A model generated the notes under the pieces. That model saw nothing but the letters and a program-made list of their open reading frames with translations. It was not told where the DNA came from and searched no databases. From Hemileia vastatrix (taxonomy: Eukaryota > Basidiomycota > Pucciniomycetes > Pucciniales > Zaghouaniaceae), in contig JASXTE010000007.1 in the NCBI GenBank assembly GCA_030280995.1, positions 4,138,001 through 4,202,000 of the forward strand: a stretch of DNA of 64,000 nt, read 5' to 3'. Below are positions 1-64,000 of this stretch, one piece after another. The position numbers and the translations under genes were made by a program. Position 1 is the first letter of the stretch. Every line of letters begins with the position of its first letter.

Positions 1-119
1 AAAAACATCAAAAACATCAAAAACACCAAAAACACCAAAAACACCAAAAACACCAAAAACACCAAAAACACTAAAAACACCAAAAACATCAAAAACACCA
101 AAAACACTAATTTTTTACA
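1..119. repeat. Simple tandem repeat, 10-bp unit AAAAACACCA
   Basis: About eleven head-to-tail copies of a 10-bp unit (AAAAACACCA, with AAAAACATCA and AAAAACACTA variants) open the window. The array may extend beyond the left edge. Nothing suggests it is coding; it is a microsatellite-like stretch. Confidence 0.9.
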
Positions 120-124
120 ACTAG

Positions 125-784
125 GCTTCAGGAACAGTCCCACCCTAGTTCACCTTCTCAAAACTCTATGGAAGACAATCAAGACAACCCTTATTCATAT
201 CTGGCTGAACCACCAACCACAGACCTTCAAAATCCATCAGAAGTCCATATCCCAATGGTTTAAACTTTTGAAACACTTCCCATCTGTAAGTACCATAGTA
301 TTTCATCCAATTACATCAAAAAAAACAACTTCTGATCAAAACTCTTCTTGTTTAGATGGCACTCATCATCCTAAAGACACTGTTGGAGTTGGCCAACCTC
401 TTCAACCTACTTTAACATTGAATTATTTAGACATGAAACAAAACCTAAGCATCATGTGTTCAAACATGCTAAAAGCTTTTGCTCTTCATAAACCTTTGAA
501 TGAATTTTAGAAGACACTTAGAAAGCAACTTCTTGATGACCAATGGAACATGTCCAGAATCATTAAGCACACCTTCCAAAATTCCTTCCCAGCCTCTTCT
601 GCTTCCTCTATTGAGATGCCTTCAAAGCCAGTTCCAGACCACTGCAATCCCTACCATATTTCCAGAAGACTACACTTTAAAGAACGCAGTGCATGCCACA
701 ATCACAAAAAAAATAAAAATTTCAACACAATCCACAATCCTAATCAGCCTCCAGAAGCTTCTTCTTCCCATAATTAAACTATAA
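125..784 (+). pseudogene. Unrecognised coding relic
   Basis: Codon-like, proline/serine-rich translation runs from about 130 to 265 (it includes the peptide MEDNQDNPYSYLAEPP) and shifts frame into a reading frame at 268-510, then another at 550-777. The base composition is more balanced than in the AT-rich flank that follows. I do not recognise a domain. It could be the remains of a retroelement gag or a spliced host gene; no convincing splice sites link the frames. Both the existence and extent of a gene here are uncertain. Confidence 0.25.
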
Positions 785-1018
785 TAAACAAAAAATTAAA
801 TTAAATAAAATTAACTAATAAGGAAAGAAAACAATTAATAATTAGCAATATTTTAAAAAAATTATTTTAATTTTAATTTTAATTTTAAGACTTATTATTT
901 TTGTATTTTTATTATTTATTTTTATACAGATTACTACCTATAACTACTAACATACTAAAAAAAAACTTGAAAATAATTAAAACCAAAAAATGCCCAAAAA
1001 ATATGAGACCTGATAATA

Positions 1019-1312
1019 ATTACAAATGGTATCCCCCAGCCAATTTATGAGCTGATCCCCTGATACCTAACCCACATCCAAGTGCACCTTAATGTGGACA
1101 AACCTTTAAATAATTTTTGAATAATTTTGAAATTAAATAAAATATAAAATAAAAATAAAAATACTGAAAATGAAAAATAAAAAATTATTGAGACTTATAA
1201 ATAATGATAATAATAAAATATAATAATAAATAGAAAAATAGCATTGACCAGCCAATTAATGAGCCTTTCCCCACCAATGCCTGCCCACATCGAGGTGACC
1301 CTGATGTGGTGA
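1019..1312. repeat. Diverged direct repeat, about 70 bp, spaced 226 bp
   Basis: Two related segments, 1019-1090 and 1245-1312, share CAGCCAATTWATGAGC, a following CCCC..ATRCCT block, and a CCCACATC...GTG...GATGTGG tail. Between and around them (785-1440) I see only AT-rich, A-rich sequence without a gene. Confidence 0.55.
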
Positions 1313-1482
1313 CACCCTATAGTTTTAATTTTTGTAATTTTTCACCTTTTTATCTAATAAACTCTTATAAAAAAATTAAAAGAAAAAAAGAGAAAAAAAA
1401 TAAAATAATATAAAACCACATCCAAAAACAAATAACATCAAAAAATAAGAGAAATCTATGGTCAAGTCCAGTCCCAAAGAAA

Positions 1483-1545
1483 GATCACTGGGTGGGCTCC
1501 CTCCAATATGTTAAAATTCCGGGAGACCCCCAGTGATCCACCACC
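1483..1545. repeat. Inverted repeat (hairpin)
   Basis: The left arm GATCACTGGGTGGGCTCCC and the right arm GGGAGACCCCCAGTGATC can pair around a short AT-rich loop. It lies in sequence that may be the decayed 3' end of the family B element, whose left LTR I could not find. Confidence 0.5.
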
Positions 1546-1562
1546 ATTCCAAAGAAACCAAA

Positions 1563-2035
1563 GATTAAGTACCAGTGCATGCCAGTTTAAATTCATAGAG
1601 GACTAAAAACCTGAATTACAAAAATAGAGCTAGAATTCAACTAGGACAAACAAAGAAATTAAAAAATACATTCTGGGGTAACTGTTCTACAGAGCAGCCA
1701 GCTCATAAGTTACCCCCACACTTGCCAAAATAAAATCTAGAAGCTACTCTTGGTACCTTCTAAAAAAAACAAACATACAACACAATAAACCAGAAACCAA
1801 TAATGATGAAGAGTCCAGCACTTGAAGACCAAAGAAAATTAGTTTAAAGTCATAGAGGACTAAAAACCTGTGAAAAGAAATCAATACTAGGTATCAACCA
1901 AGTTAAGAGAAGTGGTTGGAAACAGACAGTCTGGGGTAACTTTTGATAGTGCAGCCAGCCCATCAATTAGCCTTACACTTGCCAAGATCAAATCTAGAGC
2001 CCCACCCATGGGTACCTTTAATAAAAATTTTCCAA
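1563..2035. repeat. Diverged tandem duplication, about 240-bp unit
   Basis: Segments at about 1563-1790 and 1810-2035 repeat in the same order: CATAGAGGACTAAAAACCTG, then TCTGGGGTAACT, GCAGCCAGC, ACACTTGCCAARAT and GGTACCTT. The copies differ by substitutions and small indels. They lie just beyond the integrase end of the minus-strand family B element, so they may belong to its 3' untranslated or LTR region. Confidence 0.6.
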
Positions 2036-2059
2036 CATATAAGCTGCTCTGCAGAAAAA

Positions 2060-2913
2060 AATATCTAAAATTGAAAGAATGATCCTTAGTTTATCCTCAT
2101 TGTGGAGTCAGTCTTCTTCATATCTTGTGCCTCTAGGATAAAATATTTTCACCTATTCTGCAACCACTATTTTCTTTAAGACATCACCATCCAACTCTTC
2201 AAAAAAATAAGAACCTCCATATACCTGAAATCTGATTCTGTAAGGTCCATTATATCTGTCAGAAAACATTTTCCCCACTGACTCTCCGAAATTGTATTAT
2301 AAGCCAGCACCAAAATACCAGGATTTAAGGGCTTCCTGAGTCTTTGAGCCAACTTCTTGTCCTAGTATCTAGCTGATTGATTTCTAATCTTCATCATTCT
2401 AGATTTATCCTTCTCTTGACATTCCTCTTTACATTCTAACTGTTACATCCTAGCACAGATCAAATATTCTGTTGAGTGCACCTCATCCAAATCATTTCCA
2501 AGGTAAGAAAAAGCTTCCAAGTCCACTGGTAAGAATTCCTACTTCCAAAACATTAACTCATAAGGATAATAGCCAGTTATCTTTTTCACAGTGACCATAT
2601 CAGCAAAAAAAACATAAGGTAAATAATGCCTCCACTTTTCAGCACTATCTCCACACATTTTCACCAAAGCACTCTTGATAACTTGACGGCCTCTTTCAAC
2701 CATGCCTTCGGCTTCAGGATAATAAGGTGTAGCAGCTCTAACCTTTGAGCCAATGCTAGCAAACTCTTCCTTAAATTCTGCAGAAAAATCTGGCCCACCA
2801 TCAACAGTTACCAACTTCATCAACCCATACCTATAAGTCCATTCTTTTTTCAAAAATTATGCTACATTTCTAGCAGTCAAATTAACCAAAGGCACAGCCT
2901 CAACCCAACCAGA
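2060..2913 (-). pseudogene. Family B integrase, catalytic core (C half) and C-terminal domain
   Basis: An open stretch at 2539-2853 encodes the second half of a retroviral-type integrase core, with DGGPDFSAEF (the second catalytic Asp) and YYPEAEGMVERG (the catalytic Glu region). Downstream on the minus strand, to about 2060, the translation continues with stops as an integrase C-terminal region (YNGPYRI, LDGDVLKK, FYPRGTRYEED). The N-terminal part of the protein lies across the C solo LTR, beyond 4213. The gene is dead: several in-frame stops and a missing start. Confidence 0.8.
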
Positions 2914-2918
2914 CAAAT

Positions 2919-4208
2919 TGTCAGCCAGGCTATACCAGGAGCCCAGCAAATTATATGTTAATTTACTGGACCTGAAAGAGTGCGTAAGAATTGTATTTTA
3001 TGTATATAAATTAATATTTTATTGCATAATAAAATTATATAAGTATCCTATTAATAATAAGTGTTATATTAAATTTATTGTTATATAAATTTTTATACAT
3101 TTGAATTAAGCTTAAATATATTTTATATTCTACAAATAATGACGCATTTTTATGTATTTAATAATTATAAATTAATAATTAATTAATTACAAAAACATAT
3201 ATTATAATTATATATGTAAAATTGACTTATAATCTAATTAAGTTAATTAATTAATTTTAAATATATTAAATAAAACCTCATATATTATTATGCAATAATA
3301 TTGGGCGCTTCTTTTGACCCTTATTTGTGTCAGGAAAAATTATTAAATAAATTATAATACTTATTTAATAACATAGTATTAAAATCCCCATTTTAAATTA
3401 CAAATAACACTAAATTAATTATCTGTTTCATTTAAACTAATTATTGAATTAATTACATAGTTAAAACAATAACTTAAAATTGCTTTAAACTGAATTGAAT
3501 CTATTCCATGAATTTTTGAGTGAAAATAATTTTATTTGTTTTACTTAAAACCTTTACATGTCACTATAATATCTGTTTTTGATTATTTTTACTCATTGTT
3601 CTCATGTTTCAGACTTACTTGGTTAATGATTATTTTAATTGAGTGTTTTGGGATGTTATGGTGGGAAAAAGATTAATTACTCACGGGTTTTAGTAAATTG
3701 TGTCATATTTTTCTCTTGATAGTCATGTTTCATTTTCTATTCTGTTATCTCTTGTTTTAGCTATTTCTAATTTGTATTTATTGATTGGTGGCGCTTCAGG
3801 GGTTCCTTGGTCTATAAAAGGGCCTTGGATAATCCCCTTTAAAGCATCATTACTATACAACCAAAATTTGAACAAATTGTTAATATAATATGTTTTATTA
3901 TTATTTTTATTAGTATTAAAATTCTAATTTAAATTCTATATAACTATTTACAGGTTGCTTTAAGTCTGATAGTAATTATAGTGTTTTCCGCGCAAAAATA
4001 ATAATCCTTGCTTAAAATAAATATTGTAATTTAATAATCCTTATTATTGTCAGCCCTCAAGTACATTGCCGTTGTCTCTCTTAAATAAATTAAATCATTT
4101 TATAATTTCACTACCTTTACTTTTTATAAACCTTTTCTTTCCTATTCCCCTTTTCCTCTTCTTCTTCTTTCCCCTTTTTCTTTCCTTCTTCTAGACGACC
4201 AACCAACA
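2919..4208 (+). mobile_element. Solo LTR, family C, 1290 bp, TSD CAAAT
   Basis: It starts TGTCAGCCAGGCTATACC and ends CCAACA, and both ends are flanked by CAAAT (2914-2918 and 4209-4213). It matches, with indels, the two LTRs of the complete C element at 49139-58572 (there on the minus strand) and the partial LTR at 63643. With no internal region and a perfect target duplication it is a solo LTR, normally left by recombination between the two LTRs of a full element. It interrupts the family B integrase. The Y-rich segment near 4140-4195 precedes the 3' end. Confidence 0.9.
3813..3820 (+). promoter_or_regulatory. TATA-like box in C LTR
   Basis: TATAAAAG is followed by GGCC in the LTR and is conserved, on the minus strand, in the two LTRs of the full C element (49522-49529 and 57673-57680). 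Position within the LTR and conservation suggest the U3 core promoter; no transcript data support this here. Confidence 0.5.
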
Positions 4209-4213
4209 CAAAT

Positions 4214-4620
4214 CATCCCTGGAGACAATCAAATATTTATACCTTCCCTCTTAAATAAGGGCAGCATCCAGACTGACTCTTTTAAATACAGTTGAGTCTC
4301 CTGTAGCATGGCCCATCTTTTTTGGGTTCAAGTGAATTCTTCTTCGACACTCTTTACAAGATTGAACCCAACCCTACGCAGCCAACTTCATACCAGGCTG
4401 CCAAAATCTGTCTGCTACTCTTCTGTAAGTCTCCCCAAAGCCTCTATGACAAAGGTCTTCATGCAAAGACTTCAACATAACTTCTTGACCCTCCTTCTGT
4501 TTCACCAAAGCTTGAGAATTTGTATGTCTCTTCCTCATCAGCCTTCTCCCTGACACATAAAATTCAGGACTCTTCTTCTTGATTTCCATTCAAGTATCAT
4601 CATTACAGCTATCTGGCCTC
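4214..4620 (-). pseudogene. Family B integrase zinc-binding (HHCC) N-terminal region
   Basis: The stretch at 4374-4589 encodes LHEDLCHRGFGETYRRV followed by DRFWQPGM, the typical H-x(n)-H part of a retrotransposon integrase zinc-binding domain that precedes the core. It is continuous with the core fragment at 2539-2853 once the C solo LTR is removed. Stops and the lack of the full Cys pair show decay. Confidence 0.7.
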
Positions 4621-4699
4621 TCCAAGGTCAAAAGATATTCTACCATAAAGAAATAAAACCCAGAATGACCCCAGGTCTCATCTTCAAAATCCAACAAAA

Positions 4700-5480
4700 T
4701 GACATTCTAAGGCACAACCCTTTCATCAAAATAACCAGAATACACATGAGCCAATTGACAAGCCCATCCAGGACACAAAAATTTAAATTTTTGCACATCT
4801 TTCTCCTTCCACGGAATTATTTGAGAATCCAGTGTACCAACAAAAACACCATTCTGTAAAATTGAGCCATCCCAAACAACAGCCCATTCTTCATCAACAA
4901 AAACATCCTGATTGCCAGAATCAAGATCAGATCCAGACAGTTTAACCTTGTGGGGGAGGGTAGAAAAATCTTCAGAAACTTTTGTGCTGTCCCTAACCAC
5001 TGGAACATCTTCATCAAACTCTTCAGAATCAGAATCTTTATCTGTACATGGTCTTTTTAACAACTCATCAGGCATATTAAAAGTTTTACCCGGCTTATGC
5101 ACCAGGCCAAAAGAGAAATGCTAAAAAAATGCCACCCACCTAGTCATTGGAAAATTAGGAATACTAGGTGTGTTGATCATCTGAACCAAAGATTTTGAAT
5201 CCACCTGCAGCTAAAAATTCTGACCCCATAAAACAGTCTCCAGCTTCTTCATGATTTATTTTACACCACACAACTTAAATTTAGGCTGAGAATACCTGAA
5301 ATCCACTTCATTGAACACCACTGACTCATACCTTACTGTCCTGACCCTCCCATTTTTATCTTCCTGATACAAAACAGCACCAGAAGCAATATAGCTTGAA
5401 TCCACTTCCAGATAATTTTTTCCAGAACCAAAACCATAATTCAACTTGTGAAGAATAATACCTTCACCTACCACCCTTTT
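4700..5480 (-). pseudogene. Family B RNase H and linker
   Basis: The part at 5256-5474 encodes YLEVDSSYIASGAVLYQ, an RNase H domain start in which the usual D-A/S-S of the catalytic strand is kept. The part at 4707-5102 encodes the RNase H-to-integrase linker, with KTFNMPDELLKRP (normally N.PADxLSR) and an acidic stretch SDSEEFDED. A frame break separates the two. It is part of the same dead polyprotein as the RT upstream. Confidence 0.7.
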
Positions 5481-6666
5481 AAACTTCTGAAAAGCTTCTT
5501 CACACTATTCAGTCCGTTCCCAGTGTTCATCTTTTCTGGTCAGCTTCCTTAAAGGTGAAGCCAAAAAATAAAAATCCTGAAATACACACACACTCCCAAA
5601 AATCCCCTGACTTCAGTAGTATTTTTAGGTCTTGGCCATGACTGAATTTTATTAATTTTCTTCTTTGCCATAATCCTTCACTCTTTACACACACCTGCCC
5701 CAGAATTTCCTAAGAAGGACCACAACAACAAAATTTTGACTCAGATATGGTCAAACCAGCCTCTTCAATCCTAAAAAACACTCTCTCTAGAGTTATTGCA
5801 TATTCCCAAAAAAACCTTCTTATACCAGGATTTTTTTTCAACACCTTATTTCTAAAATCAGTGTATGGCCCTTTAATTCCACAATCATCAATAAAAGTTC
5901 CAGCATGAGTAGAAATCTCATCCTGAAAATTCTAAGCCATTTGTTCTTGATAAACTGCCTCTGAATTTGTTGATCCTTGAGGCAACCTTGAGAGCTGAGA
6001 TCTTCCTAAAGGATTCTCAAAAGTAGTTAGAGGCCCAGAGTCCACATGGAGTTCCCTCTCATTAAAATCACCCATAATATCATCCAAACCATAACACACT
6101 CTTCCAGAAAAAGCTTCAAAAAAATCCTCTGCACTTGGTGTCATACCAGCAACTTTGATAGTGACTCTATTCAAAGCTCTGATATCATTCACCACTCTTA
6201 ACTTCCCATTCTTTTTCTTCACACAGAAAAAAGGACTTGAATAACTGTATTTTTATTTTTCATATTACCCAGTCCTCACCATTTCCCTGAAAATCTGCAC
6301 AAAATCATTCCTGATAGCAGCTGGAATTGGATTAGGTTTGATTTTCCAAGGTGCATGACAAACCACAGGAATCAAGTAAGGTTCCCCATAAGAGTGTTTC
6401 AACACCCCCCTTTCCCTGTCTACAAATGCCACAGCCTTCTCCCTCAGCACATTAACATGCAAAAACAAATTCTTTTCCTCATCAGACAACCATCCATCAG
6501 GACCAAAATTAACAACTTTCAACCTGTCCACAGTCCCTCTAGAAGTTTCCACAAAATCAGGAGGATTCTTTACCAGAGGAGAACAGTAAAGATCTCTTGT
6601 CAATGGCAGTCTCTTTAAAGGAGGATTAAAACCTACAGGAATAGGCTCATTTACAGGCCTAATCAT
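5481..6666 (-). pseudogene. Family B reverse transcriptase
   Basis: The stretch at 6265-6666 encodes the leader seen in basidiomycete gypsy RTs (FGPDGWLSDEEKN, then IPVVCHAPWKIKPNPIP). It continues at 5932-6222 with KKNGKLRVVNDIRALNRVT (RT motif 1-2 region), CYGLDDIMGDFNER (the first catalytic Asp region) and SRLPQGSTNS (motif B). A frame break falls near 6230 and several stops lie between 5480 and 5930, where the YVDD-like motif should be and is not clearly readable. Inactive. Confidence 0.8.
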
Positions 6667-6942
6667 CTGAGTTACCTTCTTATATCTTCAGCTCTACCTT
6701 CAACTTAAGGAATCTTCAGGAATTCTTGTTTACCAGACCTAGAAAAGAATACCAGTGTTTTCCCGTTGCTCACATGTGTGGGCAAGGTAATATTTTTGAA
6801 AGGTGTAGAAGAAACCCTAGTGGTGCACAATTTAGAGGACCTAATTTTAAACCCCAATCTAAGCACTTCAAAGCTTTTCCTCACATCCAAACTTCATCCT
6901 CACTTCCCTCTTTGAAATCTTCAAATCCGGATTCATCAACAG
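6667..6942 (-). pseudogene. Family B linker between protease and RT (copy 1 of a duplicated segment)
   Basis: Minus-strand translation at 6735-6885 contains RVSSTPFKNITLPTHVSNG. A related segment lies at about 12640-12790 (RVSSTNFKNITLATPVS...), on the other side of the inserted A element, so the two were about 0.45 kb apart before that insertion. This suggests an internal duplication in family B or a rearrangement between two copies. Function unknown. The last five bases (6938-6942, AACAG) are the target duplication of the A element. Confidence 0.45.
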
Positions 6943-9300
6943 TGTCAGCCTAGATATCCCTAAGACTGAGTATTTCTTATACTTAAAATAAGATAAACTT
7001 AAGTACATTAAGCTTATATCTTAAAAATAAGGTTAAAACAATAATATGTATAATTATATTACATATATGTATAGTTATTACTCTATTATATAAATTATAG
7101 TAGTTTAAATAGCTTATCCATAGCCTAATAATACTTATTAAGGTCTTAATGGAGTCATAATATATTTATCTTAAGTGATATCAAGTAATTACTGACGTAC
7201 ATAAGCTTATATGTAGACACAAATCTCATATTCAGTGAAATGTGTAGTATATTATGTATATTTAGGTCTATATGTGGGTTTTAGCCTCTTATTATCCTAT
7301 AACCTTTGTTTTTCTGCTTATTTTAGGTCATATGGATGTATTCAGTGGACTCACAACGCCTACAGAAGCATAAACATCTATTTTAGGCACATACACTCAG
7401 TTTGGACAACTTAATCTGCTTACTTGGATGGATATTCATGGATTTATGGGTTAGGAGGTCATTGCTTGGTTAATATGGATGCTTGGGGATGTTATTGGGG
7501 GCTTGGAAATTTCATTTGTTTCCTTTATATGCTTTGGTTTTCATTATATTCTCTTCGGATGAGTTATTTTACCTGTTTCTATATTTTATCCGCTTATATC
7601 TGGATTTTCTTTTTATTGTATGGGTCTGTGTTATCATTAATTGTGATGGAGGGTCCTTACTGGAGGTCTTGGTGTTGAATATTCTTGAAGTGGAAGCCAT
7701 GGGGAGGTAATGGGCCCTGTCAGCCTAGATATCCCTAGGACTGAGTATTTTTTATATTTAAAATATGATAACCTTAAGTACATTAAGCTTATATCTTAAA
7801 AATAAGGTTAAAACGATAATATATATGATTATATTACATATATATATAATTATTACTCTATTATATGAATTATAGTAGTTTAAATAGCTTATCCATAGCC
7901 TAATAATACTTATTAAGGTGTTAATGGAGTCATAATATACTTATCTTAAGTGATACTAAGTAATTATTGACATACATAAGCTTATATGTATACATAAATC
8001 TCATATTCAGTGAAATATGCAGTATATTATGTATATTTAGGTATATAAGTGGATTTTAGCCTCTTAATAGCCTATAAACTTTGTTTTTCTGCTTATTTTA
8101 GGTCATATTGACGTATCCAGTGGACTCACAAAGCCTACAGAAGCATAAACATCTATTTCAGGCACATACACTCAGTCTGGACAACTTAATCTGCTTCCCT
8201 GGATGGATATTCACGGATTTATGGGTTGGGAGGTCATTGCTGGGTTAATATGGATGCTTGGGGATGTTATTGGGGGCTTGGAAATTTCAATTGTTTACTT
8301 TATATGCTTTGGGTTTCATTAAATCTCTTTTTGATTGCTTATTTTACCTGTTTCTTTATGGTATCCGCTTTTATCTGGATTTTCTATTTGTGGTATAGAT
8401 CTGTGTTATCATTAATTGTGGTGGAGGGTCCTTACTGGAGGTCTGGGTGTTGAATCTGCTTGAATTGGACGCTATGGGGAGGTGATGGGCCCTCACAGTG
8501 CTGTATTTTCCAGGGATAGCAGTGACATCATCTGGATTGAAGGTCTGTGCAATCCAGGGGATTTGGGTATAAGTAAGGAGGGATTTTGACGGTTATTTAT
8601 CATCAATTACTTATTACATTTAAATCCAACACTTCAATAAAATTATTAACATTTATAAATATATTATAAAGCCTTATATAAGTTGATATTATCATTATAT
8701 AAGCTATAACTATATTATATTTATCTATTTTCCACCACTAGCACGCATTTAAATCCAAGTATTGTGAGTTTTATTTGAGTATAACTATTTTATTAGTCTT
8801 CCCCTGAAGTTTAATCACTAAATCATTTATCAAGAAGTAATAGGACCATAAATAAATACTATTATATCATACTTTTATACTAGAGTATACTGACAGGCCC
8901 TCACAGTGCTGTAATTTCCAGGGATAGCAGTGACATCATCTGGATTGAAGGTCTGTGCACTCCAGTGGATTTTGTTATAAGTAAGGAAGATTTTGACAGT
9001 TATAAGACATCACTTACTTACTAAAATTCAAATAAAAATTATAACATAATTATTATTATTTATAAATATATTATAAAGCCTTTATAAATTGATATTATCA
9101 TTATATAAGCTATAACTATATTCTATTTATCTATTTTCCACCACTAGCAAGCATTTAAATCCAAGTATTGTGAGTTTTATTTGAGTATAACTATTTTATT
9201 AGTCTTCCCCTGAGGTTTAATCACTAAATCATTTATCAATAAGTAGTAGGACCATTAATAAATACCATTAAGTGATACTTAAATACTAGATACACTGAAA
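6943..9300 (+). repeat. 5' LTR of A1, interrupted by a solo A LTR
   Basis: The two parts 6943-7717 and 8896-9300 together match the uninterrupted A LTRs elsewhere in the window (27878-29054, 35819-36995, 61400-62575), about 1180 bp. The terminal CTGACA has changed to CTGAAA. The next bases, ATTGGGGGTCTTTCC, are shared by copies A1 and A3 and are the likely primer-binding site (TGG starts three bases in). Confidence 0.88.
7718..8895 (+). mobile_element. Solo LTR, family A, nested in the A1 5' LTR, TSD GGCCC
   Basis: An 1178-bp copy of the A LTR, starting TGTCAGCCTAGATATCCC and ending ACTGACA, inserted into another A LTR in the same orientation. GGCCC flanks it at 7713-7717 and 8896-8900, and removal restores GGGCCCTCACAG as in other A LTRs. 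The duplication shows that it is a separate insertion, not an unequal exchange. Confidence 0.92.
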
Positions 9301-9809
9301 ATTGGGGGTCTTTCCTTAGTTTTTACTTATTATTTAGTATAAGCCTTGGGACCTGATTTTTACTTTAGTATAGCTCAAAACAAACCAATATTTAGGTCTG
9401 CTGCATATTAGTGGGTCATCATAACTCAGGTATTGCGGAAAAGAACCCTTATAATAATTATACTAATTTTTTATAATAAAAATTAGGTATTTACAGTAGT
9501 AACTGTACCCAATATAAACCCAATTTTCACTTGGTATTTGGTCACCAATGTAACACCCAATTATATTGGTATTTGGTTAAAGCTTGGTAAGCTGTTAATT
9601 CACCCTTATAAAGGTCAAGTTAAACTTATTATTTTATTTTTAACTGATTTTTTTGAATTTTTATTACATTTTATTTAAATAAATAAAGATTTAAATTCAG
9701 GGTAAGCTCCAGTGATTTTTATTAGTAATAACATTGCTAATACTTTTAATCTACTAATTCCAATAGGTTTTCCTTTCTGTAGACGTGATATATTTTTATT
9801 TTTATCAAT
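9301..9809 (+). other. A1 untranslated leader with primer-binding site
   Basis: Begins ATTGGGGGTCTTTCC directly after the LTR, which I take as the primer-binding site. The rest is AT-rich and matches the leader of A2 (minus strand, 35309-35818) and A3 (48026-48535). Contains inverted-looking motifs around GGTATTTGGT repeated at 9532 and 9571. No gene seen. Confidence 0.6.
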
Positions 9810-11428
9810 ATGAGTGCTCCCCAGGACAATTTAAGTGAAAAGCCTGCTTATAATACCAGGTCTAAAGCTAACAAAAACATTGCTCCAGGACATAACCATG
9901 GAGGGTCAGTCATACCCCCAGGCAGAGAAAATGAGCATAGAGGATAAAGACGCCCTCTTAAAAAAGATTACCATAAAAAAGACGTCTCCTCCTCTACAGG
10001 ATCAACTATCCCATCTGGAAAAACAGGTATTGAAGTTGGAGGAATCAAAGTCCCTCATGCTCAAGGAGGTAGAGAAATTACACAACAAGTGCAAGGTAGG
10101 ATTCCAGCAGATGAACCAATCATTGGCAGAGCTAAAGGGAGGCCAGCCAAGTCAGCAACCCCCTACCCCGGGAGGTTCACATCACTCCCAGGAGAAAATA
10201 CTGGTAGACAAATGGAAGCGGGATTGGTTCCATCAACAATGGTCCAGTCACAACTGCAGCAAGGATCCTCCTCCTCATCAGACTTCCTCAGTTCACCCCT
10301 ACAAGGGAAAACAAAGGCGCCAAAAATCAGGGCTCACACAAATCCCGTGGTAAGTAGATTACCCTTTCAGATTGAACACAATACTGATAATTACAATGTA
10401 GGTAATATTATTGATGTCAAATCTGTGCAGAAAATAGAGGAGGACTTAAGAGAATTAGGTTTTAATGCAGATACACCTGACTTGTCTTTTGTCAATAAAA
10501 ACAGAAGTATTTATAATACAGTTAATCCTCAGTTGACACCACTTACTAGTGAGATGAGAAGTTCACAAGAGAGTGAGAGAATTGAGAAGGAAGACATGGA
10601 GTATTTTAACAATAATCCAACTGTCCATAGATTTGTTTCAGAATTGTGGAATAGAATGACTTATTGTGAAGAACAGACAGTTAAGCTCACAAGTATACAA
10701 TTTCATCCTTTTCATTATATATTTCTCAACTGGCAACACGTAATAAAGAATTGGAGAATGAAAATTTGTCTCTAACTCTTAAATATGATTCATTGAGTAG
10801 TAAATATAATGAACTTTCAAACAAATTCTGTGAGTTGGAAAAATTGTTTGAAACACATTTATTGAAAACTGAATCAAGAACTAAGTTATCTTTTTCCCAG
10901 ATAAATCAAATTGTCTCTGAGATGCTACAAAGATTGACTAAAGTTGAGATTGAAACTGCCAATCTACTAATGAACCAGGATGATAATAAGTATACTCAGT
11001 ATAATAATAATCCTTACATTGGAAAAAGTGAATCTCATTCCTTCCCTATACCACCACAACTAAAACCATCAGGTGGTAGTGTCAAATCTGAAAATTTAAG
11101 TCACAAATTGGTACAGGAGAAAATACAAGACTATTTATCAAGAGTAAATGAGTTGTTGAATTTACCTAAGATTAGTGAAATAAAATTCAATCAAAAGAAC
11201 TGGCCTAAGGTAGATCAGTATCCAACTTATGATGGGGAAGCCAGCACTGATTGGCAACATTTTATTGAAAGAATTTACAACTTAAAATTCTCATATAAGT
11301 TACCAGATGAAGAAATAACATCAAAATTGATCTCTTTATTTAAGGATGTTGCTTTATTATGGTTTGAAGCTATTTAGAATGAGGGTAAAGACTACTCTTG
11401 GGCTGAATGGAAACAACTAATTGAAAAA
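9810..11428 (+). pseudogene. A1 gag, 3'-truncated, with stops
   Basis: ATG at 9810 begins MSAPQDNLSEKPAYNTRSK, a start shared by A2 and, with changes, A3. This frame is stopped by TAA at 9945-9947 and reopens until about 10775. A second frame (9835-10353) carries a heptad-like coiled coil (MSIEDKDALLKKITIKK, then LSHLEKQVLKLEESKS). After a frameshift near 10700 the frame runs to a TAG at 11377: a long coiled-coil region, then the capsid-like segment NWPKVDQYPTYDGEAS and LWFEAI. The gene ends at the deletion junction (ATTGAAAAA/TGCATAGCC). It would encode the nucleocapsid precursor; no zinc knuckle remains. Confidence 0.8.
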
Positions 11429-11430
11429 TG

Positions 11431-12429
11431 CATAGCCTAATTATAATTATTAAGATCTTAATGGAGTCATAATATACTAATCTTAAGTGATATTAAGTAA
11501 TTATTGACATACATAAGCTTATATGTATACATAAATCTCATATTCAGTGAAATATGCAGTATATTATGTATATTTAGGTATATAAGTGGGTTTTAGCCTC
11601 TTAATAGCCTATAACCATTGTTTTTCTGCTTATTTTAGGTCATATGGACGTATCCAGTGGATTCAAAACGCCTACAAAAGCATAAACATCTATTTCAGGC
11701 GCATACACTCAGTTTAGACAACTTAATCTGCTTCCTTGGATGATATTCACGGATTTATGGGTTGGGAGGTCATTTCTGGGTTAATATGGATACTTGGGGA
11801 TTCTCTTGGGGGCTTTGAAATTTCATTTTTTTCTTTTATATGCTTTTTGTTTCATTATATTCTCTTTGGATGAGTTATTTTACCTTTTTCTTTATGGTAT
11901 CTGCTTTTACCTGGATTTTCTATTTATTGTATGGGTATGTGTTATAATTAATTGTGATGGAGGGTCCTTACTGGAGGTCTGGGTGTTGAATCTGCTTGAA
12001 GTGGACTCCATGGGGAGGTGGTGGGCCCTCACAGTGCTGTAATTGCCAGGGATAGCAGTGACATCATCTGGATTGAAGGTCTGTGCACTCCAGTCGATTT
12101 TGGTATAAGTAAAGGAGGATTTTGACAGTTATTAGACATCACTTACTTACTACAATTCAAATAAACATTTTAACACAATTATTACTATTTAGAAATATAT
12201 TATAAAGCCTTTATAAATTGATATTATCTTTATATAAGCTATAACTATATTCTATTTATCTATTTTCCACCACTAGCACGCATTTAAAACCAAGTATTGT
12301 GAGTTTTATTTGAGAATTACTATTTTATTAGTCTTCCCCTGAGGTTTAATCACTAAATAATTTATTAATAAGTAGTAGGACCATTAATAAATACTATTAA
12401 ATCATACTTAAATACTAGAAACACTGACA
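11431..12429 (+). repeat. 3' LTR of A1, 5'-truncated
   Basis: LTR homology starts at CATAGCCTAAT, about 180 bp into the LTR, directly abutting gag sequence, and runs to the terminal CTGACA before the AACAG duplication. The deletion therefore removed all of pol and the start of this LTR in one event. Confidence 0.85.
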
Positions 12430-12434
12430 AACAG

Positions 12435-13206
12435 AATCACATCTTCTAAAGTTGTGCAATTTAACCTCATTCTGGAGGCCCGAATTGTGTAGTTTAATCA
12501 CATGATGTAGGACTTGATCTTGCTGATAACAACAAAATTTTATTTTATTTTCTTTTTTTATTATCCATTAATTTATTTGTTGATTATTTTCAATTATTTT
12601 AAAAATTTTTTTGCCTTTTCATGAGTTTTCTTCTGTCCTAAAAAAATGACCAGAGGTTCCCCCAATACTCACAGGTGTGGCCAAGGTGATGTTTTTGAAA
12701 TTTGTAGAAGAAACCCTAGCAGTGAAAAATCGGGAGGACTTACTTTAAGATCCCAATCTCACCTCCCCAAAGCTTTTCTTCATATCTTTTAATAAATATA
12801 TGTAACCCATCTTTTTTCTTGAACTTGAATAAAAAATAATTGAAAAACTTGAGAGAGAACAGAGGCTTGATAGAAAACATGAGGAAAACTTTCAGAGAAG
12901 AGAAACATTAAAAAGAGAAAGTTGAAAATCTACTTGGTGTATCTCCAAGGGAGCTGACCTACTACAACCTAGAATTTTCTCATCTTGGGGAGAGGCTGTA
13001 GCACTAGGGTGATCAGCTCTTCCTACTCTAAAAAATAAGAGTCTCAATCAGAGCCTGAACCAGCTTCTACAAAATCTGAAGCAGTCCTATATTCCTTTCT
13101 TCTCTCACAAAAATCAGGACAATGACACATAAAGCTAATCTCAGGCCTATTCTCTCAACCCTCTTCACCAGGTGAAGATAGCCTCATATGCAGGGTCCTT
13201 TCATCC
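12435..13206 (-). pseudogene. Family B protease-RT linker, copy 2 of duplicated segment, and unexplained flank
   Basis: The segment 12640-12790 repeats the one at 6735-6885 (see there). Around 12830-12935 the plus strand reads as a short, highly charged, coiled-coil-like frame (EKLEREQRLDRKHEENFQR), which I cannot assign. The remainder to 13206 is the decayed C-terminal continuation of the protease frame, with stops. No intact gene. Confidence 0.4.
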
Positions 13207-14121
13207 TTACTTTTCAAGTCCAAGCTGAAACCCAATCCTAGCTGCAAAATCAATCAAAAATTGACCACTGAAAACATCCCTAAAGGTGCCTTTTGCAATA
13301 TAAAAGTGCATCTTCCCGGAAGCTTGGCCAACATCCAGCTTCAAAAACTGTGCTGTCCCCACCAATTCAGTAACATGTCCACCAATCCCTCTCAACTTCC
13401 CACCAATACCAGTTTTGATGAGGAGGCCCAATTGAGTTGCCTCAGATAAAGAAATAAGATTAATCTGAGAGCCAGAATTAACCAAAGCTCTAATGGCCTT
13501 GCCATTCAAAGTGACATTGACAAACCCCAGAGGAGCAGAGAAATGAGTCTCCGAATTCCCCCCAAACTTTTCAGCAGAATCACATATGTATTCTGCCTTC
13601 CCAGAAGAAACCCTTCTCCTGATCAACAACTTATTTTTTCTATCAGCCAACCCAGAACTAATAGCATAAAACTCCCCATGAGTAAGGAAAACCTGACCCT
13701 GGTTCATACTATTCAAAAAGGAGTCCAAAAAATTCACTTGACCAGAAACAGCTGGCCTCTCAAATTGAGCCCTTGGCTTCACCACCTTGTTTCTAGATGC
13801 TTCTTGGGGTCCAGAACCACCAACAGATTTACCTTCAACAGGAATAAATCCAGATGCCTCACCAGACCCTCTAACTTCAGAAGGCTTTGCAAATGAAGCA
13901 AAAGGGACAACATCCTCAGAGTCAGAATCAAACTCCATAGGCATTGTATTGCCATAAATGTCAAATTCTCCAAAACTAGGGGGGCCCATATCAGCCATAA
14001 CCTTCTGCATTTTATACAGCTCCTCATAGCTGTTCCTCTTCCTAGCTGAACTCAGCTTAGGATCCACCTTGTGAGCCTTGGGTTTATGCTGAGCCTCCAG
14101 AGTGCTTATGGGCCTACCCAA
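13207..14121 (-). pseudogene. Family B gag C-terminus and aspartic protease (active-site Asp lost)
   Basis: A 304-codon open stretch. The first two thirds are low-complexity (FDSDSEDVV, SGEASGFIP). The last third is a retropepsin-like domain: VTLNGKAIRALVNSGSQINL around residues 205-225, a hydrophobic LRGIGG, and FSGQFLIDFAARIGF, matching the ILGxPFL.D..A helix. The catalytic D-T/S-G is N-S-G here, so the enzyme would be inactive. The reading frame has stayed open despite the age of the element. It is followed on the minus strand by the linker and RT across the A1 insertion. Confidence 0.75.
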
Positions 14122-14154
14122 TCTCCCGGCATCAACATCATAAACACCAGCAAA

Positions 14155-14840
14155 TCATTCTATCCATGACTGTCCTTCACAAGAATACAATTCCAAACCA
14201 CCATATGAATTATAATATGAAACCTTTTTTACCTCCTTCCCTTTTCCCTTAACATCAACACCCTTCTTACCAGAAGAATTCCCCTCATCAGGAATCTCCT
14301 CAAACCTTGGCCTCCTCTGATTGAGGCCACCCCTTCTCCTGACAAAATCCACAGGAGTCTGCCACTGACTGGGCTTCAAAAAAGAACTATCAGGGAACTT
14401 AAGCACCATTCTATCCAATTCTAACTTTCCCTCTCACACATCTCTGTTCAGAGCCAAAAAATCATTTGACTTGTGCCCCCTTGTACTACAATAGGAGAAA
14501 ATCCAATGATCACTGCCATCACCAGCCCTCCTCTCAAAAGACTTGGGCTGCTTAATTGAGGCCCTATTCACCTTCTGGGTCTCCTTCACAAAGATTTGCA
14601 ACTGCTTGGTTAAATCTAACAGTTTATCCATCACTGGGTCCCTCTCCTCTTTAGGAACCTTTACCACCTTCTTCTCCTCCTTCTTTACCTTAATCTCCTC
14701 CTCAGCTAAAGCCTCACTGACTTTTCTGACATACTTGGAACCCACCTCCTGATAGATTTCCACAGCCAATAACTGAAAATGGTCCTCCAAAGCCTCCTTC
14801 ACCTTGTCCAAGGCAAGAGACTTTGGGTCCCCATTAGCCA
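14155..14840 (-). pseudogene. Family B gag, C-terminal half with degenerate zinc knuckle
   Basis: Two frames, 14434-14811 and 14155-14418, cover a lysine/glutamate-rich coiled coil (ALAEEEIKVKKEEKK) and a degenerate CCHC knuckle (FSYCSTRGHKSNDF, in which the first and last Cys are lost). Upstream, ANGDPKSLALDKVKEALEDH reads continuously through the E solo LTR site into VEGAFKEDMM at 16099-16130, which confirms that E was inserted in an open gag. The protein would be the RNA-packaging part of Gag. Confidence 0.7.
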
Positions 14841-14848
14841 GAGTCTGA

Positions 14849-15124
14849 TAAGATAAGAGTTATTAAGTTAGTTAGTTAGGTGGAAAATTAGATAGGTGGA
14901 CAGTGGATGATGGATGACTTGAGAAGGACCAGTGTACAACTGGACAGAGACAAAGAAAAAAGGATAAATAAAGAAAAGAGGTATACCTGATAGGGTAAAA
15001 TCTATTAAGTTAGTCAATTCAGTGGAAAATTAGATAAGTGTAAAGTGGACAATGGACAAGTTGGGAAAGACCAGTGAACAAGTGGACAGAGACAAATAAA
15101 TAAGGATAAATAAAGAAAAACTAT
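14849..15124. repeat. Tandem duplication, about 138-bp unit, within E LTR
   Basis: Two copies (14849-14987 and 14988-15124) share TATTAAGTTAGT, GGAAAATTAGATARGTG, GACCAGTG.ACAA.TGGACAGAGAC and GGATAAATAAAGAAAA in order. The divergence is moderate. The repeat starts at the very left end of the LTR. Confidence 0.75.
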
Positions 15125-15615
15125 GAGGGAAAATGGTGAGGAAGGAGGAAGGATGAGCAAGAAAGATTAAGGGGGAGAAAAATGGATGCCAAAATAAAAT
15201 AAGCATAGAACCTATATATAGTAGTTTACTGATTGATTTGTATTTAGCTAATAGTTAGATTTTGAAGAGTATGTGAGAAATTAGGCTGAATAGAATAATC
15301 CCCATAGTTAAGTCTGTCAGAATAGTAATCTCTTTTTATTTTCTTTTTTCTCTTTCTATATGCTTTACACTTCTTTATTTTCTTCTTCTGCTAGATTACC
15401 TATGCCTGAGACTTTATCACCTCTTGAAGTAATATATTGTCATTCATTAGTAATGAGATGATCTCATACTTTAGAATAGATAATTTCGTTCTTTAGTCGT
15501 GCTTACCTCAATTTAAGTATCCCTGCGTCTACTATCATGTAATCTCACTCCTATTTTACCCCTGTAATTGGTTGGACTCACTGGGTTAAAAGGCATTGTC
15601 TTTCTTCACTTTTTC

Positions 15616-15985
15616 TCTCAAGCGAGTCCTTCCTACTTACAGGTGTGTATTTTCTTCCCTTTTTAATACATTCAAATAGAATGAATTGTTGTTACTCTGA
15701 TCTTGATTATTAGGTATAACTGGCTCATTTAACTGAATAAGTCGTGCATTACTGATTTGTTCATTGGCTTTATACCAAAGTTCATTTCTTCTCACTGTAC
15801 TTACTTTATATTTATTGAAATGTATCTCAAGAGAGTCCTTCCTACTTACAGGTATAACTGGCTCATTTAACTGAATAAGTCTCACATTACTTATTTGTTC
15901 ATTGGCTTTATACCAAAGGTATAACTGGAACATTTAACTGAATAAGTTGCGCATTACTAATTTGTTCATTGGCTTTATAGCAAAG
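15616..15985. repeat. Direct repeats, 67-69-bp unit, three copies, in E LTR
   Basis: A 67-69-bp unit (GGTATAACTGGCTCATTTAA ... TTCATTGGCTTTATACCAAA) occurs at about 15712-15780, 15851-15918 and 15919-15985. A second motif, GAGTCCTTCCTACTTACAGG, occurs at 15624 and 15836. On the minus strand the first two copies read as an in-frame 23-residue repeat (LWYKANEQISN..LIQLNEPV), but the third is out of frame, so I regard it as non-coding. Confidence 0.8.
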
Positions 15986-16098
15986 ACCTCTCCTTGACAA
16001 AGTCTAAGCTGTACTAAATCTAGTAAAAGTAAAATAGGTTAAACTAATAATTATTTAATACTAAATACTTAGAATAATGGTTGGAGTTCAACAGAGTC

Positions 16099-16645
16099 CT
16101 CATCATGTCTTCCTTGAAAGCTCCTTCAACACATCCATCCTGACATCCCTGTCCATGGAAGACAAAAAAATATCCTTTGAAGCATTTTAATGTGCCAACT
16201 CCTCCACTTCCATCAAATACTCCACCACAGGGTAAAACTACATCAGGAACTTCCTGTAACTGTGCAGGTTACCCACACCACCATAAGATTTCCATTCACG
16301 GACTACCTTATTCAGATCCACCATAGTAAATATGACCCCCCATTTATCCACCATTTCCCTACACAATAACTTCCAATCCCTCTTCTTGTAGCCAGACATG
16401 GTTACGATCTCCTTCTCCACTGTCATATCCCAAATGAAGAATATGATTTGCTTCACCATATTTAGGAAAGAAGCACCATCCACCCCAGAAGCAGCATCAT
16501 ACTTCTCTAAAAACTACTTTACATCTTCCCCATTAAACTTGGTCCCATCCCAAGTTTTAATCCTAACGCACTCACTAAACACCAAAGCAGGAGGGCCTCA
16601 CTCTCCCCTGACAGTCACCACATGAATAGAGGAACCAGAAGCCAT
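16099..16645 (-). pseudogene. Family B gag, N-terminal half
   Basis: ATG at 16645 starts MASGSSIHVVTVRGE; a stop follows almost at once, then KTWDGTKFNGEDVK and FLNMVKQIIFFIWDM lead into SGYKKRDWKLLCREMVDKWG (16238-16483), which looks like a Gag capsid of the type found in basidiomycete gypsy elements. The ATG lies 94 bp inside the primer-binding site, as expected for a first gene. It continues across the E solo LTR to 14840. Inactive because of stops. Confidence 0.65.
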
Positions 16646-16738
16646 ACCTCTAATACAATATCACCAAACTCAAAACAAAAACTACCACCAAAGGGCCAAC
16701 AAAAGACATAAATGACTACAAAGAACTAGCAGGTACTA

Positions 16739-16755
16739 CCCCACATTGGGTGCCA
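16739..16755 (-). promoter_or_regulatory. Primer-binding site of family B
   Basis: On the minus strand TGGCACCCAATGTGGGG follows the LTR end CTACA after four bases (TTTC). The TGG start and position match a tRNA primer site. The tRNA is not identified. Confidence 0.7.
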
Positions 16756-16759
16756 GAAA

Positions 16760-17480
16760 TGTAGAAAATCCTGTAGTACTAACTATAGGGCTTGAAAAAG
16801 GGATTTGGAGGAGACCCAGAGAGAAAATTCTCTATCCCTTTTGAAAAAAAATTGAGATTTAACTGCTAAAGTAAATTGAGTCTTGATTGCTAAAACCCCT
16901 TTCCAACAAACTCGACTGCCTAATCAGTCAAGGAAGTAGTCCCCAGACAGACTACCGCACCAAAGAGCTGAAATGTAGACCAACTTCCACACCATAAAAA
17001 GCCAGATACTTGATGTAGGTTTAAAAGCTACACCAGAGACAGCAAGATACTTGATATAGCTTGAAAGACTATACCAGAGAGACAGTGACAAGAGTTAATT
17101 TAAATGAAGAACTAACCTTGAAAAAAATACAGCCAATTGTGGCCAAAAACCAGTGAAAACAGAGTAAGAAACAGTGATCTAATTACCAGATGGTTATATG
17201 ATAAATAGAGTTTCCCCAAAGTGTCTTATTCAGTATGTACACACAAGCCCCCATCTAAAAATCTATGTTAAAGCAACTAATTTGACTTTTCTGCCAGCCA
17301 AATTGCATAAAAACCCTCTATAAGCACTCCCCAGAATGCTATGGCAGAGGCGTGCGGGCCACCTTGAAGCAGCCCAGCCTCCTGAAGCCAGAAAACCACT
17401 AAAAACAACTAAAAAACCAGAAAACAACAAAAAACACCTTAAACCATAATATATGCTAAAAAATCATCAAGACATATAAT
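16760..17480 (-). repeat. 5' LTR of family B (right end uncertain)
   Basis: Starts TGTAGAAAATCCTGTAGTAC next to the primer-binding site. A diverged relative begins the same way at 43433. It contains an internal duplication of about 57 bp (AGATACTTGATRTAG...ACCAGAGA at 16985 and 17043). The outer end is not defined because the other LTR of the element was not found; A/C-rich sequence after 17395 may be LTR or flank. Confidence 0.6.
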
Positions 17481-19030
17481 GTAGAGAAAAATAATTACTA
17501 TCTAATTCTAATAAGTACTTAACCCTAAGACTTAATTTTAAACTAGAAAAAACAAAAAACAAAATTAAACAGTTATACTAAAAAATGAAATGTGACCAAA
17601 AGAGCCCTTAAAACTTGGAATATAAAAGCACCATCAAAGCATGAAGTATAAAGATAACCCAGGGCTATCTAATAATTATCTCCTCACCCCCATAGCTCCA
17701 ATATTTAGCCTGTGAACCCAGAAAACCCACATAATAAAAATCAATGCCATTTAAGACATCACCAAACAGTACCAAACTTCCCAACAAAGGCCCCAGCCCA
17801 TGTTGTATCACCATAACTGAGAGTCTAATTTTTCTGTGCTTTTGAAGATGCCTTTTTTGTGCTTTTTTAACCATCCTTCATGGTAACCCCTTTGTTTCAC
17901 TTGTTTAAAAATGAGCTAATTGCTGCATTACAACTAGATGTGTACCACAGTGTGCTATTAGCTTGCTGGTACCTATTACCTCTGCTAATTTTTTTCACCT
18001 TCTATTTTCCAGTTTTATTACCAAGAATGGGAATTTCAAATTTTTTTTTTAGAAGTCTAATAGAAAAAAAGTCTAAAAAAATTTTAAGTTACTAGAAAGA
18101 CAATTCAATTTCATTTCTATTAGTTCTTAATTGATATAAGAAATTTTAACCATTATTTTAGAAATCATATTTTTTATTACTCATTAAGTTTTTATTTCAG
18201 ATTCCGTATTTAAATTTTCTTAAATTTTGCTATGTATATTAAATTTAATGAATTTTTTTATCAATATACATTTTTATTTAACTATTTTCTGCTTTTTTAG
18301 ATTTTTTTAATTTTTTTACAATTTTTTTATTGAATTTTTCTTTTATTCTAAATATTATGACTTTTAATTATTTTTAGGTTGATAGATACTTTTTTTTTCT
18401 TATTATCTTAAAACTTATTAAATTTATTTACTTTTATCAATATTTTCAAGAAAATTCCTTTATTTTCTAAACTATTTTGCTCCTTAGAATGTACTTTTAA
18501 AAATGATATTATTTTGCTGAAACAAAAATTATCTTAAATGATATTATTCAAAAAGTTTAATAATAATGAGATTAAAATATTTATAGGATGCAATTGGTTC
18601 ACAAAGAAAATTAAAAAATTGTAGAGATTAGCTCCAAGATGAAATTCAGAGAAGTTTACCATTGAGTTGAGTCAAAATTTACCAAATTCACAGAACACAA
18701 TATTGTGGCATGCTAGAGGGTGAGAAAGGTAAAACATTATCCTTTCAAAGAATGGTGATAATTTTGCATGACAAGGAGAAATGACAAGCAGATTTAGTTA
18801 AATTTTACATGAAAATAGAGAAAAGTTGTGAATAAGTGCTGCTCAAATTCTGGTCAATAAATGATCAAAATCTGTTCATATTCAGGATGAATGCAGTGCA
18901 AAGAACAAATCTCATTTCACTCTTGCATGCAGGTCCCCCCTTATTTTTCTTAGTAGTTTTCATTATAAGGCCTTCAAAACTCTCAAATATACATACGCAT
19001 TGGAGGGAGAGAGTCACTATTATGACAGCT
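17481..19030. other. AT-rich intergenic stretch
   Basis: No gene, repeat or RNA is recognisable. From about 18000 to 18560 the sequence is extremely T- and A-rich. Open frames at 17665-17874 and 17880-18095 are short and low in complexity. The part after 18580 could be decayed leader of the Tc1/mariner relic that follows. Confidence 0.5.
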
Positions 19031-19034
19031 CCTT

Positions 19035-19390
19035 TTTCTAGCTGTCCTTGAAAGTTTCAATTCCAGGATATCCAACAACTTTTAGGAAATTTCTTAAGAA
19101 AAAAAAAGTAAAACTTGCAGAGATATCTGCTTCAATTAAAACCACAGCTTCTTCTTGAACTGTTCTAGGAAACATAAATTCTCTTTGTTTTAAAAAATTT
19201 TTCAGTGATAAAAAGCCTTTTTTCAACAAGGTCAACAAAGCAAAACAATCAAAATTTGCTCTTGGTAAGCTAAAATCTGGAGGAAAATTGTCAGCAGTTC
19301 ATCTAAAAGAAGGAAGAAATTTAAAACAGAAACAGAAGAATAAATTGAAAAAAGAGAACAATAAGAAGAAACCAAAAGAAATCAACAACT
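19035..19390 (+). pseudogene. Tc1/mariner transposase relic, N-terminal DNA-binding part
   Basis: Plus-strand translation with a few stops reads KKKVKLAEISASIKTTASS, then TVLGNINSLCFKKFFSDKKPF, then NKVNKAKQSKFALGK. This fits the second helix-turn-helix of Tc1/mariner transposases (..ISxS..RTVRR.L...G...R...KKPFLS..NK.AR..FA). Stops and the absence of a start show that it is dead. The matching C-terminal part lies on the same strand at 27030-27765, beyond the Harbinger cluster, so both may be one element split by later insertions. Confidence 0.5.
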
Positions 19391-19593
19391 AATAAAGAAA
19401 ATAAGGACTTCAAATAAAACTATTGGGCATAAAGGGTTTATTTTAATTCAAGTAAGTGAGTTTTATCTCCCTGACTATAACAAAATAAAATAAAATAATG
19501 AAGCGCTCTTAAAGCAACCTTTTATGTAGATTTATTCCTTAATTTTAGTATACTAATAACATTAATTAAATTTGATAAAAAGAAACTTATATT

Positions 19594-20043
19594 AGGGGGT
19601 ATCAATGTTCAGGGATCTGCAATTAGGGATCAGGAATTTTTTTTCCCGGGATCAGACATTATTAATTGTGGAAGATTCTTATCCACTAGCCCCAGGGCTA
19701 GTGGATAAGGAATCCATGATAATGCATTATCCTGCCTCTTATACCCCAATTTCCATTCCTAATTACTGATCCCAAACTCATCACATCCATGAGGCATATC
19801 CAGAGAGTAGTCCAAGATGTGGTTATGGCAGAAAGTTGTGCAACATGTGGTTATGACAGAAAGTTGTCCAAGATGTGGTTATGAAAAATTGAATAGAAAA
19901 ATGTCGGATAAGAGGTCAACATTGACACATAAAGTGTCTAATAACCCAATTATTAGCAAAAATAATTGCAGAAGATAATTGGGGTATAAGGGTTTTTATC
20001 TGCAATTAATTTAATTTTGGATTGGTCAAAATTGATACCCCCT
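19594..20043 (-). mobile_element. Harbinger-like MITE copy 1, 450 bp, TSD ATT
   Basis: Ends are AGGGGGTATCAATGTTC and TTGATACCCCCT, flanked by ATT (19591-19593 and 20044-20046). Its left 230 bp matches the right end of the 5.5-kb element at 21459-26961 and its right 190 bp matches that element's left end, so it is an internal-deletion derivative in inverted orientation. It also carries three copies of a roughly 25-bp unit around TGTGGTTATG.CAGAAAGTTGT (19817-19890). It has no coding capacity and would depend on a transposase in trans. Confidence 0.93.
19678..19709. repeat. Perfect 15-bp-arm palindrome in Harbinger-like end
   Basis: CTTATCCACTAGCCC and its exact complement GGGCTAGTGGATAAG are separated by two bases. 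It lies about 85 bp inside the end and recurs at 20584-20615 (with changes) and, perfectly, at 26846-26877 in the long element. It could form a cruciform or bind a dimeric protein. Confidence 0.85.
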
Positions 20044-20500
20044 ATTGGTAACAATGTATGTAAATTGTAAATTGTAAATTAATGTAAGTAATGTAGACTA
20101 CAATGTGAGAAACCATTGCCTTTAAATAGGCAAATGAGGCCCTATAAGACATTACTAAGGGTACAAAATAAAAGAAATAAATAAAATGAAGTGTTATAGA
20201 AGAATAAGGATTCTATGTAACTATTTACAAAAACAGAACAAAAGACCCCAGTTTATCCATCCCTTTAAACCCTGTAAAACAGTAAGAGATGAAATAGGAT
20301 ACTAGTTTTATCAACAACTGAAAAAATTTAACTAAAGTAATTACAAATACATTACATTTTGTTGTATTGTAAAAAATCCACTTTTTTAAGAAACAGAAAT
20401 ATATTATACTATTTGGGACATAAAATTGTTTATACCTAACTAATATTGTTTTAAAACAATACTTAGTAAGCAATTTAATCAATCATACTAGTATAATAAT
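20044..20500. other. Spacer between the two MITE copies
   Basis: AT-rich, contains a TGTAAATTGTAAATTG short repeat near 20055. No gene recognised; the minus-strand frame 20225-20482 has no recognisable domain. Confidence 0.4.
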
Positions 20501-20949
20501 AGGGGGTATCAATGTTCAAGGATCTGCAATTAGGGATCAGGAATTTTTTTTCCCGGGATCAGACATTATTAATTGCGGAAGATTCTTATTCACTAGCCCT
20601 GAGGCTAGTGGATAAGGAATCCATGATAATGCATTATCCCGCCTCTTATACCCCAATTTCCATTTCTAATTCCTGATCCAAACTCATCACATCCATGAGG
20701 CATATCCAGAGAGTAGTGCAAGATGTGGTTATGGCAGAAAGTTGTGCAACATGTGGTTATGACAGAAAGATGTCCAAGATGTGGTTATGAAAAATTGAGT
20801 AGAAAAATTTTGGATAAGAGGTGAACATTGACACGTAAAGTGTCTAATAACCCAATTATTAGCAAAAATAATTGCAGAAGATAATTGGGGTATAAGGATT
20901 TTTATCTGCAATTAATTTAATTGCGGATCCCTGAAAATTGATACCCCCT
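20501..20949 (-). mobile_element. Harbinger-like MITE copy 2, 449 bp, TSD AAT
   Basis: Same structure and orientation as the copy at 19594, with ends AGGGGGTATCAATGTTC / TTGATACCCCCT and AAT at 20498-20500 and 20950-20952. The two copies are about 460 bp apart and differ by scattered substitutions; each has its own target duplication, so they are independent insertions. Confidence 0.93.
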
Positions 20950-20952
20950 AAT

Positions 20953-21455
20953 ATGTGATTAAAAATTATTTTAATAAAATCAGTTTTATTATAATAAAAC
21001 ACCTATATTTAAAATAAAGGTTTCACTTGTTTAATGTGTTTGTTTTATTTTTTATTTATTTATTTTATGTTATTATATTGGTCCAATTGTGAGAAAAATG
21101 GAGTGCTCAATAATTTTTTAAAGTATTTTTATTTATATAATTTAATATATTTGATTAATTAATTAATTAATTACATTACATTATAAGTTAATTTTTTTAC
21201 TTATAGTATTTTTTAATTAATTAATTATAAATTTATAATCATTAAGTACATAAAAAAATACTAATCTTTTTATAGAATATAATTTTATATTGTATTTAAA
21301 TGTATATACATTATAAATAATAATAAAATTAATATAGAAATTTATTTTAAAAATATTTTTATATAATTTTATTTTGATATAATATTATATTTTTATATAT
21401 TTTAAATCCAATTTTTATCTTATTTTGATTTAACATAAGATTTTACTTTACTCTC
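20953..21455. other. Very AT-rich spacer
   Basis: Almost pure A/T with AATTAATT runs and no gene. It lies between the second MITE and the long Harbinger-like element. Confidence 0.5.
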
Positions 21456-21809
21456 AATAGGGGGTATCAATGTTGACTGATCCGCAATTAAATTAATTGC
21501 GGAAAATAATCTGCATACCCCAATTATCTTCCGCAATTATTTTTGCTAATAATTGGGTTATTAGACACTTTACGTGTCAATGTTCACCTCTTATCTGACA
21601 TTTTTATCCTCAATATTTGATAACCACATCTTGGACAACTTTCTGGATATCCCAGCCTTCTACCTTGCTGCGCACTTCCATTCTCATCCCATCCTGTTCA
21701 TTCTATCCGCTCAGAATTTCTCCCCATTTCATCTATTTGATTCTTCTCCTTTTCATCTCGCTATCTCATCTGCTTGTTTCTGCTCCTTTTCATCTTCATT
21801 TATAATAAC

Positions 21810-23207
21810 ATGCCTCGTCATCCTAGATCTTCTCAAAGGCAGCCATCACCCAGTTCTTCTTCAATTCCCACTACTTCCTCTTTTCCCCGCTCAGCCAAGA
21901 AATCAAAGACTGTTCAATTAAAAAAAGATGATCATCTCATTCTTATCAACTGGCTGAAAACCAAATCTAACTATGATTCTTGTTTTGGTACTGAGTATGC
22001 CACTAAAGTAGGACGGCCCCCCACATCAAAAGTTAATGGATATCTTCTAATGGCAAATGAATTACGCAATAAGACCAAGGGAAGGATTGATCTTTTGCCT
22101 AAACAGATGTCTGAACGCTTCAAGCATTATCAAGCAAAATACAAGAAGGCAAAGGCTCTTTCATCTTCCACTGGTTTTGGGGTTACTGACATTGATATAA
22201 CTAAGGGTATAAAATCCATAGACAATAAACTTGATTCTTTATGTCCTTACTTTAAAGAGATGGATGCAATTTTTGGAGAGCGAGCCGATGTTAATCCTGT
22301 AAACATGTTGGATGGAGAAGATCCTATCTCCAAACATGATGTCAAAGCAAATCTTTTCCCATCCTCTTCCTCCACTCAAGCCTCCCCTCTTCTAAATTCT
22401 ACGAATCTAGATAGCTTTGCTATTGATCCTATTGGCGATTTAACCCAACCCAATCTAACTCAGGTCTGTTTCTTTTATCTTATCAATTCTATTTTTTTAT
22501 TTACTTATATTTTTCTTATTTCTTAAAAGGCTGATGAACAAACCCAGGATCCTCAATCAACTGAGTCTGAAGCTAGTGACAATGATGAGGAGGAAAATGC
22601 TACATTGAACAAAAAGAGAAGGGCTTCAACTAGTCTAAATTTCCTCTCCCAAAGAAGACGAAAAAGTGATACTTCATCACAAACACCTTTTTCTTCGATG
22701 GAACAGTTTTTAGAGAAATGTGATGCTGGTAAGTGATATCATACCTCTTATTACTTTACTCTGCTTTTCTTCTACTTTATGTTAATTTTTATTCTCACTC
22801 TAGAACAAGTGGAAATTGCTAAAGAGACACTGAGCTTTGAAAAGAAGAAATACGAGCTCTCTTTAAGGAGGGATGACAGAGTACAAGATTTGGAAGAGAG
22901 GAAGTATGAGCTCTCCTTACGGAAGGATGATCGGATCCAAGATTTGGAGGAGAAGAAGTTTGAGCTCTCTTTACAGAAGGATGGTAGGGCCCAAGATTTG
23001 GAGGAGAAGAAGTTTGAGTTAACTCTTAGTATTGAAAAATCCAAAAATAAGGAAAAAACACTCGAGCATCAAAACTTAATGGAACAGATGAAGTATAAGC
23101 ATGATCTCCAAGAAAGTTCTAAAAAGAAAGATTTCTTGATCGAATGCATTAAAGCAAACAAATCTGTTGAAGAAATAGAACGTTTAATGAAATTTTTTGT
23201 TGACTAG
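21810..23207 (+). CDS. Harbinger accessory protein: SANT/Myb-like DNA-binding domain plus coiled coil, three exons
   Basis: Exons 21810-22463, 22530-22728 and 22804-23207 join to one 418-residue frame. Intron 1 (66 bp) is GTCTGT..AAAAG; intron 2 (75 bp) has a consensus GTAAGT and CTCTAG and splits a Glu codon. The N-terminus is Ser/Pro-rich; residues about 34-125 (DHLILINWLKTKSNYD, GRPPTSKVNGYLLMA, MSERFKHYQAKYKKAK) match the SANT-like protein of Harbinger elements abundant in rust fungi, which in PIF/Harbinger systems helps transposase bind ends and enter the nucleus. A basic KKRRAS / QRRRK region (possible nuclear signal) precedes a coiled coil with 18-residue repeats (KYELSLRKDDRIQDLEE type). 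No stop breaks it, so it may still be expressed. Confidence 0.85.
22850..23030 (+). repeat. In-frame 54-bp minisatellite in the coiled-coil exon
   Basis: Three full units and a partial one, each coding for 18 residues of the form KYELSLRxDDRxQDLEE, run head to tail. The unit length is a multiple of three, so copy changes would lengthen or shorten the coil without breaking the frame. Confidence 0.9.
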
Positions 23208-23344
23208 TTTCTTTTATTTCTTTCACACTTCATGTGTTCATATTTATTTGTACATAAATTTTACAATTATTTTCTGTATTTCTTGAAATATCGTATTTTA
23301 ATGTTAAATATTCTTTTTTTAAATAAAATTTTCAAGTCTCCTTT

Positions 23345-23759
23345 GAAAATTTGACAATCCCCCACCCCTGGATTTTTTTGAAGTAAGGGGTGGGTATCAC
23401 AAAAATTCTTTCATGTCATGAATCTTGAAAGTTTTATATGAAAATTTGGCTTTACTACCCCCTGCATTTTACCGGTATCCTAAAAATTCTTACATGTCAA
23501 GAATTTCACAAGTCTTATAAAAAATTTTGGCACAACCCCCCATGGATTTTATTGAAGTAAGGGACGGGTATCACAAAAATATTTACAAGTCAAAAAAATT
23601 CTATATCTGTTTAAAAAAATTGGCAATACTCTCCCCTGCATTTTATTGAAGCAAGGGGTGGGTATCACCAAAATTTTTCTAAGTCATCAATTTCACATGT
23701 CAGATTTGAAAATTTGGCAATACCCCCCCCTGCATTTTATTGAAGTAAGGGGTGGAAGT
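23345..23759. repeat. Tandem repeat, about 95-bp unit, five copies, inside the Harbinger-like element
   Basis: Copies centre on GCATTTTATTGAAGTAAGGG or its variants at about 23370, 23461, 23541, 23634 and 23728, each preceded by AATTTGGCAATACCCCCC-like sequence and followed by GGTATCACAAAAATT. The block lies between the convergent ends of the SANT gene and the dioxygenase gene and is not coding. Confidence 0.85.
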
Positions 23760-24055
23760 CATCTAAATTTAATATAATTACATAAATTATTAAATAAATA
23801 TCTAATATATATCAATTTCCCTAGTTTAAAGTAATGACAATCCCTCAAGCCAAAATGCAGACCAAGTCGAGAAACATAAGTTTGGGACTTTCTACAGGTA
23901 TAGGAAAGAGGAACCCCATGAAACAAATAAATGTTATCATGATTACCTGTTATACAACACAAGGTTGATGGCTCATCACATTATTTGAGAAAATTGATAT
24001 ATAAAAAATATTTATTAAAAATTTATGGAAAAATATAAAATTTTCGATGACAACT
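23760..24055 (-). other. Short unassigned stretch downstream of dioxygenase
   Basis: A minus-strand frame at 23759-23962 reads YLFHGVPLSYTCRKSQTYVS and RLGLHFGLRDCHYFKL. It might be a former 3' part of the dioxygenase or an unrelated exon; I cannot assign it. The rest is AT-rich. Confidence 0.25.
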
Positions 24056-24701
24056 CTAATCCCCATACTTTTTGGATCTAGATAAAGTTTTTTTAAATCG
24101 AATAACTTTACCTTCTTTCTTTACCTTATTGATTCTTTGTATCAACTTATTACTGATTTGAAATGAGCAACCGAAATGAGTGAAATCTTGACAGGATTTC
24201 AAACCAGGAGGAGCTTTGGTCGTTTGATGATTATCCTTAGAAGAATTCCAAATAGTTTCGATGATACCATTTCCCAAACCAAAATCAATGATGCACCGGT
24301 GGTCTGGAAAATATAAACCATGTCCTTTGATTTTAGCTGGAGATGGTATTGGGTGGCCACTTATCAGATTGATATATGAGAATATTCCAAAAGTAAGAAA
24401 ATTGGCATCATTCCTATCGATATGAATCCTATTGTGGAATCCAGAATGAGTGATAATAACATTAGAAAATAAAAGATATTCGTGGCTGATATCTTCCAAT
24501 TCGGAGTCACACCAATTTGGTATTCCAACTTTGGTTGCAAATTCATGATTTTTTTCAAATGCTTTATTACAGAGCTTGTTGAGTTGAAAAGCAAGAAAAG
24601 AGTCAAAGGAAGGTAGAGTGTCCCATAAGCGAAAATCTTCATCTTTTTGAGCTTTAGTGATATTCTTGACCAACGAATATATGCCTATATAATTGAAATG
24701 C
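24056..24701 (-). CDS. TET/JBP-like 2OG-Fe(II) dioxygenase, 3' exon (5' part not resolved)
   Basis: The open frame enters after a candidate splice acceptor (TATCTAG/GCATTT at 24702) and has no clear ATG, so upstream exons are expected. It reads GIPNWCDSELED, then SNVIITHSGFHNRIHIDRND, then TFGIFSYINLISGHP, then GHGLYFPDHRCIIDFG and NGIIETIWNSSKDNHQT. This order fits the fungal TET/JBP-type dioxygenases that use Fe(II) and 2-oxoglutarate, enzymes that oxidise methylated bases. The HxD iron pair is in HIDRND; the His of PDHRC is the likely third ligand. The tail is lysine-rich. Within about 200 codons no stop occurs. In fungi such genes are known with KDZ-type transposons; here one sits in a Harbinger-like element. 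Substrate and activity are inferred. Confidence 0.65.
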
Positions 24702-24784
24702 CTAGATAATAATCATATAAGAGTTTCAGAATCCTTATCCTCTAAATATGCAATATAAAAATGTGAAATAAGACAAGTGAAATT

Positions 24785-25106
24785 TGGAAAAAAGGCTCAA
24801 CTTCAAAGGTCAAAATCTCAGCAACCACTGAACCTAATTCAAACCTGTTTGTGGAAAATGAAAGATATGCTTTAGTAGAATCTTCAGTTAAAGGACATGC
24901 GATTTAAATAAACCTAACCCTAATTTGTTACATAAAAAAATGAAATAAAAATTTAAATTGGGAAAAAAAAGGCTCAACTTTAACGGTCAATATCTCAGCA
25001 ACCACTGAATCAAATTCAAATCTGTTTGCAGGAAATGAAAGGTAGCCTTCAGGAGAATTTTCAGCGAAAAGAACATTAGATTTGAATAAACCTAACCCTA
25101 ATTCCG
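24785..25106. repeat. Tandem duplication, about 175-bp unit, inside the Harbinger-like element
   Basis: Two copies (about 24785-24933 and 24960-25106) share GGCTCAACTT, CAGCAACCACTGAA, AATTCAAAYCTGTTTG, GAAATGAAAG and AAACCTAACCCTAATT in order. It lies upstream of the dioxygenase exon, where its 5' exons or promoter should be. Confidence 0.8.
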
Positions 25107-25948
25107 AGTCTGATTTTCAAAATTTTACAAAAACTTGAAAAGTGGTAATGAAGATGAGATCAAAAGGAGTTTTATAAGTTCACTGTTATCCAGATAAGAG
25201 TCATACATATATTTAAGTATGAAGTTTTCATAAAAGGAATGAGATATCATATAGGCATGAAAAAAAGGAGATGAAACTTACCTTGATTGAAAAGTAGGAA
25301 AAATAGAGTGAGAAAGATTGATGTTGGAATTGTGGGGAAATTGAATATGGAGTAAGTGAAATGCATAAAGAATGTGCAATGTATGTGTTTCAATGAAATG
25401 GAGCCAAAAAAAAGTGAAATAAGGGAAAGGGGGGATAATGACAATGCCAAGGAGGGATGAAGAGTAGGGTGATGGAGCTAAAAAATAAAGTAAAGAGGGA
25501 GAGAAAAAAAAGGTTAATTATACCATTGAAATCCAAAATAACCACTTACAAAAAAAATTTAGATAAAAAAAATAAAATAAACAGAAAAAAACAAAAAAAA
25601 ATTATAATTAGTAATCAAAAAATCAAAAAAAAGAATAAAATGACTTACCTGGAGAGATGAGATGACAAAATGAATGAAACCAAATTGTTTGAGGGATGTT
25701 GGAGGAGAATAGGAAAAGGATATGAGGGATGAATGAAAAAAAAAAATCACTGACAAAATATGCAATTTCAGAAAATATGCGATTTCATGTTGAGCTGGTG
25801 AAAGAAAACCGATGAGCCATCCAAAAAAAAGATATTCACTGTAAATTCAAAAAAAAAAATGAATATGCAACAAACCAAAATACAAAACCAAGTGATTAAA
25901 GTACACAAAGAGGACATTTGGAAAGTATGAAAACATAAAAATTAAAAA
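25107..25948 (-). other. Low-complexity stretch between dioxygenase and transposase
   Basis: Minus-strand pyrimidine-rich sequence with two good splice-donor sequences, CAATCAAG/GTAAGT near 25280 and CTCTCCAG/GTAAGT near 25648. These could be 5' untranslated exons of the dioxygenase gene. The missing C-terminal part of the transposase (second Asp and Glu motifs) was looked for here and not seen. Confidence 0.4.
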
Positions 25949-26581
25949 TTAAAAGGGTGAAGAGAAATGTTGGAGAGTAATTGCAGGCTTTTGACTCAAA
26001 GGGATGGTTGTGCCATCAACAAAACCTACACAGCCAGGGAAACCTTCAGCTTGCATTACTTGAGAGGATTCAAGTCGCTGTTCTGGAGTTGGCCAAGCAA
26101 GAGTTTGAGACTTGAGGGAAAGGATAGCAATCATACAGCGCTTGGTGTATAATATCACGGTACCATATCCTATGTTAAAGAGATTATCCAAACGTCTTAC
26201 GGCAGCACCATTTCCATTTGAGCCAAAGCGACATAGAGCAACAGCAAGTTGGATGGCAGGATTACGCTTTTTGTTATGAGAATTGTTATGGAAGATAGGA
26301 TGATCGGAGATGAGTTGATAAAGTTTGAAGAAAGAATCGGGAGAAGTTCTAAAAAGTTGTGTGAAGTTTAAATGAGGAATGTTGAGAATGGAGGCCAGAT
26401 CATATCGGGGATCATGATAAAGATTTGGCCCCCTGGTGATGATGTAATGCTTTTTGGAAAGAAAACACATATAAGCTAAAGCATCTTCCAAATCAGAGTC
26501 AGATTTATAGTAAAGAACTAAAAGAAAAGTAATAGCATTCATTGTTGAGTGAAGTAGCTTCCTAGTAGAGAGGTGTTTCAT
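25949..26581 (-). pseudogene. Harbinger (DDE_Tnp_4-type) transposase, truncated after first catalytic motif
   Basis: ATG at 26581 (MKHLSTRKLL). Of about 210 codons, the middle reads FFKLYQLISDHPIFHNNS, then IQLAVALCRFGSNGNGAAV and IGYGTVILYTKRCM, the helix-turn-helix/N-terminal region of Harbinger transposases. It ends GFPGCVGFVDGTTIPLSQKP, which holds the first catalytic Asp in the family's VDGTxxPL motif. Directly after QKPA the similarity stops and a TAA follows; family members continue for about 150-200 residues with the second Asp and the Glu. No splice donor is evident at the break, so an internal deletion is likely. It would bind DNA at most, not cut it. Confidence 0.8.
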
Positions 26582-26845
26582 TGTTGCCAGTGGAAGGGTT
26601 ATGTGATGAGGGAAGTGGGAATTCACCGCCAAATGTGCAGTTGGGGTGTGTAGATAGAAAAAAAACTTAAGTGTTCGCCACCAAAATTAAGTAGCATAGA
26701 GTGAGGAAATACTTAAGGATGGCATCAGCAATTATAAGTCATGTGACTTTCTTAAAAATCCATCATGGATGAGATGAGTTTGGGATCAGGAATTAGGAAT
26801 GGAAATTGGGGTATAAGAGGCGGGATAATGCATTATCGTGGATTT

Positions 26846-26877
26846 CTTATCCACTAGCCCTGGGGCTAGTGGATAAG
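26846..26877. repeat. Perfect palindrome near right end of the Harbinger-like element
   Basis: Same 15-bp arms and 2-bp centre as at 19678-19709, about 85 bp inside the terminal repeat. Conserved in all three copies in the window. Confidence 0.85.
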
Positions 26878-27029
26878 AATCTTCCGCAATTAATAATGTC
26901 TGATCCCGGGAAAAAAAATTCCTGATCCCTAATTGCGGATCCCTGAACATTGATACCCCCTAATATAGCCTGTCTATCAAAGATCATCTGATATGACTCA
27001 GCTTATTCTAAGATAGAAAAAAATTTATC

Positions 27030-27765
27030 AGCTAGTTTGGTTCTGCACAGAAAAGAAGAAAAATACTTCAAAGAGTGTCTCCAGCCAACATACAAGACAC
27101 TGAAACACATTTTTGTTTTACCATGGGGTGCAGCAATCATACAACAGTTGTGAAAAAGTTATAAAGAAATTGTTTTTTGCACTTAAGACCCACTTAAGAC
27201 CTTTATGTGCTAAAATAATTGTTACATAGCTGTTTCATGATTGTTTTTCTATTTTTGGACCCCAAGACATAACTTACATTTGTGGAAGTGAGAGTGAATA
27301 GATTTCCACAATGTTTTTGGTGCCCTTTTTAAACAAAACTAAAATTTCACTCATTTTTTCACCTACTTCTAGAAGAAAAGGAACATATTTTATTGAAAAT
27401 ATACACAAGAATATTCACATACCTTTCCTCAATAGAAATGATCCCCAACATAATTTAACTTGGATAGAATACAACACCCTGTGCATAAAGCTCTCATATC
27501 TCAACAATATCAAACTGAAAATCAGTTTGAAAAGTTATTTTTTCCACCTTAGTCTCCAGACATCAATCCTGTAGAGGACATTTAGAAATATCTCAAAAAT
27601 ATTTTTCAATAAAATAACCAGCTAAAGACATAATTCAAATGCAAGAACCTTTGGTAGAAGCTTAAGATGACTTCCAATTGACCCAATTAGTTGGTAAAGC
27701 TTCCTCAATTCCCTCAAAGATTCAAATGGTTATGGAAAATCATGGAGGAACTACCTGTAGTTAGA
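27030..27765 (+). pseudogene. Tc1/mariner transposase relic, C-terminal catalytic part
   Basis: The plus strand reads VLHRKEEKYFKECLQPTYK and then a PWGAAI, matching the VWRRKGE....CLQPTFK.....VWGAI segment of Tc1/mariner transposases. Further on come PP.SPDINPVEDI.KYLK (27543-27590), the third acidic motif region (SPDLNPIExxW), and SIPSKIQMVMENHGGTTC near the end, the typical C-terminus. There are several stops and frameshifts. Together with the helix-turn-helix remnant at 19035-19390 on the same strand it probably formed one element before the Harbinger cluster arrived. Confidence 0.75.
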
Positions 27766-27877
27766 TTTTCATAAGTGGGAAAAGCTAGAAATTTTTTCTG
27801 TTTTCTGTTTCACTTTTTTTAATATTTTTTTTCCAGTGAGACCTTCAATGATTTCTAGGTTAACCAAAGGTGTGTAT

Positions 27878-29054
27878 TGTCAGTATAGTCTAGTATATAA
27901 GTATGATATAATAGTGTTTATTTATGGTCCTACTACTTATTGATAAATGATTTAGTGATTAAACCTCAGGGGAAGACTAATAAAATAGTTATACTCAAAT
28001 AAAACTCACAATACTTGGATTTAAATGTGTGCTAGTGGTGGAAAATAGTTAAATAAAATATAGTTATAGCTTATATAAAGATAATATCAATTTATAATGG
28101 CTTTATAATATATTTCTAAATGTTAATAATTGTATAGTAGTGTTTTTTGGAGTTGTAGTAATTGAATGATGATAAATAACCGTCAAAATCCCTTCTTACT
28201 TATACCCAAATCCACTGGAGTGCACAGACCTTCAATCCAGATGATGTCACTGCTATCCCCGGAAATTAAAGCACTGTGAGGGCCCATCACCTCCCCATGG
28301 CGTCCACTTCAAGCAGTTTCAACAACCAGACCTCTAGTAAGGACCCTCCATCACTATTAATAATAACACAGATCCATACCATAAATAGAAAATCCAGATA
28401 AAAGCGGATACCATAAAGAAACAGGTAAAATAAACAATCAAAAAGAGATTTAATGAAACCAAAAGCATATAAAGGAAAGAAATAAAATTTCCAAGCCCCC
28501 AATAACATCCCCAAGCATCCACATTAACCCAGAAACATCCTTCCAACCCATAAATCCGTGAATAACCATCCAAGGAAGTAACTTTAGTTGTCCAAACTGG
28601 GTGTATGCGCCTGATATAGGTGCTTATGCTTCTGTAGGCATTGTGAGTCCACTAATTTTGTCCATATGACCTAAAATAAGCAGAAAAACAAAGGTTATAG
28701 GCTATTAAGGGGCTAAAACCCACTTATATACCTAAATATACATAATATACTGCATATTTCACTGAATATGAAATTTATGTATACATATAAGCTTATGTAT
28801 GTCAATAATTACTTCATATCACTTAAGATAAGTATATTATGACTCCATTAACACCTTAATAAGTATTATTAGGCCATGGATAAGCTATTTAAACTATTAT
28901 AAGTTATATAATAGAATAATAATTATATATATATATAATAAAATAATATATATTATTATTTTAACCTTATTTTTAATATATAAGCTTAATTTACTTAAGG
29001 TTATCTTATTTTAAGCATAAGAAATACTCATTCCTAAGGATATTTAGGCTGACA
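27878..29054 (-). repeat. 3' LTR of A2
   Basis: On the minus strand runs TGTCAGCCTAAATATCC to ...ACTGACA. The polypurine tract GGGTGAGGGAG (29055-29065, minus strand) precedes it. It holds a sense-strand hydrophobic open frame at 28287-28514 that recurs in other A LTRs. Confidence 0.93.
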
Positions 29055-29184
29055 CTCCCTCACCCAAAAAAAAAACAATAAAAAAAATGTTAAGACATTT
29101 TAATTAAAACTAAGGAGTGAAATAATAAAAATAAAAATAAAAATAAAAAATAATTTTTATAATACATATACTGAATAAACAGTA

Positions 29185-30762
29185 TTATTTAGATTTAAAT
29201 TTTTTCAAGAGATTTTTAAGATCAGAGATTTCATTTTCTAGAATCCACTGGTCATATTCACTTGATTTATTTTTAAATCTTAATAGATACTCAACTCCCT
29301 TTTCTTTTGTAAGGTGTCTCTTTTTAAGTATCTTTTCCATTTCTGCCTTTTCAACTATTTCTTCAGGTTGCTGTTTATGCCTTCCTGATCTTCTTGGAAA
29401 TAGAGCAGTATCATTAGAATGGTATGGTTTCATAAGAGAAATAGGAAATACTGGATGTTTTCTATCATATGGTGCATATAGAATAACCTCAACAGCATTA
29501 TTACCAACCATCTTTTTAACTAAAAATGGTCCAATGAATGGATCCTTCAATTTAACATTACTATTTAAATTGAAATTTAGTGTTGAAATAAGGACTTCAT
29601 CACCCTCTTTGAACATTTGTTCTTTATGGGCTTTATCCCATCTTTTCTTTTCATACTCAAACGCCTTATTGATACATTCTTGAGCATGTTTTCTGCATAA
29701 TTCCTGCATCTGAAGAAAAGATTTAGTACCTGGATGGATATCCAATCTAGGTAACTTATTAAGAGTTTTAGCAGGGGTATTAGGTACATAACCCAACCAT
29801 AACTCAAATGGCTTTTTGCCAGTGACAGAATGTACTGTACTATTGTATGCAAATTCTAAACCTGGGATAAGGGTTACCCAATCATGTGTGAATTTGTCAT
29901 TGTCTTTAAAATTAAGACCAAAAGCACAGTATCTTCTTATCATATCTTCTAAGTTTTGTATCATTCTTTCTTCTAGCCCATAAGTTTGTGGATGGTGTGC
30001 TGTAGAAGGTTTTAATTGACACCCTGAAACATCCATAAGTGATGTCCAGAACTCACAAGTAAATTTAGGATCTATGTCAGAAACTATTGCTTTGGGGAAA
30101 CCTGCTGTATTTAACATTTGTGTCCACCATAAAAAAGCTAAGTCCTTTGAAGAAACCTCTTTGTGGGTAGGAATAAATTTATACATCTTTGTAAATCTAT
30201 CTACAATTACCCAGCAGGAGTTATAACTCTTATGCCCTGCTATTGGCAAACCTGTTACAAAGTCCATGTTAATGATTTCCCATGGAGCTTTTGGTTGCTC
30301 AATTTGTTGTAATAAACCAGCTCTTTTGCCTGTTAATCTTTTAGATTTTTGACAAGAATCACATGTTTCAACATATTTCTGAACATCCTCAGACATGTTA
30401 ATCCACCAAGCTGTGTTTTTTACTCTGGTTAATGTTTTATGGTAGTCAAAATGACCTGCTAATATATCATCATGACATATACTTAACATTAACTCCTTCA
30501 TTGAAGGGGGAATTACAATTACATTACTTAATTTTTTCTTGTAATATATAAAACCATCCTCAATGGAAAATTTTCCTTTTTCTAATGCCTCTTTATACTT
30601 ATTTTGTAATGTTTTTATTAAAACATTCACTGAAGCATTAGATGGATCATTTAATATTGTAGTTAATTTACTCAAGTCAAGATCTGAATTATAATTATCA
30701 AGAATTGATTGCATAAATTCATCCTCAAGATCTACAATATAAATGCCATAAATGTTAATAAT
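29185..30762 (-). pseudogene. A2 integrase with chromodomain
   Basis: A 509-codon open frame ends at 29185. From the N-terminus: HHCC zinc domain (GHFDYHKTLTRVKNTAWW, CDSCQKSKR), catalytic core with MDFVTGLP (Asp 1), VSDIDPKF (Asp 2; the usual Arg is Ile) and a Glu in GLEERMIQ, GPY-type region (GPFLVKKMVGNNAVE), and a C-terminal chromodomain (VEYLLRFKNKSSEYDQW), which in chromoviruses directs integration to particular chromatin. The PQTDG motif reads PQTYG. One stop separates it from the RNase H. It makes the DNA cuts and joins for insertion; activity here is doubtful because of the changed residues near the catalytic sites. Confidence 0.9.
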
Positions 30763-31338
30763 CTATGACTCAGGAACATAAGCAGGATTATCATCATTAT
30801 TAGGCAGATGTACTCTAGATAACAGATCTACATTAGAGTGCAAGGTTCCTACTCTATGTGTAATAGTCATCCGGCCTCTGAATTCTTGTACAGCTAATTT
30901 CCATCTAAACATGTGTCTATTAGGAGTTTTCATGTTTAAGAGTGACTTAACTGCACTACAGTCAGTTATTAACTCAAATTTTTGGTCTTCAAGGTAATAA
31001 TATAGCTTCTCAAGAGCCCATTCTACTGCCAAACATTCAAGTTGAGTAGCACCATATTTCAATTCACCACTTCTCAGAGTACGTGAAATATAGCAGATTA
31101 CTACTTCTGACATTTTCCCTTCAATAAGTTGTTTTTGATGCAAAGCAGCACCCAGTCCAATAAAACTTGCATCTGTATATAATACAAAAGGTAATTGGAA
31201 ATCTGGTAATCCCAAGATAGGAGCTGTCATTAAACATTCTTTCAACTTATCAAAAGCTTGTTGTCTTTCATTATTCTAAATGAAAGCTTCTGATTTCTTT
31301 ATCAGTGTGGTCAGTGGTGCAGCAATTGATTGGTAGTT
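30763..31338 (-). pseudogene. A2 RNase H
   Basis: FVLYTDASFIGLGAALHQK carries the first catalytic Asp; LECLAVEWALEKLYYYL the Glu; FELITDCSAVKSLL the next Asp; ending near VDLLSRVHLP (usually DxLSR). Stops separate it from RT at about 31336 and from integrase at 30763. The enzyme would remove the RNA template during reverse transcription. Confidence 0.88.
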
Positions 31339-32130
31339 TTATATATATTGTCTATAATAACCACACATTCCAAGAAAAGATTGTACATCCTTTACATTTT
31401 GAGGAATTCCAATATTCTTTATTGCAGCCATTTTATTTTGGTCTACACATATTTGTAAGCCAGATACAATATGACCAAGCACTTTTAAAGATTCAAACCC
31501 AAATTTACATTTTTTCAATGCAAGGGTCATTTTTATTTCATCCATTTTTTGAAATACTTTCCTTAAATGGATTAAGTGTTTATCATAAGTTTTTGAGAAC
31601 ACTATGATGTCATCAATGTATACCATTAATCATCCCTCAATCATTTCATTATGGAATGTTATATCCATTAACTTCTGAAATACTGATGGAGCATTTTTTG
31701 GTCCAAATGGCATTCTGACATACTTATAAATTCCCATGTGTGTTGTTATGAACAAAAAGTTCTGTGAATTCTTTTCAACAGGAATTTGATGGTACCCTTT
31801 ATTTCCATCTAGGCAACTTATATATTTAGCACCTTTAAGGGTAGCATGTATAGAGGCAATCCTTGGCAAGGGATAAATATCATCTACTGTAAATGTATTT
31901 AATGCTCTATAATCACCGCACAGTCTTGCTTTATCTTGTTCATAAGAAATTAGCACTGGTGATATTACACAATATTTTGGTGTAGTTTCAACCTTCTCAA
32001 GAATGTTCATTTTTAATAACATCTTAATATTATCCTCTATGTCTTTCCTCTTAATTGGTGAAGCAGGGTATGGTTTCTTTTTAAGACTAGCAGGAATATT
32101 ATTTATATCACAGGTTAAACTAATCTTCAT
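31339..32130 (-). pseudogene. A2 reverse transcriptase
   Basis: Motifs in order: KPYPASPIKRKDIEDNI, CVISPVLISYEQDKARLCGDYRALN, KYISCLDGNKGYHQIPV (first Asp), YVRMPFGPKNAPSVFQ (motif B), then a stop replacing Trp (TGA, about 31627) and LMVYIDDIIVFS (YIDD catalytic pair), HIVSGLQIC, and SFLGMCGYYRQYI. Apart from the TGA the domain is complete. The YIDD box, rather than YVDD, is shared with the C element. Confidence 0.9.
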
Positions 32131-32141
32131 TTCATGATCTT

Positions 32142-33418
32142 TTACAAGGCCAAGTTCATATGTGCAAAAGCCATTGGAAATGCTTTAATTAATTCAAAAT
32201 TATTATCTTTCTCAGCTTTACTTATCTGAGTGCCAAATGATGCTTTTGAAATTTCATTTTCCAGAAGTTCCATCTCATTGGATTCTCTTCCTTTACACGG
32301 GGAATTTGTGACTGACTCAATGTGTAAGACTGTGTTAAAAGAATTTATTTTAAATTTCCTTTTACCATTCATGCCAATTGTAAAATTGTTATTAGCAGGG
32401 TCTAATTTCACACCAAATTTAGTCAGAATATCATTTCCAATGATAAAACAGTTACTACAGTTATTATTATCCATTACTACAAAGTCACAAGTTACCCTTA
32501 CATAACCATGTTGGTGTTTAAAGAAAACAGCAGCTTTGTATTTACCAATCACCACACAATATGGGGGGCGGACTTGCTAGCAAGTCCGCAACCTTGGACC
32601 CAAACTCACCATAGATTGAACACACATTGAGCTATTGATAAAGGAACCATACAATCAGGGATGAACACCACTCAGTAGAACAGTTTTAGGTGGGTGTTCA
32701 AGTAGAGTTCAGTATGGGTTCAGTATGAGTTCAGTCTGAGTTCCATCTGAGTTCCATCTGAGTTCAGGTTGAGAACTTGCTAGCAAGTCCACCCCCTATA
32801 TTGCGTAGTGAATGGGGTGTAGCACTGATCCAAAACCTCTCCAATTTTTACTTTGAAGTGGCTCAAGCTTAGACTTATATTCACTATCAATTTTGTGTAA
32901 TGTATTAGTGGAAAAAACAGAACCAGCAGCTCCTGTGTCCAGTACTATATTAGATTTTCACCAGAAATGATAGCTGGAACTGTGATAGGTGTCATTCTAA
33001 AGTTATCAGCTTGTATATCCTTAATGATTTCAGCATCCTCAAAATTCATTAAAGATTCATTTGAGTCCATATTTAATATTGGATTTTCAAAGATGGACAA
33101 ATCATCTTCCAACATACAGACTTCATTTTCATCACTATATGAGATATTGCTGTCATAATCACTTGATTCTTTACTTTTTTCAGTTTCAGTTTCAGATTCA
33201 CATTGATTTTCAACAATATTTATGTTTTTCTCACATTTGTGACCTTTGACCCAAGGTTTGTTACACTTATAACAAGTATTTGTTTCATACTTTTTAGGTA
33301 CTACAGGTGCAGTAGGTTTTTTCTGCTTCTCCTGAAGTGTTTTTGAATTCTGGGTTTTTACAGGTTCAACATTTTGTTTAAAATTGGAATACCTTGCTTC
33401 ATACTTATGGTTTAACAA
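32142..33418 (-). pseudogene. A2 nucleocapsid and protease, interrupted by a MITE
   Basis: The zinc knuckle CYKCNKPWVKGHKC (C-x2-C-x7-H-x-C spacing) is followed by an acidic serine-rich linker. The protease active site reads VLDTGAAGSVFSTN near 32930-32890, one frame off the upstream gag because of a 1-base change at about 32945. A 261-bp MITE (32550-32810) separates this from the protease C-terminus (FIIGNDILTKFGVKLDP). Downstream lies the linker to RT. Without the MITE and the shift the domain would be complete. Confidence 0.88.
32550..32810 (-). mobile_element. CACTA-ended MITE (family M1), 261 bp, TSD AAT
   Basis: Ends CACCACACAATATGGGGGG and ...CCCCCTATATTGCGTAGTG are inverted repeats flanked by AAT (32547-32549 and 32811-32813). 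Just inside each end lies GGACTTGCTAGCAAGTCC, an 18-bp perfect palindrome (with one change at the right end). The middle has short repeats of the type GAGTTCAGTATG. It is inverted relative to the copies at 40464 and 59819. It disrupts the A2 protease. No coding capacity. Confidence 0.93.
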
Positions 33419-35308
33419 TATTTCATTACAAATATTTATAAAGTCAGAATATTCAGTAACATTAACTTTTCTAGCTACAACAATGTCTCTGACAGATATA
33501 GGTAATTTATATATTATCTTATCTTTCTATAAGTTAAAATCCATATGAGGCTCAATGGCTTTTAATATTTTGTTTAAATTCATTAAAAATAGCATAGGTT
33601 TGTCACCATTCAACGGATTATACCTAGTCTTCTCATAAAGTCTCTGCTGAGTAAGCCTGAATTTAGAACCTCCAAATTGTTTTTCAATAAGTTGTTTCCA
33701 TTCAGCCCAAGAGTAGTCTCTACCCTCACTTAAGACAGCTTGAAACCATAATAAAGCAACATCCTTAAATAAAGAAATTAATTTTGATGTTATCTCTTCA
33801 TCTGGTAACTTATATGAGAATTTCAAGTTGTCAATTCTTTGAATAAAATGATGCCAATCAGAGCTGGCTTCCCCATCATAAGTTGGGTACTGATCTATCT
33901 TAGGCCAGTTTTTCTGATTGGATTTTATCTCACTAATCTTAGGTAAATTCAACAAATCATTTACTTTTGATAAATGGTCTTGTATTTCTTCCTGCACGGA
34001 TTTGTGACTTACATTTTCAGATTTGACACTACCACCAGATGGTTTTAATTGTGGTGGTACAGGGAAGGAATGAGATTCACTTTTGCCAATGAAAAGATTA
34101 TTATTATATTTATTATACTTATGATTATCCTGGTTCATTAGTAGATTGGCAGTTTTAATCTCAACTTTAGATAATCTTTGTAGCAACTCAGAGACACTTT
34201 GATTTGTCTGGGAAAAAGATAACTTTGTTCTTGATTCAGTTTTCAATAAATGTGTTTCATATAATTTTTCTAACTCACAGAATTTGTTTGAAAGGTCATT
34301 ATATTTATTACTCAATGAATCATATTTAAAAGTTAGAGACAAATGTTTTTTCTCTAATTCTTTGTTACGTGTTGCTAATTGAGAAATGTTTAATGTCAAG
34401 GATGAAATTGTATCACTAGTGAGCTTAACTGTCTGTTCCTCACAATCAGTCATTCTATTCCACAATGCTGAAACAATTCTATGGACAGTTGGATTATTGT
34501 TAAAATATTCCATGTCTTCCTTTTCAATTCTCTCACTCTCATGTGAACTTCTCATCTCACTAGTAGGTGGTTGCAACTGAGGTTTAACTGTTTTATCATT
34601 ATAAATAGTACTGTTATTGTGGACAAAAGACAAGTCAGGTGTATCTACTCTAAAACCTAAATTTCTTAAATCCTCCTCTATTTTTTGCACAGACTTAACA
34701 TCAATAGAATTACCTATATTGTAATTATCAGTATTATGTTCAATCTGAGAGGGTAATCTACTTACCATGGGATGGTTGCCAGTCCTGATTTTTGGCGCTT
34801 TTTTACTTTGTAAGGGTGAGCTGAGGAAGTCAGATGAGGTGGTGGATCCCAGTTGCAACTGTGGCTTGTCCACTGTTGATGAAACCAGTCCTATTTCAAT
34901 TTTTCTACCAGGATTTTCTCCTGGGAGTGAGTTGACCCGCCTTGGATAGGGGGTTGCTGATTTGACTGACTGGGCTGGCCTCCCTTTAACTCTGCCAATG
35001 CCTGATTCATCTGCTGAAACCCTACCTTGCAATTGTTTTGCAACTGCTCTACCTCTTTGAACATGAGTGATTTTGATTCCTCCAATTTCAGAACCTTTTT
35101 GTCCAGGTGGGACAGTTTATCCTGAAGAGGAGGAGTCTTCTTTTTTATAGTTATCTTTTTTAAGAGGGCATCCTTTTCCTCTATACTCATGCTTTCTGCC
35201 TGGGGGTAATGTTGACCCTCCATGGTGATGTCCTGGAAAGTTTTTGTTAGCTTTAGACCTGGTATTATAAGCAGGCTTTTCACTTACACTGTCCTGGGGA
35301 GCACTCAT
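33419..35308 (-). pseudogene. A2 gag
   Basis: ATG at 35308 (MSAPQDSVSEKPAYNTRSK). This frame stops at 35117, reopens and runs 35032-33527, where TAG replaces Trp (DFNL*KDK; A3 has DFNLWKDK), then joins the nucleocapsid frame. A second frame at 34891-35283 carries the coiled coil MSIEEKDALLKKITIKK... as in A1 and A3. Later regions: long heptad stretches (LATRNKELEKKHLSL), a capsid-like NWPKIDQYPTYDGEASSDW / LWFQAVLSEGRDYSWAEWK. It would form the virus-like particle shell. Confidence 0.85.
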
Positions 35309-35818
35309 ATTGTTAAGAATGAAAATATTTTATGTCTACAAAAGGAAAAAACTCTATGGAATTAGTATACAAAAGATATTAGCAATTGTATCACTAATAA
35401 AAAATCAATGGAGCTTACCCTGAATTTATATCTTTATTTATTTAAATAAATTATAAGAAAAATTCGAAAAAATCTGTTAAAAATATAATAATAAGTTTAA
35501 CTAGACCATTATAAGGGTGAATAAGTAGCTTACCAAGCTTTAACCAAATACCAATTTAATTGGGTGTTATATTGTTGTCCAAATACCAAGTGAAATTGGG
35601 TTTATATTGGATACAGTTACTACTGTAAATACCTAATTTTTATGATAAAAAATTAGTACAATTATTTTAAGGGTTCTTTTCCGCAATCACTGAGCTATGA
35701 TGACCCACTAATATGCAGCAGACCCAAATATTTGGTTATTTTGAGCTGTACTAAGGTAAAAATCATGTCCCAAGGCTTATACTAAATAATAAGTAAAAGA
35801 TAAGGAAAGATCCCCAAT
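35309..35818 (-). other. A2 leader with primer-binding site
   Basis: On the minus strand ATTGGGGATCTTTCC follows the LTR end CTGACA; TGG starts three bases in. It differs by one base from A1 and A3 (GGGGGTC). The rest of the leader is AT-rich and conserved among the three copies. No gene. Confidence 0.65.
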
Positions 35819-36995
35819 TGTCAGTATAGTCTAGTATATAAGTATGATATACTAGTGTTTATTTATGGTCCTACTACTTATTGATAAATGATTTGGTGAT
35901 TAAACCTCAGGGGAAGACTAATAAAATAGTTATACTCAAATAATACTCACAATACTTGGATTTAAATGCGTGCTAGTGGTGGAAAATAGATAAATAAAAT
36001 ATAGTTATAGCTTATATAAAGATAATATCAATTTATAATGGCTTTGTAATATATTTCTAAATGTTAATAATTGTATAGTAGTGTTTGTTGGAGTTTTATT
36101 AATTGAATGATGATAAATAACCATCAAAATCCCTTCTTACTTATACCCAAATCCACTGGAGTGCACAGACCTTCAATCCAGATGATGTCACTGCTATCCC
36201 CGGAAATTACAGCACTGTGAGGGCCCATCACCTCCCCATGGCGTCCACTTCAAGCAGTTTCAACACCCAGACCTCCAGTAAGGACCCTCCATCACTATTA
36301 ATAATAACACAGATCCATACCATAAATAGAAAATCCAGATAAAAGCGGATACCATAAAGAAACAGGTAAAATAAACAATCAAAAAGAGATTTAATGAAAC
36401 CAAAAGCATATAAAGGAAACAAATAAAATTTCCAAGCCCCCAATAACATCCCCAAGCATCCACATTAACCCAGAAATATCCTTCCAACCCATAAATCCGT
36501 GAATAACCATCCAAGGATGTAATTTTAGTTGTCCAAACTGGGTGTATGCGCCTGATATAGGTGTCTATGCTTCTGTAGGCGTTGTGAGTCCACTTATTTC
36601 GTCCATATGACCTAAAATAAGCAGAAAAACAAAGGTTATAGGCTATTAAGGGGCTAAAACCCACTTATATACCTAAATATACATAATATACTGCATATTT
36701 CACTGAATATGAAATTTATGTATACATATAAGCTTATGTATGTCAATAATTACTTCATATCACTTAAGATAAGTATATTATGACTCCATTAACACCTTAA
36801 TAAGTATTATTAGGCCATGGATAAGCTATTTAAACTACTATAAGTTGTATAATAGAATAATAATTATATATATATATAATATAATAATATATATTATTAT
36901 TTTAACCTTATTTTTAAGATATAAGCTTAATTTACTTAAGTTTATCTTATTTTAAGCATAAGAAATACTCAGTCCTAAGGATTTTTAGGCTGACA
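35819..36995 (-). repeat. 5' LTR of A2
   Basis: 1177 bp, same length as the 3' LTR at 27878 and differing by scattered single-base changes. On the minus strand it starts TGTCAGCCTAAAAATCC, next to the TGTAT target duplication at 36996-37000. Confidence 0.93.
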
Positions 36996-37000
36996 TGTAT

Positions 37001-38800
37001 TTTATCTTCCTAAAACAATTTTGCTTGTACCTAAAAATTTTACTTTTTGTATTTTGATTATTTTTTTCTCTGTATTATTTTATGGTTTTATTATAATTAT
37101 AAATTCTTATTACTTTCCAAAACATGCTTTTGCACCAAAATACAAAATTTCAACTTTTTCTGATTAATGTTGAGTGAATAGCATTAAAAAAATGTTGTTC
37201 ACAAACATTTTTCCCCCTGTTTACTGTACTCATAATTTTTTTTTGAAAAAAAGTATACCAGATGATTTCCATCATCCCCAATAATAGTCAAAGAGGTAGT
37301 GGGTTCAGGAATTAATAAGTCTCATCCATCAAGATACATAGTTTGTATAGGCTCTATATGTTTATAGTTGAGCAAATTATAGTATTGATATCTTGTATTA
37401 TCACATTCTTGTTTAGTAGTCCTGTTACTTTGTCACTTTCCAGCTCATATTTTTTCACATTAGCATAGCATTATTGTTTAAAATTGCATACTATTACAAA
37501 AGTTTTAAGAGTATGTACAATCATGCATTAAAAATTACATTAGTAAATGTTGCAAGGCATTAAAAAATAAGGCTAATTGGCCTTCTTCCATTTTGCCTTT
37601 GCTAATTGGCACTAAATGTGAAGTTCTGCAGCTGTGCAACATTAACTCCTTATGTCTCATGCTCTTTTGCCTACTGTCATGCAATATCTACTCTTCATGC
37701 ATATTGCATTTCATACAAAGTGTCCAAAAAATGCAGTTTGAATTAAAGCATATTGAATTATATTTCAGTGCACACAATCATGAATTTTTTTTTACAATTA
37801 TGCAAAAGATATTGAATTAATCCTACCTCACATGCAATCAGTCAAATAGCTGATGGAAATTAGCTATTTTTCATGCTAAATCACTTCAATCCAACTAATT
37901 TAATGGGATACAGGAGCTCAAATTATCTTTTATGCATTTGGCATCACATACTCATTTTCTTTGATTAAAGATGCTGTGCAAATTGAGTGTTGAGCTAATT
38001 CAATTCAACATTGGCTCAATATTGACTGAGATATGGTTACATCAGTGCCACATGAGCTTTTATGTCAATAATGACTATATCTTGCTCAATTTTGCTCTAA
38101 TTTTGAATCTGACTAGCTCTATGGATTTGGAATAATGAAATGTGTACCCTTCCAAAGTCTTGGGACAACTTCAGCCACATTTGAAGCAATCTGATTGCTT
38201 AAAAAATCTGAATGATGTGATTGATTCTTGGATGAGTCATAAAACATGTTGAAACTTAATTTTGTGCCTGATGATTATATTTTAGGCTTGGAATTGAAAG
38301 CCAAAGAAGTTGAGATTAATATAAGTTAAAATAAAAGGGAGTCAGAGACATACAGAAAGTAACATAAAGGACATAAATGAAAACCAAAAAGGGATGAAAA
38401 ACACATTAGAACCTTATGTCCTGTGGTGTTAAGATCATATGGTGCTCAATTATCCTGCATTATTGTCAATTATGCAATTTGTATTTATAAAGATAATTTT
38501 TTGATGAACATTAGTGAAAGTGATGATTGGAGCAAAAATGGAAAATTAATGCAAAAAAAATTGCATAATTGGGCTAATTTCATGGATGATTGCATATGCT
38601 TTAAGAAAAACATAAACTATCTCAAGTTCTACAAAATTTAGTTTTATAATATTTTTCAACAAATATTTCAACCTTTTATCCAACTTGCTTTAATAATTTT
38701 TATAAGAAAAGAAGAATAAAAAAATGTTCCATTTCACAGTATGAGCTTGATTTGTAAGATATATTTCCATATCAAGAATTTCAGTCTTGTGCTTTTTGCA
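37001..38800. other. AT-rich stretch without recognisable genes
   Basis: Short open frames (37593-37820, 38423-38641) show no domain, signal or codon pattern that I trust. Frequent CATGCA / ATTGCAT words give it a texture different from the LTR elements. It may be old decayed repeat. Confidence 0.4.
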
Positions 38801-39068
38801 TTTTCTACAACCTAGGGAAGGGGAAGTTGTTTTGCTTCGCCCTCCCGCGGTCCGCATTTTTCACATGCTATTGTAACAGTGAAATTGATTTAGAAATTAA
38901 GCCACAAAGAAGGAAAATTAAATTATGAATTGATTAAGAAACTTCTGTTACTTACATGCGGGTTGAAATAGTGATTGACAATCATAAAAGGCATTGCTGT
39001 GCTGCGCTATGCATTCTAAGAATTTCGCGTAGGAGCGTCAGAGTTATTCGCTAGAATGTTCAGCCAAT

Positions 39069-39392
39069 ATGCAGAAAGGTTGCGGCTCTTGCGAAACAAT
39101 TCACGTCATTAGAACAGAAGACTTGACATTTGACATCAAAATCAGTTGGCATGCACCAAAAATTTATAAGTTTTCTTTTAAGTGTCAAGACTTTTGTCTA
39201 AATACAGTTTCAAGGATTTCTCTAAAGATACCGCAATCTTTCTTACATCTGCTGCAAGAAAATCTAGATATAAACAGGTTCGTTATCAACATACGGAGTA
39301 AGTTTGATCCTCTATTAGCGTATCCAGTACAGTTTACTTTCGTAGATACACTTCCATCTAACGGGCTGTTCCAATCGCGAGGGTTCCTGTGA
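39069..39392 (+). CDS. Hypothetical 107-residue frame
   Basis: Starts MQKGCGSCETIHVIRTEDLT and ends SNGLFQSRGFL before TGA. It lies in a patch of higher GC than its surroundings and faces the secreted-protein candidate at 39467. Four Cys, no signal peptide, no known domain. It could be chance, or an exon of a spliced gene. Confidence 0.25.
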   Translation: MQKGCGSCETIHVIRTEDLTFDIKISWHAPKIYKFSFKCQDFCLNTVSRISLKIPQSFLHLLQENLDINRFVINIRSKFDPLLAYPVQFTFVDTLPSNGLFQSRGFL

Positions 39393-39466
39393 GGAGAGCA
39401 TCCGATTCCTATGCCTGCCGGCCTTCCTGCTACAGCTGTGTTGAAGAATGAAAAATAGTAAAAGAA

Positions 39467-39784
39467 TTAAAAGTCTAGACGTGTCGCTCCGTGACTATCA
39501 TCAAGTTGCTTACTGGGATCTGGCTTGTTACAATCGGTGCAGGTAAATATGCCGTCGGTGCGCATACATCCTTTGACGTAAAAAAAATTAAAGCAGCTCC
39601 CAGCTTTTAGTGTGGAATATATCAATTTTAATACAGTAGATACTGAGTAGAACTCACTCCATTTATGCCCACTAAAATCACTTATTTCAAAAAAGTATAG
39701 AGTACATCCCATAGTCGAAGCAGCGGAAGATATATAGAAGCTAGAAATCGCGACAAAAATAACAATTTTTGTTAAGTCAAACAT
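39467..39784 (-). CDS. Small secreted cysteine-containing protein (candidate effector)
   Basis: A 105-residue frame with a true ATG at 39784. Residues 1-23 (MFDLTKIVIFVAISSFYISSA) have a short polar start, a hydrophobic core and a small-residue end, as in a signal peptide. The mature part has Cys in GC, SC, GC, TC and DC contexts and no recognised domain. Small secreted Cys-containing proteins in repeat-rich, gene-poor DNA are typical of rust effectors, but this is only a class resemblance. No intron is needed. It lies in a GC-richer island among foldback elements. The frame could also be chance; RNA evidence would decide. Confidence 0.45.
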   Translation of the reverse strand: MFDLTKIVIFVAISSFYISSAASTMGCTLYFFEISDFSGHKWSEFYSVSTVLKLIYSTLKAGSCFNFFYVKGCMRTDGIFTCTDCNKPDPSKQLDDSHGATRLDF

Positions 39785-40055
39785 TATAGGCTTGGGATAT
39801 TTATCAAAAATATGAATGATAACAGAAAGACAATTTAAGGTTTATAAATTTCTGATGGGTGCAGAAGCTCAAGTGGTTCAAGGATCGGAAAGAGAGAAAA
39901 AACATTTGCTTTATATATCCAAAGTTATGGATCCAACACCTGGCATCTTATCACACAACACTAACTCACTATTGGGTACGGTGAGTCTTTTTTATTGAAT
40001 TTTCTAGCTTAGCGATCCCCTATGTGCAATATACATTCCAAAATGCTTGCGGTTT

Positions 40056-40057
40056 TC

Positions 40058-40088
<31 letters not shown>

Positions 40089-40256
40089 AAAAAATTAAAA
40101 AAAATCAAAAAAATCAAAAAAAAAAAAAAATCAAAAGAAAATAAAATAAAAATCAAAAAAATCAAAAATAAATCAAAAATAAAATAAATAAAATAAAAAT
40201 AAAATAAAATAAAATAAAAATAAAAATAAAATAAAAATAAAATAAAAAAAAACGAA
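40056..40256. repeat. A-rich low-complexity tract
   Basis: A run of about 30 A residues is followed by A-rich AAAATC and AAAATAAAAT repeats over 200 bp. Simple sequence; could be an expanded poly(A) tail of an old retroposed copy, but no LINE or SINE body was recognised upstream. Confidence 0.85.
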
Positions 40257-40310
40257 AAAAACCTCTACCGCCCGCCAAAATGTGGTTGGGTGTGCAAGGT
40301 CAGCTGACTT

Positions 40311-41205
40311 CACTACACTGAAAGTGTGATATTGGGTATATTCTACCGGGGGGCATAAGCCTAGGTTTTTTTAGAAAAGAATACATATGTTTTCCCATCA
40401 GGAAAAAAAATATGTTACTTCTCAAAAAATAAGGTTCTAGCCAAGAGAAAAAGTTTTTTCTTACACTACGCAATATAGGGGGTGGACTTGCTAGCAAGTC
40501 CCCAACCTGAACTCAGACTGAACTCAGATGGAACTCAGACTGAACTCATACTGAACTCATACTGAACTCTACTTGAAGACCCACAAAAACTGTTATGCTG
40601 AGTGGTGTTCATCCCTGATTGTATGGTTCCTTTGTCAATAGCTCAATGTGTGTTCAATCTGTGGTGAATTTGAGTCCAAGGTTGCGGACTTGCTAACAAG
40701 TCCGCCCCCCGTATTGCGCGGTGTTAGGTTGATTTTTTTTTCCTGAAAAAAACACAAATCAAAATACTACCAAGTCAGAAAAAAAAGAAACATGTTGCGC
40801 AGGAAATAATGGCTATAAAATATACAGCTAGACCAAGAAAGCTTTGTAAAAATGCAATTTTTTTTAAACTTTTTGCCTTTCCCCGTACTCCTTTTGGACA
40901 CAACGTGAGCACACAATGGACCAATTGATCCTGTAAACAGCTATTCACGATATCCCATCCTCCCAATGTATGCATATATCCATAGTGTACAATTCAATTT
41001 TGCACTACAAGTATTATTTTTGAAAATCAACTCGGCATTGCACTCAAATTGGACCATTGTGTGTCCGCATCATGTCCCAAAAGGAGGGTGGGGAAAGGCG
41101 AAAAGTTGTAATTTTTTTTGCATTTTCACAAAGCTTTCTTGGTCTAGCTGTACCTAACCCACCTGCGAATATACCCATTGGTTACATCACACTTTCGGTG
41201 CAGTG
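40311..41205. mobile_element. Foldback element with CACTA-type ends, carrying a nested MITE
   Basis: The left part starts CACTACACTGAAAGTGTGAT...GGGTATATTC and the right part, reversed, CACTGCACCGAAAGTGTGAT...GGGTATATTC. Further in, 40829-40945 and 41030-41152 are inverted copies (GCTAGACCAAGAAAGCTTTG... / ...CAAAGCTTTCTTGGTCTAGC). The flanks CTT and CAT do not give a perfect duplication. An M1 MITE (40464-40723) is inserted in the left arm; without it the element is about 630 bp. No coding capacity. Confidence 0.65.
40464..40723 (+). mobile_element. CACTA-ended MITE (family M1), 260 bp, TSD TTA
   Basis: Ends CACTACGCAATATAGGGGG and ...CCCCCCGTATTGCGCGGTG, flanked by TTA (40461-40463 and 40724-40726). 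Contains GGACTTGCTAGCAAGTCC near the left end and one changed copy near the right, and a run of GAACTCAGACT / GAACTCATACT repeats. Nested in a foldback element. Confidence 0.93.
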
Positions 41206-41501
41206 CATGTAAGCGCATCATGGCAGGGGAAGAGTGGGTAATTTTTTTTTTTTTTTGGAAAACCCGTAAGCGTTTTAGAATTGGCATTAATTCCCAGAAA
41301 AATGGTTAAATGTCTTGGCACCCTGGTCTTAACTGAAAGATAGAAAAATATTTATTTAATGAGGGTTCAAAAGTGTCATCTCTTATAGAGCCAAGGCAAA
41401 AAAGCTTACGGAATTTTTGACCAAAAAATAAGTTTCCCTCACAAAAAAATAATTTGCCTATTAAAATAGAAGTATCTCTAGCCTATACTCGACCCTTTTG
41501 A

Positions 41502-41956
41502 CACTACACACCAAGTAAGATATCCCTGATGGGGATATCCAGCGCGAGTTGGGGATATTGTAGAGAGGGACATAAGGATAGAAAAATATGTGTAAGAAAA
41601 ATATGTGCGAGAAAAATATGTGTAAGGAAAATATGTGCAAAAAAATATGTGAGAAAAATAAGTGTAAGAAAAATATCTTGCAACCGTGGGAATGTTTTAT
41701 TTTTATAAAATTTTTTCCTCAAAAAAATGATTTTTTATTTCATTTTTTTTTTCTGTTTTTTTTACAATTTTTTTTTGTGAAAAAAAAAAAAATTCTCATG
41801 GCTGCAAATGATTTTGCTTACACTTACTTTTCTCGCACTTATTTTTCTTGCACTTACTTTTCTTATATTTATTTTTCTGACCTTATGTCCCTCCCTAAAA
41901 TATCCACAACTCGCGCTGGATACCCCCATCAGGGATATCTTACTTGGTGCGTAGTG
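41502..41956. mobile_element. Long-TIR MITE with CACTA ends (family M2), 455 bp, TSD TGA
   Basis: Ends CACTACACACCAAGTAAG and ...CTTACTTGGTGCGTAGTG with TGA at 41499-41501 and 41957-41959. The inverted repeats are about 180-190 bp long and themselves consist of AAAAATATGTGTAAG-type short repeats; a T/A-rich centre separates them. It begins with the same six bases as M1 (CACTAC) and makes a 3-bp duplication, as CACTA elements do, but is otherwise unrelated. The frames inside are only readings of the repeat. Confidence 0.9.
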
Positions 41957-41959
41957 TGA

Positions 41960-43140
41960 ATAGGCAAATCATTTTTTGGTGAGAGCAACTTTTTTTTTTC
42001 GTTGAGCATTTCACAAACTTTTGTAACTTGGATGTATTACAGAATATGATAGAAAAAGAGCATTGATGAAAGTGTCAATAGCGACGCAGAGGTAATTACA
42101 TTTTTTTATTTTTCTACCATACTTTCGCGCGATGTGGAACAACATTTTCGAAGTCTAAGATTCTGTTTACTGATTTTTGATTTGAAGAGTGAAAGTCAAA
42201 GTATACAAATTGCAAAGTTGAGGGGCAAGACGAAGTAGATCTATGTACAAGTTAGGACTGAATTTTAGAAAAGGAATGTTGATTGGAATTTTAAAGAATA
42301 TAATCTGGTATTCATGTGACTTTATGATGCAGCAAGGCTATGGGCGGCCGGCTTTATCAATTAAAAAAAAGTAGCAACCAGTGAAAAAGTAGTTTTTTTG
42401 TTATTTTTTTTTGTTTTTCTCGGGGGCGTTTTTGCTCTGGTAGCTGATTAAGGTAAAATTAACCAAATGATACTAAAAGTAGAAAGATAGTCTCCAAAGC
42501 AGCAAAAAAATTGATCCCCTTCAGGCCTCCTTTATTTGCAAATACACACAGCTTTATTGACATGGCTGAACAGATCAGACTAAAATTTTCAACTGCTGCA
42601 TGCATAATTGTTATTTTTGACAAATTTCCATCTTTGTTTTGCACAACCACCATTTTGAAAAAGCTGTGGAGTAAAAAAATCCTCATGAAATATTTCCACA
42701 TGCGTACTCAAAACTATTATGCCATACTCACCTACACCACAGTGTTAGGTATATAGTAGGTTTATACTTAGTTATTGTGTAAGTCTGCCTGATGATATGG
42801 CATTTGTCTTTTCTTTGGTTCATTCTGGGACTATGACTGATTCCATCTCTACAGGCTATGGGCTCCCTGCTCTAAGACATAAAAGAACATCAACCCAAAC
42901 CTATCTGATCCCACTGACCAGCATTATCATATTCTGTAAGGAAGCACAGCTGAAAAGTGTGAGGAGCTATAGAACAAATATACAGTTAAATATCACCCAC
43001 CAACAGCCATTAGTGATAGATAAAGAGAACAGATAAGCTAAATAAAGATGGACAATATAGACTCAGGACTGAAGTGGACAAGAAGGAACTTGAGGGATAG
43101 GGGCACTGAAGATAAGGGAATAGAACACCAGAAAAAAAAT
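41960..43140. other. Stretch without recognised genes
   Basis: Mixed composition, with some CG-containing words (GCGCGATGTGG, GGGCGGCCGGC). Short frames at 42511-42756 and 42797-43036 have no domain. Nothing further is supported. Confidence 0.4.
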
Positions 43141-43143
43141 ATG

Positions 43144-43325
43144 CGCACCTGATAGCAGGTGCAAATCCCTATCTTTGATATGATTCAGTTTTAACTCAGC
43201 TGTAATACTTCTGAAAAGACTGTGCACTGAACACTGAGCATTCCAGCTTGCGCGGTATCAAATCTGAGTTATGCTTGAATCACAAATGGATTGAGGGGTT
43301 GACACCTGCTAGAAGGTGCTGGCTA
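43144..43325. repeat. Short foldback element, about 180 bp
   Basis: Left arm GCACCTGATAGCAGGTGC... (to about 43200) and right arm ending ...GACACCTGCTAGAAGGTGC are inverted relatives, sharing also AACCCCT, TGATTCA and AACTCAG blocks. Each arm starts with its own imperfect palindrome (CACCTGATAGCAGGTG), a design like that of M1. Target duplication not clear. Confidence 0.65.
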
Positions 43326-43432
43326 TTTTTTCATGGTGTAATAAATTTAGTAAATAAATATGAGGGAAAGGAAAATGGATTCAAAGTCAGGAATAATTTT
43401 GTATCCATACACAATTCTCATCTATCACATGG

Positions 43433-43874
43433 TGTAGAAAATCCTATAGTACTAGATATAGGGCTTGAGCAAGGGAGTTGGAGAAAAACTGGATTGAAAA
43501 CCCCCTATCATTTTAGAAAAACCAGGTGAGATTATTTTTCTAAAAAAAATTAGAAAAATCCTACAAATACCCCTCCTAACAAACTTCTTGACTGCCTAAA
43601 AAGTCAAAAAAATAGCCACTAACAGATCACTGAAAGCCAACAACATCTGAGATTCAGAGAGACTTCACACCAGAGAGACACACAACTAAAAATGCCTTGA
43701 TTTCACAAAAAATAAATAATACTAGATACAGTTCTCTAAACTCTACATACTGAAACAGATATTTGGAATACAAAAAATGCATAATCAACCATGAAAATAA
43801 CTTCCCAATCTTTCTACCACCAAGGTGAGTGGGAAACCCATTTTAAGGTGGCCCATGAAAAGCAGACTACCTAG
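43433..43874 (-). repeat. Diverged family B-like LTR fragment
   Basis: Starts TGTAGAAAATCCTATAGTAC and follows the B LTR at 16760 through GGGCTTGA.CAAGGG, ACTGCCTAA..AGTCAA and ACACCAGAGAGACA. It ends where an M1-like MITE end begins. No internal element region adjoins it. Confidence 0.65.
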
Positions 43875-43911
43875 CACCATGCAATATGGGAGGCGGACTT
43901 GCTAGCAAGTC
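43875..43911 (+). mobile_element. Fragment of an M1-like MITE end
   Basis: CACCATGCAATATGGGAGGC followed by the 18-bp palindrome with one change. A solo LTR is inserted directly after. Sequence beyond that LTR (AACCTTGAACCCTAACTCATATCTGA) weakly resembles the continuing MITE. Confidence 0.6.
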
Positions 43912-43917
43912 TGAAAC

Positions 43918-44716
43918 TGTCAAGGTACGCTTTTGGTCTAGAAGATTTGGTACAGAGTTTTTCAAGGATTTTAAAGGTTTTAAATGGACTCTCAAAGATT
44001 TGTACGTATTTCTTAATCTAAGTGATTTATTACTCAAATAAAAGAGGTAGATTTTTAATATTGTTATAGTCTATTGATTAGAATTACGCTATTGTAAATA
44101 CTAATGTGATAAAATATAAAATATAAGTTTTGTGTTGTAATATGTGGTAATAAAAGTAAGGTGATAAAAGAATGGATTGAAAAGCACAAAATCAGAGGCC
44201 TTTTATAGGCAAAATATAAGAGAATAAAATATAAGGAATTTACACCGTCAACTGTGAGTGTGAGAGAAAAGAATGACAAGAAAAAGGGGTACATAAATGA
44301 CATAAGAAAATAATAAATTAGTACGTTAACAAGGGCATCAAATTTATTAGCAACAAAGTTTGAATTCCTTGGACTGTCACAATTATTACACAATAAATAA
44401 TCAATTATATTACTTTCATGGGATTACAGATCTCTCACTGAGGTAAGATAATTGTTTTAAAGTTTTTATATTATAAATTTATTATTAATTTTATTCCCTT
44501 TGACATATACTTTTGAGCACAGTGTTAGGGAGTAAAAATTGTAAGGGACATTTTATTTATATTATTTATTTATACTACTTATTGTACTTAACTTAGTTAA
44601 TTGTAAGTACCACTTAAGTAAATAAATAAATAAATATTATTAAGAAGAAAGGTGTGGCTTCAACTCAGTAAAATAATTAATTATTTTACCGGGTAAGTCT
44701 AGTAGCCTGGCTAAAA
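43918..44716 (-). mobile_element. Solo LTR, C-like family (F), 799 bp, TSD GAAAC
   Basis: Flanked by GAAAC (43913-43917 and 44717-44721). On the minus strand it starts TTTTAGCCAGGCTA, close to TGTCAGCCAGGCTA of the C LTR with two changes, and ends ...CCTTGACA. A GCCTTTTATAGGC segment corresponds to the TATA region of C. It lies within the M1-like fragment. Confidence 0.7.
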
Positions 44717-44721
44717 GAAAC

Positions 44722-45339
44722 CTTGAACCCTAACTCATATCTGATTTAGCACATAATGAGGCCGTGATGAAACAGCCAACAATCAAGCTTGAAACTTCTC
44801 TGAAATAAACTCTAAGAAAAGTTGAAGACTTATTGAAGCACAGTTGATCATTATTTCAAAAATTCTTGTAATCTGACTTACTGTAATTATTAAAGGAAGA
44901 TTAATTTGAGGGAAGTCCACAACATCAACATACTTGAAAATGCATAAGATTTTAAAAATATTGTGCTTCTGCTTTATGAATTCATACAAAATAGTAAATT
45001 TCTCATTTAAATCAAATCAAAATCTTTTTTACATAATTACATAAGTTTGTGGAGCTATCAATACATAGAGAAATCACTTAATATCATAAGAAGTTTTTGA
45101 GGAGAATTTATGTAGTTGGCTGATATTTTTCATTGTATTTAATCATTAAAATTTATATATATGTATTATGTATCTATCCCAATTTTATGATCAGGAATTA
45201 TTAATTTTTTTTTCAAGCTTTAAAATATTTGCAAAAGTTAAAAATCTCTTTCAAATGTAGTAAAAATACATTAATTTGGAAGTATCATTTATATAATTAA
45301 TACATATCATTTTTTTCAATCAAGTGAAAAAATGATATA
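44722..45339. other. AT-rich flank of A3
   Basis: No gene or defined repeat is visible. GTCAC at its right end (45340-45344) is the target duplication of A3. Confidence 0.4.
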
Positions 45340-45344
45340 GTCAC

Positions 45345-48025
45345 TTTCAGCCTAGGTATCTCCAGGACTGAATAATTCTTATGTTTAAAATAAGATAACC
45401 TTAAATACATTAAGCTTATATCTTAAAAATAAGGTTAAAACACTTATATATATGTTTATAATACATATATATATAATTATTACTCTATTATATAACTTAT
45501 GGGAGTTTAAATAGCTTATCCATAGCCTCATAATACTTGATAAGGTGTTAATGGAGTCATAATATACTTATCTTAAGTGATATTAGGTAATTATTGACAT
45601 ACATAAGCTTATATGTATACATAAATCTCATATTCAGTGAAATATGCAGTATATTATGTATATTTAGGTCTATAAGTGGGTTTTAGCCTCTTAATAGCCT
45701 ATAAACTTTGTTTTTCTGCTTATTTTAGGTCATACGAACGTATTCAGTGGATTCACAACGCCTACAGAAGCATATATATCTATTTCAGGCACATGTACTC
45801 AGTTTGGACAGCTTAATCTGTTTCTGTCAGGCTAAAATCAATTAAATGGACGTGAACTAGCTTGAAAAGTCTTTGTCTAGAAGATTTAAATGGTCCTATA
45901 TGAATACTGTAGTATAAATCCAACAAATAGTAAAGTATAATTCAGAATAAAGGTTTCAGTAATATAATTCTCACTATTCTTATATGTGGCTTACAATCTT
46001 TGTAGTTGGTAGAAAAAAAGATTCAATAATTTCAGATACTATTCAAAAGTCTTATAAAAGTACTAATTGATTTGTATTGTAATTTGTTTGGTTATATTGG
46101 ATAAATTGAAGTGATAAAGAATGAAGAAAACAAGACCCAAAACCTCCTCCTTTTATGCACACTAAGTTCCTCAATAAATCCCTTGATTTACCATCCAATA
46201 AAATGTTAATGACGCCTCAAACAAGTAATAGACCTCTCCATCAACGCCCCTAGTGACCCATAACATAATTAGACAAGCAACAACCACTAAAATCCTATTA
46301 ATAATAAGGGAGATCCATCAAAATTAAAGAAAAGACAAAAAGAGAGTATATCCGTGAAAAACAATGATATAAAAGGCTAAAGGAGACTTTTTAAGGTTAA
46401 TTATAGCTTAATAATAAGGGGGATCTACAGTAGAAATGGAGGGGCTAATCCTGACATTATACTACGTGAAATTCCCATCCAAAAATAACCAAAATTGACT
46501 GAGAAACCACCCAAAAACTTAAAAAAGAGCGTGAGATGTGGGGTAACTACATGCAGTCCTTGGCAGGCGCTTTCACGGGTAAATCCTTGACTAAAATTAG
46601 GCAAATTTAAGCGTGGTGATGAAATAAGGTGCTAAGAGTGAGGTTATTAATGAAATTAGTGCATATAAACAAGGTCAATGCATTATTAATTAAGCTAGGA
46701 CACTAAATAAGCGCCTGTCGCCTATTTTAGTGTGTTTCCCCACAGTGGGCATAGAATGTGGGGTAATTATAGTTTGAAAAAGCTAACTTTGCTAAAAATG
46801 AAGCTATTCACATGGGAAAAAAGCAGGCAGTATGTAGCCAGTACACAGAAGCCATTTCTGGCATAAAAAACACCAAATTTGAAAAGTGTTATTTTTATGC
46901 ATTTAAATAGCCAAATCAATAGTCCTAAATGAGCCCAATTGATCTGTCAAAGCGCATTTTTGATATTCTCAATTTTATAGCGCATATAGTCAACTTTTAA
47001 GTGAAATAAAACGCATTTCTTGTTTTTTGCGTAAAACAATGAATATAACAGCTTTAAGTGTACTTAAAAATTATGTAGCCTTATACTTAAGGTTCTTAAG
47101 ATTACCCCAACATATTCCAACTTAATATTAAGTACATAAGACCTATAAAAGATGGATATATGCGTGTATATAAGGTGTTATAATGGCATTTTTTTGTGTA
47201 TTATCATAATTTTACTTATGTATACTGTTTGTGTACTCTCATTTATTGTTCCCATGTATAGTTCATGTGTTTAACATAACTTATAAGCACTTTTTACTCA
47301 GTCCTGGGGATATACAGGCTGACAGTTTCCTTGGGTGGATATTCACAGATTTATGGGTTGGGAGGTCATTGCTGGGTTAATATGGATTCTTGGGGATGTT
47401 ATTGGGGGCTTGGAAATTTAATTTGTTTCCTTTATATGCTTTGGGTTTCATTTTATTCCTTTTGAATTAGTTATTTTACCTGTTTCTTTATGGTATCCGC
47501 TTTTATCTGGATTTTATATTTATGGTATGGGTCTGTGTTATCATTAATTGTGATGGAGGGTCCTTACTGGAGGTCTGGGTGTTGAATCTTCTTGAATTAG
47601 ACGCCATGGGGAGGTGATGGGCCCTCACAGTGCTCTAATTTCCAGGTATAGCAGTGACATCATCTGGATTGAAGGTCTGTGCACTCCAGTGCATTTTGGT
47701 ATAAGTAAGAGAGGATTTTGACAGTTATAAGACATCACTTACTTTCTAAAATTCAATATAAAATTTAAACACAATTATTATCATTTAAAAATATATTATA
47801 AAGCCTTTATAGATTGATATTATCATTATATAAGCTATAACTATATTCTATTTATTTATCTTCCACCACTAGCAATCATTTAAATCCAACTATTGTGAGT
47901 TTTATTTGAGTATAACTATTTTATTAGTCTTCCCCTGAGGTATAATCACTAAATGATTTATCAATAAGTTGTAGGACCATTAATAAATACTATTAAATCA
48001 TACTTATATACTAGATACACTGACA
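45345..48025 (+). repeat. 5' LTR of A3, interrupted by solo LTR D
   Basis: Parts 45345-45824 and 47325-48025 match the A LTR. The first bases are TTTCAGCC instead of TGTCAGCC; the end is ACTGACA. ATTGGGGGTCTTTCC (primer-binding site) follows at 48026. Confidence 0.88.
45825..47324 (-). mobile_element. Solo LTR, family D, 1500 bp, TSD GTTTC
   Basis: Flanked by GTTTC (45820-45824 and 47325-47329). On the minus strand it begins TGTCAGCCTGTATATCCCC and AGGACTGAGTA, clearly related to the start of the A LTR (TGTCAGCCTAGATATCCC...), but the rest is different. It contains GTGGGGTAA twice (46539 and 46760). Inserted in the A3 5' LTR. Confidence 0.88.
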
Positions 48026-48535
48026 ATTGGGGGTCTTTCCTTAGTTTTTACTTATTATTTAGTATAAGCCTTGGGACTTGATTTTTACTTTAGTATAGCT
48101 CAAAAAAACCTAATATTTGGGTCTTCTGCACATTAGTGGGTCATCATAACTCAGCGATTGCGGAAAAGAACCCTTATAATAATTTTACTGATTTTTTATA
48201 ATAAAAATTAGGTATTTACAGTAGTAACTGTACCCAATATAAACCCAATTTTCACTTGGTATTTGGTCACCAATATAACACCCAATTAAATTGGTATTTG
48301 GTTAAAGCTTGGTAAGCTATTTATTCACCCTTATAAAGGTCTAGTTAAACTTATTATTTTATTTTTAACAGATTTTTTCAAATTTTTCTTATATTTTATT
48401 TTAATAAATAAAGATTTAAATTCAGGGTAAGCTCCAGAGCTTTTATTAGTTATTGTATTGCTAATAATTCTTGTCTACTAATTAACATATAGGTTTTATC
48501 ATTTGTAGACATAAAATATTGTTATTCCTATCAAT
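48026..48535 (+). other. A3 leader with primer-binding site
   Basis: ATTGGGGGTCTTTCC opens the leader, as in A1. The remainder aligns with the A1 leader (9301-9809). No gene. Confidence 0.6.
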
Positions 48536-49138
48536 ATGACTGCTCCCCAGGAAAATGTAAGTGAAAATCCTGCTTATAATACCAGGTCTAAAGCTAATAA
48601 AAACATTGCTCCAGGACATAACCATTAAGGGTCAATAATACCCCCAGACAGAGCAAATGAGTATAGAAGAAAAAGACGCCCTCTTAAAAAAGATTACGAT
48701 AAAAAAGACGTCTCCTCCTCTGCAGGATCAACTGTCCAATCTTGCAAAACAGGTCCTGAAGTTGGAGGAATCAAAGTCTTTCATACTGAAGGAAGTAGAG
48801 CAATTGCAGAACAATTGCAAGGTAGGATTCCAACAGATGAATCAAACCTTGGCAGAGCTAAAGGGAGGCCAGAAAAGTCAGCAACCCCCTACCCCAGGAG
48901 GGTCACATCAATCCCAGGAGAAAATCCTGGTAGACAAATAAAAGTGAGTTTGGTTCCATCAACAATGGTCCAGTCACATCTACAACAGGGATCCTCCTCC
49001 TCATCAGAATTCCTCAGCTCACCCCTAAAAAGGAAAGCAAAAGTGCCAAAAATCAGGACTGGCACAAATCCCGTGGTAAGTAGATTACCCTCTCAGATTG
49101 AACACAATACTGATGATTACAATATAGGTAATATTATT
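48536..49138 (+). pseudogene. A3 gag, N-terminal part
   Basis: ATG at 48536 (MTAPQENVSENPAYNTRSK) with a TAA at 48626. The second frame from 48657 carries the coiled coil (MSIEEKDALLKKITIKK) and stops after EKILVDK at 48941, while the first frame reopens (48815-49138). It is cut by the C element; TTATT (49134-49138) is the duplication, and the frame resumes at 58573. Confidence 0.85.
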
Positions 49139-50420
49139 TGTAAGCCGGTTGTTTAGAAGAAGGAAAAGAAGATGGAGAAAATAGAGAGAAGGAGGAGAAA
49201 AAATAGGAAAAAGGTTGAGGGAAATTAAAAGTTAAATAAAAATAATTATTTTAGAGAAATAAGGCAACAAAAACTCCTTGGGTTTGACACAACAGTGAGT
49301 TTTATTAAATTATAATATATTTATTGAAAATAAGTATTACTATTTCTGCGTGTTAAACACTGTTATTAATAATAGACTTATTGCAAACTTAGATATTTAT
49401 ATAGAATTTAGATTAGAATTATAGTACTAATAAAAATAAAAATAAATGTATTATATTTAAAAAATATGTTTAAATGGTAAGTGTATAATAAGTGATGCCT
49501 TAAAGGGGATTACCCAAGGCCCTTTTATAGACCAGGGGACCTCTGAAGCGCCACAAATCAGTATATACAAAATAGTAATAGGCTAAAACAAGAATGTAAA
49601 AAAATAGAAATGAAACATAGATATTAAGAGAAAAACATGAAACAATTAACTAAACTCTCGAGTAAGTAACCAATTTTCCCACCATAACTTCCCAAAACAA
49701 TTAAATAAATTAATTAGTAACTAAGTAAGTCTGAAACATGTGAAAAGTGAGTAAAATAACGCAAAACAGATGTTACAGTGAGATGTAAAGGGTTTAATTA
49801 AAACAATTAGAATCATTTTCAAGCCAAAATCCATGTAATCAATTCAATCCAGTATAAAGAAATTTTAATTAATTGTTTCAACTATGTAATTAATTCAATA
49901 ATAAGTTTAAATGAAAAATATAATTAATTTAATGATATTTCTAATTTAAAGTGAGAATTTTAATACCATATTATTAAATAAATGTTATAATTTATTTAAT
50001 AATTTTACTGACACAATTAAGGGTCAAGAAAGCGCCCAATATTATTGTTTAATAATGTATGAAAAAGGTTTATTTAATATATAAATTTAATTAATTAATT
50101 TAATTACATTATAAGTCAGTTTTACACTTATAGTTATAATATATGTTTATGATTAATTTATTATAAATTTGTATATATTAAATACATAAAGAATGCGCCA
50201 TAGTTTATAGAATATATATCATGCTTAATTTAAATGTATAAATAATTTATATAATAATAAAATTAATATAATATTTATATATATTTAATAAAATAACTAT
50301 ATAAATTCATTATGCAATATTAGATTAATTTATATACATAATTATAGATTTTTACGCCCTCTTTTAGTTACAGTAAATTGACATAAAATTTACTGGGATC
50401 CTGGTATATCCTGGCTGACA
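49139..50420 (-). repeat. 3' LTR of the C element
   Basis: On the minus strand runs from TGTCAGCCAGGATATACC to ...CCGGCTTACA, preceded by the polypurine tract GAGTAAGGGAG (50421-50431). A TATA-like TATAAAAG lies at 49522-49529 (minus). Confidence 0.93.
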
Positions 50421-50452
50421 CTCCCTTACTCTAAAAAAACAATAAAAAAATG

Positions 50453-51922
50453 CTAAGATTTTTTATTTTTGTACTTCTTTAACAGAGTAGGAAGATTTGA
50501 AATTTCCTTGCCAGGTATCCATGCATCAGGTTCAGATGATTTGTTCTTATATCTCAATAAATATTCAGTACCTCTTTCAGAAGTGATAATTCTATCATTG
50601 AGAATTTTATCAATTTCTGCAGTTTCAGTGACTTCCTGAGCGTTTTTCTTAGGTCTTCCCCCTCTTTTGGGAAATAAGTCATTGTTGTAAGTATAAGGCT
50701 TAATCAAAGAAATGGAAAAACAGAAGTTTTCCTATCATATGGAGAATACAATACAACTTCTACTGCATAATCTCAAACCATTCTTTTAACAACAAATGGT
50801 CCTACAAAAGGATCTTTTAATTTGTTTTTAACTTGTAGATTAAAATTGACAGTAGATATAAACACTTCATCACCCTTTTTAAATGTGTATACTTAATGGG
50901 ATTTATCCCATCTCTTCTTTTCATATTCAAATGCTTTATCAATACAGATTTGAGCATGTTTTTTGCATAGCTGTTGCATTTGCACAAAAGATTTTACACC
51001 AGGGTGTAGTTCCAAATTAGGTAATTGAGAATTGAGAATTTGAGCAGGAGTGTTTGGAACATAACCTAACCAAAGCTCAAAAGGCTTTTTCTCAGTGACA
51101 GAATGAACAGTGCTATTATATGCAAATTCAAGACCAGGCAATAGAGTGACCCAGTCATGAGTAAATCAGTCATTGTTTTTTTATTCTAAACCAAAGTCAC
51201 AATACCTTCTAATCATATCTTCCAGAGTTGGAATCATTCTTTCAGCTAGACCATCAGTCTGAGAATGGTGAGCTGTAGACAACTTTAACTCACAGCCACA
51301 AATATCCATCAAAGAGGTCCAAAACTCAGAAGTAAATTTTGGATCTCTATCAGAGATAATGGCTTTTGGAAATCCAATAATATTGAACATGTAAGTCCAC
51401 CATAAGAAAGCTAATTCTTTTGTGGATATATCTTTGTGGGTGGGAATAAATTCACACATTTTTGTGAATCTATCCACTATTACCCAACAAGAGTTATAAC
51501 TGTCTTTACCTGTTACAGGAAGACCAGTGACAAAATCCATGTTAATGATTTGCCACGGGGAATCAGGTGCTTCAATATGTTGTAATAACCCTGCTTTTTT
51601 ACCTGTCAACCTTTTAGATTTCTGGCAGGAATCACAAGATTCAACATATAATTTTGTATCTTAAGACATATTAGCCCAACAAGCAGTGTCTTTTATTCTA
51701 ATTAATGTCTTTTAAAGATCACAATGACCAGCTAATATGTCATCATGACAAAGTTTGAGAATGGTTTCTTTCATAGAAGTAGGAATTACAATTACATTAG
51801 TAAGATTCCTTCTATAATATATATAACCATGTTCAATAGAAAACTTTCCTTTAATCAAAGCTTTTGATACTTTGAAGGAAGAGATTTAATCAATGCTTGA
51901 ATTGAAGCATTCTTAGGATCAT
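50453..51922 (-). pseudogene. C element integrase and chromodomain
   Basis: Zinc domain region 51610-51922 is broken by stops. The core at 51181-51609 reads MDFVTGLPVTGKDSYNSCW (Asp 1), ISDRDPKFTSEFW (Asp 2) and HHSQTDGLAERMI (Glu), all kept. 50893-51141 covers the middle (GLEFAYNSTVHSVT), and 50453-50707 a chromodomain (TEYLLRYKNKSSEPDAW). Frame breaks separate the three. Catalytic residues look intact, unlike in A2. Confidence 0.88.
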
Positions 51923-52402
51923 TTAAGATCGTAACTTGTTTATTTTTAAATCAGAATCTTTATCATATGAATCCAGAATTAATTGTAATAACTCTTCTTC
52001 CATATCAACTATAAATATACCATGGATATGAACATTATCATCTTCAGGTACATAATCAGGATTGGAGTCATTATTTGGCAGAGGCAATCCGGAAAGCCTA
52101 TCAACATTGGAGTGAAAATTTCCAGCCCTATGGATAATTTTCATTCTTACTCTGTACTCTTGAACAGTAAGTTGCCACCTGAGCATATGTCTATTAGGTG
52201 CTTTCAGGTTTAAGAGGGACTTCACAGAACTACAGTCAGTTACCCATTCAAAATTTTGGTCATCTAGGTAGTAATGAAGCTTCTCAAGAGCCCAAACAAC
52301 TGCTAAGCACTCCAATTGAGTGACACCATATTTAAATTCACTATTTCTCAAGGTTTTTGAAATATAAAAAATTACAACCTCTGAGGATTTATCATTAATA
52401 AT
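51923..52402 (-). pseudogene. C element RNase H
   Basis: Continuous with the RT frame (FFLYTDASFVDLGAALHQK ends at 52403), then LECLAVVWALEKLHYYL, FEWVTDCSSVKSLL and NVDRLSGLPLP. A stop at 52402 splits the domain. Removes RNA during reverse transcription. Confidence 0.85.
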
Positions 52403-53727
52403 TTATTTCTGGTGAAGGGCAGCACCCAGATCAACAAAGCTAGCATCTGTATACAGGAAAAAAGGTTTGTTGAAATCTGGAAGAGCTAAGATAGGGGCTG
52501 TCATTAAGGAACATTTTAATGCATCAAAAGCTTTTTGACAATCAATATTCCAGATGAATGCAACATCTTTCCTAGTTAGTTTGGTAAGAGGCAAAGCTAT
52601 GACCTGATAATTTTTAATATATAGTCTGTAATAGCCACACATACCCAAAAAACTTAGGATTTCTCTCACAGAAGTTGGTGCCTTTACATTTTGAATTGCA
52701 GCAACTTTTTTGTGGTCCACACAAATTTGTAGGCCTGACACAACATGGCCAAGGACTTTTAAAGATTGAAAACAGAATTTACACTTTTTCAAGGACAAGG
52801 TCATATTGATTTTATCCATTTTCTGAAAAACTCTATTTAAGTGAACCATATGTTCATCAAAAGTTTTAGAAAAAACAATGATATCATCAATATACACCAT
52901 AAGCCATCCTTCAATTATTTCCTGATGGAAAGTGTTATCCATGACTTTTTGGAAAACTGAAGGTGCATTTTTAGGGCCAAATGGCATTCTAACATACTTA
53001 TATATTCCCATATGAGTAGCTATAAGCAAAATTTTTTGAGAATTTTTCTCAACTGGAATTGATGAAACCCTTTATTACCATCCAGACAACTAATAAATTT
53101 TTCACCTTGCAAGGTAGCATGTATTGAATTAATTCTGGGTAAAGGATACATATCATCAACATTATAAGTGTTTAATGCTTTGTAATCTCCACATAATCTA
53201 GCCTTATCCTTTTCATAAGAAATCAAGACTGGGGAGATGACACAATATTTGGGGGTGACATCCACTTTCTCAATGATATTCATTTTTAATAATTTGGCAA
53301 TATTATCTTCAATATCTTTTCTTTTTATTGGAGAAGCAGGATATGGTTTTTTCTCAAGACTAGGAGGAATATCACTCAAGTTACAGGATAAGGTAGTTTT
53401 CATTTCTTCCTGAATACTTCCTAAGACATGAGAACCATGAGCAAAAGCCATAGGGAAGGAGGTAATTGAGGCAATTATAGAGTCCTTTTGTTCACTAGTT
53501 AGCTGATCGCCAAAAGAAGCAGTATTTATTTCTTTTAATAAATCATCCATTTCAATTGTTGGTCTGCCTATACACTGGATCAGTGAGTTACAAGGCTTTA
53601 ACAGATTACCAGAAGGTTTTCTAGGGGAAGAAATTTTGAATTTTTTTTTTCCATTCAATACCAAGGTGAAGCAATTATTTGCTGGGTCCGATTTCACACC
53701 CAACATGGTTAAAATATTATTACCCAT
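52403..53727 (-). pseudogene. C element protease C-terminus and reverse transcriptase
   Basis: 53020-53727 begins with the protease end (GNNILTMLGVKSDP), a linker, then RT motifs PYPASPIKRKDIEDNI, CVISPVLISYEKDKARLCGDY and FISCLDGNKGFHQ (first Asp). After a 1-base shift at about 53029, 52403-53029 continues with YVRMPFGPKNAPSVFQ, WLMVYIDDIIVFS (YIDD pair), HVVSGLQIC and FLGMCGYYRLYI. Only the one shift breaks the domain. Confidence 0.9.
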
Positions 53728-53823
53728 AATAAACCAATTGCTTTAATTATCATTTTTCATGACAACAAATTCACAAATAGCTCTGACAAAACCACCATTA
53801 TATTTGAAGAATACATAGGTTTT

Positions 53824-54675
53824 TTATTTTCCAATAGGAAACAAGGTAGAACCATACCATCTCCATTTTTCAGAAGTCATAGGTAACAGTTTACTCAAAT
53901 AATCCTTATATACTGAAGCTAAGGCTCTTTCAGACACTACACTTCCTCCAGCACCAGAGTCAAGAACTACATCAACATTTTTACCATTAATGATAACAGG
54001 TGCCTTCAAAGGAGATATGGCTATAGAATTGTTAGTAATATCTTTAATTCTTTCAGCATTTTCCACTGAAGATAAATCCAATACACATTCTTCAGACATA
54101 TTATCTAAATCATGGACATCCTGCTCAAACATTAAAAAATCTTTAACAGATTCATTGTAATAGGAGATATTACTTTCACAGTCACTAGAAGAATTATTGA
54201 TATCAATTTCGGCTACATCAGTGTTTTCATTTTGTTCAACAAGATGAATTTTCTTGTCACAAACATGACCCTTTTGCCATGATTTGTTACATTTATAACA
54301 AGTATTTGTTGCATATTTTTTAGGTGCAACTGGGGCAAAGAATTTACCAGATTTTTTTGGGGGCTTTGTAGAGGGTTTATTTTGATCAAGATAAGATATT
54401 CCAAGGTAATTCTTTGGTTCATATCTATGGTTGAGCAGTACCTCATTACAGAAATTAATGAAAAAAGAATGTTCCCTCACATGCTCAGCTCTAGCTACAA
54501 TTAAATCTCTAAGAGAATTTGGTAATTTATACAAGATTATATCTTTCCAAATATCATAATCCATCTTTGGATAAATTGCTCTCAGGTTTTTTGTTACTTT
54601 CATAAGAAAAACAATGGGTTTTTCAACAGAGGAAGATACATATCTAGTATTCTCATACAGTCTTTGCTGAGCCAA
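53824..54675 (-). pseudogene. C element nucleocapsid and protease N-terminus
   Basis: Gag end (RLYENTRYVSSSVEKP, LPNSLRDLIVARAEH), zinc knuckle CYKCNKSWQKGHVC, acidic linker, and protease active site VVLDSGAGGSVVSERA (D-S-G kept). The stop at 53824 separates it from the protease C-terminus. Confidence 0.85.
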
Positions 54676-55160
54676 ACTGAATTTTGAACCACCAAACTAA
54701 TTCTCAATCAAGGATTTCCAATCATTCCATGTATAATGGTTTTTATCTAATATAACAGATTCATACCACATCCAGGCTACATTGGAAAATAAAGAAATTA
54801 GCTTAGAAACAATTTCCTCATCAGGTAGTTAATAAGATTTCTTTAAATTATCATTCTTTGGATAAAGTGTTGCCAGTCAGATGAAGAATCACTACCAAAG
54901 GTAGGATATTGGTCCAATTTAGGCCAATTTTTCTGACTACTGGGATGGTCCATCATTTGGTTTGAATTATTTATCATTAATAATTCCTAAAGTTTAGACA
55001 GGTGTTTAGAAATTTCATTATTTACAGAAATAGCTGGTACATGACCATCACAAGATTTTTTTCTAGTAGAAAAAGATTTCACAGATTCATCGTCAGGTTT
55101 TTTAATGGCTGAAATATGAGGAAGAAAATAGGAGCTCTGTTCAGGTTCTTTTCCCTTATT
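54676..55160 (-). pseudogene. C element gag, capsid-like middle with stops
   Basis: Translation reads SQKNWPKLDQYPTFGSDSSS and DWQHFIQRM, the counterpart of the A gag segment QKNWPKIDQYPTYDGEAS. Several stops follow. Confidence 0.7.
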
Positions 55161-56105
55161 TTAATGCAGCTTATGGGCAGCATTCTCATTTATACCATAA
55201 TTATTGATGGTTAAGGTTGAAAATTTTTCCTGCAGGTCAGACACATAGTTTCTTATCCTTGGAATTTCAGACATCTGTTCATTTACTTTTGCAAGAGATA
55301 AAACATTTCTGTCCTTATAAACTGTGTGTTTGGCACTTAGTGCATGGAAATCATTTTTTAGATTTTTAAACTCATTTTGTAGAGATTTAATTTCTCTTTT
55401 TAATGAATAATTTTCCTCAATAAGGGGTTTCAATTCACCCAAGGCTTTATGTAGATTGATATTCCTATCTGAGATAGATCTATGGTCACTCCTTATTTGT
55501 TTTTGTTGGCTAAGAACAATATTCAAGGTTTCTTTAATTTTAAAATAAGCTGTATCTTGTACAGAAGAACTTACTTTACAATGAAAGTGCAAATTACTTA
55601 ATCTATCACTCTCATGTCTTAAAAAACTTCTCAAATGTTTGTCTTTCACAACATTAAAATCAAGGGTATCTTTCAATATTTCTTCAGAATTTTTCTCAAT
55701 TAAAGTATAGACTTCAGGGGAAACAGAATTATTTTTAATTGCAAGAGAAGGATTAATTAAATAAGTAGAAGTCAAATGTAAAGGTTCATCAAATGATAAT
55801 TTTCTAATTACATCATTGGGGCTACTCATTAAAGGAAGTTGTCTTTTTAAGGGTTTAACTGTTCTTCCACCAGGATCCACAATATTACCTGAAGAAGCTT
55901 TGTTATTATACATACAAACATGTTTATCAAACAAATTACTCACCATGGCAAGGGAGGAAACTTCCCCTGTGCCTTCTTTCTTCTGCCTCCCTGATAAGGA
56001 TGGGGCTGAGGAGATCGATGGTAAGTTGGTGTCCTGGATGGGCCAGGGTGTTGAGCTTGTGGTTGCTGAACATTCTGTTGCTAATGGCTCATCAAATAAT
56101 CTCAT
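55161..56105 (-). pseudogene. C element gag, second frame
   Basis: ATG at 56105 overlaps the stop of the first gag frame (ATGA). The frame runs 314 codons: a Ser/Pro-rich start (MRLFDEPLATECSATTSS), then long heptads (HFHCKVSSSVQ..., LKREIKSLQNEFKNLKN), as in the A gag. It stops at 55161 just before the capsid-like part. Confidence 0.75.
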
Positions 56106-56584
56106 TTCCACTGCTCCACCTGCAGAGTGCTTTGATTTTGCGTGAAGGAGCTAGGTACTTGATTGGGCTGAGGTTGAGGCTGAGGCTGGGAGGCTGGGAA
56201 ACGAGGAGATTGAGCCTGTTTGGGATTTAATGATTCCTGCATCTGCTGCCAGAGTGTGTCTACTCTTGCCTTGTACTTCATGCTTTCTGCTTTCAGTTCT
56301 TTGATGTGACTGGACAGGTTGTTTACTTGTTGAGTCAGTGGTATCTTTTTTATTTTTATACCTTTGAGTTGATTTTCCTGATTTATTAGAGGTTTTACTT
56401 CTTTCAGAGGTGTTTGGTGAGAGGGTTTTTCCACTTCTCCTGCCGTTTCCACATCCTGAAGGTTTTTTTCAGCTGAATAATTTTTGTAAGTTAATTTAGA
56501 ATAACCTACAGATTCAGTGTCACCATCCACTTCAATCTCATCCACATGTAAGTTATCCATGCTGTTAGCCAAACTACTGGACAT
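56102..56584 (-). CDS. C element gag, first frame (coiled-coil N-terminal ORF)
   Basis: 160 codons from ATG at 56584 (MSSSLANSMDNLHVDEIEVD) to TGA at 56102. The acidic start is followed by KIKKIPLTQQVNNLSSHIKE and a coiled coil, then a Pro/Gln-rich tail (QPQPQPQPNQ) ending VEQWK. It corresponds to the coiled-coil frame of the A elements, which ends at the same place (EKILVDKWK in A1). It is uninterrupted. Confidence 0.7.
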   Translation of the reverse strand: MSSSLANSMDNLHVDEIEVDGDTESVGYSKLTYKNYSAEKNLQDVETAGEVEKPSHQTPLKEVKPLINQENQLKGIKIKKIPLTQQVNNLSSHIKELKAESMKYKARVDTLWQQMQESLNPKQAQSPRFPASQPQPQPQPNQVPSSFTQNQSTLQVEQWK

Positions 56585-57289
56585 TTAAACTGTGAAAAAA
56601 GAATCAAAATTATTTTAATGATTCAAATTATTAATTTCAAAATAAAATATAAATTATTGAATTTTAAACAAAACAATTTTTTTTTTAAATTTTTATCAAA
56701 AATCAATTAATTAACCAAAAAATGTAATGCAAATAAATGGAATTACAATTATTTTTTTAAGAAATAACAATAATTAAAATGGGACCAACCAACAAAGGTT
56801 TTATAAGTCAACCAAAATAATAATACCAAAAATAATATATTGGCAATATTGGGACTAAGTACTGAGTACTATTATGGTCAACCAATAAATCAAAAAATAT
56901 TTTAATGAAATTTATTTAATAATTTATTAAAAATCAATGATCTTCTAGGACTAATAGTATTACTCTATTATGGTCAACTAAGAATAATAATAAAAATTAA
57001 AAAAAAAATGAACACTTACACTCAGTGAATCAGCAATTAAGCCACAATCACTGCTATTGCAATAAAAATTTAATAATATAAGTGAGAGGTGCAAAGGTTA
57101 ACTTACTATAGTGATTGAAAAATCACTTCAAAATTATATATTATTAAATTTAATATAAACCTAAAAGGTTGAATCCAAGTTCTAACACGGTTGGGGCAAA
57201 AATTTTCTTTTTTGGCTAGGGTGGTCTGTGCACAATGTTGTTTGTCGCAAGGTGGCATATTGTCGTTGTTGTTTGGAAAGGCCTCCAAA
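56585..57289 (-). other. C element leader with primer-binding site
   Basis: Minus strand: LTR end GGCTTACA, then TTTGGAGGCCTTTCC, in which TGG starts two bases in; similar to the A site (TGGGGGTCTTTCC). The site is nearly self-complementary (TTTGGA...TCCAAA). The rest is AT-rich with the word ATTATGGTCAAC repeated; no gene. Confidence 0.6.
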
Positions 57290-58572
57290 TGTAAGCCGCT
57301 TGTCTAGAAGAAGGAAAAGAAGATGGAGAAAATAGAGAGAAGGAGGAGGAAAAATATGAAAAAGGTTGAGGGAAATGAAAAGTTAAATAAAAATAATTAT
57401 TTTAGAAAAATAAGGCGACAAAAATTCCTTGGGTTTGACACAATGGTGAGTTTTATTAAATTATAATATATTTATTGAAAATAAGTAATAAAATTTCTGC
57501 GCAACAAACACTTTTATTACTAATAGACTTATTGCAACCTTAGATATTTATATAGAATTTAGATTAGAATTATATTACTAATAAAAATAAAAATAAATGT
57601 GTTATATTTAAAAAATATGTTTAAATGATGAGTGTATAATAAGTGATGTGTTAAAGGGGATTACCCAAGGCCCTTTTATAGAACAGGGGCCCTCTGAAGC
57701 GCCAAAAATCAGTATATACAAAATAGTAATAGGCTAAAACAAGAATGTAAAAGAATATAAATGAAACATAGATATTAAGAGAAAAACATCAAACAATTAA
57801 CTGAACCCATGAGGAAGTAACCAATTTTCCCACCATAACTTCCCAAAACAATTAATTAAATTAATTAGTAACCAAGTAAGTCTGAAACATGAGAAAAGTG
57901 AGTAAAACAACCCAAAACAGATGTTACAGTGAGATGTAAAGGGTTTAATTAAAACAATTAGAATCATTTTCACGCCAAAATCCATGTTATCAATTCAATC
58001 CAGTATAAAGCAAATTTAATTAATTGTTTTAACTATGTAATTAATTCAATAATTAGTTAAAAATAAAAAATATAATTAATTTAATGATATTTCTAATTTA
58101 AAGTGAGAATTTTAATACCATATTATTAAATAAGTGTTATAATTTATTTAATGATTTTACTGACACAATTAAGGGTCAAAAAAGCGCCAAATATTATTGT
58201 ATAATAATGTATGAAAAAATTTTATTTAATATAAAAATTTAATTAATTAATTTAATTACATTATAAGTCAGTTTTACACTTATAGTTATAGTATATGTTT
58301 ATAATTAATTAATTATAAATTTGTATATATTAAATACATAAAAAATGCACCATAATTTATAGAATATATATCATGCTTAATTTAAATGTATAAAAATTTA
58401 TATAATAATAAAATTAATATAATATTTATATATATTTAATAAAATAATTATATCATTTCATTATGAAATATAAGATTAATTTATATACATACTAAGCAAA
58501 TTTTTAAGCCCTCTTTTAGTTACAGTAAATTGATATAAAATTTACTGGGTTCCTGGTATAGCCTGGCTGACA
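57290..58572 (-). repeat. 5' LTR of the C element
   Basis: 1283 bp, near-identical in layout to the 3' LTR with scattered substitutions. On the minus strand starts TGTCAGCCAGGCTATACC. TATA-like TATAAAAG at 57673-57680 (minus). Confidence 0.93.
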
Positions 58573-58577
58573 TTATT

Positions 58578-60535
58578 GATGTCAAATCTGTACAGAGAAT
58601 TGAAGAGGACTTAAGAAAATTAGGTTTTGATGTAGATACACCTGACTTGTCTTTTGTCAATAACAACAGTACTATTTATAATAATAATACAGTTAATCCT
58701 CAGTTTCCACCACTTACTAGTGAGATGAGACGTTCACAAAACAGTGAAAAAATTGAGAAGGAAGACATGGAGTATTTTAACAATAATCCAACTGTCCATA
58801 GAGTTGTTTCAGAATTGTGGAATAGAATGACTGATTGTGAGGAAGAGACAGTAAAGCTCACAAGTGATACAATTTCATCCTTAACATTTAACATTTCTCA
58901 ACTGGCAACAAGAAATAAAGAATTAGAGAATGAACATCTTTCTCTTACTCTTAAGTATGATTCATTGAGTAATAAATAAAGTGAAATTTCAAACAAATTC
59001 TGTGAGTTAGAAAAGCTGTATGAAGCACAATTATTGAAAATTGAATCAAGAACTAAGTTATCTTTTGCCCAGACAAATCTAGTGTCTCTGAGCTGCTACA
59101 AAGATTGACTAAAATTGAGATTGAAACAGCCAATCTACTAATGAACCAGGATAATCATAAGTATACTCAGTATAATAATAATCCTTTCATTGGAAAAATT
59201 GAATCTCATTCCTTCCCTATACCACCACAACTAAAGCCATCTGGTGGTAGTGTCGAATCTGAAAATGTAAGTCACAAATCTGTACAGGAGGAAATAAAAG
59301 ACAATATATCAAGAGTAAATGAGTTATTGAATTTACCCAAGATTAGTGAAATAAATTCCAATCAGAAGAACTGGCCTAAGATAGATCAGTACCTGAATTA
59401 TGATGGGGAAGCCAGCTCTGATTGGCAACATTTTATCCAAAGAATTGAAAACTTTAAATTCTCATATAAGTTACCAGATGAAGAAATAACATCAAAATTG
59501 ATCTCTTTATTTAAGGATGTTACTTTATTATGGTTTGAAGCTGTTTTGAATGAGGGTAAAGATTACTCTTGGGCTGAATGGAAACAACTAATTGAAAAAC
59601 AATTTGGAGGTTCTAAATTCAGACTCACTCAGAAGAGATTATATGAGAAAACTAGGTATAATCTGTTGAATGGTGACAAACCTATGGTAATTTTAATGAA
59701 TTTAACTGAAATATTAAAAGCCGTTGAGCCTAAAATAGATTTTAACTTATGGAAAGATAAGATAATGTATAAATTACCTATATCTGTCAGAGACATTGTT
59801 GTAGCTAGAAAAATTAATCACTACGCAATATAGGGGGTGGACTTGCTAGCAAGTCCTCAACCTGAACTCAGATGGAACTCAGATGGAACTCAGACTGAAC
59901 TCATACTGAACCCATACTGAACTCTACTTGAACACCCACCTAAAACTGTTCTGCTGAGTGGTGTTCATCCCTGATTGAATGGTTCCTTTATCAATAGCTC
60001 AATGTGTGTTCAATCTATGGTGAGTTTGGGTCCAAGGTTGCGGACTTGCTAGCAAGTCCACCCCCCATATTGTGTGGTGAATGTTACTGAATATTCTGAC
60101 TTTATTAATATTTGTAATGAAATATTGTTAAACCATAAGTATGAAGCAAGGTATTCCAATTATAAACAAAATTTTGAACCTGTTAAAAATCAGAATTTAA
60201 AAACACTTCAGGAGAAGCAGAAAAAACCGACTGCACCTGTAGTACCTAGAAAGTATGAAACTAATACTTGTTATAAGTGTAACAATCCTTGGGTTAAAGG
60301 TCACAATAGTGAGAATAACATAATTATTGTTGAAAATCAATGTGAATCTGAAACTAAAACTGGAAAAAGTACAGATTCAAGTGATTATGACAGTAATATT
60401 TCATATAGTGATGAAAATGAAGTCTGTATGTTGGAAGATGATTTGTCCATCTTTGAAAATCCAATATTATGTATGGACTCAAAAGAATCTTTAATGAGTA
60501 TTGAGGATGTTGAAATCATTAAGGATATATAAGAA
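58578..60535 (+). pseudogene. A3 gag, continuation after the C insertion
   Basis: Resumes at GATGTCAAATCTGTACAG, exactly where A1 and A2 continue. Frames 58647-58979 and 59105-59833 cover the coiled coil and the capsid-like part (NWPKIDQYLNYDGEASSDW, LWFEAVLNEGKDYSWAEWK, DFNLWKDKIMYKLP). After the M1 MITE, 60083-60532 gives the zinc knuckle, decayed (CYKCNNPWVKGHNS, last Cys lost), and the acidic linker. The gene ends in the deletion junction at about 60535. Confidence 0.85.
59819..60079 (+). mobile_element. CACTA-ended MITE (family M1), 261 bp, TSD AAT
   Basis: Ends CACTACGCAATATAGGGGG and ...CCCCCCATATTGTGTGGTG, flanked by AAT (59816-59818 and 60080-60082). Removal restores the gag sequence of A2 (GTTAATGTTACTGAATATTC). 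Perfect palindrome GGACTTGCTAGCAAGTCC near both ends. Confidence 0.95.
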
Positions 60536-61284
60536 GATATTGTGTTTTTAGTCTTAACTTTAAAGACAATGACAAATTCACGCATAATTGGGTAACCCTT
60601 ATCCCAGGTTTAGAATTTGCATACAATAGTACAGTACATTCTGTCACTGGAAAAAAGCCATTTGAGTAATAGTTGGGTTATGTAACTAATACCCCTTCTA
60701 AAACTCTTAATAAATTACATAGATTGGATATCCATCCAGGTACTAAGTCTTTTCTTCAGATGCAAGAATTATGCAGAAAACATGCTCAAGAATGTATAAA
60801 TAAGGCATTTGAGTATGAGAAGAAAAGATGGGATAAAGCCCATAAAGAACAAATGTTCAAAGAGGGTGATGAAGTCCTTATTTGTACACTACATTTCAAT
60901 TTAAATTTTAATGTTAAATTACAGGATCCATTAATTGGACCATTTTTAGTTAAAAAGATGGTTGGTAACAATGCTGTTGAGGTTATTCTATATGCACCCT
61001 ATGATAGAAAACATCCAGTATTTCCTATTTCTCTTATAAAACCATACCATTCTAATGATACTGCTCTATTTCCAAGAAGATCAGGAAGGCATAAACAGCA
61101 ACCTGAAGAAATAGTTGAAAAGGCAGAAATTGAAAATATACTTAAAGAGAGACACCTTACTAAAGAAAAGGGAGTTGAGTATCTATTAAGATTTAAAAAT
61201 AAATCAAGTGAATATGACCAGTGGATTCCAGAAAATGAAATCTCTGATCTTAAAAATTTCTTGAAAAAATTTAAATCAAAATAA
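60536..61284 (+). pseudogene. A3 integrase C-terminal part and chromodomain
   Basis: Starts within the core (NFKDNDKFTHNWVTLIPG), has a stop in KKPFE*WLGYV, then runs open 60673-61284 through GPFLVKKMVGNNAVE to the chromodomain (VEYLLRFKNKSSEYDQW). About 3.1 kb present in A2 between gag and this point is missing. The junction shows ATA shared by both sides. Confidence 0.88.
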
Positions 61285-61399
61285 TACTGTTTATTCAGTA
61301 TATGTATCATAAAAATTTTTAAAATTATTTTTCTATTCACTCCTTACTTTTAATTAAAATGTATTAACATTTTTTTATTGTTTTTTTTAGGTGAGGGAG

Positions 61400-62575
61400 T
61401 GTCAGCCTAGGTATCTCCAGGACTGAATAATTCTTATGTTTAAAATAAGATAATCTTAAATACATTAAGCTTATATCTTAAAAACAAGGTTAAAACACTT
61501 ATATATATGTTTATAATACATATATATATAATTATTACTCTATTATATAACTTATAGTAGTATAAATAGCTTATCCATAGCCTAATAATACTTGATAAGG
61601 TGTTAATGGAGTCATAATATACTTATCTTGAGTGATATTAAGTAATTATTGACATACATAAGCTTATATGTATACATAAATTTCATATTCAGTGAAATAT
61701 GCAGTATATTATGTATATTTAGGTCTATAAGTGGGTTTTAGCCTCTTAATAGCCTGTAGACTTTGTTTTTCTGCTTTTTTTAAGTCATATGGACGTATTC
61801 AGTGGATCCACAACACCTACAGAAGCATATAAATCTATTTCAGGCGCATGTACTCAGTTTGTACAACTTAATCTGTTTCCTTGGATTGATATTCACAGAT
61901 TTATGGGTTGGGAAGTCATTGCTGGGTTAATATGGATGCTTGGGGATGCTATTGGGGGCTTGGAAATTTAATTTGTTTCCTTTATATGCTTTGTTTTTCA
62001 TTTTATTCCTTTTGAATTAGTTATTTTACCTGTTTCTTTATGGTATCCGCTTTTATCTGGATTTTATATTTATGGTATGGGTCTGTGTTATCATTAATTG
62101 TGATGAAGGGTCCTTACTGGAGGTCTGGGTGTTGAATCTGCTTGAAGTGGACACCATGGGGAGGTGATGGTCCCTCACAGTGCTGTAATTTCTGGGAATA
62201 GCAGTGACATCATCTGGATTGAAGGTCTGTGCACTCCAGTGGATTTTGGTATAAGTAAGAGAGGATTTTGATGGTTATTTGACATCAATTACTTTCTAAA
62301 ATTCAATAAAACATTTAAACACAATTATTATCATTTAGAAATATATTATAAAGCCTATTTAGATTGATATTATAATTATATAAGCTATAACTATATTCTA
62401 TTTATCTATTTTCCACTACTAGCACACATTTAAATCCCAGTATTTTCAGTTTTATTTGAGTATAACTATTTTATTAGTCTTCCCCTAAGGTTTAATAACT
62501 AAATCATTTATCAATAAGTAGTAGGACCATTAATAAATATTGTTAAATCAAACTTATATACTAGATACACTGACA
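61400..62575 (+). repeat. 3' LTR of A3
   Basis: 1176 bp from TGTCAGCCTAGG to ACTGACA, next to GTCAC. Its 5' half (after removal of D) is more like the A3 5' LTR than like A2 LTRs (both have CTGAATAATTCTTATG). Confidence 0.92.
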
Positions 62576-62580
62576 GTCAC

Positions 62581-63642
62581 TATTATTTTTAAGTAATAAA
62601 TTTCCTTCTTTTTCAATAAATCAAAATATTAAGGTTGGAGTTTTATGATGTTAAACCATATGTCTAATAATTAGTACACTGAGATTTAATGTTTTTTTTA
62701 GGGTTTGGGATATTACCCTTTCCATTCCTTGTTATTATATATATATATATATATATAGATTATTTATTTTATTTCAAAGCTCTCCTTCCATATCTCTCCC
62801 TTCAATTTATGGTTCATATCATGTTGTTCCCCTGTTGAATCTTCTCCCTTATTTTCATTTTAATTTTTTCTTACCTATTCTATTTCCTCTTCACACGTTT
62901 TGATTTCTTCTCCACCTCTCTCCAACCTACCTCCTTGAAACTCACTCCTTCCACTCCTTTCTCCCACCCCTTTTAATTGCTTTAGAGTAAAAGACATAAG
63001 ATAGAAACAATAGGGAGGGGATGGAAAGTGTGAGGGGTGGACTTTATTGAAGAGCCATAGAGTTAGGATGGAAAGAAAAGGGATGGGGTATATAGAAACA
63101 GATGTGGTGAGAGATAAAGAAGGTTAGATAGGGGGTGGAAGTGGGACTGAGTGGGGTATAGTGGTGTGCACTGGGAGCCAAATGAGTGTGGTGGGGTGGG
63201 TTGGGGTAGGAAGAAGAAAAAAATATTTATAAGGGTTGTGATTAGAGAAAAAGAGGTTAAATGGGCTGAAAGGTGAAAGGGAAGAGAATAAAGTGTGAGC
63301 AAAACAGGTGAGGAAGGGTGAAAAGAGTAAAAGTTCAGTTTTGAAGGCATGGAAAGAAAAGCTTAAGTAAAAAGATGATGAGCAAAATAAAGGGGTGGTA
63401 ATAGAAGTGAAACAGGTGAGGAGTCTGAAAAGTATGTACAAAGGGGTGGAAGGAGCTTCAAAAAAGGTGGTGAAAATCAGAATTTTCAATCTATTTTTTG
63501 GCCAAAGGATAGAGTCCACCCTGTAATAATATGATGCTTCGCTTTCATTCAGAAAGCCAATAGTTAAACCTGCTGTATGGCTATTTTACATCCTTAATCA
63601 ATTTAAAATACATATAAATTGGCTCTTAGTAATAAATACTTA
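62581..63642. other. Flank with strand-asymmetric purine/pyrimidine blocks
   Basis: A short TA repeat lies at 62738-62757. From about 62780 to 62990 the plus strand is pyrimidine-rich, from 63000 to 63480 purine-rich. Minus-strand frames at 63063-63519 are long only because of this composition. No gene is supported. Confidence 0.5.
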
Positions 63643-64000
63643 TGTCAGCCAGGCTATACCAGGAGCCCAGTAAATGACCTGAAAGAGGGCGTAAGAATTG
63701 TATTTTATGTATATAAATTAATATTTTATTGCATAATAAAATTATATAAGTATCTTATTAAATATAAGTGTTATATTAACTTTATTGTTATATAAATTAT
63801 TTATACATTTAAATTAAGCATAATATATTTTATATTCTACAAATAATGGCACATTTTTATGTATTTAATAATTATAAATTAATAATTAATGAATTACAAA
63901 AAATATATTATAATTATATATGTAAAACTGACTTATAATGTAATTAAGTTAATTAATTAAATTTATATATTAAATAAAACTTCATATATTATTAAACAAT
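63643..64000 (+). mobile_element. Family C LTR, left part, cut by the window edge
   Basis: Starts TGTCAGCCAGGCTATACC and follows the solo C LTR at 2919 closely, with a short deletion after GAGCCCAG. Whether it is solo or part of a full element cannot be seen. Confidence 0.88.

What the first reader, a model, noticed from the sequence alone, without database searches (positions are those of the whole stretch)
21459..26961. Harbinger-like transposon that carries a TET/JBP-like dioxygenase
Seen: perfect 3-bp target duplication, matched ends, a SANT-like gene, a truncated Harbinger transposase and an open dioxygenase frame with the HxD box and the PDHRC...IDFG...IIETIW block, all between one pair of ends. 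Known: in fungi TET/JBP genes are reported mainly with KDZ-type transposons. Inference: here a different superfamily has taken up a DNA-base oxidase, perhaps to alter host methylation at its own copies or to expose its ends. I do not know of a described Harbinger element with this cargo.
Basis: partly seen in the sequence, partly recalled or inferred. Interest (0 to 1): 0.88.

Follow-up and report, generated by a model that had tools for sequence, protein, structure and literature searches.

The report
Harbinger transposon with truncated TET gene
This is a mobile DNA element that carries part of a gene for an enzyme family known to remove DNA methylation marks; in this copy that gene and its own mobility gene are both cut short, fuller relatives exist in the same genome, and elements of this general type were described in 2025.

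Summary
Window 21459-26961 is a Harbinger-type DNA transposon with matched AGGGGGTATCAATG ends, an AAT duplication, a weakly SANT-like gene, a truncated transposase and an exon matching the TET-like profile PF20515 (E 7.2e-30). All 26 copies that I aligned hold this exon, and 24 of 24 copies with both ends read have an identical 3-bp AWT duplication; a nested insertion gives the empty site.
Two corrections. First, the copy is cut short twice. A 627-bp in-frame deletion removed most of the DDE domain; 144 sites share its junction. The dioxygenase is only its 3' exon: two 7.4-kb relatives, L049+L050 and L051, carry an upstream TET exon that the window element lacks; the break lies inside the intron. 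Second, the idea is not new: Kojima 2025 (PMC12730594) describes fifteen TET+ Harbinger families in rust fungi.
What seems new: a 3-bp duplication instead of his TA, the copy number (1,230 intact-boundary and 1,697 truncated-joint sites), and the same truncated module in a second Harbinger-like family with different ends (two sites). Best reading: a non-autonomous derivative moved in trans, its dioxygenase probably dead.

The parts
21456..21458 (.). left target-site duplication AAT
   Evidence: 24 of 24 copies AWT/AWT; empty site
21459..21472 (+). left terminal inverted repeat AGGGGGTATCAATG
21810..22463 (+). third gene (weakly Myb/SANT-like), exon 1, from ATG
   Evidence: PF13837 E 0.014, below cut-off; homologue P0002 E 3.3e-16
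22530..22728 (+). third gene, exon 2 (GT-AG borders read by eye, no RNA evidence)
22804..23207 (+). third gene, exon 3, charged repeat region that looks like a coiled coil, with stop
   Evidence: similar charged tail in P0002 (judged by eye)
24056..24684 (-). TET/JBP-like dioxygenase, 3' exon with HxD and second His; upstream exon missing
   Evidence: PF20515 E 7.2e-30, profile 46-211; exon start by comparison with L049, L047, L048
24416..24424 (-). HxD motif (H97, D99 of the 218-aa frame)
   Evidence: invariant in the 6 sequences of alignment A3
24227..24229 (-). second His (H162, HxTTxAP)
   Evidence: invariant in A3
24700..25565 (.). segment in place of the 5' part of the TET gene; matches L049 only in its last 30 or so bases at E 1e-5; shared with the second family (L070, L071) and with a piece beside L013
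25949..26581 (-). truncated Harbinger transposase frame; of the presumed DDE residues (by eye) the first D is kept, the second D and the E are lost
25983..25984 (.). junction of the 627-bp in-frame transposase deletion
   Evidence: 144 genomic sites, reversed-pattern control 0
26948..26961 (-). right terminal inverted repeat
26962..26964 (.). right target-site duplication AAT
20501..20949 (-). 449-bp MITE-like derivative of the same family, AAT at 20498-20500 and 20950-20952; no TET
   Evidence: read by eye

Best explanation
The window element is a non-autonomous, twice-truncated derivative of a cut-and-paste Harbinger-type transposon whose fuller 7.4-kb form encodes three genes: a DDE_Tnp_4 transposase, a third protein (perhaps the DNA-binding helper usual in this superfamily) and a TET/JBP-like dioxygenase of at least two exons. 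Shown: ends, 3-bp AWT duplication, gene content, both truncations, site counts, fuller relatives. Inferred: the transposase of fuller relatives mobilises the derivative in trans; the dioxygenase of fuller elements oxidises methylated bases in or near the element and so eases silencing; the window copy's dioxygenase, lacking the N-terminal part, is inactive and rides along as a relic.
For: 24 of 24 copies with identical AWT duplications and an empty site. L010: 454-aa open transposase frame, PF13359 E 6.5e-24. 627-bp in-frame deletion; junction at 144 sites, control 0. L049+L050 (7,414 bp, ATT/ATT) and L051 (7,449 bp, AAT/AAT, 454-aa open transposase frame) carry the TET N-terminal exon; a predicted 59-nt GT-AG intron joins it in frame to the 3' exon (L049). 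tblastn does not find the N-terminal exon in the window or L010 but finds a degenerate one in the older relative L038, so its loss is derived. A homologue, L048, matches PF20515 over positions 7-211 in one frame. dN/dS of the 3' exon: 0.27 window vs L045, 0.36-0.49 window vs L039/L040/L041/L046; among the 26 window-type copies about 1.06, crude. In CcTet, N-terminal loop residues contact DNA and Arg92/Arg96 to Ala abolish binding (PMC11040006, passages).
Against: The 3' exon holds both His and the Asp of the presumed iron site; 22 of 26 copies are open through codon 200 with HxD intact, and a new upstream exon could in principle be spliced on. Near-neutral change among copies is also expected for a gene that works in trans; the catalytic core alone gives 0.74. 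One pair among the four fuller-type exons (L040-L046) has dN/dS 1.54, the other five pairs 0.25-0.40. In both fuller copies the TET frame is broken between the Ser-rich start and the conserved exon and L049's transposase is also damaged, so no fully intact element of this family was seen. In a weakly resolved tree the three full-transposase copies group with one deletion copy (0.94) inside the deletion copies. No expression data; trans-mobilisation is inferred.
Confidence: 0.77

Rival explanations
1. The window-type dioxygenase is still functional: the replacing segment supplies a new first exon and a working, N-terminally changed enzyme is made.
For: The exon keeps 645 nt in 26 of 26 copies; 22 of 26 are open through codon 200 with HxD. 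The truncated joint is at 1,697 sites. Fewer replacement changes than expected in the core (15 observed, 26 expected). A stop-free stretch with a GT-AG option upstream is in phase (by eye).
Against: That upstream frame has no Met that I saw and no match to the TET N-terminus. The profile match starts only at position 46. Both second-family copies are damaged: L070 has 2 stops in the exon, L071 has Asn for the Asp of HxD. Core synonymous changes are also below expectation (7 observed, 9 expected), so the core ratio is 0.74 on 22 changes.
Confidence: 0.13
2. The TET exon is a late passenger caught by one non-autonomous copy and amplified with it.
For: The window-type copies with the deletion lack a full transposase and a full TET gene.
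Against: Fuller relatives and an older relative carry TET at the same place and orientation.
Confidence: 0.04
3. It is an ordinary member of Kojima's PHISTA, and the difference between TA and 3-bp duplication is only one of reading.
For: Same superfamily, same cargo, three genes; the flanks read AWTA..TAWT, so TA could be called; his third protein also lacks a recognised Myb/SANT domain.
Against: The middle base of AWT matches left and right in 24 of 24 copies, and the empty site fits one AAT, not one TA. His termini and supplements were not visible to me, so his families could not be re-read.
Confidence: 0.3

Closest known systems
TET+ Harbinger families (PHISTA) of Pucciniales, Kojima 2025, PMC12730594
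   Same: Harbinger-type transposase, TET/JBP gene and a third protein in one element; fifteen families in six rust species
   Different: PHISTA is defined by TA duplications; here 3-bp AWT. The window copy lacks the TET N-terminal exon and most of the DDE domain.
Nuwa lineage of PIF/Harbinger (as described in Kojima 2025)
   Same: 3-bp duplications; transposase plus a second protein
   Different: Adds TET; Myb/SANT of the third protein not secured here; no tree made
KDZ transposons with TET/JBP (Iyer et al. 2014, not seen; known through Kojima and recall)
   Same: Fungal DNA transposon with TET/JBP cargo
   Different: Different transposase (DDE_Tnp_4) and 3-bp rather than 7-8-bp duplications
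CcTet of Coprinopsis cinerea (PMC11040006, passages)
   Same: TET/JBP superfamily, HxD...H iron site (by family)
   Different: Only remotely related by sequence: no PDB chain found; the window gene lacks the N-terminal part

Membership tests
PIF/Harbinger superfamily | DDE transposase of the DDE_Tnp_4 type | tested here: met
   L010 PF13359 E 6.5e-24; the window copy keeps only the N-terminal part
PIF/Harbinger superfamily | inverted ends and short (2-3 bp) duplication | tested here: met
   24 of 24 AWT; empty site
PIF/Harbinger superfamily | second protein with Myb/SANT domain | tested here: inconclusive
   PF13837 16.2 and 14.0 bits, cut-off 27; model pLDDT 43
PHISTA | TA target duplication | tested here: not met
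PHISTA | place in the PHISTA clade of the transposase tree | not tested
TET/JBP dioxygenases | PF20515 profile match | tested here: met
   105 bits against cut-off 27, E 7.2e-30, positions 46-211 only
TET/JBP dioxygenases | HxD and downstream His | tested here: met
TET/JBP dioxygenases | complete domain | tested here: not met
   N-terminal exon not found in the window element
TET/JBP dioxygenases | oxidation of 5mC | not testable with these tools
   needs an assay
KDZ transposons | KDZ transposase and 7-8-bp duplication | tested here: not met
   DDE_Tnp_4 in L010 and 3-bp duplication

The most novel reading that the evidence does not exclude
In this genome a TET/JBP gene has become a shared good of a large Harbinger population: fuller elements supply transposase and demethylase, while derivatives that shed the TET N-terminus and the DDE core still amplify in trans. 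A truncated TET module, once formed by a break in the TET intron, has moved between two Harbinger-like families with different ends, and its joint is now found at more sites than the intact boundary (1,697 to 1,230).
Probability: 0.35. Interest if true: 0.62.

Novelty: new variant of a known kind. Interest (0 to 1): 0.45.

Why it matters
It adds a Harbinger lineage with 3-bp duplication to the TET-carrying transposons and shows several stages side by side in one genome: fuller, transposase-less and TET-truncated forms, in numbers large enough to ask whether a transposon-borne demethylase works for its own copy or for all copies. The recent copies show strong C-to-T change at CpG (47 of 60 non-coding CpG positions changed in some copy, against 53 of 951 other C positions), as expected of methylated DNA; so the enzyme, if active, does not prevent it.

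Tried and rejected
Tried without result: PDB sequence search with the dioxygenase, the L010 transposase and a six-sequence profile (one hit, E 0.45, across an expression tag, rejected as chance). The structure model of the third protein was too poor to search with; a model of the dioxygenase was never accepted. Protein database: one relative each for the dioxygenase (P0001, 40%) and the third protein (P0002); neither bears a name. A count of full-length transposase junctions and of second-family ends was wanted, but the genome search stayed busy (last tries). In one search the dioxygenase was first translated in the wrong frame; one search is the correct reading. In one search part of the script failed; the part for L012, L013 and L024 was redone. 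Rejected: TA duplication; late passenger; KDZ.

In print: I looked for a TET+ Harbinger with (0 papers; 419 papers, 20 listed; 0; 6; 39, 5 listed). Among what these listed, only Kojima 2025 is known to me to describe such elements; I saw its abstract, Results parts 1-2 of 3, Discussion part 1 of 2 and passages, not its figures or supplements. Of PMC11040006 I saw passages only. I did not see a TET+ Harbinger with 3-bp duplication described in these.
Full report
1. What is there. The window lies at C42:4138001-4202000 of an unnamed 747.6-Mb assembly of 791 contigs. The element runs 21459-26961, 5,503 bp, flanked by AAT on both sides. It has 14-bp matched ends. On the + strand lies a three-exon gene (21810-23207); on the - strand lie a 218-aa open frame (24056-24712) and a truncated transposase frame (25949-26686) (exon borders by eye). 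The 218-aa frame matches PF20515, the TET-like 2OG-Fe(II) oxygenase profile, at E 7.2e-30, positions 46-211 of 211.

2. Copies and duplication. A full-length DNA search scored 26 of 12,982 first-look candidates, so its counts are lower bounds. I aligned 26 distinct copies. Both ends were read in 24; all 24 have the same three bases on both sides, 15 AAT and 9 ATT. Copy L025 sits inside an older relative lying the other way round; keeping one AAT restores the older element's sequence, and the same stretch runs uninterrupted in the window element. So the duplication is 3 bp, AWT, and not TA.

3. Transposase. Three of the 26 copies (L009, L010, L037) carry 627-628 more bases at the point where the window frame ends. 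In L010 this gives one 454-aa frame that hits DDE_Tnp_4 at E 6.5e-24. L009 and L037 have interruptions. The window copy is thus an internal-deletion derivative. Of the 23 deletion copies, 21 were matched at the junction and have the same one; in 2 (L023, L026) the anchor was not found. The junction occurs at 144 places with up to one mismatch, none for the reversed pattern. The tree of the 26 is weakly resolved; the three full-transposase copies group with L035, a deletion copy (support 0.94), and are not at the root under midpoint rooting.

4. The dioxygenase is truncated. One search listed 150 scored places for PF20515, all over the cut-off, from 10,849 candidates; I fetched 8 of the 150 as L039-L046 and 2 more as L047, L048. 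L041, extended as L049+L050, is a 7,414-bp element with the same ends and ATT/ATT. It is 97% identical to the window element over its first 3,241 bases, then differs up to base 4,107 apart from a short 67-base match at 4,077-4,143. The differing stretch begins inside an intron of the TET gene. In L049 the upstream exon (111-aa frame) joins across a predicted 59-nt GTATGT..TAG intron in frame to the 3' exon. In L047 and L048 the same N-terminal part lies in one open frame with the catalytic part; L048 matches PF20515 at positions 7-211. tblastn finds a degenerate N-terminal exon in L038 but none in the window, the window element or L010; the other 24 aligned copies are collinear with the window element there. 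L051 is a second fuller copy, 7,449 bp, AAT/AAT, with a 454-aa open transposase frame. Against a tidy story: in L049 the transposase frame has a stop and the presumed second catalytic Asp (by eye) is Tyr, and in both L049 and L051 the frame is interrupted between the Ser-rich start and the conserved TET exon.

5. Selection. Between the window and more distant homologues the 3' exon shows constraint: dN/dS 0.27 against L045 and 0.36-0.49 against L039, L040, L041, L046; against L044 dS was saturated; among the four fuller-type exons five pairs give 0.25-0.40 and one, L040-L046, 1.54. L038, L042 and L043 were left out of this count (frame breaks, an inserted residue, a stop). Window against L049: third-gene exon 1 0.43, TET exon 0.38, truncated transposase piece 1.51; L010 transposase against L049 0.88. 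Among the 26 window-type copies, changes are near a neutral expectation from non-coding rates: TET exon 48 N and 15 S observed, 54 and 18 expected (1.06); its first 78 codons 1.47, core 0.74, end 0.89; third-gene exon 1 0.78 and exon 3 1.69; transposase piece 0.68 (crude). The exon keeps 645 nt in 26 of 26; 8 of 26 have a stop, 5 of these at codon 201 beyond the Pfam match; L033 has Asn for the Asp of HxD; 22 of 26 are open through codon 200 with HxD. Near neutrality fits a relic, but also a trans-acting gene, so it does not decide alone.

6. Methylation signature. In non-coding parts, 47 of 60 CpG positions show a C-to-T change in some copy against 53 of 951 non-CpG C positions. By singletons TCG is not higher than CCG or GCG. 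CpG observed/expected is 0.386 in the element and 0.178 in the rest of the window. This suggests that the copies are or were CpG-methylated; methylation was not measured.

7. Numbers in the genome. Left ends 2,553; intact intron/3'-exon boundary 1,230; truncated joint 1,697; each with up to two mismatches, reversed controls 0. The lists show only the first 100 places each, all exact; I compared those on C2 and C19. Of 57 listed left ends there, 10 have a truncated joint and 8 an intact boundary at the expected 3.2 kb; of 54 truncated joints 10, and of 23 intact boundaries 8, have a listed left end; with strands flipped 0; of 7 listed transposase-deletion junctions 6 have a truncated joint at the expected distance. 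So 39 of 57 ends show no exactly matching TET site; MITE-like copies such as window 20501-20949 may be one reason. Probing the expected place of the left end on C2 for sites without a listed end, 4 of 6 intact sites (of 14) have one nearby, one of them weak, but 0 of 12 truncated sites (of 38) do; 3 of these 12 show other parts of the element there. Two truncated sites (L070, L071) were read further: they belong to a second family with ends AGGGGGTGTCAGTTCTGGCAAA, in L070 a 3,755-bp element with ATT/ATT (the left end of L071 lies outside the stretch fetched). They share 95% over bases 2113-4469 of the window element, including the TET 3' exon and the replacing segment. Many truncated joints may lie in this family; only two sites were examined.

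8. Origin of the joint. A piece beside L013 begins at the same joint (base 3,238) behind unrelated DNA. The window family therefore looks like a recombinant: left half from the fuller TET+ lineage, the segment after the intron break from another context. The direction of transfer between the two families is not settled.

9. How it works. Recalled for the superfamily: a DDE transposase with a helper protein excises and reinserts the element. Inferred here: fuller relatives supply transposase; the derivative moves because its ends are intact. The TET enzyme of fuller elements probably oxidises methylated cytosine and eases silencing, as Kojima proposes; he states that this is not validated by experiment. 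The window copy's enzyme lacks the N-terminal part; in CcTet an N-terminal helix bundle and a DNA-contacting loop are described (PMC11040006, passages), though I could not align the two.

10. Novelty. Kojima 2025 reports fifteen TET+ Harbinger families in six rust species, with TA duplications and no Myb/SANT in the third protein. The type of element is therefore known. The 3-bp duplication, the scale, the truncated forms and the sharing of a truncated module between two Harbinger-like families are additions to what I saw of that paper. The host is perhaps a rust fungus, by the known distribution of such elements; this was not tested.

Noticed in passing
window 20501-20949: 449-bp MITE-like derivative of the same family, inverted relative to the main element, with its own AAT duplication, 509 bp upstream of it.
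   Followed up: partly
L070:23-3777 and L071: Second Harbinger-like family with ends AGGGGGTGTCAGTTCTGGCAAA that carries the truncated TET exon (TSD ATT/ATT in L070); one piece is about 70% similar to the transposase region in reverse orientation.
   Followed up: partly
genome-wide: PF20515 is massively expanded: 150 of 150 scored places pass the cut-off, from 10,849 first-look candidates; L044 and L045 are only 57-58% identical to the window protein and their host elements were not examined.
   Followed up: partly
window 24056-24712 and alignment A3: TET enzymes are said to have a conserved 2-oxoglutarate-binding Arg (Arg385 in CcTet); after its second His this group has the block THFGCSFQI without Arg in six of six sequences of A3, though L043, outside A3, reads TRFGFSFQI. 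Whether the positions correspond was not tested.
   Followed up: no
window 24755-25103: Two tandem copies of about 172 bp, about 82% alike, inside the replacing segment; the piece beside L013 has further matches to them.
   Followed up: no
window 29185-35116 and 52403-56150 (-): Open frames that look like Gypsy-type retrotransposon polyproteins (by eye).
   Followed up: no
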